Shown: piece by piece, positions 1-64,000 of the stretch
Numbering within the stretch: the first letter of the stretch is position 1
Layout: each line of letters starts with the position of its first letter
Origin: Chlamydoabsidia padenii
Lineage: Eukaryota; Mucoromycota; Mucoromycetes; Mucorales; Cunninghamellaceae
NCBI GenBank assembly: GCA_025330725.1
Contig: JAIWND010000046.1
Coordinates: 1 to 64,000 of the forward strand
Length of the DNA: 64,000 bases
Direction: 5' to 3'
Position numbers and translations under genes: made by a program
Notes under the pieces: model-generated
Told to the model about the DNA's origin: nothing
The model's database searches: none
Seen by the model: only the letters and a program-made list of their open reading frames with translations

Positions 1-1855
1 TGTCATGGTTAGTGAGTTTTCAGCAAATTACAAATGGTCTCTAGACACTTTTAAAGACGCTGTTGGATACACTGGATCAAAGACTATCAAAGTAATACTA
101 TCTTATGTAAATAAAAAGAGTACATACTAACCGTAAACATCTTAACCAGTAAGTCTCAATGTCATCTCAGTGTTTAAATCCTTTGATCAAAGCACAATAA
201 ACTAATACTTTTTTTTTTTTTTTTTTTGTAGACAGCTTAGTATTAAGGAAAAGTGGGGCGGGCCTTGGTGCGAAACAATTAAACATTATGGAACAAGGAC
301 CACGCAAAGAGCGGAAAGTGCTCATGCCGCTATGAAAAAGCTGACCCACAAAAAGCTACCACTGGATTCTCTCCTACAAACAATCAAGGAGTACTTCGAA
401 CACGAGGTAAAACTTATCCAATAAAAAATAATAAGAATAAACACAAATAAAAAAAAATAACTGACATTCACATTTGAATTTAATATAGTATTCCACATAT
501 ACAACGAAGAAAGAATATGAAATGATCTCCGCACCCATTGCCATATCAAAAACGCCCATCTTTGAAAAACTCGTTGGAAAAATCTCCCACTGTGCTCTAA
601 ATATACTCCAGAATGAATACACTGAAAAACTAAAAATGGATCAGACTGTAACGACCTCCTGTAAATGTACCACCTCCACTAAATATGGATTATAGTGTCG
701 ACACACCATCCCAATGGTACTCGAAATTGAAGACATTCACCAATTCTGGCATTTGGAAACGAAAGGTAACTTTTTTTTTCCTTCACCAAAGATGGAACAA
801 GAATTATTGACCTCTTTATTCAAATATATTAGACACCAAAGAATCCACCAGCCTTGAAGAAGCCATGTCAAAATTCACGACTTACTGGAAAGTATCTCCC
901 CTGTCCACTTCGATGAAATTGTTTCCGATGTCTCAGCAATGGTGAAGAAGTTTCTGCCTGTTACACAGTTCAAAACAAACATAATTGTATTTCCTGAACG
1001 AGTCAAAACCAAGGGCCGGCCAACCAAGAAAGAAACAAACAAAAGGGTACCAATAATAGAGAAGATCAACCAGCAAGCAACTCCAGCAAAACTGCTTAAG
1101 GCTAAATGGGAATCAAACTCCTGTTTCATTGATGCGGTCGTGAAAGTTTCCCAAAGGGTTATTATACCGGGCATTGGTGCTACTATTGAAGATGATGGCA
1201 AAGATAATTCTGTGGTGACGCTCCTGGGAAGGCTGCAAGAACTCTCCAACAAGAAGAACTATGTTGCTGGTATCAAGCTGGCAAGGATTACTTTTGGTGA
1301 AATGGCTTCGTGAAGGGGGCAATGGGTGATTGTCAGGATATATACCATAAATTGACCGATGCTTGGCCCTTGGATGCATGCTTTTCATTTTCTGATCAAG
1401 ACTTGAACTTGGTGAAGGCCTTTGAGGTGATTCGTTCGGGTTATAGCCGTCCTATTGGTCGGTTATTCAGCAAATACAACAAGAAGCAAACTGAATATCC
1501 ACCGGAATTCATCACTATCAATGACATGATCTCTGGAACATATTTGGAAGATGAATACGATTACCCGGTTTTATTTACTACACATGAATGGCAATACGAA
1601 CTCTGTGCTAGAATTTTTGGGCAGACAAAATCGGGGTACCATTTTATGGCGGCAATAAAAATGGACGGGCACTACTACAACGCAGATAATATGGATGGAA
1701 GGCTGACTCCGTTGAAAGTACAAAAATTAGGTGGAAGAATGATGCATACTATATACGCAATCTACCAACGAAAAGATATGGTTTCAGCTGACGATTCATT
1801 AGAGACATTTTCACCAATACTTCACCATTACCACCATCATCTCCACGCTCGGTAA
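1..1855 (+). pseudogene. Decayed MULE transposase C-terminus with SWIM finger and a C-terminal cysteine-peptidase-like domain
   Basis: The left edge cuts a Mutator-like (MULE) transposase. After a poly-T/AG acceptor near 230, codons 231-408 read WC..I.HYGTRTTQRAES.HA.MK, the signature at the end of a MULE catalytic region. An exon around 488-763 contains a SWIM-type CxC...CRH zinc motif (Cys codons at 660 and 666, Cys-x-His at 696-704), but a TAG stop at 693-695 lies inside it. The frame open at 939-1313 carries a KGRP-(T)KK...KR linker, typical after SWIM, then WESNSCFIDAV, like a cysteine-peptidase Cys box. The frame open at 1310-1855 carries GYHFMAAIKMDGHYYNAD, like a peptidase His box. 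The two frames overlap by a few bases, so a frameshift separates them. Seen: motifs, stop and shift. Inferred: a transposase fused to a USP/C19-like peptidase, now dead. The peptidase assignment is motif-level only. Confidence 0.7.
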
Positions 1856-2268
1856 TAACAATATCTCCCTCTGCCTCGCCAACGATAGTTCCTTAATCGT
1901 CTGAATTTTTACCAAAGCTAGAATCCTTGTCACCTCCACCTCCATCAATGCCTGCTGGATCATTTAGTGGTCTTAAAATAAGATTAGTTCTCAACAAAGA
2001 AAGTAGATCATTAAGCAATAACAATTCTTCAAAAAGATCAAGAAAAGGGAGACCAAAACAATCTTTTTTTTTTTTTTTTTTTTTGAGACAAACAGTCTCA
2101 CAACATTTATTACAAAAAGACTTTGCTATTCAACTAGAAAGAGACCAAAACAATCCCCTTTGAAAAAATCAAGAAAAGTCTAACCGAAATAGTTTTTTTT
2201 TTTTTTTTTAATATCCAAACATACTCTATTTCTAATAAACTGACGATGACAAAACATATTTTAGTTTA
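1856..2268. other. Spacer without recognisable gene
   Basis: AT-rich sequence with T tracts at about 2065-2082 and 2192-2209. The short open frames here are interrupted and low in complexity. I see no gene. Confidence 0.6.
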
Positions 2269-2352
2269 CAGTCATCCTTATGAATAAAGGGAAGGTTTTG
2301 TGTCAAAGAAATGCTAAGACTTAGGATCAAAAGAAAAAGAAAAAGAAAAAAA

Positions 2353-2475
2353 AGTTGTAAAGCTGTAAAGTTGTACAGTTGTAAAAAGTTGTAAAAAGTT
2401 GTAAAAAGTTGTAAAAAGTTGTACAAAACTCGGATTTATTGTACCGTACAACAGTTGTAAAAAATTGTAAAAAAA
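2353..2475 (+). repeat. Tandem repeat of a 10-11 bp GTTGTAAAAA-type unit
   Basis: About ten imperfect copies of AGTTGTAAA(AA) follow one another, four of them nearly identical, ending in A and C homopolymers at 2470-2491. The array lies between the putative left terminus and the start codon of the truncated transposase. Confidence 0.85.
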
Positions 2476-2538
2476 AAAAACCCCCCCCCCCAGCCAAATT
2501 TGATATTTTGCTTATTTTTCTGTTTATTTTACTTTATA

Positions 2539-3093
2539 ATGATGGATTATCAAGATGAGTGTATGAATGAGAATGAACTTTCCATGAACGAAAACAGTGA
2601 TTTTGCATCTGATGCCAGCATGGATATTGATGACAGCTTGAGTGAGTATAGAACAACTTACAATGATTTTTTGGCAAATCACTGGCGAGAGAAAATGAAT
2701 GAGGTGGGAAATGAACAACTAATTTGTGTCAGAGATTTAATGGATGTTGAAACTCCTGATGATGGTGACAGTGGACGTTTAGGCGATGTATTCCTTGCCG
2801 TAGAGGCCATGCCTTTGAAGTATAAATACAAACATCCTAGAAAGACAACTCGAGGTTGTTACAGAAAATATACAACAGAGCAGATAGAGAAGTTATTCGA
2901 CTTGATCATTGATGAAGGTTATAATGCAAAAGATGCTGCGCTGCTCACCGGAATCAAGGTTCAAACGGCTCAGTATTATCTGAAGATGTATAATAATGAT
3001 GCAGAGAGAAGTCTACCAGGCACTTACAATAAACCTCGTGGGAGACCACCAAGCAAGTTAAATGAGTCTCATTCGGATTTTTTGGGGAGGGGG
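2539..3093 (+). pseudogene. Truncated Tc1/IS630-type transposase (DNA-binding part only)
   Basis: The ATG at 2539 opens a frame with an acidic N-terminus. About 110 residues in comes a helix-turn-helix region: a YTTEQIEKLF helix, an AKDAALLTGI turn, then a recognition helix ending in QYYLKMY. A basic RGRPPSKL linker follows. This order matches the N-terminal DNA-binding half of IS630/Tc1/mariner transposases in fungi. The frame runs into unrelated G-rich DNA after about residue 185, and no DDE catalytic motif follows on this strand. It is therefore a 3'-truncated copy, different in sequence from the full-length transposase at 6481-7770. The family call is from motif order; the exact clade is not resolved. 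Confidence 0.65.
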
Positions 3094-3114
3094 GTATTTT
3101 GGGGGTACACTCAA

Positions 3115-3986
3115 TCATTCAATTTTGCTGTAGCAGCCTTGCGATTTTCCACAGACTTGTTTTTTTTTACTGATTGCATTGTGGATATTAGGAGTGCCTG
3201 TTTCGATTGACTCGAGAATACTGGTAATACGTTTTCGTTGCTTCTTGATTACCTCATTGATCTCTTGTATAGGCTTTTTGATTTCTTTTATGTCCCCTTG
3301 TAGTTTCTTCATTTTCTTCTTCAGATCAGCAGTGGCGTTCCAATGGATGTCTTTTTCATTTTTGGAGATTTTTGGAGTTTCCTTGGTTGGTTTGGTTTTT
3401 GACTTCAGTTCTGAGGTTGATAGCGACTTGTGTCCTTTGACTTGGATCCGAACAATATTAGCAGAGGTGATGATAATTTTATTGTCAAATTCCATGTTTT
3501 GATTTTTGTAAAGTGTGTTGACTTGCACCGTATCGAAAAAATTATCAATAGAGCATACCGGGCTTGTTCGTTCACATTTTTACCAGAAACCATGGTTGCA
3601 TTTTTGATCTTTTGTTCATCTGCAAATGTAATGTCACGACAAAGGAGCTGTTTTGATGCATAGTAAAGACCAACGGTATTGAGATCCAATGAGTGAAGAG
3701 TAGCTGGGGAAGTATGCGGCATAAGTTTTCGGCAATATCTACCATAACATGTATATTGAAGGATGGCGTTACAAGCATCGAGTTTAAATAAGTTGACCAA
3801 TACATGATGATCGATCTCTTCTTCGCCCACGTCAGATAAGACAAAAGGTTCGAAAAACATAAAGATACTCCTCATTACATCAACTGCTTTGCCACTGAGG
3901 TCTGGTATAGCTGTGTTGATTTCGTCTTCCATCCAGTCAGAGTCATCAGGTTTTGTATGTAATAATATCACGAGCAATCCACCCAT
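3115..3986 (-). pseudogene. Unrecognised broken gene
   Basis: Two minus-strand frames overlap: 3986-3405 (193 codons, no recognised domain; its N-terminal third is hydrophobic then acidic) and 3528-3115 (lysine-rich, heptad-like, with runs such as KKKMKKLQGD, suggesting a coiled coil). Reading continues smoothly from the first frame into the second near 3550 if one base is gained or lost, so this looks like one coding region with a frameshift, or an intron I cannot place. I do not recognise the family. It lies exactly where the transposase at 2539 is cut off, so it may be cargo or the body of another inserted element. Confidence 0.35.
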
Positions 3987-4455
3987 TCAATTCACTTTGA
4001 AGGCAGACGTTGAGACAGAATCAGTAGTAGAAGTGGAAGCTGAGATAGGACTAAATACAACAGACGTTTTAATGGTACCAGGCTCTAGCAGGTACAGTAG
4101 TAGTAGTAATAATAATAATAGTAATAGTATGTACGCAGTAGTGTTGAATAGCAGTAGTACCATTCCTTAATGTATCAGCTAATAAAAGTGATGTTACATC
4201 TATTTCATTAATTGTGTATTCCCGACTAAATCTGCTCATGTGAGCGATTATGCAAAAAAAGCGTTATGCACGGCGGCAATTCTGAAATTTCTGAATTGTG
4301 TGAACGGGAGATTTCAGACATTTCAGAAACGTAATCATTTCCCGTAGTGTATAATTTTCCTTTTCCTTTCCTTACACAGACACACAACTGTTAATGTTAC
4401 ATATTCACCACTTCACCTAATATAGAATCATATTAAACAATGCAAAGATAAAAAG
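3987..4455. other. Intergenic, with AGT/AAT microsatellite and a short inverted pair
   Basis: Positions 4095-4130 hold an AGT/AAT trinucleotide run. Around 4280-4333 the stretches TTCTGAAATTTCTGAA and TTCAGACATTTCAGAA make an imperfect palindromic pair upstream of the GH16 gene. They do not fit the heat-shock element spacing. No gene is seen. Confidence 0.5.
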
Positions 4456-4463
4456 TATATAAA
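4456..4463 (+). promoter_or_regulatory. Putative TATA box of the GH16 gene
   Basis: TATATAAA lies 128 bp before the ATG at 4591, within the usual range for fungal core promoters. It is consensus only, with no other support. Confidence 0.5.
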
Positions 4464-4590
4464 CCCCATCATTTTTTATTCAATAAAAAAAAAATCCTAT
4501 ATATCACTTTTTTTGATATTCGACTTCTCCCCCCTTTATTACGACGACCAGTCGTACGTTACAATTTTTACTTATTTTGGCCAATATAAC

Positions 4591-5541
4591 ATGAAAGTAC
4601 AAATCGCTTTTACAGCTGCTACATTTTTCTTACTCCTCTTATCTTCAACTGTTGCTGCGTGGAACCTAGTCTCCACTCTTTCGGGAACCAACTTTTGGGA
4701 TGGCTTTTCTTTTTCAACAGATCCTGATCCTACCCATGGCTTTGTTCAATATGTGAGCCAACCCACTGCAAACAGTTTAGGGCTTACCTATGTTCAAAAT
4801 GGTAAAGTTATTATCAAGGCTGATAATACTACTGTTTCTTCTTCAGGGGGTAGAAATTCTGTTCGTCTCACCTCCAAAAGGTCCTACACTGGTGGTTTAT
4901 TTATTCTTGATTTGGCACACATGCCTTATGGTTGTGGTACCTGGCCTGCATTTTGGTTAGTGGGTCCTAACTGGCCTAACAGTGGTGAAATTGACGTTAT
5001 TGAAGGTGTAAATCTTCAAACAGCAGACTCAATGACCTTGCATACAGGCAGCGGCTGCAGTTACTCTGGAATTTCTCGTAACCAAACTGGTACTGTGAGC
5101 GCTCCAAACTGTGATGTCAATGCAGCTGGGCAAAGCTCCAATGCCGGTTGTGGCGTTCAATCTACCAAAGCCAATAGTTATGGCTCAGGCTTTAACACCA
5201 TTGGCGGCGGTGTTTATGCTACTCAATGGACAATGGATGGTGGTATTCAAGTCTGGTTTTTCCCTCGTACTTCAATCCCTTCCGATATTACACATGGTTC
5301 CCCAGACCCCAACACCTGGCCCGTTCCTGATGCTACATTCCCATTCAGTAATAACTTTTGCCCCTCTAGTATGTTTGCCAATATGAATATTGTGTTTGAT
5401 TTGACTTTCTGTGGTGACTGGGCTGGCAGTGTGTATAGCACTTCGGGTTGTCCTTCGACTTGTAACGCTTATGTCCAAAATAATCCCTCTGCGTTTACTG
5501 AAGCCTACTGGAGTATCAATTACCTTCACGTCTACCAATAG
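4591..5541 (+). CDS. Secreted glycoside hydrolase family 16 (endo-1,3(4)-beta-glucanase-like)
   Basis: Intronless gene of 316 codons plus stop. The ATG at 4591 is chosen because it gives a clean secretory signal: Lys-2, a hydrophobic core AATFFLLLLSS and an AAW cleavage region near residue 23. The frame upstream is open but lacks an ATG. The catalytic signature GEIDVIEGV sits about 135 residues in. It fits the GH16 ExDxxE pattern, with the first Glu as nucleophile and the second as acid/base. An upstream aromatic patch (WPAFWLVGP) is also typical. Family members hydrolyse or remodel beta-1,3/1,4-glucans outside the cell, in nutrition or wall turnover. Many cysteines suggest disulfides. Which glucan it cuts cannot be told from sequence. 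A TATA box and an AT-rich tail with AATAAA-like sites flank it. Confidence 0.93.
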   Translation: MKVQIAFTAATFFLLLLSSTVAAWNLVSTLSGTNFWDGFSFSTDPDPTHGFVQYVSQPTANSLGLTYVQNGKVIIKADNTTVSSSGGRNSVRLTSKRSYTGGLFILDLAHMPYGCGTWPAFWLVGPNWPNSGEIDVIEGVNLQTADSMTLHTGSGCSYSGISRNQTGTVSAPNCDVNAAGQSSNAGCGVQSTKANSYGSGFNTIGGGVYATQWTMDGGIQVWFFPRTSIPSDITHGSPDPNTWPVPDATFPFSNNFCPSSMFANMNIVFDLTFCGDWAGSVYSTSGCPSTCNAYVQNNPSAFTEAYWSINYLHVYQ

Positions 5542-6219
5542 TAATTATGTCAGATACAGTTCTTCCAACAGGTAATGTCGTGACCAAAAAAAAAAAAAAA
5601 AAAAAATTATGTGTCTTATAGGCTAAAATAAATCTTTCGTCTTTAAAAAAAATCCTCTTCTTTTTCTTCTTCTTCATCCATTTTTATTTCACTTTAATAT
5701 ATAAAAATAAATTATGCATTATAATAGGAAATATTCACGAACCACCTGATGAAGCTCATTTCAGGAACCATAGTAATTCAGTACACGGACTCAAGGCTGT
5801 CGGTACCGCAAAAGCTCGCCATAAATTTTGGGAATTCCTACGGGCTACACTCTATACTAATATAACAGGGGTTAGATGAGGGTACACTCATCCGCAAATG
5901 TGGTCAGTGAAGGGAAAATTAAGTTCCCACATATGTCGGCATTTAAATATTGCATGACTTACAGGTTTTCATTGTTATTATTCCTCCTTTCTTTTCTCTT
6001 CTTTATTATCCCTTTACAATTATTCATTCTCTTTTATATTCTGGACTTTACACTTTGTTTGGCTCTACCATGGCTGGTGATATATCCACTTTTTCGAATC
6101 CTGCAATCTTTGAAAAAAGTCTACGTGCGAAATCCCTACGTGTCCGTAGCAAATACCTAAATTTTGAAGTATCTCCATTTTAGGATATAGTTTATTGTCT
6201 AAATAAAAATGAAAAAATA
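5542..6219. other. Transposon-relic spacer
   Basis: Contains an A tract (5586-5606), a pyrimidine-rich stretch plus ATGCAT.ATAATAGGA (5645-5732) that resembles 16610-16720, a short coding-like relic (about 5790-5870), and a segment at 5869-5901 shared with 47652-47680. Nothing is intact. Confidence 0.5.
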
Positions 6220-6265
6220 CAGTCATTTCAAAAAGTAAAGTCGCTGATTTTGAATTCGATGTCGT
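6220..6265 (+). repeat. Left terminal inverted repeat of the mariner element
   Basis: Begins CAGTCATTTCAAAAAGTAAA immediately after a TA dinucleotide (6218-6219). Its reverse complement occurs at 22193-22239 with only a few differences over about 46 bp, which establishes it as a mobile-element end. The intact transposase begins 215 bp downstream. Confidence 0.85.
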
Positions 6266-6480
6266 TCAAAAAATCTTCGTGTCCAACAATGATGTCGACT
6301 GATCCAGCAATGAAGTCGTGCTCGTCATGTGATGAACCTCGTTTATTTTTAGTTGTCGCTTAGTAATTATCCAATAAAATTTCTTGGCATTAATTATTTT
6401 TTTATAAATAAGGGTGACGATTTTCCTTGTTCTTCTTACTTCCTTTTTTCAATTTGCAATTTATTTTACACACATTCAGG

Positions 6481-7770
6481 ATGAGCATGCAATTCCTTTA
6501 TGAAGTTGGACAGGGACATATTGTTGGTGAGCATGGAATTGAGCCCATGAATCTTGTTGTTGACGAGGAGCTATACGCTATTGAAACAATAAGTTCTCGT
6601 ACCCAATTCCTAATGAATAAACCTCCAGAGAGACAGTTAATTCCTGTAGTGCATCCAGTTGCAGATGAAAGGAACAATGATGTTGATATGGAATTATGCA
6701 ATAGGCGACGCTATACAGTTTACTCTGATGAAGACAAGACTAGATTTTTTCATTTATTTTTCAGTAAATGCTTGAATGCTTCTGCTGCTGCGAGACAATT
6801 AGGTATTCATATCCGTGCAGCGCAAAGATGGGTCAAACGTTATTACGAGGACCCTGAAAGCATCTTCGAGAAGAAGAAAAAGTCAGGTCGGCGTCGTATT
6901 CTTGGGGAGGATCATAAGCAGTTTCTTTTAAATTACATTGATGAGAATCCTTCTGCTGTTGTAACTGAAGTAGCGGAAAGTTTAATGCAAAACTTCAAGG
7001 ATCTTAATGTTTCTCGTAGCACTATTTATAACTTCATGACAACTGAGCGCAATCTATCTATTAAGCAGGCACAATTTCAGCCTGTAGAAAGAAATAGCGA
7101 AGAAAAGATTCAACAAAGGTACGATTGGGTACAAAAGTGGCAGCAAACTGATATGGATTTTACAACAAACTGTGTCTTTCTGGATGAATCAGCCTTTCAC
7201 ATTAATTTGAAACGAGGTATGGCTCGGTCAAAGAAGGGAACTCCTGCAATAGTTACAGTGTCTATGACTAAAGCGAAAGCAACATCTATTTTAGGTGCCA
7301 TATCGGCCACTGGCTTAATTAATGTTAGCTTGAGAGTTCCAAAACGTATCAAAAAGAGAAAGCTTGGACAAAGCTTGGACAAAGCGTATAGCACAGGGAC
7401 AGTAACAGGGCATTATCTGCGCTTTGTGAAAGCTACTCTTGATGAAATGGACAGATATCCAGAAATGAAGGGACATTACCTTGTCATGGATAACGCTCCT
7501 ATCCACAGCTCAACCGATATAGGGAAGTATATCAATTCTCGGGGATACCAGTATGTATATCTTCCTCCATATTCTCCTGAACTGAATCCAATCGAGCAGT
7601 TCTGGTCAGTCGTTAAGAGTAAAGTGAAACGAAATAAATTTTTGGAAAAAGAGTCACTTATGACAAGAATTAGCGAAGCATGTGATAGTTTACATATAAG
7701 TGATTTCAAAGGTTTTGTTTCTCATTCTGTTAAATGTTTTGATAAGTGTCTCAACAAAGAGAGGCTCTAA
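6481..7770 (+). CDS. Tc1/mariner (DD34E) transposase, intact
   Basis: Single uninterrupted frame of 429 codons from the ATG at 6481; the open frame upstream of it is hydrophobic junk. Order of parts: acidic N-terminus (about 1-75); helix-turn-helix with AARQLGIHIRAAQRWVKRYY (about 95-120); a second DNA-binding segment (about 140-190) with SRSTIYNFM; then the catalytic core. The triad is visible: first Asp in VFLDESAFH, second Asp in LVMDNAPIH, and Glu in ELNPIEQFW, with 34 residues between the last two, which gives DD34E. The enzyme cuts at the TIRs and integrates at TA. All residues expected for activity are present, so the protein may be functional even though the element lacks a visible right end. 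Confidence 0.92.
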   Translation: MSMQFLYEVGQGHIVGEHGIEPMNLVVDEELYAIETISSRTQFLMNKPPERQLIPVVHPVADERNNDVDMELCNRRRYTVYSDEDKTRFFHLFFSKCLNASAAARQLGIHIRAAQRWVKRYYEDPESIFEKKKKSGRRRILGEDHKQFLLNYIDENPSAVVTEVAESLMQNFKDLNVSRSTIYNFMTTERNLSIKQAQFQPVERNSEEKIQQRYDWVQKWQQTDMDFTTNCVFLDESAFHINLKRGMARSKKGTPAIVTVSMTKAKATSILGAISATGLINVSLRVPKRIKKRKLGQSLDKAYSTGTVTGHYLRFVKATLDEMDRYPEMKGHYLVMDNAPIHSSTDIGKYINSRGYQYVYLPPYSPELNPIEQFWSVVKSKVKRNKFLEKESLMTRISEACDSLHISDFKGFVSHSVKCFDKCLNKERL

Positions 7771-7780
7771 AATATACAAT

Positions 7781-7782
<2 letters not shown>

Positions 7783-7839
<57 letters not shown>
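7783..7839 (+). repeat. Poly-A tract (57 A)
   Basis: Uninterrupted A homopolymer just after the transposase stop. It is followed by a GGTGGGTGAAGGT tandem repeat (about 7853-7902). Confidence 0.95.
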
Positions 7840-7841
<2 letters not shown>

Positions 7842-7978
7842 AGGGTGAAAAGGTGGAAGGTGGGTGAAGGTGGGTGAAGGTGAAGGTAGGTGAAGGTGGT
7901 GAGCAATTTGATTGGCTGCGCCATTTGTTATAAGGAGGGAAAAAAAATGTCGTGTTTTCTCTTTTTCGTAGTGCAGTC

Positions 7979-8469
7979 ATGGAAACATTTTGTTTGATAA
8001 AGTTGGTATGCCCATTTTGTTATGAAGATTCTTTTGCACAGATACAAAAAGTACGAAACCATTGTCAACGAAGACATGACATTTTATTGCCTTCGCGACA
8101 TAGAGCTGACCAACCACCCAAAAATTCTAAGAAATACGACAAGGATTTGCACGAAGCATACCCCTCTATTCCAGTGAAGCTAGGATGCCCATGCTGCTCT
8201 GCTTTGTTGTCTGACAAATTAACATTGATAACGCATGTTGTTAAAGAGCACAATATACCGTAAGTAACCCACTGTGCATCATTCCTTTTTCATATAATTT
8301 TTTTTTTGAATGATCTTGGGTAATGTGTTCTTACTTTTATGACGAAGACTAATCACTCATTCTCTGAAAACATAGCTATGTTGACAGCGACCGCAATTCA
8401 CCAGAAAGCTTTTCATTTGTTGAAGATATGCCGTGGCGTACGGCAACTATACACCAAACTCTTAAATGA
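7979..8469 (+). CDS. Small C2H2 zinc-finger protein
   Basis: Two exons, 7979-8259 and 8376-8469 (375 nt, 124 aa). The intron has a GTAAGT donor at 8260, an ACTAAT branch-like site at 8348 and a CATAG acceptor at 8375, and the frame is kept across it. The start is the ATG at 7979; the frame before it has only a GTG. Two fingers are visible: CPFC with a final HCQRRH (about residues 10-30) and CPCC with HVVKEH (about 68-90), both C2H2-type with long linkers. The C-terminus is short and acidic. Such small two-finger ORFs also occur near transposons, and this one sits between a mariner element and a decayed nuclease-like gene, so it may be transposon cargo rather than a cellular regulator. Function unknown. 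Confidence 0.6.
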
Positions 8470-8529
8470 CCAAACAGGGAACAAATAATGACCCTCTTTT
8501 TTACTTCCTATTTGCTAATTTGATTTTTT

Positions 8530-9632
8530 TCACTCTGTTTTGGTTAAGAGGTGTTCGAATCCAATGCGAAATTTGGCTGGATGATGATGCCAGGTTATTT
8601 GGTGGCGATGTTGATGATGGGCCATTTTGCAAGGATGATTGGATGATTGGGATGCTTTTCGCATTTTGATGCTGCGCTCGATATCTTCGGTCATGATGTC
8701 AATGAGCCTTTTGATCTTCAAAAGCTTTTGTACAATTGTTCGTACTTTGGTGAGGTCGTCGATTGACTTGGGCAATTCAAAATTATCGAGTTCAATCAAT
8801 CGATAGACGCCATTTGCCCGCAGGTCCATCTTCAGTGCTTCACAATGATGGCCGTCTATCCAAAGACCACAAACCAGTGGCGATTCCAACCCCAGACGAA
8901 TAAGTCGGTTGAGTATTGACATCATCTCTTTGGCAAGTTTGATGAAACGTGGCGACCCAAGGACGAATTTGGTGGTTTGATTTCCACTACGAATAGACCG
9001 AAGCGATGGCCAAAGACTGATGCATATGAAGTGAAATCGGGCTGTAATCTTGAATTCATAGAGACGGGCGACATTGCTGGCGGCGATGCGGAGGTTGGGG
9101 ATGAGATGGAGGGAGTCGATGATGAGGAGATCGAGGATGATGTGCAAGCTTGATCGAGATCGAGGGTATACGCCAACTGAGAATTTGCCCACAATGACAC
9201 CAGGTCGTTGCCATAAAAGATGTTTTTTAGAAATGGCGCAACAAATCGATGCGCAAAAGTATCTTCTGCACTCCTTTTCGGTTGTTTGTGATGTGTGAGC
9301 ATCGTTCGTGTCAGGCTGATGAGTACATGTGCCGCATCGACAATATCAGTGTTTTTGGATTGGCTGGCAGAAATCAAGATAGAACCAAATTCGTGTTCAA
9401 GGGCGAAACGGTCACCAGAGTCGATTGCCTGACAGTAATAAAAAAAAAACTTATTACGGTGGGGTAATTCGCTATTGTCACTTACTTGCTGGATACTTGT
9501 GGCCCAAAGCACAATGTCGCTTGACAGCGTGACAGGATCAGCCTTTAAGGTAGCATAAACGGCTTGCACGACATTGGGTTCTGTCAGATACGCAATACAA
9601 GATTTGGGAGGTGCCAATGGAAAGTAAAGCAC
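8530..9632 (-). pseudogene. PD-(D/E)XK nuclease-like protein with a frameshift
   Basis: Two minus-strand frames form one protein. The first (9632-8922) ends in PDFTSYASVFGHRFGLFVVE followed by IKPP. PD, then about 20 residues, then E-x-K, is the arrangement of the PD-(D/E)XK nuclease core. The second frame (8960-8530) continues with KLAKEMMSILNRLIRLGLES and a helical C-terminus. The switch happens near 8938 in a GTTTC context and needs one base. An in-frame 57-nt intron (9429-9485, GTAAGT...CTGTCAG) is likely in the first frame. No ATG starts the first frame; a 5' exon is missing or upstream of 9640. From memory, similar proteins form an expanded uncharacterised family in Mucorales; I could not check that. 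Whether it has nuclease activity is unknown. Confidence 0.6.
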
Positions 9633-9727
9633 GTGATGAGTTGATCTTCCAAAAAAAATAAAAAAAAAATAAAGCTACATCATGCATTCTTGTTTTAATA
9701 TTATTCGTTAAAAAAAGTCTAGGAAAA

Positions 9728-12700
9728 CTACCAATCTATATTATCTACATCCTCATCCTCATCACTACTTTCATCAGAAGATGATGACGAAGGAAGGTTG
9801 TGGGAGGAATTCAAAGAGACTGAAGCAGGGCACTCAACGGTCAAGTCTGCAAAATAAACATCTAAAGAAGGTAGTGGTTCTAAAACAGAGAAGCTACTTA
9901 GGGCTGGCTTGATATTGGTATCGACAATTGTTGGTGCATTAGTTGATTTTGAGGGTGATGTCACTGTTTCCCGATCTGTTTTTGTCCAATCCATTCCAGT
10001 GCTATTATCGAGTTCATCTTTTTCATCGACATGATTTTCGTGCAGCAATTTCATGTCCATTAACGTATCCATAAAGGTTCCAAATATAGCGTCTACTCTA
10101 GGTAAAATATGACTTGGAACATTGAAAATATCGCCGTCGATTTGATCATGCCGATCAAATGGCCCCTTTCGCTCCGTACTTTTACCCCGAACAGCATCAT
10201 TACGAACCAGTGTGTTCGCATGAATACGAGACTGCAAGGCCAAGGCATCTTTCGTTTTCCGTTGCTGCCTAGAACCATAGGCGTCATTAAAGAGTTTTCG
10301 TTCTTCAACAGAGGGTAAAGAACCGATTGTGATTTCTTGCTCCATTGTTTCCTCCAACTTGGTTGCTTTCACTACTGACATGATCTTGATGGTGTGGTTA
10401 GGTTGCAAGTATGCTAAATCACTAAATGACATGACTGTGTCACCGGTGTTGTTGTTTTTGCCATTACTATCATCAGAAGCGACGTCATGGTGACGATGAC
10501 TATCCAGAGTAGATGGAATCCAGGCAACCCCCTGGCAGACAAAGTTCAACGCTTGAACAAGTAAAGGTTGAGGAGATGATGGCTCAAATAACACCAATTG
10601 GGAGATATTGCTGTAATCGTCTTTCACAACAGCAACGAATCTGTCTTTTCTCGGATCTACTGAGACATATCTTGCCTGCATTTGATAGCTCCACCACACT
10701 AAAAGTAACGTAAACACTAACCCGTTAGTTCTGTTTTCTCATATTTAGGGAAAAACGAGGATTTCAAAGTCAAGTTTACCTGTGCAGGTTAATAAATTCC
10801 AGACAAACAGGTGGGATTTGCTTTTTGAGACGAGGTAAGGCGAATCATTAATAAAATGCAGCGATTTGATGTAGTCCACTTCCGATGTGCTTAGTGTTCC
10901 TTGTATAGTATTTTGATAGGGGTCCCAAACAGTGACTACGGGTCCGAATGCCACAGTGAGCATGCTACCATCGGCGGAAAAAGCGGAAGCGGATGGCCAA
11001 AAGTTGCGGTAAACACCTACCGATCGACATGTCCAAGCGACTTCATTGGCATCAGAAATTGTGGTATTGTAAGCACGGCCCAGCTGAGAAGAAAGATGCC
11101 ATACTTTAAATGTTTTATCCATAGAAGTGGTAATGGCCATAGGAAAAGAGGCAGAAGGATGAAAGCACAATGATGTTATTTCTTCAGTATGAGGTCGGTC
11201 AACACGAGTGTGCAGAATATAGGTTTGTTGATCGTGATCCCAATGCCAAAACTTGAGGTAGACTTCGATTGTAGTGATTTGATCATTGCGCATATCGACA
11301 GTAGCCATCCACTCGCCATTGGACGAAAAGGCAACCATTGCGACATGTCCACGATCTGCTGTTGTAGCTGCATTATTCTGACTTGTTTGGCGCACATTCC
11401 GATTGTTTGGGATAATTTCCAGCTCCAACGCATGATGGTCAACCTTGCTGTCGTAAAATTGTATACTCCCTGGAGCACCATTTAAAACCAGATGGTGATT
11501 ACGAGGTTCAACCATCATGCCTTGAGCCCATACCAGATTAGTGGAGCATGTGCGATATGTACGATCTTGTTGCTGTTCTTGAAGTTCCAGTTGTTGCTGC
11601 CTTCTATCCCATTGCTGCACCCCTTGAATCACTTGTTCCACGGTTTGAGTAACACCATTGATTAATCGGATTGAATTATCACCGAGCGAGACACAGAAAT
11701 GCTTGTAGTCAGGAGTGATATTTATAAAGCTTATCTCACCACCTATACGAGGGAAGTACCTGCGGAAGCCAGTGCCTAGTTGCCAAACTACCAAAACAGA
11801 TTCACCACCACCAGATAAAAGATAATTACCATCGTCCATAAACTTTAATGCTCGAACAGGTGTACTATGCCAGTGATGGCTTTCAGTTACAGGTCCCCTA
11901 GTGTTTTCCGTCCCATAATGATAAAAAGTGATCCGACCGGTGCGTTGGCCCACTGCTATAAACGTTGATGTTGGGCTGAATGCAAGTTGAGTGATGCCTT
12001 CTTGAAAAGTGTAACTAGGAAAAAACAACGATAGTTCCAAAATATATTAAACGTCTTAAGGCTTTGTATCTTCCTTTTTTTACTACTTTGACCAGGTTAG
12101 AAGACTTACGATTGGAATTGAGCCATTGAAACGTCAGAATCACTATAATTGATGGGCCAAATGTATAAAATAAATCGAGTACCCATGGCCAAATACTTCC
12201 CATCAGCTGAGAGACTAATTACACTACAGTCATTTAGTTCTACTACCAGTCTCGTTCTGTTTTTATCATCATCGTTGCCAGTCGCAGTAGTTGTGGATGT
12301 GTCCAAACGGTATTGATACACCTTTGACATGCTTTCAGTAGTTGCCATTTCGGTATCATCGACAGACGTTTTCTTTGGTAACAGTGTCTTGTCCTTTGTG
12401 TTTGGCGTCACCAATAAGTAAGCATGCTCAGGATCACTAGGTAGTAGGATGAGCTGTTCAATGGGCAGGTTGACGTCAAAAGTCTGTATATATAATATTA
12501 ATAAATAAAAGTGTCAGTACAGCACAATAAATGGACAAAAACACACCGTGTTAACAATACCTTTAACAAGACATCATCATTGTAATCCCACAATTTGATA
12601 GTGCCGTCTAAACTAGCAGAAAGTAATTGCAAAGGATTCTTGGGATTCAAAAGGACACAAGTAACCTTATCCTTGTGCGAGCCTTCCACCGAGGATCTAG

Positions 12701-13018
12701 ATAACGTTTTGACAGCCGCGCCAGTAGCAATACTGTAAATCTTTATGGCTGATCCGACCCCAGAGAAAAAATATCTAGAATGGTAGAGTGGGTGGTTAGT
12801 GAATGAATATCAGAGAGCACGTATAATCGTATACAGGTATCACTCAAACCTTACTTCGAATCCTTGGTAAATTCGAGTGGACTTTGACTGATGTTACCAC
12901 CAACAGTTTTTGACAAGATCAATTTTTCTTTTCGGCTGATAAAGTCTGAGGTTTTGTCACCACCACTCGTCTTGGTTGCCGTTGTTGTTACTGATTTAAT
13001 TTTCTTGTTCTTCACCAT
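9728..13018 (-). CDS. NAN1: WDR75/Nan1 (UTP17) WD40 protein of the small-subunit processome
   Basis: Five exons on the minus strand: 13018-12855, 12774-12561, 12483-12110, 12014-10780, 10698-9728. They total 2958 nt (985 aa), with phases matching at each junction. The first in-frame ATG is at 13018. The N-terminal half is a run of WD40 blades: LSASLDGTIKLWDY in exon 2 and SGGGESVLVVWQ in exon 4 match the WDR75 pattern. The LVLNGAPGSIQFY stretch and a HILPRVDAIFGTFMD segment near the C-terminus (counterpart of the HVLPS region of the family) support orthology rather than a generic WD40 protein. WDR75/Nan1 belongs to the t-UTP/UtpA complex that binds nascent pre-rRNA in the nucleolus and couples Pol I transcription to processing. 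It is slightly longer than animal or yeast proteins (about 830-900 aa). The C-terminus is Ser/Asp-rich and acidic. Confidence 0.92.
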
Positions 13019-14020
13019 GGTACACTTTTCGTTCAATGAAGTTACTGTGTTATTTATTTCAAAGTGTTAGCTATTTTTTCGGTCAAAGTTATCAGGGTGA
13101 GCTTTTTACAGTACCTTTTTCAAATGAATTACAGAATTACAAAGAGATCAAGAGTTTTTTTTAGGAAACGATGAAAAAGTTTTTTCCATGAAAAGCGTGT
13201 CACAAAAATATGAAACGGAGTTTGTTTGACATGATTGCAGCTTGTTGCATAGTCAGGTTTACGAAAAATCAAAAGAGCAATAGACTACAAAGAGCGAATG
13301 TCTCACGAATTGAGGATTGATGTGATCAGATGACAAAATCGTTTAACACACTGTGGAAGAAAAGAATACTTCATAAACCCAATACGGTAGTCTGTCACTG
13401 CTTCGACCGGAGTTCACGGAAAAGTAAATTGTCAACATCCAGTCTGCCACAGTTACTTGGTCACCAAATCAGAGTAAAATAGAGGGAACATTGATCCTGC
13501 CAGACACAAACAGTAACAGTCGAAAGTGCTGTGAAAGGAGGTCGTTAGTTAAGTCACCTTAGATACTTTTGCTAGGATCCTTAATGAATAGAACCACATC
13601 TCAAATAGGATCAAACATTCCTTAGAAGCGATATAATAACCAAAACTCGTCTTCCTCAACTACGAATCGACGGTGATCCTGAAGGTGGCAATGCCGGTAT
13701 GGGGATCTATTGTCAAACCTACTTACCCGACGAAGTAAACAGACCGGCGTCTAGCACCGCTGACACAGAAAAGTAGAGTATTATTACTACATACAATTAA
13801 ATAAACTAAATGTCTCAAGCACAAACATATTACGAAAATTGGGTTAATTACGGAAGCAATTTTGTCAAAATGCAAAGAAACTCACGACAAGGCGAAGAAT
13901 TGTAATAGTGTTTTTTCGGAAGGTGTAAACAAAGAAGGGCACTGTTCCCTCCTCAATACTTTATTTAAGTGATGAGCTCCATATTCAATGTAAACTCTAA
14001 ATGGTTATTTATTGGATGAT
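13019..14020. other. 1 kb intergenic region upstream of NAN1
   Basis: No rRNA, tRNA or snRNA pattern was recognised. A 56-codon plus-strand frame ends at 13776 but has no start or partner exon. The NAN1 promoter presumably lies near 13020-13300; no clear TATA box was found. Confidence 0.5.
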
Positions 14021-16620
14021 TTAGTTGAGCAAACTGTATTCATACTCCGTGAAAATTTGACATTGGCAAGCACAGTTACTGACAGGACAACTTGAATGCT
14101 TCTGGAACCAGTCGAACATGTGGACAGCATGTCCACCGTGACGACATGTTTGACACCACGTAAACCAAGAATCAAAATTAGACGGGTCTTCTATCAGATA
14201 AAAAAGAGGTCAAGACAAAAAAATTGCATGTAAGGCGGATTCAAATGACTAACCATGGTTTGTGTTGTTTGATGCCATTGCTTGTCGTATCGAGTCAATT
14301 GGCGTGCCCATATGTAGTAAACAGAGTGCACATCGTGGTAATGGTTTTCGGCAACTTGGGCATACTGTGGCCTAAAATAAATGTTGTAGCATAAAGTAAA
14401 TGATTTTTTTTTTCCTTCGGCCGAACTTAAATAATTGTACCTTTTGCTTGCCACTTATTCGGCTTCCCGAGGCTGGAGAAATATTTGCTTGGACATTCAG
14501 TCTTTTTCCATCACGACTACGGATATTTTGTATTAATAGACTATGACCTAATGTTTGGGCACAATATGTACAGCGTACATAGACTTGGGGTGATGCAATG
14601 TCTTCAGATGCATTCATATATTTTCCTCGTTCGATATCAAATTTAGCTCTAGTATGCCAAAACTGCCACCTATTCAATAACTGTCGGTAGCTTTTTGAAA
14701 AAATTGACATCAATATTTATCTTCAATGCCGAATTCTACTCATAAAAGGTGTTGTTTTTGACACTGACCTTTCAATCCATTCTTCCGCGCGAGTATCCTG
14801 CAACCTTCGTGGTACTACAAAGGCGACAAGTAAAGCAGCTGTTTGTACATCACCATACCGATTAACCATCTTTTCGAGTAAATCCATCCCTCGATTGCTT
14901 AATCCTGTCAATATTAAACCCTCGATATCACCTTCGGATATAACATCATCCATTGAGCGAGAGAGATACATTACTAACTGTTATAGAATGAACATGTGAG
15001 ATATGTGTATATTCTTCAGACAATTTAGTCGACAAGCCTACCTCATCATCGTCCAAAAATCGTAAAGCTATAGCAACTCTTTCTCGTAAAGGTAAAGCAG
15101 TATCCAGTAAAACGCGTTCCCAACTATTAGAAGCAATGTATTCAAAGATGGCTTTTAGATATGGTTTATGTGCCATATCTCTGCTAATTGATTCGCAAAG
15201 GTGCCGCCACGTTGGCGCTGGGGTTGAGTTTGCTTGTTGGTAGCCTGCAAGTACTACAGACATCAGCTTGTGCTGATAACCTTTGATGTTGGTTGTAAGA
15301 AACGAAAGAAAAGTGAGGCTGTTATTTGCAAAGGTATTCAAAATTTGAAAGATAATGAGATCGATAATTTGGACTTACTATCGTTAGATACGGAAGCATT
15401 AGAAAGGGATTCAATGGCGCGGTCTGTCAGCCCGTTGAAAATAGACCAAGCCGCTGCCTTGTCATATTCACCTTTTAATTCCAAACTACCAATTTGATTT
15501 ATGCTTCAAGTTACTAAATACGGACTTTTAACTTTTTGTTTATTATTACCTCAAAAGCATTTCTTCCAGTTGATCTCTGGTTAAATCAAATCCGCATGTC
15601 ATCAGAGCAAGTTTTCGCTGATCAAGTTTGGAAGTTGTCGGAATTATATATAATGGTTGTTTCTCCGACTCATTAGGTGAAGTCGGTTGGAAATCTTTTT
15701 TCTTATTAGAAGAAGGCCGCTTTGGGGGTGAGGGTATATTGGGTCGTGGGGTGTTTGAAGGAGAAGCTTTTCGTCCTTGTAGCCCTAAAAAAAGTTTCAA
15801 GTAAAGTAAGACTATCGATGAAGTTTCGTGGTTCCGTTCTAGGTTTTTATATATATATATTTTATAATTTATTTTATATGTATATATATATATATATTAC
15901 CAGATCCCATGCATATGTGATAAACCCCTCTGAGATTATAATCCATACTACCGAATTGACCCAATTTGTTTGTCGATTCAACAGCTCCTTCAGGGAATCA
16001 AATGAATTAGTAAACGTTAATTGATTTCACTCAGATAAACCCTTTCTCCGCTAATATCCTTACTGTCCATCCATTGCCAGGTCTCGCGTAGTTTTGCATC
16101 TTGGTTTATGATAAGGCTGTTTTGAGTACACTATTTCAATGGTAGGAAAGATAAGGAAAAATCACTTCTTTTTATCCTATGTCTTTACGTACATTCATAA
16201 GATATTCTGTCCGAGCTCGCTCGCGCATTGTAACACTAATGTCATCTCGCAGTTGACCTAAATTCCTGGGCTCGTATCTTTGATCACTACATAAAAGAAA
16301 ATTATTGACTTCAAACGTCAACTTTCTTTACATATTATAAAAATTCTCTTTTTCTTTTTCCTCATCTCCTCTTTTGAACATACTTAAACGTAGACGCTTC
16401 ATCAGTAATGCGTTCTACCGGAAAATATGTAATTATTTGATCGAATTCTGTCGTGGCGATTCCACCTTGAGGTTGCCAAGACATGTTTTTTTTTTCCAGA
16501 AAGCAGTTGTTTGAGATGTGTGAAAGATTTTAGGACTTCCATATAATTTGAATTCCCGAATCCGATTTTCCAAATCAGTGATCAGTGGTTGAAGAACCCA
16601 CTTTAACTTTTCATTCCTCC
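14021..16620 (-). CDS. MIOS: MIOS/Sea4 (GATOR2/SEACAT subunit), missing its N-terminal beta-propeller
   Basis: Ten coding exons on the minus strand fit perfectly in phase: 16286-16193, 16130-16031, 15987-15901, 15784-15550, 15485-15379, 15280-15042, 14977-14769, 14690-14441, 14371-14254, 14190-14021. An eleventh (16484-16384) starts MSWQPQ; together they give 569 codons. The C-terminus is diagnostic: [46 protein letters not shown] and the RING-like [15 protein letters not shown] followed by [14 protein letters not shown] is a GATOR2 subunit that relays amino-acid status to TORC1 at the vacuole. Upstream, 16610-16500 still reads like the last propeller blade ([14 protein letters not shown]), but a ten-A tract at 16485-16494 breaks the frame, and beyond about 16620 only repeats are seen. 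The remaining propeller blades, roughly 300 residues in animal MIOS, are absent from the window. It is a truncated copy or a gene broken by insertion. Confidence 0.85.
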
Positions 16621-16844
16621 TCCTTTTTCCCCTTCTTCTTCTTCGTCCATCCATCCATCTTTATTCCAATTTAACAGTCATAAATAAAATCATGCATTTT
16701 AATAGGACATCTTCCCTTCCATTTGATAAAACTTATCTTTACCAATCACAACATTTCAGCACACGAATCCAACAAGAAACAACCACAACAATCAACAAAA
16801 TATCAGTAACAGCAATAACAGTTAATGAAGGGGACGATTACAGC

Positions 16845-16910
<66 letters not shown>

Positions 16911-17228
16911 TAATATTATCATAATTGCTATTTATATTTCATTATACTTATTTTATTTTAACTTTGTAGAAGGGCGATTACAGAAACCAGGCACATCGAT
17001 GGAACGACTAGATTAATCGACGAAGGAACACCAGTGACATTAAAAAATCAGATAGGAACTATAATATCAAGCAACAAGGAATGGCAACAACGAACAAAGT
17101 TGGACCACTTAGCATAATATATGACGTAAATAGGATGGTTTGTGTAATAAACACTTTTTTCAAGTCCTTTTAGCCTTGTTTACTTTTTTAATCAAACACC
17201 ACTTACAAAAGCAGCTCCAGCAACTCCT
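16621..17228. other. Repeat-rich spacer with (AAT)n microsatellite
   Basis: A CTT/ATCC pyrimidine-rich stretch at 16620-16665 leads to ATGCATTTTAATAGGA, similar to 5645-5732. An (AAT)n run of about 22 units spans 16845-16911. No gene is seen. Confidence 0.6.
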
Positions 17229-17504
17229 TTGTATTGTTCAGTAAGACTTATAAATGTCACCGATCTGGAGAGTCCCTCAAAAAAGTTCCTGTTACTCGCC
17301 CAAACCAAAAAAGATTTAAAAAAAGTGAACTGCACAGGCGTCTTACAAATTTTTCAACAGGTTAATGATCCATCAGTCGCGAAGTTAGCTTTGAAGATTG
17401 GCCATATCAATCATGTACCAGGAGATCGGTCTGATATCCGCACTTTGCCCCATACATTTGGACACGGCTGCAAAATGGAGGTAGCTGTTCCGAAATCCGT
17501 ATAG
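17229..17504 (+). pseudogene. Possible MULE N-terminal fragment
   Basis: A frame of about 90 codons contains IGHINHVPGDRSDIRTLP. The paired His and basic context resemble the H..NH.P motif inside the zinc-binding N-terminus of the neighbouring MULE (about 18370-18400). There is no start logic and no continuation in frame. Family assignment is weak; it is probably a relic. Confidence 0.3.
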
Positions 17505-17658
17505 ATTCGTTGCGTCAGATCGAAAAGTGGGACAACAAAGAAGGCAAGTCCTCAGTTGAAAGGCCAGTTGTATACGATGATGTTTACAATCAAATGGCGA
17601 AGGTAGATATCAAAAAAAAAAGGGCGCCCAAAAAAAAAGGTAATTCTAGATACACGGA

Positions 17659-17731
17659 CCTTTTCACGATTTTCACGAATTGAATCCCCGTTTTTATATT
17701 TTTAAACTCAGTTTCACGAAGTTCAAATCCC
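17659..17731 (+). repeat. Left terminal inverted repeat of MULE
   Basis: About 73 bp beginning CCTTTTCACGATTTTCACGA. The reverse complement lies at 21096-21169 with roughly 90 percent identity by eye. Confidence 0.92.
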
Positions 17732-17859
17732 AGACAGACTTTGAAGGCAAAAAACTTGAAAAAAAAGAAAGCACAATCTTTTTTTGCCATCTTACTCACC
17801 TTATATTCAACTTCTCCAATACATTGTCTTCTGTTTTTACTCTCTCTCCCTCCCCTTCT

Positions 17860-20230
17860 TTGGATCTTCAATTCTTCGGGTGCAGTAGTTGCCATACTTA
17901 TCGTCATCCTGATATGTTTGTTGGACGCACTCGCAGTTATCGTACGTGTTCTCACTGCCGACACCGTCAAACACCGCCAACTATTGCCCCTTTGTTGGAA
18001 AATATGATTGTTTTGTCCGAACTTCCTCTTGGTGGTGAGTTCCTCTATGAAGGCACAGCAACATACTTTGAAGCCGACGTTTTTATGGACGAACATCTCC
18101 TGGATCTCGGCTACGATGAAATCGTTACTGAAATTCTTGAAACTGTCGAACTCAAGACTGGCTACCAACACTATCGACAAAGAATTGGTGACACGGCGCT
18201 AAGCTCCTCCATCGTCTTCTTTGCCAAATATATCCAAAGGTCGGACGTTCGACAAACTTTGGATCCTGCCACTTGCCGGAGACACGTTGTCTCCCTGCCC
18301 ACATACAACTGTAAAGGCGAAATCAAAGGACACATCCGCAAGGATCAGAATTGGATACACCTTCAAATCACTCATCACGTCAATCATGCCCCTCAGCAAA
18401 CTCGTCGGGTATTTTTAACTGACGAAGAACCCGAGTTTATCACCAGTCGTGCTGCAACAATGTCAAACCCTCAACTTTATTATGCAGCAATCCCCCAATT
18501 CGGTGATCACATCAACAGGGCTCAGGTATACTATTGGAGAATGCATGCTGTGAAAGGTTTGTATCGCCGGCATGATGTCGATATTTCGTTAAATCTCTTG
18601 TGGAAGAATGGAATGATTGCGGGTTTGAACAGGTAAGTAAAAAAAAAAAAAAAGTGGACATGGGGTAGTGAAGTAAAGCGATGATGACTGGGGACAAAAG
18701 GATGGTGGTTGGGGAGAAAAGAATGAAAACGGATGGTTCAACTCGATGGTTGGAATAGATCATTGTAGATATTGCCGATCACTAATAAAAAACGTCTTTA
18801 TTTATATATATGTATCCTATCTATTATTGTTGTCTTGCTTTTGTTTTCTGTTATTGAAGCTTTTGTGGGTGGATAATGAGCGGTATATGGCTTTTGGGTC
18901 TAAAACATCTTTCTTTGACTTGTGCGTGCAATCCTCAGGTATTAATTAAGTAAAAGAATACCACATTGATTCTACTTTCGGTACCAATCAAGCGAATTGT
19001 GAGCTTTACAGGATCCTTGCCAACATAAATGATGCTGTGTTTCCTGTAGCCTATATGGTCTTTAGACATAACACTCAAGATAATGAAGAAGCCGTGCAAC
19101 AGGGGTGTAAAATTCTTGCTATCACTTCACTTTTCGAAATCATGCAACAACAAGGTTTGGATCCCCAGTTTATGTTCTGTGACAGAGACATGTCTGGAAT
19201 CACAGCAATTATTAATATGTGGGGAATTCAAAATCTTCGTCTGTGTCTTTGGCATTTGGGGCAAGCTGTAGATAGTGGGTTATCAACGGCTTAGCGACGC
19301 TCAAGAATAATATACGACGTTAACTTGGCGGTACGCGAATTCTTTTTTGTCAGCAATCAATTTTTGCCTGTACTTCCTCCTAGAACACGTTCAGCCAATG
19401 AAGCTAAAAGAAAAGAAATATTCAGAAAGATGAACGATTATTATTGTAGACATCAATACTTTATTGAAGGTAATAATAGAAGGAGGGAAAAACAAGGAAG
19501 CGGGGTTTGAAAATATCCAAGCATATAAATACCTTTTTTGGGTAACCGTTCAATAGGTGGTCGTGATTTCGTTCCTGGTGATTTCGTTCCTGGTGAATTC
19601 GAGTTACTGGAAAAGCTAATGCATATCCGATGTGTTGAAGAAATGTATGGCTATTGCCTACAACAAAATTGACCAGATGCATGGGTATATTTGTTCCGCA
19701 ACTGGTATACGCAAAACAAGTGGGTCCTATGGGCCAGATCTAATAATCCAGTAGTTCCTAATGGTAAAATCGACAATGTTGGTTGAAGGTCATTGGCGTG
19801 TGTTGAAGCGCAATCATCTATATCACCATAACCGACCAAGGCCAGATTTGTTGTGTTTTATCGTCATAAATAACTACTGTACTGATCTAATCAGTAGTTA
19901 CCGACAAAAGGTGGTGATTCGGCGTGCGCTCCCTGCTTGGGAAGGTAAATATATAAAGACATGGAACAATCGCTTTCTTTAACGGCATCATGTTCCTCGG
20001 GGTAATTACATTACCAATATTGCACTGTGGACATGTAGCTGCCCGCAATTCTACACACGCCGGTTCCTTCTTTGTAAGCATATTGTCCGCGCAAGCAACA
20101 TTGGTGCCATTGCTCCCCACCAATATTTTATTAAACAAAATTTGGAGCGGCCATACATCCAAATGCTCACGGTAAGTCAGAGAATAAAACCACAAATGCA
20201 GAAGTGGGTGTCAATACAAATGTTATAAAG
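17860..20230 (+). pseudogene. MULE transposase (decayed)
   Basis: Recognisable pieces in order: a CxxC...CSHCRHR zinc-binding segment (about 17880-17960); a WRKY/FLYWCH-like H..NH.P part (about 18370); an intron after GLNR at 18634; LLWVDNERYMAFGSK (about 18858-18900); then EYHIDSTFGTN, the first catalytic Asp region (about 18957-18990); FMFCDRDMSGI with the second Asp (about 19171-19205); CLWHLGQAV (about 19243-19270); VEGHWRVLKRN (about 19782-19815), typical of the region before the zinc finger; and a SWIM finger, WTCSC...CKHIV (about 20028-20085). Damage includes an in-frame TAA at 18947-18949, a stop after QAVDSGLSTA (19292) and several frame changes. It is a member of the MULE superfamily and cannot encode an active enzyme as it stands. 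Confidence 0.85.
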
Positions 20231-20433
20231 TAAGTTTTATTAATGTGATTTATATAATTGTTCTATACTAGCCTACAAGACCTAACCAGTACCATCCTGG
20301 CCACATTGGAGATAATATCAACAACAACAACACTGCTGAAAATATCACCCGCCGTCGTAACCGGGCAAACAACACCACCACCACCTTCAACACTGGCACA
20401 GATAACAGCGACAATGCACCTTTTCTCAACAAT

Positions 20434-20844
20434 GTGTCACCCACAATGTCTGATTTATTTTCGTCGCCACTTCCTAGCCAACCATCCCCCACCATTCTAC
20501 CTCTTTTTACCGACCTATCATCCACATTAACCACATCGATATCTTCACAAAGTCCATCATTATCCAACTCTATGTCACAATCCTTGTCGCCTTCATTACA
20601 ATTACCATATAGGCCAAGAGAGCAAGAAGCAACAGCCCGTCGTATGGAGCAGCGGTTGATTCGATGTAGAAGAAGTCAAAAACGTGTTGTAGAGCAGCGT
20701 GACGAACTGCAACGTCAAATCGAAGAGTTACAAAGGAGGAGCCGTCAGCTTGATAACAAGATGGAGACACTCGTGCCAGATGAAGACAGACTTGTTGAAA
20801 TATATGTACAAAGTATCCCGACACAACAAGCCGAAGCTTTCTGA
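20434..20844 (+). CDS. Ser/Pro-rich coiled-coil ORF at the 3' end of the MULE
   Basis: A 136-codon frame lies inside the TIR-bounded element. The first 65 residues are Ser/Pro/Thr-rich and look disordered. The rest is an Arg/Glu/Gln-rich helix (QRDELQRQIEELQRRSRQLD) with heptad spacing, a probable coiled coil. It probably is the C-terminal extension of the transposase rather than a separate gene, because the upstream sequence runs on from the SWIM region through a possible intron (about 20173-20272). No enzymatic motif is seen. Confidence 0.5.
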   Translation: MSPTMSDLFSSPLPSQPSPTILPLFTDLSSTLTTSISSQSPSLSNSMSQSLSPSLQLPYRPREQEATARRMEQRLIRCRRSQKRVVEQRDELQRQIEELQRRSRQLDNKMETLVPDEDRLVEIYVQSIPTQQAEAF

Positions 20845-21095
20845 GGTGCTGATCGTGATGAGTATCTTCGTGTCGTTTCCGCAAGCCGTAGAAGGACCAC
20901 CACGCCAAGAACTTATCGGATATATCACTCATACACAAGACATCTGTGAAGAAAATGTTGATTAGTGTTTCTTTTTTTTATGTTTTATGTTTTTCTTTGT
21001 CTTACTTTATACACGTCGCCACCAATAAATTGTTGTCATTGCTTTTTGATTGATAGTAGAGTCAAACGAAGTTTGATGTCTTTTAAAAGTCCGCC

Positions 21096-21169
21096 CGGAA
21101 TTTGAACTTCGTGAAATTGGGTTTAAAATATGAAAAATGGGGATTCAATTCGTGAAAATCGTGAAAAGG
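21096..21169 (-). repeat. Right terminal inverted repeat of MULE
   Basis: Reverse complement of 17659-17731; ends ...CGTGAAAATCGTGAAAAGG. Confidence 0.92.
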
Positions 21170-21251
21170 CAACATCTTTTTCAGAACGAAGATGATTATT
21201 TTTAATACAGAAGTCATAACAAAGAGTTACTTTTATCTCTTCATTTTTATC

Positions 21252-22137
21252 TCATAATAAAATATACATCGAAACCTCGTATTTAAACCACGACATCTCA
21301 CAGATGATCCAAGGATTCGTTTGGTTCGGGACATAATTGATACCAGAGATTTCTGCCCTGAGGATGACCAGGTATAGACCTGAATAGTTTCCATCGAGCC
21401 GTTGAGAGTCGAGGGGAAAGACCGATTGTTTAAGAGACATCAACCGGTGATCACAGTGTCTTTTAATAGTGAAGTTTTTCCAAAAGTCAGTGTTGATAAA
21501 CGCTTAGACCAAAGGATTGTCGTCAATATCACCAGGTTGTTGATGATGTCGTAGTGAAGGATGGAGAACGATAGTCTTTTGTTGGAGATCCCGGAGTAGA
21601 CGAGCATAGAGAAGAGGGTGTTGAGGAGTGTCGTTGGCATCGGTTACCCGTCTTCCATCAAAGGACGAAGACAGCCTAAATCGTTATCAAAGCAAAAGAA
21701 CAATCCCACCAAATCGTTGCCATGTTTCTTCCCAAGCCAGTGACCAGGAGGAATCTGAAGTGTGATGGAAGAGAGAGGGAGCCGTAGCCAAGTATCAGAA
21801 GAAAGAGGGATCGAGGGGTCCAGCCAACCAAAACCGTCAAGCCTTCAAAAAGACGACCCAATACCGAGGAAGGTGCACAGAGAGGTCAAGCCTGCAATGG
21901 TCGATAAAAGAAAAGAAGTCGGTAGCCAATATCGTTATTTGGAATCAGTCGGAGGTGATGGTGAAGCAGTTGTGAGCAGAAGCGAGGTGAAGGAGAAGGA
22001 GAGAATATCGAAAGAAGCCACCTATGTTGAAGCGGTAGTGTTTGAGTACGAGCATCTAAGAGACCTAGACCACCTTTTTTAACAGGAGCACAAAGAACCG
22101 AGTATCCAATCTTGGGGTTGAAAGCCTTTGGTGACAA
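21252..22137 (-). pseudogene. LINE (non-LTR retrotransposon) fragment, minus strand
   Basis: At 22137-21886 the minus strand reads YSVLCAPVKKGGLGLLDART followed by an LQHRWL segment. PxxxGGLGxxD with a downstream Q/RW is the conserved block after the reverse-transcriptase domain of LINE-1/Tad-like elements. Further downstream, scattered frames (to 21252) keep LINE-like hydrophobic and Trp-rich character but shift frame several times. No endonuclease or RT catalytic motif is present. It is a dead 3' fragment, confidently a LINE but too short for clade assignment. Confidence 0.7.
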
Positions 22138-22192
22138 ACTTGTATATAACAGCCTTTTTTATAAAATTAAAAAATGCCCAGCTTTTTTCTGT

Positions 22193-22239
22193 ACGACATC
22201 GAATTCAAAATCAGCGACTTTATTTTATTGAAATGACTG
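22193..22239 (-). repeat. Orphan mariner terminal repeat
   Basis: Inverted copy of the TIR at 6220-6265, ending GAAATGACTG. No transposase lies next to it and no partner TIR was seen nearby. It sits between two LINE fragments of opposite orientation. Confidence 0.85.
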
Positions 22240-22249
22240 TGTGACACTT

Positions 22250-22670
22250 TATGAAAGAAAAACGGTTAAGATTGCCCTTCATGTCTGGCCATATATTTTT
22301 CATTCCTCTCTCAAATACTCTCTGCAATCCAATGACGTAAATATAGCTCCAAAGGATACCACCTATCAGATTACACTTCCACACCTCATCTCCAACCATC
22401 TCAAATATCACTATTCTGGAAATCTTCTATGCTGCTATAGATTATAAGCTTGTGATATCGTTTAATCACCAAAAAACTGCCAACGCGACTTCTGCTCCAC
22501 CAATTGGAAGCCATCATTCTCACCTTAATGTCCTCTTTGCGATGAAACGAAAGATTGGGATCACGTCCTTGTTCGCTGTGAAGTCCGATGGATTATATGG
22601 AAACATGCGCTATATCCATATATTTTCACGACTACTTCATTGACACTGACATTCTCCTCTCATTACAACT
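22250..22670 (+). pseudogene. LINE C-terminal zinc-domain fragment, plus strand
   Basis: The plus strand reads CPLCDETKDWDHVLVRC (codons 22529-22579) followed by WIIWKHAL. The spacing C-x2-C-x7-H-x4-C is the C-terminal zinc motif of LINE-1/Tad-type ORF2 proteins, and the trailing W...L is also usual. The reading frame has stops just upstream (about 22445-22528) and a TAG near 22695. It is oriented opposite to the LINE fragment at 21252-22137, so these are two separate insertions or an inverted pair. Confidence 0.7.
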
Positions 22671-23244
22671 CTCCCGACCTCCTTCCTCTGCTCTAGACAA
22701 ACGTCGGTACTACACCAGCATCGGCAACATAATGGTTCGTTTGGCGAGCGTACTGGAATATGGAATTTGAAGATATCCCCGTTTAGACCTCACCATACAT
22801 CCACAACATCATCACCCAAACCACATTTCTTCTCTCTCCCCCCAACTTATCATAGTGGCCCTCCACCTTCATTACTCCATTCATCTATAGTTGATATTCC
22901 ACTTTTTCCACGTCTCTTCCCTCCGCGCATATGAGTTTAAATTTAAAAAAAAGTAGTGATCACCTTTAACTTACCCAAATTCAATTTCTTCAGCTGTACC
23001 GTACATACAATGGCGTTCAAAAGACTTTTATTTCGGGATTATGAGAATATTTAGATTATAGAAAAAAGAGTGTAGACGTAAGTGGTAAAATAGGAGAAAG
23101 GGGTAATACTAACTAGTAAAAAAAAAGGACAACCTACGTTTGTAAAGAGTAGAGAGGTGATGAAAAGTAAAATAGGATGGGCAATGGCTGGCATGTTAAA
23201 GTTTCGTTTCCTTGGACATTATTACTGTGTTCCCACTTTTTTTT
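22671..23244. other. Spacer downstream of the septin gene
   Basis: AT-rich, no gene seen. The 3' end of the septin transcript presumably lies at about 22930-23240. Confidence 0.5.
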
Positions 23245-25011
23245 TTATTCGTCAGCTAATTGAGCTTGAGCCAACCTTGCTTCCAAGTTTCGAAGAGCTT
23301 CTTCCTTGCTTAGTAGCTCAGCACGTTTTTCTTGAATTTCACGCTGTACCTTTAATTCGATTTCACGAAGCTAAAAACAAGAATAAAATTGAGAATCTTT
23401 CCGTTCCTGAAATGGTGTTTTTGCTAGACTTACCTTTTCTTCTTCCTTTCGAAGTTGTTCTTCTTTAAGTCGAACACTTTGGCTGGCCATATCTTCAGCA
23501 TTCAAAGAGGCATCTCTATTTAACCCCCCCATTTTGATGAGTCAATTTACTTTTTATGCGAATTCATTTGTTGAAAAAAACTTACTCTTGATCTCCTCCA
23601 TTGACAGTGCGAGACAATTTTTCGGTACGATAGTTTTCGTACAAAAAGTCGTGGGTAATTTCCTTTAGATCTTGTAAATGAGAGCTAAGTAAGGCAGATC
23701 GTAATCGACCAAAATCAGAATGTTGTGGGTTATCCACTTCTACAGCACCCCAGGGGTATTGTCTGCCACGAACTTTACGACCATTGACAACAATTTCCTC
23801 ATCACTGCCAATGATAGCAAAAGGCAAAAGGTCCTAGATATAAAAATAAAAGAAAAAATAAAAAGAAAAAAAGGAAAAAAAAGAAAAGAAAAGGCAGTGG
23901 CAAAGATGAGTATGGTCAAATTAATATATAAGTTTACACAAAAACTGCCTCTTACTCTTAGTTCGCTATTTTCTTCGATGGTATCTTCATCATCTTCTTC
24001 GACATCATAAGGGAAGTTATAGATAGGAATGTTGTAATGTTCAATGTCTTCCATGATCTAAAAAAGGAAAATAAAACGTATGTAGAAACGGTATTACACT
24101 TTTTTGACCATGTTGTTCTACTTACTCTTTTCTTGAAATCTCTGAGTTCTTGAGGTGTTAAGGAATCAGCGCGACCAACGACAGGGATCACATTAACACG
24201 TGGACTGAGACGACGCATCAGCTCAATATCAATCTCACGCAAACTGGGGGTGAAGTATAATAGATAAAATAAGTAACAAAGGTGGAGGTTAAAGGAGAAA
24301 AGGGACACTTACGCATGACCTGTAGGAGTGATAAAGTAAAGGAGAGAGTGCACACGATTATCCCGGAATCGAGGATTACGCTTGATTCTTGATTCCTCAG
24401 CTAAAATATCATCATATTGTCTTTCCAAATAACCAACAATCTCCTGGAAACTAAAAAGATCCAAAAAAGGACAATGAGCATCAGCTTTGTACCCACATGC
24501 AGATCAAATAAATAAATATTTTTGATTTTAGTTTCATACCATCTTTCATTGTCAATATTGTCACCAAAGCCAGGAGTATCAACAATAGTCAAAGAGATAC
24601 TATAGTTTTCAGAAGATAGACAAATCAGAGAGTTAATGGCTTCGAACTTGGCACTTGTTTTCTATATTTATAATTTACCGGACACCATCTTCGTCCAATT
24701 CTAATGATGATACATGATAAATGTGTTAAGGTGAATAAGAAAGAATGATTCTCGCGATAAAAAAAAATCTTACCGACAGAAACAGGCTTGATATTGATAC
24801 CAGGTTCATTATGTGCCTCTTCTGGATTATCACACATTTGAGGCTGAAGTACACCTGAGTTGCAAAGAGTGTTTACAAACGTAGTACGACCAGTACCAGA
24901 GGCACCTGAATAGAAGAAAACGATATATACAAAAAGTTAAGACCATCAATTTTTGGCTGGAGTCCTCATCAACTTTTCATTATCTCGGGTGATTGTCAAG
25001 ACGACAATCAC

Positions 25012-25080
<69 letters not shown>

Positions 25081-25111
25081 AATGATGAAAACCCCTCATC
25101 ATCATCCTCAA

Positions 25112-25165
<54 letters not shown>

Positions 25166-25341
25166 TACATTTTTTTTTCTTTATGTTTACCAACAACCAT
25201 AAGAGTAAATTGAAATCCTTTCTTCACGTTCTTTCTACGACCACCGAGTCTCTAGAAAAAATATTGTTGAGTTTAACACACGAGATATGAAATTGTTGGT
25301 TGTTGTTATTGCTTTTTCAAACAGTTGCTTACATGAGCCAT
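23245..25341 (-). CDS. CDC11: Septin, Cdc11/AspA-like
   Basis: Eleven coding exons on the minus strand: 25341-25333, 25251-25191, 24905-24774, 24700-24679, 24599-24540, 24450-24313, 24243-24126, 24057-23956, 23833-23586, 23515-23434, 23370-23245. They total 1098 nt (365 aa), all in phase. The first exon is 9 nt (Met-Ala-His) and another is 22 nt. The G1/P-loop is GASGTGRTT, with Arg instead of the usual Lys, as in Cdc11. DTPGFGDN is the G3/Switch II, and a GRADS stretch stands where septins have G4. The septin unique element follows, then a C-terminal coiled coil rich in Glu/Lys ending QLADE. IMEDIEHYNIPIYNFPYD and LKEITHDFLYENYRTE closely resemble Cdc11. Septins assemble into heteromeric filaments at septa and hyphal branches; Cdc11-type subunits usually cap the rod. 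NSP1 is divergent, 286 bp away. Confidence 0.95.
25013..25165. repeat. (GAT)n...(ATC)n inverted microsatellite inside a septin intron
   Basis: About 20 GAT units (25013-25080, slightly imperfect at the end) are followed by a 20-bp spacer and about 20 ATC units (25101-25165). The two arms are reverse complements and could fold into a stem of about 60 bp. The whole lies inside the intron at 24906-25190. Confidence 0.93.
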
Positions 25342-25627
25342 GGTATGATTATGCTAAATGAAAAAATAAAAATAAAAAGTGGAAAGGAGGAGACGAAAGT
25401 ATTTGCAAGAATGGAAGGAGAAGGGAAAAAAGAACGAGGAGGAAGCGGAGAAGGAGTTTTATTGAATGTCTCTGATTGGCCATAAAAAAATTTGAATTCT
25501 TTGATGGGTCCTGATTTTTTATGGAAATGTTTCAACGTCCGATGGTCGTCACTTTTTTTTTTTTCGCGTACTTTGTTTTTTTCCTCCTTTCCTTCAAACA
25601 AGTAATATAAAGTCAATGTGTAAGTCA
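25342..25627. promoter_or_regulatory. Divergent septin/NSP1 promoter region
   Basis: 286 bp separate the septin ATG (25341, minus) and the proposed NSP1 ATG (25628, plus). It contains a T tract (25551-25563) and purine-rich stretches. No clear TATA box. Confidence 0.55.
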
Positions 25628-27127
25628 ATGACCTTCGATTTTACCTTATCAGTTTGTTGATCTTTTTGTTCTTTTGAAACATATATAGTTGGAAATAACG
25701 CAAATCAATCAAATTTAACTGGCTTCAGTGGATTCGGAGGACAAAGTAAAAATGACTCTTTTGCATCCAATCTCACTAAAACTTCTTTTTTTCTCCAATA
25801 GACACATCTAGCGCTCCAGCCACTACATCACCCTTCAGTTTTTCAACTACAACTTCAGCTCCAGGATCAGGTACTCCTAGTTTTGGTGGAAATACTTTTG
25901 GTGGTGGTTCTTCGACATTTGCAGCAACTTTACAGCCTGCAGCCTCCTCTTCAGGTGGCTTTACGTTTGGTACTCCTGCAACAACAACTTCTTCTGCACC
26001 TACAACATCCACTTCTTCTTCGGGTGTTTTTTCGTTTGGTACTCCTGCAACAACAACAACTTCTGCGCCTACAACATCCACTTCTTCAGGCGGTTTTTCG
26101 TTTGGTACTCCTGCAACAACAACAACTTCTGCGCCTGCAACATCCACTTCTTCAGGTGGTTTTTCGTTTGGTACTCCTGCAACAACAACAACTTCTGCGC
26201 CTACAACATTCTCCTCCTCTTCAGGTGGGTTTTCATTTGGTACTCCCGCAACAACAACAACAACAACAACTTCTGTGCCTACAACATCCTCGACCACACC
26301 TACCTTTGGCGGCTTTGGCGTTGCTACTACTGGTAAGAATCATTCTAATTTTTATCCCACTAGTGACTAATGATCATTTAAATAGGCAACGCATCCATTG
26401 TATCGACCAGTGGATCTACACTTACAACACAACCTACTGTCTCCACTGTTGCTACTGCCACTAAGACCATACCTACAAGTGTACTACCAAATAACAACAA
26501 TAACAACAATAACAACAGCAACAACAACACAGAACAACAAAAGCAAATCTCTGTACCCACTCCATCCACTTTGAAAAACAAATCGATGGAAGAAATTTTA
26601 AATGCATGGAATAAAGATCTCAATAGTCGTACTCGGGAATTCCATAAGCAGGCTGCTCAAGTTGCCGAGTGGGATAAACAATTGATCGAAAACGGTACCA
26701 AGGTAAACATACAAACATTAGGAATGGCGACTTTTATTAATATGGTTCTATCATTTAGATCTCGAAATTAAACAATGATGTGGAACGAGTGGAAGAACAA
26801 CAACGGGAAATTGATCATAATCTGGAATACATTAATGCTCAACAAGAAGAACTCAACCGTATCTTGGATAGTTATGAAAATCAAATTGGCGAAGTATATG
26901 AACAAAGTAATTTGCAACAACCCATGCAGGCAGCTGATACACAACGTGAAAAGGCTTATGGTTTGGCAGAAAATCTCAACAAGCAAATGGATGATATCAA
27001 CCGTAATTTAACCGTGATGATTGCTGAAATCAACAAGATGGGCGGACCTCAAAACTCAGTACCTAGTAATGAAGATGATGTGGTAAGTTGGTGTTATATA
27101 TTCTCTCTCTCTCTCTCTCTCTTTACT

Positions 27128-27171
<44 letters not shown>

Positions 27172-27309
27172 TAGGTTGGTCAAATTGTCAAGATTCTTAA
27201 CTCTCATCTATCTTCTCTTCAATGGATTGATGCTACATCCGCAACATTAAAACAAAAACTGGATGATGTAAACAAGTTGCGGGATTCAACATCACCTACT
27301 CATCAATAG
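25628..27309 (+). CDS. NSP1: FG-nucleoporin Nsp1/NUP62
   Basis: Exons 25689-25745, 25802-26332, 26386-26702, 26759-27082 and 27175-27309 join in phase. A first exon 25628-25655 is tentative because its donor (GTTGAT) is weak; with it the total is 1392 nt (463 aa). The N-terminal half is a Thr/Ser/Ala-rich FG domain with five near-identical FxFGTPATTT repeats, expected to be disordered and to bind karyopherins in the pore channel. The C-terminal half is an alpha-helical coiled coil beginning MEEILNAWNKDL and ending near KILNSHLSSLQWIDATS, characteristic of the Nsp1/Nup62 domain that assembles with Nup54/Nup58-type partners. An Asn run (about 26491-26528) separates the halves. The last intron ends in about 40 consecutive T before GTAG. 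Confidence 0.92.
27131..27170 (+). repeat. Poly-T tract (~40 T) at the end of an NSP1 intron
   Basis: Uninterrupted T run occupying the polypyrimidine position directly before the GTAG acceptor at 27171-27174. Confidence 0.95.
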
Positions 27310-28573
27310 TCTTACTTCTCTCTCCCTCTCCCTCTCTCTACTCGCACACTCATATACACATACACTCATATTCAGTCCCTAAATTTAGTATAGTGTATAC
27401 AAAAATGAAATAAAAAACCCTTCATGATTGTCTTCAAAGTCATACCTATTTTGGGGGTAATGCAGTCTTTTCAGAAAGCACGCTTTATTCACTATTCTAA
27501 AGGTGAATTCAATGTCACTCAAAATATAAAGATTAAATGCTTATTTCACGGCTGTATTGGATTATTATTATGTAAAGTTTGTTGGTAATAGGCTAAGGAA
27601 TGCTCATGGTCACTTTTTTCATGAGCATCACTTGTCCGTTGATTATTATTATTATTATTTTCCTGAAAGAACCCTTTTTTTTTTATTGTAAAACAGAAAT
27701 GTACGAATGGCGATTAAAGCGCAGTAAACTAACTAAATAACTATTCTAAAAATCCACTATCAGGAATATACCTTTTGGTGTAGTCCGCTAGGGACAGCCG
27801 GTGCTGTATTTGATTATTTATGACGATTTAAGGATCTCGCTTCAGTTAGAGGTCGGAGTATACCTTCTCCCTCCATTATTGAGTATGTGTATGTATAGGA
27901 TTTCCAGTATGATAGAGGAGAGAAAAGTAAAGAGCAAAGAAATATTCTTTATCTTTAGTCTTGACAATTTCAACTCCTGACCTAACTAACCCAAGACCAA
28001 TACCGTTTTTTATTAATATTAAATCTGCTCATCAAGGTATAAGTCTTTAATTGTATGATCAATAAACCAGTGTACTCAGCACTTCTACCCAAATACACCT
28101 TTTTACCCCTGAAAATCGATTTTCATTTTTAAAATGCCGACTTTTTTTTGGGGGGGGGGCAGTTACACTTACAAGTTATAAAATAGGGGGTTATATTTGA
28201 TTAACTAATGTTAATGACCAGGGTGAAAGCTTTGAAAATAGCGCAGTAATTAATCACATACTAGTTTTAATGCGAGCATCTTGGAGACATCTTGGACAAA
28301 TGCTTCAATTTTTTTAGACGTAATTGGTATCTCGATATTTGTAGTTATGCTTCTCTACAACGTACTGTACAGTACAGTTCAGTCGACAAGTAATTCCGGA
28401 ACGATATAAATATTTATTCAGGTACAGAACAAAGTTGTGAACCTAAAATCTGATATCGGGTTATAATGAATTCGCCTATTGGTTATGCATCACCAACCCT
28501 TACTTTTACTTTTTGTCCGTATTTATAGGAAAAAAGAAAGTAAAAAAAAAAAATATATTCCTTATTTCCAACG
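27310..28573. other. Intergenic, with a possible diverged mariner end
   Basis: After the NSP1 stop comes a CT repeat and AATAAA-like signals. At 27463 CAGTCTTTTCAGAAAG, and GAATTCAATGTC about 45 bp later, resemble the mariner TIR at 6220 but with an insertion between the matching blocks. A G run lies at 28149-28160. No gene is seen. Confidence 0.5.
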
Positions 28574-29944
28574 ATGATGGCACTTCAACAAGAGCACTTA
28601 AAAAATATCGCTGCTGTTCTTTATGGCCCTCGTGATTTAAGGATGGTAATCAATATAAACCTTTCTTTCTTTTCCAGATTCATCGTTTTTAAACCCCGAT
28701 TTTTTTCTCACTCTCCCAGGAGGAACGACAAGTTAGTCTTCCGCAACCCCATGGTAAGTTTTCAGAGAAAAAAGTAAATGTATCTTTGATAGTAGGGGTT
28801 TTTTAATGCTCTACTTTATATAGAGGTCCAAGTACATGTTCAGGCAACAGGAATTTGTGGAAGCGATTTGCACTATTACACCCAAGGCAGATTGGGTCCT
28901 CGTGTACTAGATGGTGAAAATCCTATGATACTTGGTCACGAATCAGCAGGTTTAATCACCAAAGTCGGAAAGAATGTCACCAAGCTCAAAGTGGGTGATC
29001 GAGTAGTCATCGAACCAGGTCGAGCTTGTGGAGAGTGTACTCAGTGCCGACATCAAAATCGATACAACCTATGTCCAAAAATGAAATTCTCGTCTTCCCT
29101 CCTCCAAGGTCCTAATGATGGAACACTTTGTAGATATATATGTTTTCCTGAGACTCTATGTCATTTGTAAGTTGAAGAAAATGAATGTTGAAAAAAAGAG
29201 ATAGGTCACTTACCGATCAAGATTATTTATGCACATGATACATGAAGAGTGCCGAATAATATGTCACTCGATGAAGGGGCACTTATTGAACCATTAGCAG
29301 TTGCTGTTCATGCTGTAGGGAGAACGCCCATAAAAGATGGATCCAATGTAATTGTGTTTGGCGCCGGTCCAGTAGGGCTACTTACAGCTGCTGTTGCTTT
29401 GACTAGAGGCGGTGATGTCTCTTGTACTATATTTGACATTAATCAAACAAGACTCGACTTTGCCAAAAATTATTTGGGATCATCAAAGGTGAACGTTACT
29501 TTATTACCGAAAATGAAATTCCAAAACGCGTATGAAACAATTGAATGGGTACAGGAAAAAGCAACAGAGTTAGGGTTTCATCAATCTAATACTGGAAATC
29601 CTCCATTTGCTGATGTTGTATATGAATGCACTGGATCAGCCGAATGCATCATGTTCTCAATGTATATGTCTCAACGTGGTGGTACTGTTATGTTAATTGG
29701 ACTTGGACAGGATAAAGTACTAATGCCAACTGATATAATCACAACAAAAGAGGTGGACGTAAAGGGAAACTTCCGTTATGCCAACGTTCATGAAGAAGCA
29801 CTCAACTTGGTACAAAAAGGGCTAATTCATCTATCACCTTTGGTGTCTCACAGATTCAAGCTGGAAGAAGCAACTGATGCTTTTCACTTCATAGAAAAGG
29901 GGAGCGATGGTATCATTAAAGTACTTATAACTGACAATCAATAA
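28574..29944 (+). CDS. Zinc-dependent sorbitol/xylitol dehydrogenase (MDR family)
   Basis: Four exons: 28574-28645, 28720-28753, 28824-29166, 29248-29944 (1146 nt, 381 aa), all in phase; the last acceptor (TGAAG) is ordinary but not strong. The catalytic zinc site is visible as GICGSDLHYY and GHESAG, with a further Glu in LIEPLAVAVH. The structural zinc lobe is CGECTQCRHQNRYNLC. The Rossmann motif GAGPVGLL binds the nicotinamide cofactor, and a DIN stretch after the second strand suggests NAD over NADP. Family members oxidise polyols: sorbitol to fructose or xylitol to xylulose. The substrate cannot be chosen from sequence. Length and residue order are typical for the family, and there are no lesions. 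Confidence 0.93.
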
Positions 29945-29957
29945 AATATATAATTAA
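29945..29957. other. TTAA target duplication at the left piggyBac border
   Basis: TTAA at 29954-29957 is followed by CAAGT. The same TTAA/CAAGT (inverted) occurs at 32584-32587. Confidence 0.8.
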
Positions 29958-30255
29958 CAAGTGGTTATTGGTCGAATCGACCGGAAAAGGCCGCACCTTC
30001 AAATATATATATATAAAAATCCACAATAAATAAAAATCTTTTAAACAAACTAGACGACTCTTTAGGGTGTAAAGAAAAGATGAAGTGGGTTTGAAGTGGT
30101 TACAATAAAATCTAGATGTCTAAATCAATGTTTAAAAATCGATAGTATTTCCTTTTTTGGGAGCGACCGGAAAAGGCCGCATATTGGAACGGTCATAAAA
30201 GATGTTAAAAGAAGAGTTTATTTGAAAAAAAAGCTTAAAAGCAAAGATCTACCAA

Positions 30256-32348
30256 CTAAAAATTATTTAATCTATTTGCCGAGCGTTCGACGTCCAGGAC
30301 ATGCTTGGGATGGCATTTTTGGCACAAGGCGTCCCCAGCACAAATGCATTTATGCTGGGTTCTAACCTTGCACTTTATGCAGACCCGCCGGATGTAATCC
30401 CCTGACAAAGAGTGTTTACCCAAGGGAACAAGTTTATGATAATCAGCCCTGTGTACCTGCCCCCTTGTGCCCATAGTGTTGCCGGTATTACCACCCTTAA
30501 TACCATTGATATGGACCTTCAGGCCTTCCACCAACCTCCAACGGAATGTTGTGTGCAACACATCTTCACCTTCATCACGAAAATGTTTGAAGGCAGAAAA
30601 AGCATTTGCTTCAACTATCCCGAGGAAGAAGGCCAAGCACCGAAGTTCCCAGCGTTGTGTTTTCAACACGTCGTGAAACCCGATCATGTTGTCACGGCGG
30701 TTGTTGGAGATGTCCACGGAGCCTTATCATAAAATAAAATAAAAATCATCACCCCACCCGCCCCATCACATCCCATCACATCTTTTTTTTTTTTTTTTTT
30801 TTTTTTTTTCCACTTACTTTTATTGGTTTCGTAGTCATCAAAGACCACGGGACGGACCACTTCCACGACCACTCCAGTGTTTGGATCTTTGAATTTCCGT
30901 GTGCTGCCGGGTGTCGTGGTGCTGCATGTTGACACCAACGCCTTCGCTTTCAGATCACGGTATGTGGCCACAAACAGATGCTCCCCGGGAGCGGTCGACT
31001 TCATACACTTGACATCACCATAGTCGGGGCCAAGAGACTGAATGATATCCACAGCAGGCATACCCCGAGGCCAGTATGCCCGCTTTGCCACCTGCATTAT
31101 TGAATGTAGCCCAATTTCCTTCAATTTCCTTGCCATTTCCGGAGAGCCAAACCAAGAGTCACCAATGATTGTTCTTCCGGAGTACTTCCATGGATCCACT
31201 AGGCGTTTGACCGTGGCCACAATGGTGCGATCTTGGCCAGCAGGCACCCGACGCGGAGCCAAAGGATCACCAACAATGTCAAGACGCATGATAATTGACG
31301 TAACATTATCAGCGATACACTTGTATTCCTGTCCGATTGGGTGAGGTTTCCTAGGTACCTTTTTGAGGTTTGGCATACCCTGACCGAGCCATTGATTCAT
31401 AGATTCGTCGACGCACATGTATCGGCCAGGGATGATTGTCGTTTCCAGATGGTTGTTCAGCCCGTTGAAGAATGATCGCACCTGATACAAAGGATCCAAC
31501 TTGAACCTAATCACATGAAAAAGTTCAAGTCAATTTCCAGATATCGATTAGTTTATCTTTACTTACAGATCATTGTCAGGGACGACAAAAACATGCCACT
31601 TTCTAATTGCATCAAAGCGCGCCATTGACATATAGTCACCAAAGTTGACGTTGAGGCGGTAAGGTATATCACCGAGATGCCAATAGATTTTACGATCATT
31701 ACAATTAACGATCGTCATAATGACCAGCAACATGATCCACGTAAGATACTCAGGCCAGTCCAAGGGCTCCCAGGTTGAGACCTGAGAAGACGCATGATCA
31801 TTGATGGCGGGAATAACTACTGTTTGGAGGTGTTCCACCGGAAGGAAGTGCAAGAAGTACTGGCAAGGAGAGGCATAAGCAGCACCAGCAAGTCGGATGG
31901 TTGGATTAATACGGTTGTATGCCTCCTCTTGGTTTGCCAGGCGAGAGTCCACAGTGATAGTCGTTTCTTCCCATCCAAGATCCACGATTTCTTCGTCACT
32001 TTCGAGATCATCATCTTCCTGAATGGCGTCTTCCAAATAGTCGGGATCGTCCACAGAGTCGGCGTCGATGTCTACCGCCCGTTGTTGTTGTTGCCGGCCT
32101 CTAGCACCTCTGTATTTACAACAGCCAAGACCAAGATCAAAGGATCTGTCAGGCAACCGATCGAAGATCACCTTACACATTTGGCGGTTGGATTGTTCAT
32201 AGATTTCAACAATCTTGCCGTCAAAGCTACAGCCAGGGGCGTTAACGTCCACGTCGTCGACAAAGGTGAGGAAGTCCGTTCGTCTAAGGAACCGTACCGA
32301 CACAGAGACTGGTGAGTCGACACACAAGTTAGAATTGACAGGAGGCAT
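30256..32348 (-). CDS. piggyBac transposase, intact (645 aa)
   Basis: Three exons on the minus strand: 32348-31567, 31506-30818, 30722-30256 (1938 nt), in phase. The second intron contains a poly-T tract on the coding strand. The N-terminal about 130 residues are acidic. The core matches the DDE_Tnp_1_7 family: CVDESMNQW with the first catalytic Asp, IIGDSWFGS with the second, and VDISNNRRDNM, near the start of exon 3, with the third. The C-terminus is a cysteine-rich domain, CIKCKV...CICAGDALCQKCH, typical of piggyBac transposases that bind the subterminal repeats through it. These enzymes cut at TTAA and excise without footprints. No stop or frameshift is visible, so the copy could be active. 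Related domesticated PGBD genes exist, but the TTAA borders show this is a transposon. Confidence 0.93.
30783..30809 (+). repeat. Poly-T tract (poly-A on the coding strand of piggyBac intron 2)
   Basis: Homopolymer of about 27 T within the second intron (30723-30817). Confidence 0.9.
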
Positions 32349-32531
32349 AATTAGGTAAATCGAGGTTGAAAATAGTAGATTGCTGTTAATGTAAAACGGA
32401 TTTAAAGGAGAGAGAGAAGAGATAAAAAATTTCCAAAGCTACGAAATCTTTTTTTGTGCCTTTTAGTTCCCAGGATCAAAAGCGGATGACGATCCGAGGT
32501 TTTTTATTGGTCAAAATATTAATTAGAAGTA

Positions 32532-32568
32532 GCGACCTTTTTCGGTCGAATCGACCGGAAAAGGCCGC
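32532..32568. repeat. Near-perfect palindrome at the right piggyBac end
   Basis: A 17-bp arm GCGACCTTTTTCGGTCG, the spacer AAT, then CGACCGGAAAAGGCCGC. The arms are inverted with two mismatches. Confidence 0.9.
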
Positions 32569-32739
32569 CAAAATCTTTACTTGTTAAATGAAAAAAAAGA
32601 CTATCAACCTAATTGTAAAGTTGTTGTTTTAACCAATGTGGCGGATGTTAAGATGGACACAAGTTGTAGGTAGGTGGCGCGCACGTCTAAAACGAATAAC
32701 GTCGCCCAAATATCAATCTTGGTTAGTAGTTGGTGGAGG

Positions 32740-32935
32740 ATCCACTTTTTTCATGACAAATCGGAATTTGAAAATTATGACAAGTTTACAAGTTTAAAAT
32801 GTATGGAAGTTTTCGAACGAATTTACTTGACCGCCAGTTTGACGGTCTTAACAAATTTTGTAGTAAATGCCGTTCAATTTTTGTCTGCAGGAACTTGCCA
32901 TAATTTTCAAATTCCGATTTGTCATGAAAGAAGTG
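32740..32935. repeat. Foldback inverted repeat (MITE-like)
   Basis: 32750-32784 (TTCATGACAAATCGGAATTT...) is the near-exact reverse complement of 32894-32928, and weaker complementarity extends outward. The central part has a GACCGCCAGTTTGACGGTC inner palindrome. It lies between the piggyBac and the next MULE relic. Confidence 0.85.
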
Positions 32936-32974
32936 AATTCGTTGATGGAGTTTGTCGGGAATTGAAAACGGCAC

Positions 32975-34578
32975 CTAAAAAACATGAATTTCTGTTTTAG
33001 GTGATGGCGTGCATAAGGTATCATATAACTTTATCTTACCTAGATGAATGAGTTGATAGTAGCAGTAATGTCTTTCCAACATCTCAGAGATGACTTTTAT
33101 GTCACCTTCAGGGCATCTTGCTTGTCGCGCCATCTGATGTCTATTGTTGGTTGTAGGGAGAAAAGCAGGACTAGCAAAGTTAAATTCTGCGATGACATCA
33201 TCCATGTCCACTTGGTAAATGGGGCCAAGACTTTCTGTCGCTTTCTTCAAACCAATCATCACAGTCCTTTTCAAGTACCACAGACAGAGATGCAGGATAT
33301 TTTTACCTTATGCCTGTTTGATGACATTGATTTCTACAGGATCCTTGTCGCAAAACATAAAGTGAGGAGAAAACCCACGATCATGGAGAGCCATAAAGTA
33401 GCAACGTAATGGAGCACTTTGCATGCTTCAGATACATCCGATCTACGATTCCTTTTCGAATAAAGAAAATTGGCCACAGGGCGCCCACAACCATTAATAT
33501 TCGCGATCACGCCAAATAATCTGCTTTCGAGACGATTTGTCTTGTATGTCGAATCCACGAAATATTCAATAACCTGGTCAGATTCAGCGCACAAATCAAA
33601 AAACATCGTGGTGAATCCCAATCCCTGCCAATGATCATTATTTTCCCAAAACAACTAATATAATCAAACAAAGACGAGACAAGTTTTGGGTAAAAACGGT
33701 TTTTATTTAAAGTAACACACACCCAACCAATCTATACTAAATCCAATTCTAATTCGCCAAGTAATCGGAAGAGCAGTTGTCGTTGTTGCCATTGTTTAAC
33801 CAGATTCATGGTTTGCTTCCGTTTAGTAGGAAAGAAAAGCTAATACAGCCACTGTGCAAACTGGGCAATCATCTACTTCACTTTTTCACTTACCCAGCCC
33901 TTCCTTCCCCGCCCCGCCCTTTCTTTTACCTCCCAGAAGCCAGCGTCATGGTATTCCTGCACCAAGATCCTTGATGATACCATTTGGTCGTCAGCATGCT
34001 TGTAAAGGTGAACATGCGTCCGACTTTTCCAGAAGTACACTAGTGCCCAAGTAATGTCGTAATTAAATCGTCGTTCCACTTGGACAAATAGATCCCCACA
34101 GAGATGTACTGATGAGGGTGGGTGGAGATTAAGTCCCGGGCTTCAGATGGCGTGGTAGAATGATCATCTTTGCTGTGCGGTTCGTGTTGCACCTGGTGTT
34201 TGACGGTGAGGGTAACCCACCTTTGTTGCCGATGCATGACACAGGATAGTTCATCGCCACAATCGTAGGTCATTATTCGTCGCCCCAACCTTGTCAGTTC
34301 ATTCGATGGTCGTCGTTGATTGACATCAGTCCACTATGCACACAGACCACTAAATGCTACAGAGTGTCGCTTCTTTGAATTCGCAACATTCTTCTTGGCG
34401 TACCTAAACCCACAGCATATTCCACCGCTTTGATCAGTTGTTCATCAGTATCGTCGAGGTGAACATCATCGATGTACAAATGACCTTCAAAGATAATGTC
34501 GGTATCTTGGGAAGGAGAGTCGTCAAAGATGTCAGTGAGTTGTTCGATGGGAATCAAATCATCGAAATCAGGACGCAC
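32975..34578 (-). pseudogene. MULE transposase relic, minus strand
   Basis: Read from 34578 leftwards: an acidic N-terminus with PIEQLTDIFDD (34578-34357); a zinc/DNA-binding-like part with C...LTVKHQVQHEPHS (34288-34040); WALVYFWKSRTHVHLYKHAD and VLVQEYHDA (34079-33873); then the catalytic region: VIEYFVDSTYKTNRLESRLF with the first Asp (about 33580-33530), a CDKDP-like stretch (about 33345), and CLWYLKRTVM (about 33290-33265). The pieces lie in three frames with no GT-AG introns that reconcile them all, so it is inactive. Length and order match the MULE superfamily, but its sequence is a different subfamily from the element at 17659-21169. No TIRs were identified. Confidence 0.75.
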
Positions 34579-34858
34579 AGGTGCTGGTGTATCCCAATTA
34601 CGACAGTTTCATGGGCACAATTTTCGACATCCACTACAATATTGTTCCAAAAAGTTTTCAAAGTCGTCTACGTTTTCCATATGCAAAAAGTAGGAAAGGA
34701 GGTAGCTGATAGTGATATTCAAGAAGTTGATAAAAAAAAATCGCCCAAAGTACAAGCCGCCGGGATTTACCCGCATTCACCCGGATGAATGAATCAAATC
34801 CTGCTCTATTACGCGATATTTCTGCAGGAGCTTGTAAGGGTTTTTTAAAGCGATACGG

Positions 34859-34860
<2 letters not shown>

Positions 34861-34905
<45 letters not shown>

Positions 34906-34929
34906 TTGTTGTTGTTGTTGTTGTTGTTC
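34861..34929 (+). repeat. Poly-T (~44 T) followed by (GTT)8
   Basis: Sits 12-80 bp upstream of the GPI16 start codon, so in its 5' leader or core promoter. Confidence 0.95.
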
Positions 34930-34940
34930 CACTCCCACCT

Positions 34941-37235
34941 ATGCGTTCTCTACTACTTGAGCTACTATTACTCATTGGTACTTTATGGGTCCTACCAGCC
35001 CAAACAACTTATCAAGAACGGTTTGATGAACATTTAGACTTGACACCCTTACCTGATGGAAAATTATTGGCTCATTTTGAATTTAATACCAAGGTGGATG
35101 CAAGTACCACAACAGGAGCTTCATGTAAAGAAGAAAGAACGAGAGAGAAAGAGAGAAAGAGAGAAAGAGAACTGACGAATAATGTTTTAAAAATAGTATT
35201 GGACTATAGTTTATTTCCAAAAGTGATTGGTCAAGTACTTCAAACGTATCAGGTACGTGATCTACACCTTACTTTTACTCAAGGGCGATGGTTATATGAA
35301 GAATGGGGCTATCCACCCATGTCATCGGCAGGTACAGGGGTGGAACTTTGGGCTTGGATGCAACCTTCAGAGTAGGTTTTTTGTATATTGCTCAGTAGTT
35401 GATTGTTGACTTTTATTGGTTTCCTTGATAGAATTGACAAACACTGGAAATCGTTGACCAATGTATTATCGGGCCTATTCTGTGCATCATTGAATTTCAT
35501 TGACGAAACTTTAACAACTGAACCTCAGTTCTCTTTTCGACCGGAACCTATTGAGGATGAACCTGTGTTTATGGTGGACAACAATGTGCTGCGCTATGGC
35601 GCTTTACCACATGAAAATGTCTGTACTGAAAACCTGACACCATGGATCAAACTCCTACCCTGTAAATCCAAGGTAAGGGAAGGAGCGTGGAGGGGACAGA
35701 AGTTTTGGTTGATTATATATAACTCTATGTTCATAGAATGGTGTGGCTGCCTTATTAAATGCCCATGAGATTTATAATTCCAATTTCCATTCCATGTCGA
35801 TTCATGCAAAATCAGTGTGCAAGGTAACAAAAATGACGAAAAGATGAGGCTATAGGTTTACTGATATGTATTCTAATATAGGATGATGCGTGTTCTGAAC
35901 GGATGTTACAATTGAAACAAACAGTGACCTCTGTTATGGATCCTGTCAGAGAAACAAGCCGTCGAGGTAAATGACTGGGTGCAAGAATAGAAAGTTATTT
36001 ACTTTATTATTTATCTTCATTTAGATTGGTCACTGTCTTCGATCTTTGATCGCCAAGTAAATGGCGCATGTCCAATGGCCTATTCCAGTCAAATCAACGT
36101 TCATCTGAAGGATATATCCTTTAAGAATCAATTACAACCACCACCATCAACAATATTTGAATCCTCCTCCTCCATCGCTACATATGATCTTCACCAAGGT
36201 AAGAAAGGGAATGGGATGGTTCTCCTCTAGACCTCAGAACTGATCCCTGACGTTTGAATTTATATATAGTAAAGGAACCATTGGATGTGAAAATGACATG
36301 GCCTGAAACTGTTTTTGAATTCCGTAAGTCATAAGGATGCCAAACAACTAAAACCCAATATTCAGACAAAGTTCTTTATAGCATTAAATACGGAATCCAA
36401 ACCCCTGGTCAATGCACATCGTTATTTTACTGGTTATGGACAAGAACATGGTGGATTACGAATAACTTTACATAATGATCATCCAACTGATTCTCTTTCT
36501 GTTACTTATTATGATTCCGTCCCTTGGTTTCTTAAACTTTACTTGCACACTTTGAAGGTCCAAGTCAATCATCATCATAATGAAATAGGTTTACTAAATG
36601 CGACAGAAGGTAATGACAGAAACACATGTCTTGATTATGATGCCTTATTGATTTCCCTCTTCTCTTTTTATAGATACAATTATTCAAAATATGTTATATC
36701 AACCCGCCATCGATCGATCACGACCCACCATGCTTGAATGTGATTTATTATTGCCTCCCCAATCTGTCGTCACCTTGACTATTGATTTCGAGAAGGTTTT
36801 TTTGAAATACACTGAACATCGGCCGGATGCTAATCGAGGTTTCGACGTCGGGTAAAATTTTTCACCTCTCTTACCTGACATCAAAAGATGAAATTGAACT
36901 TTTTTTATATATATAGATCGGCTGTGGTGACCATTCATGACTTTAAAGAAAAAGGGCAAAGGGCAAAAGGACAAAGGTTGTTATCAAGGAATAAAAAAAT
37001 AAAAAAAAACAAAAAAATAAAAAATAAAAACTCACTCTATTTTTTATTTTTATTTTTTTTTATGTCTAGTACGAGGATTTATACTGACACTTTACTGGTA
37101 AGTCTTCCTACACCTGATTTTAGTATGCCATATAATGTGATAACTTTAACTTGTACGATCATTGCTTTATTTTTTGGCTCGATCTTCAATCTATTGATCC
37201 GCTCATTTGAAATGGTGGATGATAAACAAGAATAA
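34941..37235 (+). CDS. GPI16: GPI transamidase subunit PIG-T/Gpi16
   Basis: Eleven exons: 34941-35124, 35197-35371, 35432-35672, 35737-35823, 35882-35966, 36025-36198, 36270-36323, 36382-36609, 36674-36851, 36917-36976, 37070-37235 (1632 nt, 543 aa), in phase throughout. The ATG at 34941 gives a signal peptide (Arg then [13 protein letters not shown]). Diagnostic stretches are [49 protein letters not shown] and [13 protein letters not shown], followed by one C-terminal membrane helix ([20 protein letters not shown]) and a short acidic tail. PIG-T is the ER-lumenal scaffold that, with Gpi8 (disulfide-linked), Gaa1, Gpi17 and Gab1, transfers GPI anchors to proteins. Length is close to the family norm (about 580). 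Exon 10 is Lys/Gln-rich and followed by an A/T-rich intron that also stays open, so its 3' border is the least certain. Confidence 0.95.
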
Positions 37236-37296
37236 ACGCTCTTGTGACAAATTTACACTGTATACACAATTTTATTATCAATTGAAAGATCAAGAA

Positions 37297-37578
37297 TCAG
37301 ATCGCAATGGTCTGTTTTTGTTTTTTGTAAAACGAATAAAAGGTGAAACCTAAGAAACCAAAAAGGATGATCACAGTGATGGCATTCAATACCAAACTTG
37401 CGATGGCAATACCATTGAGTGTGTTTCGAAAGTCATAAAGAATGTATCGATTGTTTTCGCCAAGACTTTGGATGTAGCAAATCTGATTAGCTACCTCGAC
37501 TTGAAACCTGGTTAAGTTGGTCATTTCAGAGAAAGGGAAACAGTGGGAGCCTCCAAGGTGTTCGACTGCGAGTTTCAT
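37297..37578 (-). CDS. Small protein with a C-terminal membrane segment
   Basis: An intronless 93-codon frame begins at an ATG (37578). The first about 58 residues are soluble-looking (MKLAVEHLGGSHCFPFSEM start). Residues about 56-82 are strongly hydrophobic (IAIASLVLNAITVIILFGFL), followed by a short basic tail KKQKQ, a tail-anchored arrangement. I do not recognise the family. It is convergent with GPI16 with only 61 bp between stops, a spacing usual for real neighbouring genes in this window. It could also be a fortuitous ORF; an uninterrupted single frame with a sensible topology argues mildly for a gene. Confidence 0.5.
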   Translation of the reverse strand: MKLAVEHLGGSHCFPFSEMTNLTRFQVEVANQICYIQSLGENNRYILYDFRNTLNGIAIASLVLNAITVIILFGFLGFTFYSFYKKQKQTIAI

Positions 37579-38053
37579 TTTGTATTATAGTATAAAAAAG
37601 GAAAACGGTGAAAAATCACTGTATTTATTTACTTCTTTTCTGTGATACAAGGATACATCATGTAGAAAGTTCAAGGAAATTTTGCATTTGCTTGGCAGGA
37701 AAAAAAAAGAGAAGCCAAGACATTCTCAGTCATTGTAACTCGTGTGATGTTAAACAAAAGCAAAAAGGACTTTGAAATGAAAGGAGCAAGAGGGTTAGTA
37801 TTCATGCAAAATGTGCCAAATGTAAAAGAGGGGGTAAAAATGTCATTATGTAACACAAACCATTGGGGTTAGATCTTACCCCTTGAATTTCTACCCTCTC
37901 TCTCCATACATACATAAACATTCCTTTGACACATCAGATCATGAACTATGTATATGAAATATTCAATCTAATCGACCAACCCTTCCTTTTTTATAAAAAA
38001 AATACCTTGCCCCACCTCTTCTTCTTCTATCCATTTAGCAAAAATAATCACGT
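37579..38053. other. Intergenic upstream of OSH3
   Basis: No gene seen. It presumably holds the promoters of the small membrane protein and of OSH3, which are divergent. Confidence 0.5.
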
Positions 38054-39534
38054 ATGGAGATACTTCAAATCCAGCCAAGAGATAGGTAAACAAAACAAAA
38101 AATTACATGAATAAAACAAAATGCTAATGATTTGTGAAAATAGTTATTTACATTATATCCATGTACCTAAAAAAGGGACAGCTCTTCAATGGTCATTCAC
38201 TACCAAACGTAATAATATTCACTTTGGGGTATTTAAACGTCTAGATCCTTCGTCTTTACCCAAATCAATTTCCCAGCCTCTAGCCTTTCGATCGGACGCA
38301 CTACTAACAGGTAAAAGACCACATAAAGAATGGGGAAATCGATCTAACTTTTTTTCTTTTGCTGTAAAAAAAAAAGATGATACCCCTCGTCCCAAAAACA
38401 AATCGGGTCTTTCAATCAAACTTCAAGACCAAGGCATGATTGAGATTATACCTATCCAACAAACCCAATCAAGTCAAACCCAAGTGGAAGATTCTTTAGT
38501 TATAACGGAACCTGGCAATTATGTTCTTGTGTTTGGTGAGTTTTCATTCATTGTAAATAAATAAAGTAAAGAACTCCTCTAACCAATCAATTTTCTTTTA
38601 TAGATAATACCTTCTCACTAAACACTCCTAAATTGTTAGCTTTATCAGTAACACTTTTGGAAACAACAACAACAACACCTAGTATGCTATCTCCGCCTTA
38701 CGAACTCACCGGCTGGCTTTTGAAAAAGAAACGCAAAAAGATGCAAGGATGGGCCAAACGGTATTTTCAATTGTCACCCTCAGGGATATTGACGTATGCG
38801 ACATCACCCTTGTCACCCGTACCTCGAGGAGTGATCCAGATCGGTCAAGCATCTACCAAAATTAGTGCGCCGGGTAAAAATCTGACTTTACGGATCGATA
38901 CAGGTACGATCTTGTACCAATTGAAGGCATTGAGTGCAGAAGACCATGAGATGTGGGCTACCCATCTAAAGAAGCATCGCACGAGTGCTTTACAATCTGA
39001 AGTCAAGAAATATGAAAATTATATTGAACAGCGACGAAATAATCATTTGGATACAATCGAGAAGGAAACAGCAAGAAGTCAAGTGGCCCGTGGATTACAA
39101 GTCAGTCAATTGATCAAGGAAAAATTAGCTTGTCTGAACCGATGGATCATTACCAATGAACAGGAACTAAACAGAATGTTGTCGGATAAGGAGCGGGTAG
39201 CAGCTCTGGTGGAATTAAAAGAAGAGTTTGAAGAATTAGTAGAGCGGCAAGATCAACAATGGGAATCGATGCAAAATACAGTTTGGCAAGCGGACCCATT
39301 TGGAAGAAAAAAGTATCAACAATCCGCCACTACCGGAAACGACACAGAAACTGAAGAAGAAGTGGATGAGGAAGAAGATAGCTTGTCAACAATTAATACT
39401 TCAGAAACGAATAGAGTAACTCGCCTATGTCGATTTACTGCTGATAAGATTCTGTCCACGTTTACAGAAAGATTTTTTGATGCGACCGATGCTGAATTAG
39501 AGTTGAGTGATGAGGATCAAGATAGCGCCTATAC

Positions 39535-39580
<46 letters not shown>

Positions 39581-41095
39581 AAAACCTCTGATACTGAAGA
39601 AGATAGTTATATTCGTGGTAAGCAAATGAAAAAAAAAAAAAAGAACATGATCTCATCCCTCTTAATATTTAGACTGGACTCAGTTAACGCCACCTCGACG
39701 CCGTGAACAGCTACCTTCACCTGCGGTGGGAGATGTCAAATCAGCTCTGGCGGTGTTTCGAAAAAATGTGGGCAAAGATTTATCATCAGTTTCAATACCA
39801 ATTAGTATGAATGAACCCATCGGGATGCTCCAAAGAGCTTGTGAAGAACTTGAATACTCCGAACTTTTGGATCGAGCATCTACTTTAATGACACCCATAG
39901 ATCGATTGATGTATGTAACCACTTTTGCTATCTCTAGTTATGCTTCTTCCCAATATCGAACTGGTCGAAAGGTAAAAAGAAAACATAAAGCTCAAGAGGA
40001 GAAAGTAAATGTTCTTTTTTTTTTTATTTTTAATTTTAAAATAGCCCTTTAATCCTATTATGACAGAAACTTATGAAAGTATTCGCCCTGACAAAGGATT
40101 TAGATTCATTTCTGAAAAAGTGTGCCACAATCCTTTAACTATTGCTGCCCATGCGGAATCCAAAAATTACAAGTACTGGCAATGCACCAAAGTCAAAAGT
40201 AAATTCTGGGGAAAGTCAATGGTAAGAACAAAACAAAAACAGAATACATATATATTTAATTTAGATTGATATTACAAAAGGAATTTACGACTGATGGGGT
40301 GTATCATGTCACTTTAACCGGGCATAATGATCATTACACTTACAGTAAACCCAGCAGCTGGATGCGAAACATGATCGCTGGTGAGAAATACCTCGAACAT
40401 GCCGGCGAAATGAAAGTAACAAACCAAACTACAGGCGATTATGCGATTGTCACATTCAAGGAAGGCTCAGGCGGTGGACTTTTTGGTGCACCAACAAAAC
40501 GCAATAATATCATCGCTGATTTCTATCCTTCTTCCAATCCTGCCGAAAAGACTCGACGGATGGTGGGTAAATGGAGTGATCAACTGGCTGAAGAAAACAA
40601 GAGTGATCAACCGATCTGGATTGCTAACCCCCCTGGTGTGGAGGATTACGAAAATCATTATGGATTGACTCGTTTTTGTGTTGAAATGAATGAAATCACG
40701 GCATTGGAACGGAATAAACTTCCCTTGACGGATACAAGATATCGCCCTGATCAGCGACTCTATGAACAAGGTAAGGAAGAGGCGATAAGCTTTTTTTAAA
40801 ATTTTAATTTTATGATGAATGCTATATCAACTCTTTGTTTTTATAAGGACATGCCGAGGAAGCAGATATAGAAAAGAAAAGAATTGAACAGAAACAGAGA
40901 GATCGACGACAGGAATTAGAAGCTGAAAACATTCCTTGGAATCCTCGCTGGTTTACATTACAAGTCGATCCTTACACCGAACCTGGTTTTGCGGTATCTG
41001 GTACTCATGCGCGTCAAGCCTGGGTTTTCAATGAGCAATATTGGGATATCAGGGATTCTGGACAATGGCCAAAAGATACTGTGCCTTTGTGGTAA
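38054..41095 (+). CDS. OSH3: Oxysterol-binding-protein homologue, Osh3-like (GOLD-PH-ORD)
   Basis: Exons 38054-38085, 38144-38535, 38604-39617, 39673-39971, 40045-40214 (see below), 40265-40770, 40848-41095; this model totals 2661 nt (886 aa). Domains in order: a GOLD-like domain ([16 protein letters not shown], about 14-165); a PH domain (about 195-290, starting [20 protein letters not shown]); a coiled linker; an acidic linker with 14 consecutive Asp; then the sterol/PI4P-transfer ORD (about 500-880). This layout is that of Osh3, which works at ER-plasma-membrane contacts with VAP and Sac1. Two oddities: the OSBP fingerprint reads EKVCHNPL instead of EQVSHHPP, and exon 5/6 keeps frame only with a weak GTCAAT donor at 40215. 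The strong GTAAGA donor at 40222 shifts the frame, so that junction is uncertain or damaged. Confidence 0.88.
39537..39578 (+). repeat. (GAT)14 coding for poly-Asp in OSH3
   Basis: Perfect trinucleotide run inside the third exon. It keeps frame and lengthens an acidic linker between the PH and ORD domains. Confidence 0.9.
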
Positions 41096-41207
41096 AACTG
41101 TATGGAGGCATATCATATACAAAATTGAGGGTGATTTTATTATTTTATCAAGTTGATCGATTGAAAATAAACAAATACGATTGCAATTACTTTTCCTTCT
41201 TCTTTAT

Positions 41208-43036
41208 TCAATTGGTGGGGAATAAAGCCAATAAAACATCTTTCCATTGTTTTTCCCAAGTTAAAGAAGCATATTCGGATATAACATTAGATCGAAGCGT
41301 GTCCAGTTGATCAGGTTTTATCACAAAGACATCCTAAAAAAGAAATGGGAGTTTAATTCCCTGCATGAACTTGATTTTTGAATTTGCCCTTACCAAAAGT
41401 TGATCTGCCAATTGATCACTTGTATCAAATACCATACCATTTTCGCCATCCACAACCAATTCATTCAAACTACATAAGAAGAAGAGAAAGAAAGTGAGGA
41501 ATAAGTAATTTTATCAACCCCTATTTTTTTTTACCATTCAAAATTGACAGCGCAGACAGGTAATCCACAACCAAACATATCCACGACTTTCATAGGCAAA
41601 TCCATCCCACTAGAGCTTGTATGTAAAGATATACCCAAATCAGCACTTCCCAACAACAATGGATAATGCTGAGTTTCCAACCACAAAGTGACGATTCTTG
41701 TTCGTTCAAGCTGCATCTGTGAGATTTTTTGTTCATAATGATTCTTTAAGGGTCCCTTTCCTGTAATTACAAACAAGAGTCGTGGGGCATCCTGCGGAGC
41801 ATTCTTTTCGTACCGTTCTACTGCGTTCAACAATAATGAAAAGTCTTCATCTTCCGTCCATGATGTAGAGGAGACTACAAGTCTAGGTCGATCGGGTCGA
41901 AAAGTCACTGTTCCATCGGCTGATTTCTCGGTTAGTAAGGTTTGATGATCTTCCATGGGACTTAGGAATGTGTTCACATTTAAAGATTGTTCCTTGACAG
42001 TGTTCTCTATACAGCACATGGATAAAAACTGAAAAAGAGTGGAGGGGGTCAGTTATATTATCAAGCGTGTCTTTGTGAGTTTACTTCGTGGATGTTGGGT
42101 AGAGAGAGCCGTTTAAAATGAGATTGAGGTCGATCTCTGAATGTGATCAATTTCCCCCTAATTTAAAAGTGAAGATGAGCCATCGCCCCCCCCCCCTTGT
42201 GGACTTGACTTACTGTACACCCCATTGTGTTAACTCCTTTTTCATCCTATCGGTCACTGTCAGATGAGCAAAAGCGTTGGTACCAAAAATCCTTTCATAT
42301 TTTTCAGCCCAGCCCACCACAGGATGGGATTTGCCCAAAGTTACGGCCAATATAGAATAACCAAAATTATGCCAATCAATGATCAACCATGCTTGCCGAA
42401 GAAATGAGATCATACGTGCCACAGCCAAAGTCGGAATGGAAGGAGGATTCTAGTAGTCATAATAAAAGAATGAGCACCACATTTCACTGTTAAAAAGCAA
42501 AAAGTTACCTGGACAAAGATAAAGTCGGGATATTGAGTTACGCAACCCATCAACCAAGCTAACTGAAGTGTTAAAAACAAAGCCTTGAAAGGAGCCCAGA
42601 GAAGATAAAATGTTTTGGGCAAGTCTTTAGGTGCAGACCAAGCTTGTTTCAAAGATCGGACACGAATATACCTGTGTGTAGAGATACGACTCCCCACCGA
42701 TGTTTCTTTACACAAAAAAAAAAAAAAAAAAAGTTGATGATAATAAATGCATCGCCCCTTTGAGGTGCATCAAGTTGTATGTTTACCGGTATAACCAATT
42801 AAATCCACAGTACAGCCTGCATCAGCAAGAGAGACAGCATGATATCTCATTCGTGGGGACCGACCAATATCACCAATTACTAAAACTTGCACCACAGGAC
42901 GGGGTCGCATAATTGACCTGCCTGTACTTTGGAACAAATAGAGTCGGATTAACCTTCCACCTAATAAATACACGCAGAGGATTGCCAATAAAAGTCCACT
43001 AACAGATAAGTTGCCACCCACTTCTAGTCCCAACAT
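41208..43036 (-). CDS. ALG1: ALG1, GDP-mannose:GlcNAc2-PP-dolichol mannosyltransferase
   Basis: Seven exons on the minus strand: 43036-42787, 42705-42509, 42449-42214, 42157-42085, 42028-41535, 41469-41394, 41333-41208 (1452 nt, 483 aa), in phase. The ATG at 43036 is the only one that opens the frame; the frame upstream to 43114 lacks ATG. An N-terminal membrane anchor ([13 protein letters not shown]) precedes the GT33 fold: [44 protein letters not shown], then [19 protein letters not shown], the conserved nucleotide-sugar site. ALG1 adds the first mannose to GlcNAc2-PP-dolichol on the cytosolic face of the ER in N-glycan assembly. Length is typical. The intron at 42706-42786 carries a homopolymer of 18 T on the coding strand. 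Convergent with OSH3, 112 bp between stops. Confidence 0.96.
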
Positions 43037-43293
43037 TTTTAACAATGAAAGAAAGGATGGATAGAGGTAAACAAAACAAAACAAAAAGGCGAGATTCCAG
43101 AAAGAAGGGGTCAAGTCTCCTAGAATGAGTACCAGAAGGACCTCTGTTGTTTTAAACCCCGTTCTTTTGCGACGTCAAGCAATGCCCTCCCCATTTGAAA
43201 ATACTACCTTTGATTCATTGTGATTATTTTATTTTTTTATTTTTTTATTAATTGAACACTGATGATAAAAACATGTTCCTCCTTAATCTATAT

Positions 43294-44450
43294 CTAAGAA
43301 GCCCACGGTAATGGACCTTTGAATATCTTGTTGGTGTACGGACAATAATCTAATATTGGCGTCAAGGCAGGACATGTGGAGCGATAAGGTGATCTATATT
43401 GAAAACTGCGTCAGTGACAAAGTCAAAAAAAAGTTACTTTGTTCTACCTTCTTCGATAAGGATTGCGTTCCAATTTCTTCTGTCGTAAAGTACCATGACA
43501 GGCATAATAATCAATTGAGAAGGGTGTATAAGAGTTGACAAGTTCACCTTGTCGAGCACGCTCTATATCATCATCGGGTGGATCGATTCCAATATAATCA
43601 AATTGATCTAAAGGATATCGAATAGCAGGAATATGCAGCTCTTCGAACCGAGGTCGCTTAAATCCAAAACCAATGACAGTCAACCGGTTAGGGTAATCGC
43701 TCGTCATTTCTGCAAATCGGCACAGGGAGAACAAGACATTTTCATATGAATCTCGCGCATAATCCTCTACGATAATCCTCTTTTGTAACTGATCTGTTGT
43801 ATTGCCTGACTGTAATAGGATTTGTGCTATTTGCCAATAGGATAATCCTTCGGATATAGGTCCCGCCGATGGTCTCGTCTGTCCCCTTAAAAAAAAAACT
43901 TCATTACTTAATATCAATCCCACTTCACTTCATGCTCCTTTTTCAAATCATACCCGGAAAAAATCAATAAAGCTTGAGGGTCAGATATTAACAAGTCGAT
44001 ACCTTTTTGAATATGATATAGGAAAGTGTTCACTTGACCGTGTTGATAAGGTTCCAGAATCCAGTTCTTTTCATCCTGTAGAGCTTCTTTATGTTGTGGA
44101 CCGGTATAAATGGCATGACCTGTAACGACAATGGCGTGAATATGATGAGGCAGAGGGGCAGAAGGTAAAGGATCATTCACCCATCGAGTCGAAGTATCAT
44201 ACTGTGATTGCTGCCAGCCATCCGTCCGATACTGTATCAAGTTCCAACCAAGACTCATCATCAACAACACAAAAAGTAACCCAACTTGTCGTTTCGGGCT
44301 ACTTCTCCTCCAGGTAGTAAAGGGACGGATCATGACTTTGCTAAAGGTAGAAGTTGACCCTTGTTGTACTGGTGGATTCAAAAAAGACGCTGTGTCGATA
44401 TGTAACGGCAAAACAGTTTTTCTTTTACTGGTGCTATGAATCGGTGCCAT
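43294..44450 (-). CDS. DUF218 (YdcF-like) type II membrane protein
   Basis: Three exons on the minus strand: 44450-43954, 43885-43448, 43393-43294 (1035 nt, 344 aa), in phase. An N-terminal basic stretch and one membrane helix (VGLLFVLLMMSLGWNLI, about 58-74) suggest type II topology. The rest matches DUF218: IHAIVVTGHAIYTG, LLIFSGGQTRP, SEGLSYWQIAQIL, IVEDYARDSYENVLFSL and RLTVIGFGFKRPRFE. The SGGxTR...SE block and the later ExxA.s..EN are the usual markers. Bacterial relatives bind nucleotide cofactors or act on envelope polymers; fungal members are uncharacterised, so no substrate is proposed. Its start codon is only 29 bp from the start of the plus-strand gene at 44480. Confidence 0.8.
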
Positions 44451-44479
44451 TTTTCCCCTATTCTTTTCTTTTTAACTTT

Positions 44480-45917
44480 ATGACTTTTGATGGGGTATGT
44501 ATGTGGGATCTATTAAAGCAGAAGGGGGAGGGTGATGGAGGAAATTCCACTGTGTATTTTTTTAAAAATACAGATTCATATGCCGAAGTGCAATTCAAAT
44601 CCCGGAAATGTGTGGTCCAATACCACAATGAGAAAGAAATCCCCCTGGTAGTCCATTTTCAACCGATTGCTAATATGACTTTATCTATAAACCAAGACTT
44701 TCTAGACGTCATTGATCTTGACTCTACTTCTGTCAATGATCATTACTGTGAAAGAACAAGACAACATCACTCTTATTCAGCTGATGCAACTGGGAGATAC
44801 AACATATCTCTTGACAGTATTACTGATGATGAACTACGATGTGTAACTCGATCACTTCTTACACCTGTTTCTTTTCAAACCAACTATGGTATAGACGACA
44901 GGGGTTTTCCTCATATGAAAGCGACAAATTCTGGCGCCAGTCGACATCATACTTTGTTATCTAGAAACGAACCTTCCCCGACCTTTCGGAGCGAAAGTGC
45001 TACAATATTTAATCGCCTTGCTGGTAAGAACCCCCCCCCCCAATAACACCGACAGAACTACTTGTTTTCTGACGAAAACTGTGTATATCATAGACGACGA
45101 GGTATCTGTAGACTTTGTAACAAGAGATCTACATGAGTTTATGGATCCTGCCTTGCTTGAAGAAGTTATTTCACGCCCTGGGAGTAGAGTACCGAGAAAT
45201 TACAGGTAACTTTCTCAATGAACATCAATCTCCAACTTGCTTAACCCAATCCAAATCTTTGTTAGTCATGCCAGTGATAGTGCCAACTCGACTAGTTCTA
45301 ATCATTTATTGCGACCTCACAAGTCTGCCGAAACAGCAGGAAAAGGCAAACAAGTGCAATCCTCAGGTATGAAATGGGAATAAGCACTTGAAGCAAATTG
45401 AAACTAAAATTTAAATGAACTTGATTATAGTGCCCACTAGCCAACAAACGAAACGACACAGCCTGCATGCAGAAGTATTGCTTTCACTTCGCCGAGACAG
45501 TGACGCTCTTCTTCAAAGAAGGGAATCATTGCTGAAACTCTGGAAACATTCTGAAGGACATCAGCAGCAACACGTTGCGGCACAATATCGAGACGACGAC
45601 AGAGAAAACATCACCATAAACTTGAGAACCGATCAGTTCATAAACAACATTATGCAAAATAAAATGGAACAACACTTTATTGAGGCGGCGACACCGACAA
45701 AAATTCATGCACCATTTGACAGTGAACATCCAATAGTCGATAAGCGTACCACAGAGAGAAGAAAATCTTCCTTGGTAATTGGCTCCTCTCAAATTCCTAG
45801 TAGAGACAGATCGGATCGCAATGGACAGAACTCCGTGTCCAAAATGACTACACCAGTAAGTAGTTTACATTCTACACATATCTCCATGATCCAAGTAAAG
45901 AAAAATAACCCCCCTCC

Positions 45918-45960
<43 letters not shown>

Positions 45961-46542
45961 CCTTCCACCGCTTTCAAGATAAATCATAACCAAGATAAAG
46001 GGCAAGACACGAACTCGGTAACCGAATCAGCTAGAAATCTTCTAGCCCGAGTTCGCCAGAACCGAGTTGAGAACCGACCCGAGGAAGAATGTGGCACTAG
46101 ACAACGAAATGGTAAAGCAAAGACAGGTACACAACCACAGATTGATCGTCGGCGATACATTTCTCTTGATGAATATATACCGGCTGCTAGTAGAAATAAA
46201 CGATCCAGTAGTCTTACTGCTGAAGTAAAGCCAACAACAACAACAACAACAAAAGGAAGTTATCCGGCAACTCCTTCCCAGACCAATCGAAGATGGAGTA
46301 GCGCATTACCCTTATCGTCATCAAACAGCCATCTGTACTATAGCACTTCAGTCCGATCACCACAAGAAAAAAAACAGATTCTATCGTCATCAAGCCAACA
46401 AAAAGCGTCAAGGAGCCTGGGTCATTATGTGGCTAAGAAATCCACATTAGACAAAAGCACAGGTAGATCAAAGAGAAGAAGAGACAGAGTAATGGTTGGT
46501 GGAAAAACCAACTTTTTTTTTCTTTTTCTCACTCTCACATAG
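44480..46542 (+). CDS. Unrecognised Ser/Arg-rich protein
   Basis: Exons 44480-45023, 45094-45205, 45266-45366 and 45431-45855 join in phase; a fifth begins at 45979. That exon may end at the frame stop at 46542 or splice on to about 46542-46600 (two possible donors). The total is at least about 580 aa. The first about 90 residues look folded (TVYFFKNTDSYAEVQFKSRK, then LVVHFQPIANMTLS). The rest is low-complexity, rich in Ser, Arg, Gln and Asn, with a possible coiled segment LLSLRRDSDALLQRRESLLK. I do not recognise a domain. The clean splice phases across four introns argue for a real gene. The intron at 45856-45978 holds about 35 T near its 3' end. Confidence 0.65.
45926..45960 (+). repeat. 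Poly-T tract (~35 T) in an intron
   Basis: Lies 18 bp before the TTTCAAG acceptor of the intron at 45856-45978. Confidence 0.9.
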
Positions 46543-46724
46543 ATCGGTACGTGGCCATGCTTGGTAAACCCACAAGTTCAAAGTATTAATGTAAGGTGCT
46601 TGTAGTGCAGCAGTGTGCAATATAAAGATGATCATTACGCGCGAGAGTAACATTTGAATTAAGAAGTAAAAATGATTTTCATTGAAATATGAAATATTGG
46701 GGTATTGTCACGGTGAAAAAATGA

Positions 46725-46890
46725 TCTTGTAAATTACGAGGTAGATTATATAAAAATCTTGTAATGATTTACAAGATTTATCTTGGTAATTACTGGATTA
46801 TACAAGATACAAGATTGGCCTTGTGAAATACAAGGTATACCTTGTCTTTGGTACAAGATTTACCTTGACAAACAAGACACAAGATAAACT
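46725..46890. repeat. Degenerate palindromic CTTGTA/TACAAGAT array
   Basis: At least eight copies of ACAAGAT or its reverse complement alternate within 165 bp. Confidence 0.8.
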
Positions 46891-47077
46891 TTGTAAAATC
46901 ATAGATACATGTGACATTGAAATACCTGAAAAATCGATACAATATACTAGTTTATTAAATAAATAAACGCGGGGCTCGTTGCCGACCTCTGGCCGGGCTC
47001 CTCCTGTTACAATTTGTCTATTAGAAAACGGGCTACAGTTTGTGTATTAAATGCTGGGCTACATTTGTTGTATTGTG

Positions 47078-47113
<36 letters not shown>

Positions 47114-47833
47114 TGAGAGATGAAGAAAAGAAAGTGAAGATGAAGAAATTCTAACCTTTTTATAAAATACGGGAAGGGATAAAAAGCAGGTGATCAGTGG
47201 TGGGAAAATGGAAAATTGATGGTGAACCAACCAATTCAATGGAGCAAACCCTTGTCAATCAATGTGATAAACGATATAATCACATGTATTTGAGTCAGTT
47301 TCACTATTTACAAACGATCAATTCATGCCGATCATCAATCAATACAGATAAAGAAGCTAGAATGTAATGGTGGCGAGATTTCAAATAAACACCGATCAAT
47401 GCAAAAAAAAGGGTCTGGTTATGATAACGTCATGTGTATCAATAGACCCCCTGTTCAAATCACACCACACTCCAACCAGCAGATAACCGTTGCAGTCTGG
47501 CTGACCACATTGGCAGTGGCGGAAGGAGAACGGAAAGAAGACAAAGGAGAGAGAGAGAGAGAGAGAGAGAGGGTTCACCCAACCATATTGGAAGTGGAGA
47601 AAGGAGGGCGGAAAGAAGACGATGAAGGAAAAAAAGGTTGTCATTCAGTGTTTAGATGAAGGTACACTCATCCGCAAATCCCTTCATCATCAAGCCGCTA
47701 TTTTTGAGTTCATAGCTCATGTAATTGACGACGTCGACCTGTTTGCCCAATGGTATCTCAACATCTGTCGTCTCATCATATATTTCATCCGACCATGGGA
47801 CGACTTATACTAACCTGAGATGCACTCATCGTG

Positions 47834-47928
47834 CATTAATTTCGTCTCAGCATCTGTCGTCCCATGGTACAGTGCTACCGTTCTGGGTTTAAAGTATGCT
47901 GAGAAGACGGATGCTGAGACGAAATTAG
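47834..47928. repeat. Inverted repeat, hairpin-forming
   Basis: ATTAATTTCGTCTCAGCATC at 47835-47854 pairs with GATGCTGAGACGAAATTAGT at 47910-47929. A diverged direct copy (TCTCAACATCTGTCGTCTCA) lies at about 47755. Confidence 0.8.
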
Positions 47929-47977
47929 TGCCCGCTTTTATTCAATTTTACTTTTTACTTTTTTTATATTTTGCTTC

Positions 47978-48864
47978 ATGTCATCATCCTTTAGAATTAC
48001 CGCCTGGGATCCCATTCTTATTATAGCACAGGTAAGTAATTGTTTGAAAAAAAGTCTAAAAATGAAGGACTTGCCAAGTGATCTGAATTATTTTTTTATC
48101 CGTCAATATCATACTAATAGATCTTCTCTTTACAAGCGATATACTATACTACGCTCAGCATTTTATTATGGGTCACCCTCAGTTTATCGGGAATGGCCTT
48201 CACATTGGATGCAATATTTCAAACTACTCTGTTACAGACCGATAATGTATTTGGTTGGACAATGGGATTGGTTTTGATTGTGAATGCTTTTGTATCCATT
48301 CCTTTGTTAGTGGTTATCGTACAACGTGCAAAGCTAGTGCTCGATTTTGTTGTTACTTTACATGGCTTCCACCTTGTAGGCTGCTGGCTTCATGGTCATC
48401 GGTTTCCGTCCACGCCGACTTGGTGGTTAGTGCACTTTGGTGCTGTACTTGTCATGACCTTGGGGGGGGAATGGGCTTGCATGCGTTACGAAATGAAACC
48501 CATCATTCTTAATAGCATGAGTGATAAAGACGTTGCGGATCAGAACGGTAAGGCGACTAGTAAAGACTCTTTGGAAAGTGGACTATATACTGAAATATAT
48601 CCGAGAGATGATTCAAATCATTTTGAAATCGATCCTACTTCCTCGTCTTCCATTCTTGGTGGAGCTGCCAAAAAATCGAAACGCAAGACCTCGGACGCAG
48701 AAAGAGATAGACAACGGCAAACCAACGAAGAGGAAGGATCACTAACTGCTATTGTGGGGCGGGCGAAGCAAAATATCCTAAGTAAAAGCCAGGCCTGGAC
48801 GTCTTCATCTCAAGACAACAAAGAGTATGAGTCCATACCCATGAATAGTGTAGACAATAGATGA
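47978..48864 (+). CDS. SYS1: SYS1, Golgi membrane protein
   Basis: Two exons, 47978-48031 and 48121-48864 (798 nt, 265 aa). The acceptor ATACTAATAG at 48120 is chosen because the reading then gives AWDPILIIAQIFSLQAIYY, matching the start of SYS1; a later AG at 48137 would break the frame. Four membrane helices follow, with signature stretches VQRAKLVLDFVVTLHGFHLV, RFPSTPTWWLVHF and GGEWACMRYEMKPI. SYS1 forms a complex in the trans-Golgi membrane that recruits the GTPase Arl3/ARFRP1 and so golgins. The C-terminal about 115 residues are hydrophilic, Ser/Lys-rich, longer than in animal SYS1 (156 aa), probably a cytosolic tail. Confidence 0.93.
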
Positions 48865-49199
48865 TGATAGATATTTTTATCTTTACCCACTTGAAACTAG
48901 CACTGCAATAAAACTAGAGATTTGATATCATTCCCTGATTTAGGTGGTTTTGAACCTCTGGGACGACTAGTTTATGATAACTCTCAAAATCATCGCCCAG
49001 TAAAGGTACCACGACATGCAAAAAAACTGTGTATGTACGCATGATATTAATTTCTTTTTTCGGATTCCTGATTCAGATAGTCACACTTTTTTTTAACACT
49101 GCGCCTTGAACATGGAAAAGGCCAGTCATAACAAAGCTTCAAACGCGAAAAATTAACCAAGGCTGTTTCCTTTCGACTTTTTGTAACAGCAGCTTTTAC
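48865..49199. other. Intergenic, SYS1 to NUP188
   Basis: No gene seen. Both genes are on the same strand. AATAAA at 48907 may serve SYS1. Confidence 0.5.
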
Positions 49200-52100
49200 A
49201 TGTCATCAACACACTTGGACGAAAAGTTTGATGGGTAAGAGGAGTGGTGGTATTTTTGAATCGGTTTTACTAAATCCATTGTTTTAATTTTTTTTTTTTT
49301 CCTCAGAACATTTCGTCAGCTATTTGACGCCATTGAGCGATGTACAGAACATAGTTCAACAGATCGACTGCAAACTCTACTAGAAGAACTCGGCAACCAA
49401 CTTGCACTGGGATTGGAAGCCTTTAGTGAACCCTCAACTTCTGCACGCTCTAAAATCATCCCAGACAAACCCATTTCTCTAGGCAGTACCCACACTTTCA
49501 TCATCACTGCTGATGAAAAAGATGTCATTTGTCACCTTAGTGATGTCCTGACACTCAACGAGCAACAATGCGCTATCCTATGGAATGCACAAAAAAAACA
49601 CAACTCGGTCATTCTATCCGACTTTATGACTCAAAAGCAGCGGCAAAAACAAGACCCTATACATCAAGTTCAAGGATACAGTCAGGTGTTCCAATTCTTC
49701 ACTCAAGCATATTTCGAAGATCGACTGTCAATATTACAATCCATATCCTCTTTACTACGACTCTCCCAACAGTATGATGATAAACAACCTGCCCATGTCT
49801 CTATTGCAACGGATACCATCAACAATCTAATGGGCTGTAATGGCAGCACTACTATCGATGAACAACTTATCAGGCAATTCAACAAACTTGTGCGCACTTT
49901 AGTTCCAGCCACTTTTGCATTTTCTCCCCACCTGATCCAAGTATACACGCATCAAATACTCAAAGAAGAAAAGGCAATTTTGGAAATTTTGATCATTTAT
50001 TACATTGCTCGACCGTGCCCTGCGTCTCGTCTGTTGTGTCTTTACCAAGAATTCGAGGCAAATGGTTTCGGAACGGAACAAAGCTTTGGGCATCACTTGA
50101 ATGCAGTTGGGCAAACAATGTGTACTGAAGTGTCTTACCTTTGTGGCCTCTTGTCGGCACAGCTTCTCCAACAAGCTACAGTTACTCAAGATTCCTCCAT
50201 TGTTGGCGGCGGAGATGACAATGGACTAGAAGCTTCGCCGGAAGTGATCATTTCTCTTAATCATGTTATGTCTTTCTTGGGAGATATGCAAGTACATACA
50301 CTACCTCTTCTGGCCTGGGCAAGTTTTCTTTCAAGTTTGGAGCCTCTGGTATATGATGGTGACGATACTTTCTTTGGAAAAATCAAGAATATGTTGGATG
50401 GGACTCTTCAATCGGACACGTCCTGGCTATTGTCGTCCAAAGACCGACCTAAAAGTATTCATCATGGTAGAGCCTCGGCATTCATGGCGACCTCCCACCG
50501 AACACCTATTATTGAACAAGGACCCGAATTAATACAGCGATATATTGGTAGGGCTATCAAACTAAATGCACCTGAATATATCTACACCATTCTGTCATCC
50601 AGTCATATTTGCAAAAACGAGGACGTCAACAAACTGGCTTACCATGTCATTATTTACGAGTTACTCTACCGGTTTTCTTGTATGGTTAATCTCTCTTATT
50701 TGGTAGAAGATAAACATAGTATAGTCATCCAAGACTTTTGTTTACTATTCCAAAATGAACCTGAACTCTGTGATCAATTCTGGAAAACCTCTGGGAAAGA
50801 ATCGGCACTCATGGACATGGATGACGACTCAAGCTCAACAGTGAATTTATCCACTCTACTACTTGACACTAAAAGTGGTGGCTTCCCAAGAAAATTCAAT
50901 GACTTGATCCAGCTGTTAATATCCGTCTGTGGTGACTCGATCTTGACAACTGATACGACTTTGGTGCAAAATGTATACAACTATTTGATGCCCGATGGGT
51001 GGCATGCACTGGTGGATAAATTGATCAAGTTTGTACAAGGCGATCGAGATACTACAGGTGTACCTGATGCCTGTGCCATCTTGCAGTTATTGGAAAAGGT
51101 CCTCCTCTCATCAGACCGGGCCATGATCAACAACTTGATGGACCATGTGGAGCTCATCAATCCATCCACTGACACTGCTGCAAGCCCATTCATGTTGACC
51201 CTTCTTTGTAATATTGTCACATCGAGCAGCACTGTGCGCGACTGTATGGTGGACATACTGACCTTGGGAATCAGATGCTTGACAATCTTGTTACCTTACT
51301 ACTCTGCTAATTTGTGGACATTTATTGGTACATCATCCCTGTTTCCTCGTCCTTTGGAGAGTGATCCGTTTTTATCATTGGAATTCAAAAAGGTGCCTAC
51401 ACGTTCACTGGGGAAGCATCCTCCTGCACAAATTGACCATATTATTGCTTCCGTGGAATGTGAAATTGGCAACTATTCCATTTTACTGGCACTTTTGGAT
51501 CTTATTGGTGGCCTTATTGAAGACATAAAGCAACACTGGTGGTCAAGTCGAAATGAACAAGATAAAAATGAACATTACAAGGCTGAGATTTTATCTGGTT
51601 ATCTCCATTATCTCACGTCTCACATTTTACCTTATTATTCTGGTTGGCGCTATAAATCTCTGTATGAGCGGTACTTGATTGGATCCAAAATGACGGCCAT
51701 GTTCAACAATGTCGATCGTTTCTTTAAGTTTGATAATAATGGCTCTGGCTCTGACAATGACAATGACAATGACGCCATTCTATACGACGGTAAAGGCAAA
51801 GTAGCACCAACCATGGTCAACGTGCGAGCAGTCATGCATTATTGGTTTTTGAAGGATGAGTACGCTATTCGTTTTTATATCTCACCTCTTTTGGATGTCA
51901 TGTCAAATGGTGCATGGATGGCAGAAGGATTGTATTCATCAAACAGGATCAAGGAAGCACAACAAGCTGAGACACTGACAAGGTTGACTTTTTTATTTGT
52001 AAAGTCTCTACTACAGCAACAACTTGTCAACAACAACAGTAATAATAACGACAATGCATCTACTGGAGCCGGTCTTTTGGAAAAAGCAATGATGAATCAT

Positions 52101-55100
52101 CGCAGTGGCAACAGCAACAAGACCGACTTTTTATTCAGATTGGCCCAGTTGATCCGTTATAACAAACATCCCAGTATGGATTATATTGAGGATAATACTC
52201 TTTCGACAATTCCTATCTTGGCAACCAATGTCATTTCGTTGTTATGCTTATCAGTCTCTCGATGGAAGGTTGTACCCAACTTTGTCCAATATCTTGGTGA
52301 TACTGATCAAGTTCAATCAATTATCAGGAGCTATTTGGCCATTGCTAAAGATCCTTCACACTCTGAACCTCTCTTGACAAGTATTTGGCAAATGATGTCT
52401 CTATTGGTGGAAACACAACCTAGTCTGGCCTTGTTGTTTATGGAATGTGGTGATGCGATTATGCCTAGTCCCAAATCGGCCGTCAAGTTACTAGATCAGC
52501 AAAACAGCAACTTGAAGAAGCCAACAGCGTCTGTCACTTTTTCCTTGCCATCTGATAGTGGGGATGGGTCAACAAGCAATGAATCTGCTGTCCGAGCTGC
52601 TGTCGAATTATTGAATGACTGGCAGTCTCTCTCCATTGCCAAGCCCACAGTACTATCCAATGTGTTACGGTTTTTGACAACGTTTTGGCAATCAGCGTTT
52701 GATCACTACGCCATGGTGCAGCGCACACGTAGCGATACTGCACTTTGGCAAGCACTGGAAGCTATACTTTTAAACCCAAGCAACATGGACTCTATCTCTG
52801 GTGAAAACAGTGAATTTGAATGTCAGCAACAACAAAGGAAACAACAATTCTTGGATGATTTGGATCTGGATGATGAGGTTGTTGAAAATATCCTTGATAT
52901 GGTGGACAATGTTATTAGCGATACCAATCAATCTGTTCGTCGAAAGTGCTGTATGGATCTTAACCGTGCCTTGATCATGCGTCTCATCTCCTTTGAAATT
53001 CAGTTAACGGCAGGATCACAAATGGCTCAAGGCATCAAGTTGACAACCGGTACTGCTGTGGTAGGTGACAAGCTACCGGCAGGTTTGAAGAACATTCTAT
53101 TCAAGATGGGAGAGCAAAAGAAGCTAGAATGGATGAGGCAATGCTTTATCAAGGATGATTTTGACCCATCGTTGACTGTTCAGGTTCAAGAGGAAGCGCA
53201 ACGTGTACTCGCTTGTGACCCGGACTCATCTTTGAGACTTCATGATATCAACTCACTATTGCAAATGGTGCCCAACGTTGGATTTGGTGATGACACGAAT
53301 GACACAACCGGGCAGACACGTCAATACGGTGCCTCCTATTTATATGATCTTCGATTGGCTGTCTCCAGAACCTCTTCACTTTATCGTAAAGCCACTCAAA
53401 CCGAAAGGGAACATCTTGGTCATCAACGTTACGATAATTATACAACAGAAATTATGGTGACTCCTGAATTGCGTACAGTACGTATGATCAAGCAAACTTG
53501 TGTCCAGTTTATATCCAGTGTGTGTTCTTACAACTACAATTGGTCCATGGTGGATGCTCAAATGGTGCTGCTACAGTCATTCAATACTCTGATGGAGACC
53601 AGCTCAGGGCATGCGCCTGAAGTGATCTGGCATACAAAGACCAAGTCTACTTTGTATTCTTTTATTAATGAATTGGTGGATCAAGTCGTCGAGGATTTCG
53701 AAGGAACAGCAAACATCCAGCAACAGCAACAGCAACAGCAACAGAAACAGAACGGAATAGCGGTAACCAGACACCAATATATAGTCAGCCTAATTCGTGC
53801 TTTAACTGAGGATTGGATCAGCGCTAATCGTGCTCTTATCATGGATAAATCAACATTGCAGCAACAAGTTAAATGGGACTATATTCAAGAAGCCATATCT
53901 TTGGTAAAGAAGTTTTGCCAATTATTACAACGTGGTGTGACTCCAGAAGCACATCAGCGACCTCTATTGGAATCTATTTTGCTATGCATTCGAACCATGC
54001 ATAATTCTTATAAATCTTGCGGAGTATCACAACAAGGCAACAATGATGGTTTACAAGATGATCTTACTCAACTTGTTCACGTCGTATGTAAAAGCTTTTC
54101 AAGTACAGTGGAATGTGCAATGCAGCAACAAAATCGGCAAAAGGCACCTGTGATGACACTTTTACCAGATGACAAGAGCGAAGAATGTATCAAGGATGTT
54201 ACTGTATTACTGGCCCTATTGGGAGAATTGGTCAAATCAAACGAACAACAAAAATCGCTTATTCCTGTTGATGTCTGGCTACCTGTCTTTGAAGAACACA
54301 GTACTATAGCGACTCTATTAAAAATCGCGTATCATGGCATGATCTTGATTGCAGACGAATTGGAAAGGTAAAGTGATAAAAAATTAAGTGAGTTTGTTTA
54401 AAAGAAAGCAAAGCATGTTTTATTCACTCTTTTTTCTTTCTTTCTCTCTTTCCTATCAGTCAAACAAAACTTGACAGCTCTGGTTTACACAACATCATGG
54501 TGTCTCCATACGCTGAAAGTGCAATGTACTTTATGGTAGCGCTGTCAAATATTCCCCAAGCTGCAATGACTCTTCGACATGCTGGTGTGATGGATCTACT
54601 ATGCAACAATGCCTTATCAAAGCAATTAGAGCGTGGCACCTTGGACATCTTTGTGCGCTTTGGTGGGAAACCGACAACTGACAATCGAATGGTGGTGACA
54701 AGTGATTCTTTTAAAACAACAACTACTACGGCCACCCACACAAGTGCAACCGGTGTTCTCGATGATTCCAGTAGGCAAAATGAAGGCGACTCAAAAGTAC
54801 AAGTCAATGCCTGTGGATCCGGTTTTGTGGAGCGCCACCCTCTACATGTCTTGTGGTGCCAAATGCTAAATGTACTCAGTAATCTGGTCCGAATTGTTGG
54901 TGCTTCAGATGATGGTTTGTTACGACTTGGGGTGCTCTTTATACAGAAATACAGCAAGCAGGTGGATCGTAGTTTTGCTATTGCCAATGGTGGCAATGAC
55001 TCTCTTTTGGGTTTGGCTCCTTCTGAATCTCTATCTTCACCTTTACTCACTGAAATCGAATTATTAACAACTATTCTTTTTTGTCTGGCGAAACAATCAA

Positions 55101-55966
55101 CTCGGGTATCTACTTTTGCAGTAAATGTTTTCATGGCATTCAAAAACTGTGGACTGCCTCTTGTGAAACGTTACCTTTATCATTTAACACATCCCAACCA
55201 CATGCAATCGCAACTTTTCCCTGCAGATCAAGATGAAAAGCAACAATCTCAAATTTACATCAACAACAACAATAATGACTCAGTGGAACATCAGCATCAG
55301 CATCAGCAGCAGGTATCAATGAGTTACACGAGTGAACAGGATGTTAGTCAATTGATGTATTCTACAACACAACGAGTCGTCCGTATCGCTCGTAATATTC
55401 TTGGGTCCATCGTTTTATTAACTGAAGCCGAGACTATTCTGATTGGAAAGGATAACACATGGCCTTTTGGAAATACAATTTTATCTCCTGATACTCGGAC
55501 TTGCTCATCATTCACAGTTTCCTTTGGTACGATGAAAGAATGGACCATGGCTTGTTTACAATTAACAGTAAAGACATCATTGTGGATCAATGAATACCAG
55601 AAACAAAAAAAAGATACATCTTCAACAACAACAGCAACAACATTACAGCAACCAAATATGACGGATTTACAAGCTTTACTAAGTACGTTGGAATTCAGTA
55701 TTATTCTACTTACAACGCAAACTATCCTTTGGATCGCCAAGCCTGATATACATCAGGATGAAAGAAAGATCATCGCCAATGACAATTTGAAATCTTTGGT
55801 TAATTTATTGGATAAGATCTATACCTCTTTGAAGAAACTCGAATTGGATATGCAACAATCGATCAAATCAAAGTCCATCAAGGATGAACTACAAAAACTT
55901 GAATGTCACATTATTGATCCCCTCAAACACTTGCTCATTACACGATTTTTCGAATCAACGCAATAG
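49200..55966 (+). CDS. NUP188: Nucleoporin Nup188 (inner-ring scaffold)
   Basis: Three exons: 49200-49234, 49307-54367, 54460-55966 (6603 nt, 2200 aa), in phase. The protein is an all-helical solenoid. It is assigned to Nup188 rather than Nup192/205 because IIYYIARPCPASRLLCLYQE...NGFG and the HTLPLLAWASFL region follow Nup188 spacing (in animals IIFLYYAYFE...EQGFG and HAPVLLAWALL), as do LPYYSGWRYKSLYER and SLLVETQPSLALLFME. Nup188 binds Nic96/Nup93 in the inner ring of the pore. It is longer than yeast (about 1650 aa) or animal (about 1750 aa) Nup188; insertions are visible as Asn/Asp/Gln runs (for example about 51735-51775, 52030-52060, 53717-53750, 55255-55310). Its stop lies 65 bp from the convergent ECD gene. 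Confidence 0.9.
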
Positions 55967-56031
55967 TATAGACGTCTTTCCCACATTATAGTAGTTTATG
56001 AATAAATATTTTCCTTGATCAAATAATGTCT

Positions 56032-58216
56032 TCAAAGTGATTTATTAAAAAAAAAGTCCTTCCTTTTATTATGTTTATTAGTGATGGTGTCAGTGATGGT
56101 GTCCGTGCCGTTGTCGTCGCTATCATCATCACCATCATCGCTGTCGTTTGAATCCACAGGTAAGGCAATTTTAAATTGACGTAAAAGATTACCAGTAGGG
56201 CCAGGTAGGCCTTGTTGCCCTTTAAAGCTTTCGAGTATGTTTTGAATAAGGTTCAACTGTATATCAACAGGTGCATCTTCCTTTTCATTGTCATCTTGCA
56301 GTCGCTCTTCGTTCCCATCTACCTTTGCTGGTAGCTTACTTTTAACAAATGATCCGCCAATTTTTTCGTGCCCTGTAATTTCCTTATCCATTTCATACAT
56401 CAAGTCTTTGAGGTCTTTGATATCATTATGATCATCTGATGGTAGATTCGGTGATGGCTCTAACGATAATACATGGAGAATGAAATGAAAATTAAAGTAA
56501 GCAAGATCATCGTTAGGAATAATCATTTTTTCTTTTCTTTTCATGTTTACTATCGTTGCCTTGCTTGAGAATATCCATGAATGATGTGAAATCAAAGGAG
56601 ACCTGTTTGAGCATATCTTCATCAGCATCATCATGTTCAGCTTGTTCATCAACTCGATCGTCTTCAGAGTCGCTACCTTCATCACTCTTGTCTTCACTAT
56701 ATATAAGAGAGAGAGAAATATAAAAGTGGTGGGTGGTTATGGTATAATTTCGATACAAAATAATCAAGCGCACATACCTATCCATGTTGACGCCATCCAC
56801 GTTACTTGAACTATGTTCCAAAAAGTCTTCAAATTTCGCCATGATCTCTTCCAAGTTGACAGGTACATTATCGGTAGTCCCATTGCTAGTACCATTGGTG
56901 TGCGTTTTTTGTGCGAGTAAACTCTCCAATTCATCAGGGTAAATATCCATCCAATCCGTATTATCTGGGCTTTTTTCAGTAGCGTTTGTTTCCAATAGTT
57001 GCTTCAAGGCAGAGGGCGAATAGTGGACCAACAGTTCATCCATTTTTTCTCTTGGTGTCACACCACCCAGTGATGTTGGTGCCATCTCCATCAAATCAGA
57101 GGCATTGATATCATCAGTGTCATTCACGCCATTATTATTTCTATGATATTCTCGGGAATAAATCATTTCGAGACCGCACATGAGCTTCATACCCAATTCC
57201 GCCGCTTGATAAGTATCATGGTGTTTTGCCGGTAAATGAAATGCTTTAGGCGCATAAAATTGCTGGTGAAGCGCTTGTGCAAATGTGGTTCGTGTCCATG
57301 GAAGAACTGTATCAATATTAGCATCAATTGATGGTGATGGTGGGAAATGACGCATGTTAGCGCATGCTTTGAGTGATATGGGGTCCCGAAAATAAAATGC
57401 TTCCACCGCTAAAGGTAACAGCTGAGGTGCTGATAATAAAACATAGGCGGCTTTAGGGTTGAATAGGACAGTACGTGCGTGATGGAGTTCATGTTGATCC
57501 TGTTGCTGTTGACAATACTTTTGCGTCCTATCATCGATCAAGCGTTGTATATCATCACTTGCAACTGTGCTCGTGCCAGAGATTTGTTGTTGCTGCCAAA
57601 TAATATTGATAGATTCCTGTCGTGATAGTGCATTTTTACTAGCTGTAGTTCCATTAGACGACATAAAATTGAATATACCTGCAGGTGATTTTGGGAGTGG
57701 TATAATATGAAGCTTGTCTTGATATATGTATACCCGATTGTCACTGTTACTTGGATCCAGCCACTCTGGAAGTGCCGAAGCGGCTTCAATGAGTAAAAAT
57801 TCTCCATCATTGTCAGCCACTGCAATAATTGCGTCTTTCAAAAGTTTAGATACTTGATACAATATATAAACGATAAACCACTCATCATTAATACAGTCAC
57901 CAAAACGTGAGAAACCGAATAGAAATGGAAACGATGGATCTTTAAAAAGTGAAAAAGAAATGAGTATATCAGTAAAGAGGTTGGGCGGGGATTTACCTTT
58001 TCGATCGTTGTGAACTATGCGTAGCTTGAAATTGTCTGTTTGCCATAAATGCCCATTGATGATGGGTTCGATCAATGACTCGATCTGTCGTTTTGAATTA
58101 TGCAATGTTTCGATGGTTGCCTCCTTTGAACTTTTTGGAGGGAAGAATATTGAATATTCTATATAGTTAATTCCGGTGTGATTGGTGTGGCTAAATATAT
58201 CCTTTATAGAATCCAT
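56032..58216 (-). CDS. ECD: Ecdysoneless/SGT1-domain protein
   Basis: Four exons on the minus strand: 58216-57997, 57939-56778, 56696-56551, 56459-56032 (1956 nt, 651 aa), in phase. The first ATG is at 58216. The N-terminal part reads YSIFFPP (residues 21-27), then FSRFGDCINDEWFIVYILYQ, AASALPEWLDPSNSDNRVYI and LHIIPLPKSP, the order of the SGT1/ecdysoneless family (not the co-chaperone Sgt1). The C-terminal third is very acidic with two conserved short helices, FDFTSFMDILKQ and DLKDLMYEMDKEI. ECD proteins bind PRPF8/spliceosome factors and R2TP in animals and complement transcriptional defects in yeasts; a role in U5 snRNP maturation is the likely function here. Length is typical (about 600-680). 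Confidence 0.92.
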
Positions 58217-58402
58217 GCGTACTGTCACGTTGTGAAGAAAGAACAAGTTCAAGCCCCTTTTCTTCCTTTTGGTGAGCGCTTTGATGGGACATGGAAACCG
58301 AAATTCCCATTCCGAGAAACACCTATATCAACGCCCCCCTGAAAAAACACGGACGCGGGATTTGAATTGATTTTTTTATATACGTATTTTAACTTGAATT
58401 TG
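58217..58402. other. ECD 5' region
   Basis: Upstream region of the minus-strand ECD gene. No TATA box assigned; the left flank of the Fanzor locus starts near here. Confidence 0.4.
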
Positions 58403-58569
58403 AGACAGCGTCATTTTTATTTTCAGACAGTGTGAATTAAAAGTTTTAGACGGAGTTACATAATTTTTTGAGACGGAGCGGAGATAAATTTTAGACACTT
58501 TGAAATTTATATTTTTAGACAGATGAATATGCAAAGTGGGCGCCAAAAAAAAAAAAAAAATAGAGACAA
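58403..58569. repeat. Phased AGACRG repeat array (~23-bp spacing)
   Basis: AGAC followed mostly by AG or GG occurs at 58403, 58425, 58448, 58471, 58493, 58517 and 58564. The spacings are 22, 23, 23, 22, 24 and 47 bp, the last being twice the unit. The motif is usually preceded by TTT. Sequence between copies is not conserved. Confidence 0.75.
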
Positions 58570-58770
58570 GGTAGCGGCATAAACCGGGAATTGAAAAGCA
58601 GATCAGCACCAACCAACGATAATATCAGTTGATTTGAATTTGTTTACATTTTAAACTCAACAATCAATGAAAAGGAACCTCAAGAAATTATTCTTGAAGA
58701 CCACCTGTAATCTTTAATAGGCCTACAACACCAAACTGAAGTACTCCAGCCATTGCAAAGCTACGGTGGT
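58570..58770. other. Spacer upstream of the Fanzor reading frame
   Basis: AT-rich. A possible extra 5' exon may lie at about 58664-58715, but no splice pair is convincing. Confidence 0.4.
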
Positions 58771-60371
58771 ATGTCCGTCAAGGATATAATATTGTACAAA
58801 AAGCGCTTCAAAAACCAAGCCATACTTTTAAGAAAAGGTAAGTGTTATGCAATTTGGAATGAAGAACATGATCATTTTTGCTAACCTCTTTTTCTTTTTG
58901 AAAAAACAAATATACATAGCACGACGGGTACTTGATCAACGTATTGACTCTGGCAGTGACGACGGTGATGGCAGTGGTGAAGACTTGGACGACAATGTTT
59001 CCAATCCATCGGTGTCTTCGGCGTCCACAAGAGGCTCTTCCTCTAGACAACTGGCTGGCTCGAAACGCAAGCGCAAGCAAACAATTGGTGAAAAGTCGGC
59101 CAAAGGCGCAGCTAATCAACAACGAAAGAGTCTTTCCAGCAAGAAGTCACTGAAGCCTTGCACAGCATGTATCAACCACAATCGACTCGACACAGCTTAC
59201 AGCCACACTCGAACCACCAACTCTCTTTGTCCTGTCCCTTATATGTTGGCACAGCAGCAGCAGCAACAACAACAGCAACAAGAACACCAAGAGGAACACC
59301 AAGAGGAACACCAACAGGGACACCAACAGGAACAAGAACAACAACAACAACAAGGACAACAGCAACAACGGCCAACAACAACGATCACCCGGAAAATTGG
59401 ATTAAGATCAGTATTGAATATCGACAATCTAAATAATCATGAACGTATCCTGAACGGAATCAACGAGGTGGTTGTCTTCATTCGATACATTGTCATCAAA
59501 GCGCACCTATTTGTCACCTATTTTGTATACAGCAATCTGGATAACGGCAGACCTGTTCCAAAACAGCTTTTTACCAAAAGTTTCTTCTATGCGGTCTACC
59601 AACTTATAATTGGTGGTAAAATATCTGTCAACAATACTATCAGTCAACAACTGGCAACAAAAATACATCACTCTAATCAGCAAATGAATCCAACTGCAGA
59701 CCGTATGGCAGTTTTCAATGTCCAAAAGATTCACGGTGGTATAGCGTATTCTCATTGTACTGCAACTATCTTCGACCATTACGCGACTCTCCTTACGAAT
59801 CGGATAACTGAAGAAATGATGCAATGGATGGCAAATATCTACTCATTACGATTACGAGAACGACAAACACAGCCACAACAACAGCAACGACCGGAATTTG
59901 ATCTTCAACATGGACTGCGTCATGAAGAGGAACAACAGCATCATCAACAACAACAGCAATATCAACTAGAATTGCTACAACAACACCAGTCGCAAAGCCA
60001 ATACTATCTTCAGCAGCAACAATACCATCAGGTTCAACAGAACTATCATCAAGATCAGCAGCGGCAGCATCGACAGCAGCAGCAAAACCACAAAGATCAA
60101 CAACAGCAGCATCAACAGCGACAGCAACATGATGATGAAAGGTCACAACAACATCATCAGCAATAGGGTGGATATCATCAACAACAGAGCCAATATCACC
60201 AAGATCAACTTCGTTATCATGAAATGCAAGAACAACACCATAATGATCAGCAGGCGTATCATCAAGAGCAAGATCAGTATTGTCAACAACAGCAAGAGCA
60301 TCACAATCTACAGGAACGACATCACCAGCAACAACAACAGTATCATGAGCGCCAAAGTCAATACCACCATG

Positions 60372-60403
<32 letters not shown>

Positions 60404-62297
60404 ACCAATGTAAGTGGTGCAATAAAAATATCAGGTAAATGGATATGTAACTCACAGATTGCCAAATTTTATTTAAAGGTACTGACAAAAAGTGACTGTG
60501 GCAAGTTTGGGCTCTACATTCTAGAATGCTGCATGAATGACACCAAGGCCCCCCCGGTATTTCCAGTCCATCTCTCAGATCTCTCGAATACTGAAGAAGT
60601 CAATAACGACATTATTTACATCATGGAAGAAGCTGACGTCGACCTTCTGACTATCTTCAACTTTGCGGAACTCCAACAACTTTCTGATAACAGTGCACGA
60701 ATGATCGAAGAACACTACCACACGCTACACCAACGAATCATACATTTGGGAGATGGATTACGCGCCGTCATGAATACTTCTCTTGATCGAATTAACCAGC
60801 TATCACGAATGCCACCAGCAAGCATTACCAGTGGAATATATTTTGCCTTGGAACAGATATCTCAATCTCTTCTGAATTTACTTCGATTACATCAAGAAGC
60901 CGTGGCATTACTTCAAATGGTATCAAATGATTTGGATCTTCAATTCCGGTTATATGATGAACGCTGGTCAGCCACACAAGTGCAATATTTGATTGCACAA
61001 CTACCGGTCAATATTCGAAATCTGGAACACATTATTCAGCAAAATCATTCACTACAAATGTTGGACATGGAAACGACAGAACTGTGTGATCTAATGTACA
61101 TACTGACCATGCAATCCCCCCCCCAATGATGGACAACCTGCGTAACAACCATATTCAACACCAACAACTAAACCAAGGGTACGAAGTGGCACGGCAAATT
61201 TATTTTGAAAACAATGCACTAGGTGATCGGGGCATCCTGGAACGAATATTGGAACAATATCGACTATCCGGCGTAGACATAATCTCGGATCAAACTCGCC
61301 CAGCACTCACAACCGACTATATCTCACGCCACTGCGATATTTTTAGGAAATACGCTTACAAAATCAGTTTGCATATCAACAGCCACAATACAAATCAACT
61401 GCAGGAAGCCAATCCCATCCAAACGATAGTCCCACGATCATGGGCTTATGAACAGATTCGACTACTCGATGAATTCAACAGTATGGGACGACAACGGCGG
61501 GCATCTTTGGTCAACTCAGTCATTAATATTATTCCGGAAACTGGTACCTTGAACCGACAGCGTTTGTAATTTCTATCTGACCAATCTTTCAGGCAGCTTG
61601 AAGAATTGGTTGATGAAACTCGACGGCGCTTACATTGCTCAATGGAATACTTGCACGACCCTCAACAAAACGCGCATCTTCTTCAGCCATGCTTTCGACC
61701 AGTATTAGACCACATCGTTAAAAAACAACAATTATTCAATCTTGTCTCGAAGTCGTCATTCAAGAAAAAATACATCAAGCTCGACAACAGCAGTATGAAA
61801 ACATTGCTTCGATCATTGGGACTTCCAGACTATATTCATAGTGATGATACTTTGTCTCGTTTGCTCGCTTTGGAAAAAGTTCGACCGCGTGATGGTTTTA
61901 TTTGGTCAAAATACATATTAACCGATGGATTCGCCACATCCATATCATTCAAGAAGCCGATCAAAACCGAAGACGCCTTGCCACGCTTGGTGTCTGAAGA
62001 CTTTGAAGATTGGGAATTCAAGTATCTGAATGTGTGGGGTGTGGATCCCGGTGTTACAAATGTGTATGTCGGTAGTAATGGCTCAAGTAATGACTTATAC
62101 AATGACTTCGTAGAAAATGAACGTAAGTGGTTATTTGATGGGGTTGTATGGAATGGGATGGAGGGTTTGTATCAAATCTCATTCGTTATTTATGTGTTCT
62201 TCTTAGGCGCTGGCGCTGGCGCTGGCGATGTGGAACGAAACGATCCTGGTGAGCATGATACTACTGAACATGATGCTACTGAACAAAATGATGGTAA

Positions 62298-62346
<49 letters not shown>

Positions 62347-63316
62347 GACGGCATTCTGACAACTGTTTTCATATTTGTATTTTTAGGTGAAAGTCATGAA
62401 ATACAAAAAATATCTTCTGTTGAATATTACATCAAAGCTGGATTCAAGATGACACTGAACAAGATAAATTCGGCCAAGACAGATGAAATTCGTACCTCTG
62501 AATCAAACATCACCACCAATAGAACCGCCAATTTACCAGGGATACAACAATACATCGATTCAACTTTAGCCGCTTTTGATCCTCTAACGAATTTCTATGG
62601 TCAGATGAATATACAAGGTCTTGATTTTTTGAACTACCAAGGACGACAACGAATGGATCATAAACTTGTGAACATGCTTGTCAATGGTGGGCAGAAGTAT
62701 CGAACTCCCCCTGGCTCTCAAGAACGATTGGACAATGTCGGCCATCAATGAAGACGAAGACGAAGACAAAGACAAAGAACAGTAACAGTCGTAGATGAAG
62801 CTATTCCTATATCTCCTATACCAAAAACAAGGTAAGACTATTTGGTTGGAATTTCACGCGCATTATATACTGATGTTTAACTGATTTTATTTTTGTTGCA
62901 TACAGAAAGTGGAAAAAGGCGCCAACTGATAACGATAACAGTAAGGTCCCCGTGGTGGTATTGGTGATGCCAATTTCGAAAGAAATCAAAAGGGTGCTGG
63001 CTCGTTGGTGGACAAGTGCCGGAAACTACTATTAGCGGCGGAGAAGGCAGGACGACTCGTTTATATCAATATGGGCGAATATCTTACTTCCCAAATATGC
63101 TCAAAATGTGGTGGACGAACTTTGGACCATAATGTGATTCCTCGGCCTGGGCAACTTGCAGAGCGTATGTATTCGGTAGCAGTGTGCAGTCACTGTTCTA
63201 CTGTTTGGCAACGCGACGTGAACGCTTCCCGGAACATGCGCACCCTATTTTTCAACATCGCCATCAATGGATATCGCCCTGGGGCTCTCACAAGACCATC
63301 TTCAACTACCAATTGA
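58771..63316 (+). pseudogene. Fanzor (eukaryotic TnpB-like RNA-guided nuclease family), polyQ-expanded and decayed
   Basis: The ATG at 58771 opens a short exon spliced (58836/58919) to a basic region, an N-terminal helical domain (about 59400-59670), three long Gln/His-rich stretches (59254-59378, 59865-60165, 60176-60405) and a helical region. Then comes the nuclease part: a SKYILTDGFATSISFKK strand region, RuvC-I in WGVDPGVTNVYVG (Asp codon 62044-62046), EYYIKAGF, GDANFERNQKGAG, GEYLTSQICSKCGG and VCSHCSTVWQRDVNASRNM. These give a CxxC/CxxC zinc ribbon (Cys codons 63098-63196), a Glu (63077-63079) and the RuvC-III Asp (63215-63217). All are hallmarks of TnpB/Fanzor. Lesions: TAG 60164, a frameshift at nine C (61116-61124), TAA 61567 (unless a 27-nt intron), TGA 62749, and a frameshift near 62960. 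Neighbouring genes are clean, so decay is real. Function as RNA-guided DNA cutting is known for other Fanzors, not shown here. Confidence 0.82.
62301..62343 (+). repeat. Poly-A tract (~43 A) inside a Fanzor intron
   Basis: In the probable intron 62295-62385 (donor GTAATT after GATG, acceptor TTTTTAG). Confidence 0.9.
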
Positions 63317-63362
63317 TTTTATCCGCATATCAAACATGCGTTGACGTTTACGACGTAAGTTG

Positions 63363-63405
<43 letters not shown>

Positions 63406-64000
63406 TATTGTACTTCATCCAGACTAACTATTTCTTATTTGTCCTTAATGGTTCCTGTCAACTGTCGTTATCTTCACTATGATCTGCCTCAATTCTTTTT
63501 TCCCATGGTCTCAATTCGATTTTCCCGCCGTCCATTTTTATCCGCCCCCATCCAATTTTTATTTTCGCCCGTCCCAAATTCTTTTTCCCCAACCCCAATT
63601 CCATTTTGTCATTGCGCAAATTTATTTTAATAAACTGTATACGTATATCACGACGGGAAAATTTTCGGCGGAGGTGCGGAGAATTCACCGTATGTACGTG
63701 ATTGAGAAGCCCCGTATGTACGGCGTGGAAAATCTGTGTGAAAAAAAAAAAAAATGATCAAAAATTAATTTTAATTAACAATTGACAGGCTCTCAACAAC
63801 AACAGCAACTGATCGACTAGCTAACACTCGAGCTATTTCAACAGATTACTCTATTACAATAACTGAAACGTAGCAACAACTTGGACCGTTAGTAAGTATA
63901 ACATTACTGAATATACAGATTGTAATCATTGCGTTGTTTTTATTTTACAACTTTGATGAGGTGTACTGAAGGACTGGGGACGAAAGTGGCGAAGTTACGG
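63317..64000. other. Right flank of the Fanzor locus
   Basis: Contains about 38 A (63365-63402), the pyrimidine-rich array at 63511-63618, two CCGTATGTACG copies (63689-63699 and 63712-63722), and a second A tract (63741-63754). No gene seen. If this was a Fanzor element, its guide-RNA scaffold would be expected just 3' of the gene, in this stretch; I cannot define one. Confidence 0.45.
63511..63618 (-). repeat. Degenerate ~21-bp tandem array
   Basis: Five units of the form (A)ATT..ATTTT(C/T)CC..CC follow each other about every 20-22 bp on the plus strand, for example AATTCGATTTTCCCGCCGTC then ATTTTTATCCGCCCCCATCC. On the minus strand they read as repeated KIxLG/GKK-like peptides, which is incidental. 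Confidence 0.65.

Follow-up and report, generated by a model that had tools for sequence, protein, structure and literature searches.

A six-exon Fanzor1-type gene in Chlamydoabsidia padenii

The window, by which we mean the whole 64,000-nucleotide stretch of C. padenii DNA that was analysed, contains at 58771-63316 a broken multi-exon Fanzor1-type gene on the + strand, as are all features below unless stated otherwise. Comparison with a paralogue revealed five GT-AG introns and thus six exons. The remnant of exon 1 (58771-58837) starts at the first ATG of the NCBI model P0004 and is followed by intron 1 (58838-58919) and by exon 2 (58920-60409), which encodes the N-terminal domain and the Gln/His tracts and has an in-frame stop at 60164-60166. 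Within exon 2 lie a Gln-rich tract of 39 codons (tract 1, 59252-59368), absent from the Halteromyces radiatus proteins P0005 and P0006, and a Gln/His-rich linker of 180 codons joining the N-terminal domain to the helical domain (59870-60409), which includes a pure CAA run (60374-60403) and ends at intron 2. Intron 2 (60410-60478, 69 nt) keeps the phase and has no stop codon, which is why frame finders do not break at it; P0006 runs straight on into the downstream residues. Exon 3 (60479-62122) carries the helical region, a TDG motif and the RuvC-I Asp, together with a frame change near 61120 and a stop at 61567. After intron 3 (62123-62206) come the short exon 4 (62207-62293), with a 15-bp repeat, intron 4 (62294-62386), with a run of 43 A, and exon 5 (62387-62831), which spans the RuvC-I to RuvC-II interval and has a stop at 62749. 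Intron 5 (62832-62905) leads into exon 6 (62906-63316), which encodes the relocated RuvC-II Glu, the zinc ribbon, the RuvC-III Asp and the stop codon, and in which a frame change lies near 62960. An Rfam scan of 58000-64000 found no known RNA; its sole hit at E ≤0.5, to SNORD94 on the minus strand (62384-62519), was sub-threshold at 23.9 bits versus a cut-off of 60.

The frame at 62945-63313, in exon 6, matched the Pfam zinc-ribbon family PF07282 at 44.5 bits (E 1.7e-11; curated cut-off 26.3), and NCBIfam TnpB models matched it below their cut-offs (best E 7.8e-7); the frame at 61570-62748, which contains the RuvC-I Asp, matched no relevant family by itself in the Pfam and NCBIfam scans. The catalytic landmarks are a RuvC-I Asp codon at 62044 within GVDPG, a relocated RuvC-II Glu codon at 63077 within GEYLTSQIC, a C4 zinc ribbon formed by CSKC at 63098 and CSHC at 63185, and a RuvC-III Asp codon at 63215, all where the first-pass annotation, which had called the gene a Fanzor, had placed them. 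The C-terminal motif reported for Fanzor1 (D-X(125,275)-[TS][TS]XX-C4 zinc finger-X(5,50)-RD; Bao and Jurka, PMC3627910) is present, with Asp 62044 and Glu 63077 about 260 residues apart, a spacing summed over exons that ignores the breaks in the window copy, followed by TSQI, CxxC, CxxC and RD. Also present is the Fanzor-type active site described in PMC10711439, with DPG in RuvC-I and a Glu six residues ahead of the zinc finger (GVDPG; E-YLTSQI-C); in the window gene both spacings (about 260 and 25) are longer than the search pattern of that paper allows (120-160 and 12-18). The TDG motif of the WED domain, given as a Fanzor signature in PMC10711439, occurs as YILTDGFATS in frame 61570-62748 and also in P0003 and P0006-P0008, the protein relatives being the best three matches listed per query, with some queries scoring about 8000 candidates that shared most words.

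The solved Guillardia Fanzor1 matched weakly (E 0.38), a profile built on the N-terminal plus helical parts had no matches among solved structures, and an AlphaFold2 model of P0006 from nine sequences had a mean pLDDT of 51.4, with parts of the helical region at 70-87; because this model is poor, the domain names used here for the N-terminal and helical part rest on position. Comparison of the locus with viral contigs and with phage records gave no match in either. The motifs and the PF07282 profile together confirm, at the level of sequence, a Fanzor1-type gene whose product is a predicted RNA-guided nuclease.

A decayed copy within a Tc1/mariner-type element

The window copy has three in-frame stops and two frame changes, as located above, and is without the stretch that contains the paralogue's start codon. 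Judged by its reading frame, we conclude that it is dead as a protein gene, as had been proposed; the interruptions on which that proposal drew are real, but part of the frame switching is splicing rather than damage, since five GT-AG introns account for it. An uninterrupted paralogue had been suggested as a target for search in the genome, and none of the copies examined proved intact. The dN/dS values of 1.29 (L009-L010, last exon) and 1.16 (window copy-L009, upstream of RuvC-I) are as expected of decayed copies.

The gene is the cargo of a TA-flanked Tc1/mariner-type element of 5.26 kb (58381-63639). Its left end (58381-58573) consists of TA and a Tc1/mariner-type terminal inverted repeat whose first bases are altered in the window copy; compared with the transposase-bearing locus L033, 27 of 27 terminal and 142 of 153 inner bases were identical (93%). 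The right end (63486-63639) is pyrimidine-rich, terminates in ATAAACTGTA, and is missing part of the terminal repeat of the L009 type. In L009 the inverted repeats are 29 bp long, 90% complementary, and bordered by TA on both sides. The window copy also has TA at both ends (58381 and 63638), and with its left terminus altered and part of its right repeat lost, no inverted-repeat pair of at least 24 was detected in it. No DDE transposase was found in the five + strand frames scanned within 58832-63313. Elements in the same genome with the same repeats do encode transposases: the DDE_3 transposase of L033 is split across two frames, and in L034 a single frame of 261 residues contains all three catalytic regions. 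From its sequence, the window element is a non-autonomous Tc1/mariner-type transposon. The element ends, the introns and the conserved right-end block described below were additions to the first-pass annotation.

An inherited Gln/His-rich linker

The Gln and His codons of the tract 1 and linker frames together number 99 CAA, 42 CAG, 27 CAT and 20 CAC, and the longest pure CAA/CAG runs in the window copy are 10 codons; by its codon counts this is a mixed Gln/His sequence and not a simple CAG expansion. Three Gln/His tracts had been annotated, and they are real, but the second and third are one continuous 180-codon stretch interrupted by the TAG at 60164-60166. Only the pure CAA run, with 10.7 units in the window copy, 63.7 in L009 and three Gln codons in each of L010 and L061, fits a microsatellite-like sequence of unstable length (about 3 to 64 units among copies).

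Nearly the same Gln/His block, residue for residue, was found in the paralogues L009, L010 and L061, and we therefore rejected de novo repeat growth in the window copy. The divergent paralogue L011 has a Q-rich stretch at the same site, and two Halteromyces proteins (P0005 and P0006) have one at the same exon border. A Q-rich stretch was thus present at the linker site in four of the six lineages scored (the window family, L011, P0005 and P0006) and absent from the other two, Apophysomyces P0008, where the site is 17 residues without a Q tract, and C. padenii L064; this scoring left out P0003 and P0007, which both start after the linker, and L062, which has no anchor. The idea that CAG/CAA expansion remodelled the gene before or during decay holds for the pure CAA run, which fits repeat growth, but mostly not beyond it: paralogues share the mixed block, and Halteromyces has a Q-rich stretch at its site. 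The linker looks to have been inherited in the Fanzor lineage rather than to be a product of the window copy's decay.

A stand-alone 437-residue NCBI protein, P0004, matches 58771-60163, and it could mean that the Gln/His-rich N-terminal half belongs to a host gene of its own that lies by chance beside a Fanzor fragment. We rejected this reading, to which we assign almost no probability: P0006 of Halteromyces, a single protein of 902 residues, runs from the N-terminal domain through a short Q-rich linker to RuvC-I, and in L009 both halves lie between the same inverted repeats.

Changes between L009 and L010 fell 6/5/21 by codon position in the linker versus 71/54/80 in the core, and two shifted frames of the linker had no synonymous excess. 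At a kappa of 3, omega was about 0.30 in the linker versus 0.55 in the core, and it ranged over 0.17 to 0.39 and 0.42 to 0.63, respectively, across kappa 1 to 6; this selection test draws mainly on the one copy pair with enough changes, and the estimate of kappa is uncertain (2 transitions and 11 transversions in intron 4, in a stretch with an A run). Linker indels were whole codons in the three copy pairs compared. CAA/CAG swaps made up 10 of the 15 synonymous linker changes, which slippage could mimic. Because the L009-L010 changes are mostly at third positions and the indels are whole codons, the linker appears to have been translated at one time.

We also considered that the tracts grew as neutral microsatellites while a selfish gene was dying, and that they have no function as protein. 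The variation of the pure CAA run would agree with this, as would a frame change carried by that run in L009, the copy L038, in which an in-frame fusion that resembles the outcome of recombination between repeats joins tract 1 to the end of tract 3, and runs of at least 7 such units at four further places in the window; L064 has no Gln/His-rich block, and around L013, L037 and L044-L048, which are more distant Fanzors, frames of at least 110 residues contain none. Neutral growth is nevertheless unlikely, given a mixed block nearly identical in residues between copies, its whole-codon indels and mostly third-position changes, and Q-rich stretches that recur in another genus, where they occupy the same exon border. 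Going beyond the inherited linker, we raise only tentatively that this Cunninghamellaceae Fanzor1 family evolved, at a single exon border, a selected low-complexity Gln/His-rich domain of up to about 180 residues, maybe host-facing, with its length tuned by CAA instability. If so, the module might tether the nuclease to condensates or to the machinery of transcription or repair, and it would parallel the cyclophilin-binding insertion of Parasitella Fanzor1.

A conserved block at the right end

Downstream of the stop codon lies a non-coding block (63317-63485) in which 63317-63363 and 63403-63485 are conserved, with an A run between them. Identity between two paralogue clades was 84-90% across 63403-63485, compared with 44-51% at third codon positions and 57% at the left ends; for L009 versus L011, the counts were 67/79 in the block (0.85), 60/136 at codon position 3 (0.44) and 75/132 in the inner left end (0.57). 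The block is retained in L041, a 372-bp gene-less element. It was not found in L010, L038, L043 or L061, where it is missing or diverged, nor, allowing up to 14 edits in 50, in L033-L036, loci that bear the terminal inverted repeats without this Fanzor.

Shuffled sequences folded as well as the right-end pieces (z from 1.61 to -1.56 over 16 folds), and the last 85-107 nt of the right ends had no consensus pairs. Two helix candidates were discarded: one set paired 94.2% of cells, a level that 80 of 500 shuffles also reached, and for the longest ungapped helix that could join the two conserved blocks, 95 to 263 of the 300 shuffles of each sequence did as well. We read the block as a candidate guide-RNA region or promoter, a reading that folding neither supports nor excludes.

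The block could instead be a transposase-binding or expression element (an mRNA 3' end signal or a guide-RNA promoter) lying outside the guide RNA, to which we give somewhat less than an even chance. It has no convincing RNA fold and stops about 95 to 200 nt short of the terminus, while the Fanzor1 guide RNAs described from three species are 75-150 nt long (PMC11423790) and extend past the terminus (PMC10432273). Against this stand its apparent absence from the Fanzor-less L033-L036, its conservation far above that of the left end, and its retention in the gene-less L041. As a candidate guide-RNA region, the block marks a specific place to seek the guide RNA that a multi-exon Fanzor of the Mucorales would use.

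Discussion

Fanzors are eukaryotic RNA-guided nucleases related to CRISPR nucleases, and fungi carry them inside transposons. To our knowledge, their accessory insertions are poorly understood; a Gln/His linker at one site in two genera, with signs of protein-level constraint, makes such an insertion testable as a domain. We think it very probable that the locus combines a non-autonomous Tc1/mariner-type transposon, a Fanzor1 cargo, a conserved right end and an old, translated Gln/His linker, in a copy that is now dead. Copies in the genome show how one type of end is common to a Fanzor element, an element without a gene and one bearing a transposase, and working ancestors were probably mobilized in trans through the DD34E transposase of the same-ended elements. 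By analogy with work on TnpB and Fanzor, Fanzor1 would carry an RNA that is transcribed from the right end and extends into the flank. It would then cut DNA that matches the flank, for instance the site left empty by excision, and repair would restore the transposon. On this reading the linker is an old part of the protein, once translated and kept at the protein level, with its pure CAA part a microsatellite of unstable length.

The Fanzor1 elements of the Tc1/mariner type described by Bao and Jurka (2013, PMC3627910) resemble the window element in their C-terminal motif, their TA target sites, and inverted repeats common to transposase-bearing mariner elements, and some carry Fanzor only. 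Mucor, Rhizopus and Phycomyces are among the hosts given there, but the Mucorales elements ROr-4, PBl-3 and MCi-4 are of the MuDR type, whereas ours is of the mariner type. The parts of PMC3627910 drawn on here describe no Gln/His-rich linker for its Fanzor1 elements, unlike the window lineage.

For SpuFz1 of Spizellomyces punctatus (PMC10432273), the RNA is encoded between the stop codon and the right inverted repeat, where our conserved block lies, and gene-less ("ghost") elements keep the RNA region, just as L041 keeps the block. At about 2.1 kb, the SpuFz1 element has one ORF, and its scaffold measures 75 nt; the window element, in contrast, has six exons in 5.26 kb and a block further from the terminus, and a single gene-less element was seen. 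PpFz1 of Parasitella parasitica (PMC11423790) is, like the window gene, a Mucorales Fanzor1 with a lineage-specific insertion, but its insertion is a cyclophilin-binding domain within RuvC, whereas that of the window gene is a Gln/His low-complexity stretch upstream of the helical region.

A broken Fanzor gene that retains its catalytic residues

The plus-strand locus 58771-63316 is a multi-exon Fanzor-type gene, now broken. In a profile search its frame 62945-63313 matched PF07282 (E 1.7e-11, above the Pfam cut-off) and also NCBIfam TnpB models, below the cut-offs of those models; the other four frames scanned against Pfam and NCBIfam profiles matched no relevant family. Motif reading placed the RuvC-I Asp at 62044, the Glu at 63077, the two CxxC pairs at 63098 and 63185, and the RuvC-III Asp at 63215, all on the plus strand, which bears out the catalytic landmarks named in the first-pass annotation. 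RuvC-I reads DPG and the Glu lies 6 residues ahead of the zinc ribbon, signatures that separate Fanzors from ordinary TnpBs according to PMC10711439, where the TDG motif, present here in frame 61570-62748, is described as a Fanzor1 trait. The Asp-to-Glu spacing of ~260 residues falls inside the range of 125-275 in PMC3627910 but outside the search pattern of PMC10711439, and the CxxC-CxxC spacer is 25 residues, compared with 12-18 in that pattern. The window copy keeps its catalytic residues intact; its paralogue L010 lacks the RuvC-I and RuvC-III aspartates.

By comparison with a second paralogue, L009 (contig C67), we deduced five GT-AG introns on the plus strand: 58838-58919, 60410-60478, 62123-62206, 62294-62386 and 62832-62905. 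The second is 69 nt long, in phase and stop-free, and exon 2 ends in the residues QQQTN; with this placement, the Gln/His-rich stretch finishes at an exon border. The earlier description of the gene as decayed holds, as three stops (60164, 61567 and 62749) and two frame changes, one close to 61120 and the other close to 62960, interrupt it, and the stretch that bears the start codon in the paralogue is lost. Pure A runs of 43 nt (62302-62344, in intron 4) and 39 nt (63365-63403, 3' of the stop codon) differ in length from copy to copy.

Within the C. padenii genome (34.2 Mb, 95 contigs), a last-exon query found at least 44 matches with E values no higher than 0.001, and the NCBI protein P0004 corresponds to the N-terminal half of the window copy itself. 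The 10 copies we studied, six close (L009, L010, L061, L038, L043 and L041) and four divergent (L011, L012, L042 and L064), are all damaged by frame changes, stops, truncation or internal deletion. Between the window copy and L009, dS is 0.018-0.074 across the seven segments compared. L043 may be a chimera that combines two Fanzor lineages: over the piece preceding RuvC-I it shares 81% identity with L009, its last exon is 53% identical to that of the window copy, and its right end is 69% alike. Part of another, distinct Fanzor with WGIDPG and TDG motifs, identified by eye, lies 3' of the L010 copy (L010:7194-7769, plus strand), which suggests that Fanzor elements are nested. The L009 copy lies near a ribosomal protein L14/L23e gene (L009:434-697, minus strand; PF00238, E 1.5e-22).

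A Gln/His-rich linker shared across lineages

L009, L010 and L061 each carry a near-identical version of the mixed Gln/His-rich block at 59870-60409. L011, which shows 47-56% identity over two coding pieces, carries a Q-rich stretch at the corresponding site, as do two Halteromyces radiatus proteins (more than 100 Q-rich residues in P0005, 32 in P0006). The site spans 17 residues with no Q tract in Apophysomyces P0008 and has no Q-rich stretch in C. padenii L064, so that the linker is Q-rich in four of the six lineages scored. Among frames of at least 110 residues, no Gln/His-rich block was found near the distant Fanzors L013, L037 and L044-L048. Tract 1, a separate Gln-rich tract at 59252-59368, is missing from both Halteromyces proteins, and in L038 an in-frame fusion links it with the end of tract 3, with loss of the intervening domain.

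Between L009 and L010, linker changes at codon positions 1, 2 and 3 numbered 6, 5 and 21, against 71, 54 and 80 in the core (Fisher p 0.0066, a guide only, as codon composition differs). Linker codons with a single change comprised 15 synonymous and 13 nonsynonymous cases, a synonymous excess over expectation at every kappa tried (1, 2, 3, 4 and 6; largest p 0.010); read in the two shifted frames, the ratios were 3:25 and 5:22. Slippage could mimic CAA/CAG swaps, which make up 10 of the 15 synonymous changes. Gaps in the block among L009, L010 and L061 are all whole codons, in an alignment built from translations of frames open throughout the block. The run of pure CAA codons is a microsatellite, counting 10.7 units in the window copy and 63.7 in L009; L010 and L061 each have three Gln codons there. 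Elsewhere in the window, CAA/CAG runs of at least seven units on either strand occur at 26249, 34903, 46232 and 53718.

The linker lies between the N-terminal domain and the helical domain, where it may be no more than a passive spacer or may act as a binding module; structure prediction gave no confident model. Fanzor1 genes in mariner elements and in Mucorales are already known. Our literature search, which covered the main text of openly available papers, retrieved no paper on a glutamine-rich or polyglutamine Fanzor, or on Fanzor together with Tc1 in fungi; its sole low-complexity match concerns Borg elements, and the Mucorales Fanzor in PMC11423790 has an insertion of another kind.

A conserved block at the right end

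Two blocks are conserved 3' of the stop codon. Over 63403-63485, the window copy or L009 is 0.84-0.90 identical to L011, L012 and L042; in the last exon, third codon positions are 0.44-0.51 identical to those of L011 or L012. Within the second clade (L011 and L012), the block is 0.95 identical versus 0.74 for codon position 3. The inner left ends of L009 and L011 are 0.57 identical, so the conservation is not general to transposon ends.

The right-end block has six copies in the genome, and a 50-nt piece of it was found in six of the 25 loci searched (window, L009, L011, L012, L041 and L042). Among those 25, it was not found in L033-L036, nor in the Fanzor copies L010, L038, L043 and L061; truncation or rearrangement affects L061 and L038, and L010 diverges directly past the A run. 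L041 holds a 372-bp element (2158-2529, minus strand) composed of ~16 nt of left terminus, the coding-sequence tail, the block and the right terminus, and it resembles the Spizellomyces ghost elements in section 7 of PMC10432273. The Fanzor1 protein, carrying a right-end RNA, would cut flank-matching sequences, by analogy with the systems in PMC10432273 and PMC10711439. Three points weigh against reading the block as part of a guide RNA: fold z lay between 1.61 and -1.56 across 16 pieces, covariation analysis gave no clear pairing signal, and the block is farther from the terminus than the Fanzor1 RNAs of three species in PMC11423790.

Element ends and candidate transposases

The left end of the element (58381-58573) is identical to L033, a transposase-bearing element, at 27/27 terminal bases and 142/153 inner positions. 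The inverted repeats of L033 are long, with arms of 167 and 44 nt, and its DDE_3 transposase (E 5.6e-18) is divided between two frames; in the locus L034, the three catalytic transposase regions lie within one 261-residue frame, with D-34-E spacing counted by eye. The left-end query had 18 genome matches, eight of which are arranged as four pairs in inverted orientation, each about 1.75-1.82 kb across, on contigs C54, C86, C10 and C45. In L009 the inverted repeats are 29 bp long, 90% complementary and flanked on both sides by TA, and the divergent L011 also retains both termini; the window copy has an altered left terminus and lacks part of the right repeat. In the five plus-strand frames scanned we saw no transposase inside the window copy and have therefore filed it as non-autonomous, an arrangement known for other Fanzor1 genes since 2013, according to PMC3627910. 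Given the common ends, an L033-type transposase would mobilize the Fanzor element at TA sites.

Just beyond the left repeat of the L033 element lies an open frame that resembles a Fanzor C terminus by eye (L033:461-895, plus strand). The window also carries a Tc1-type DDE_3 transposase at 7000-7764 (plus strand; E 4.2e-26), within a 450-residue open frame and 41% identical to a transposase whose element has Fanzor-element ends. The left end of the Fanzor element directly adjoins a gene for an SGT1-family protein (56516-58327, minus strand; PF07093, E 4.5e-94).
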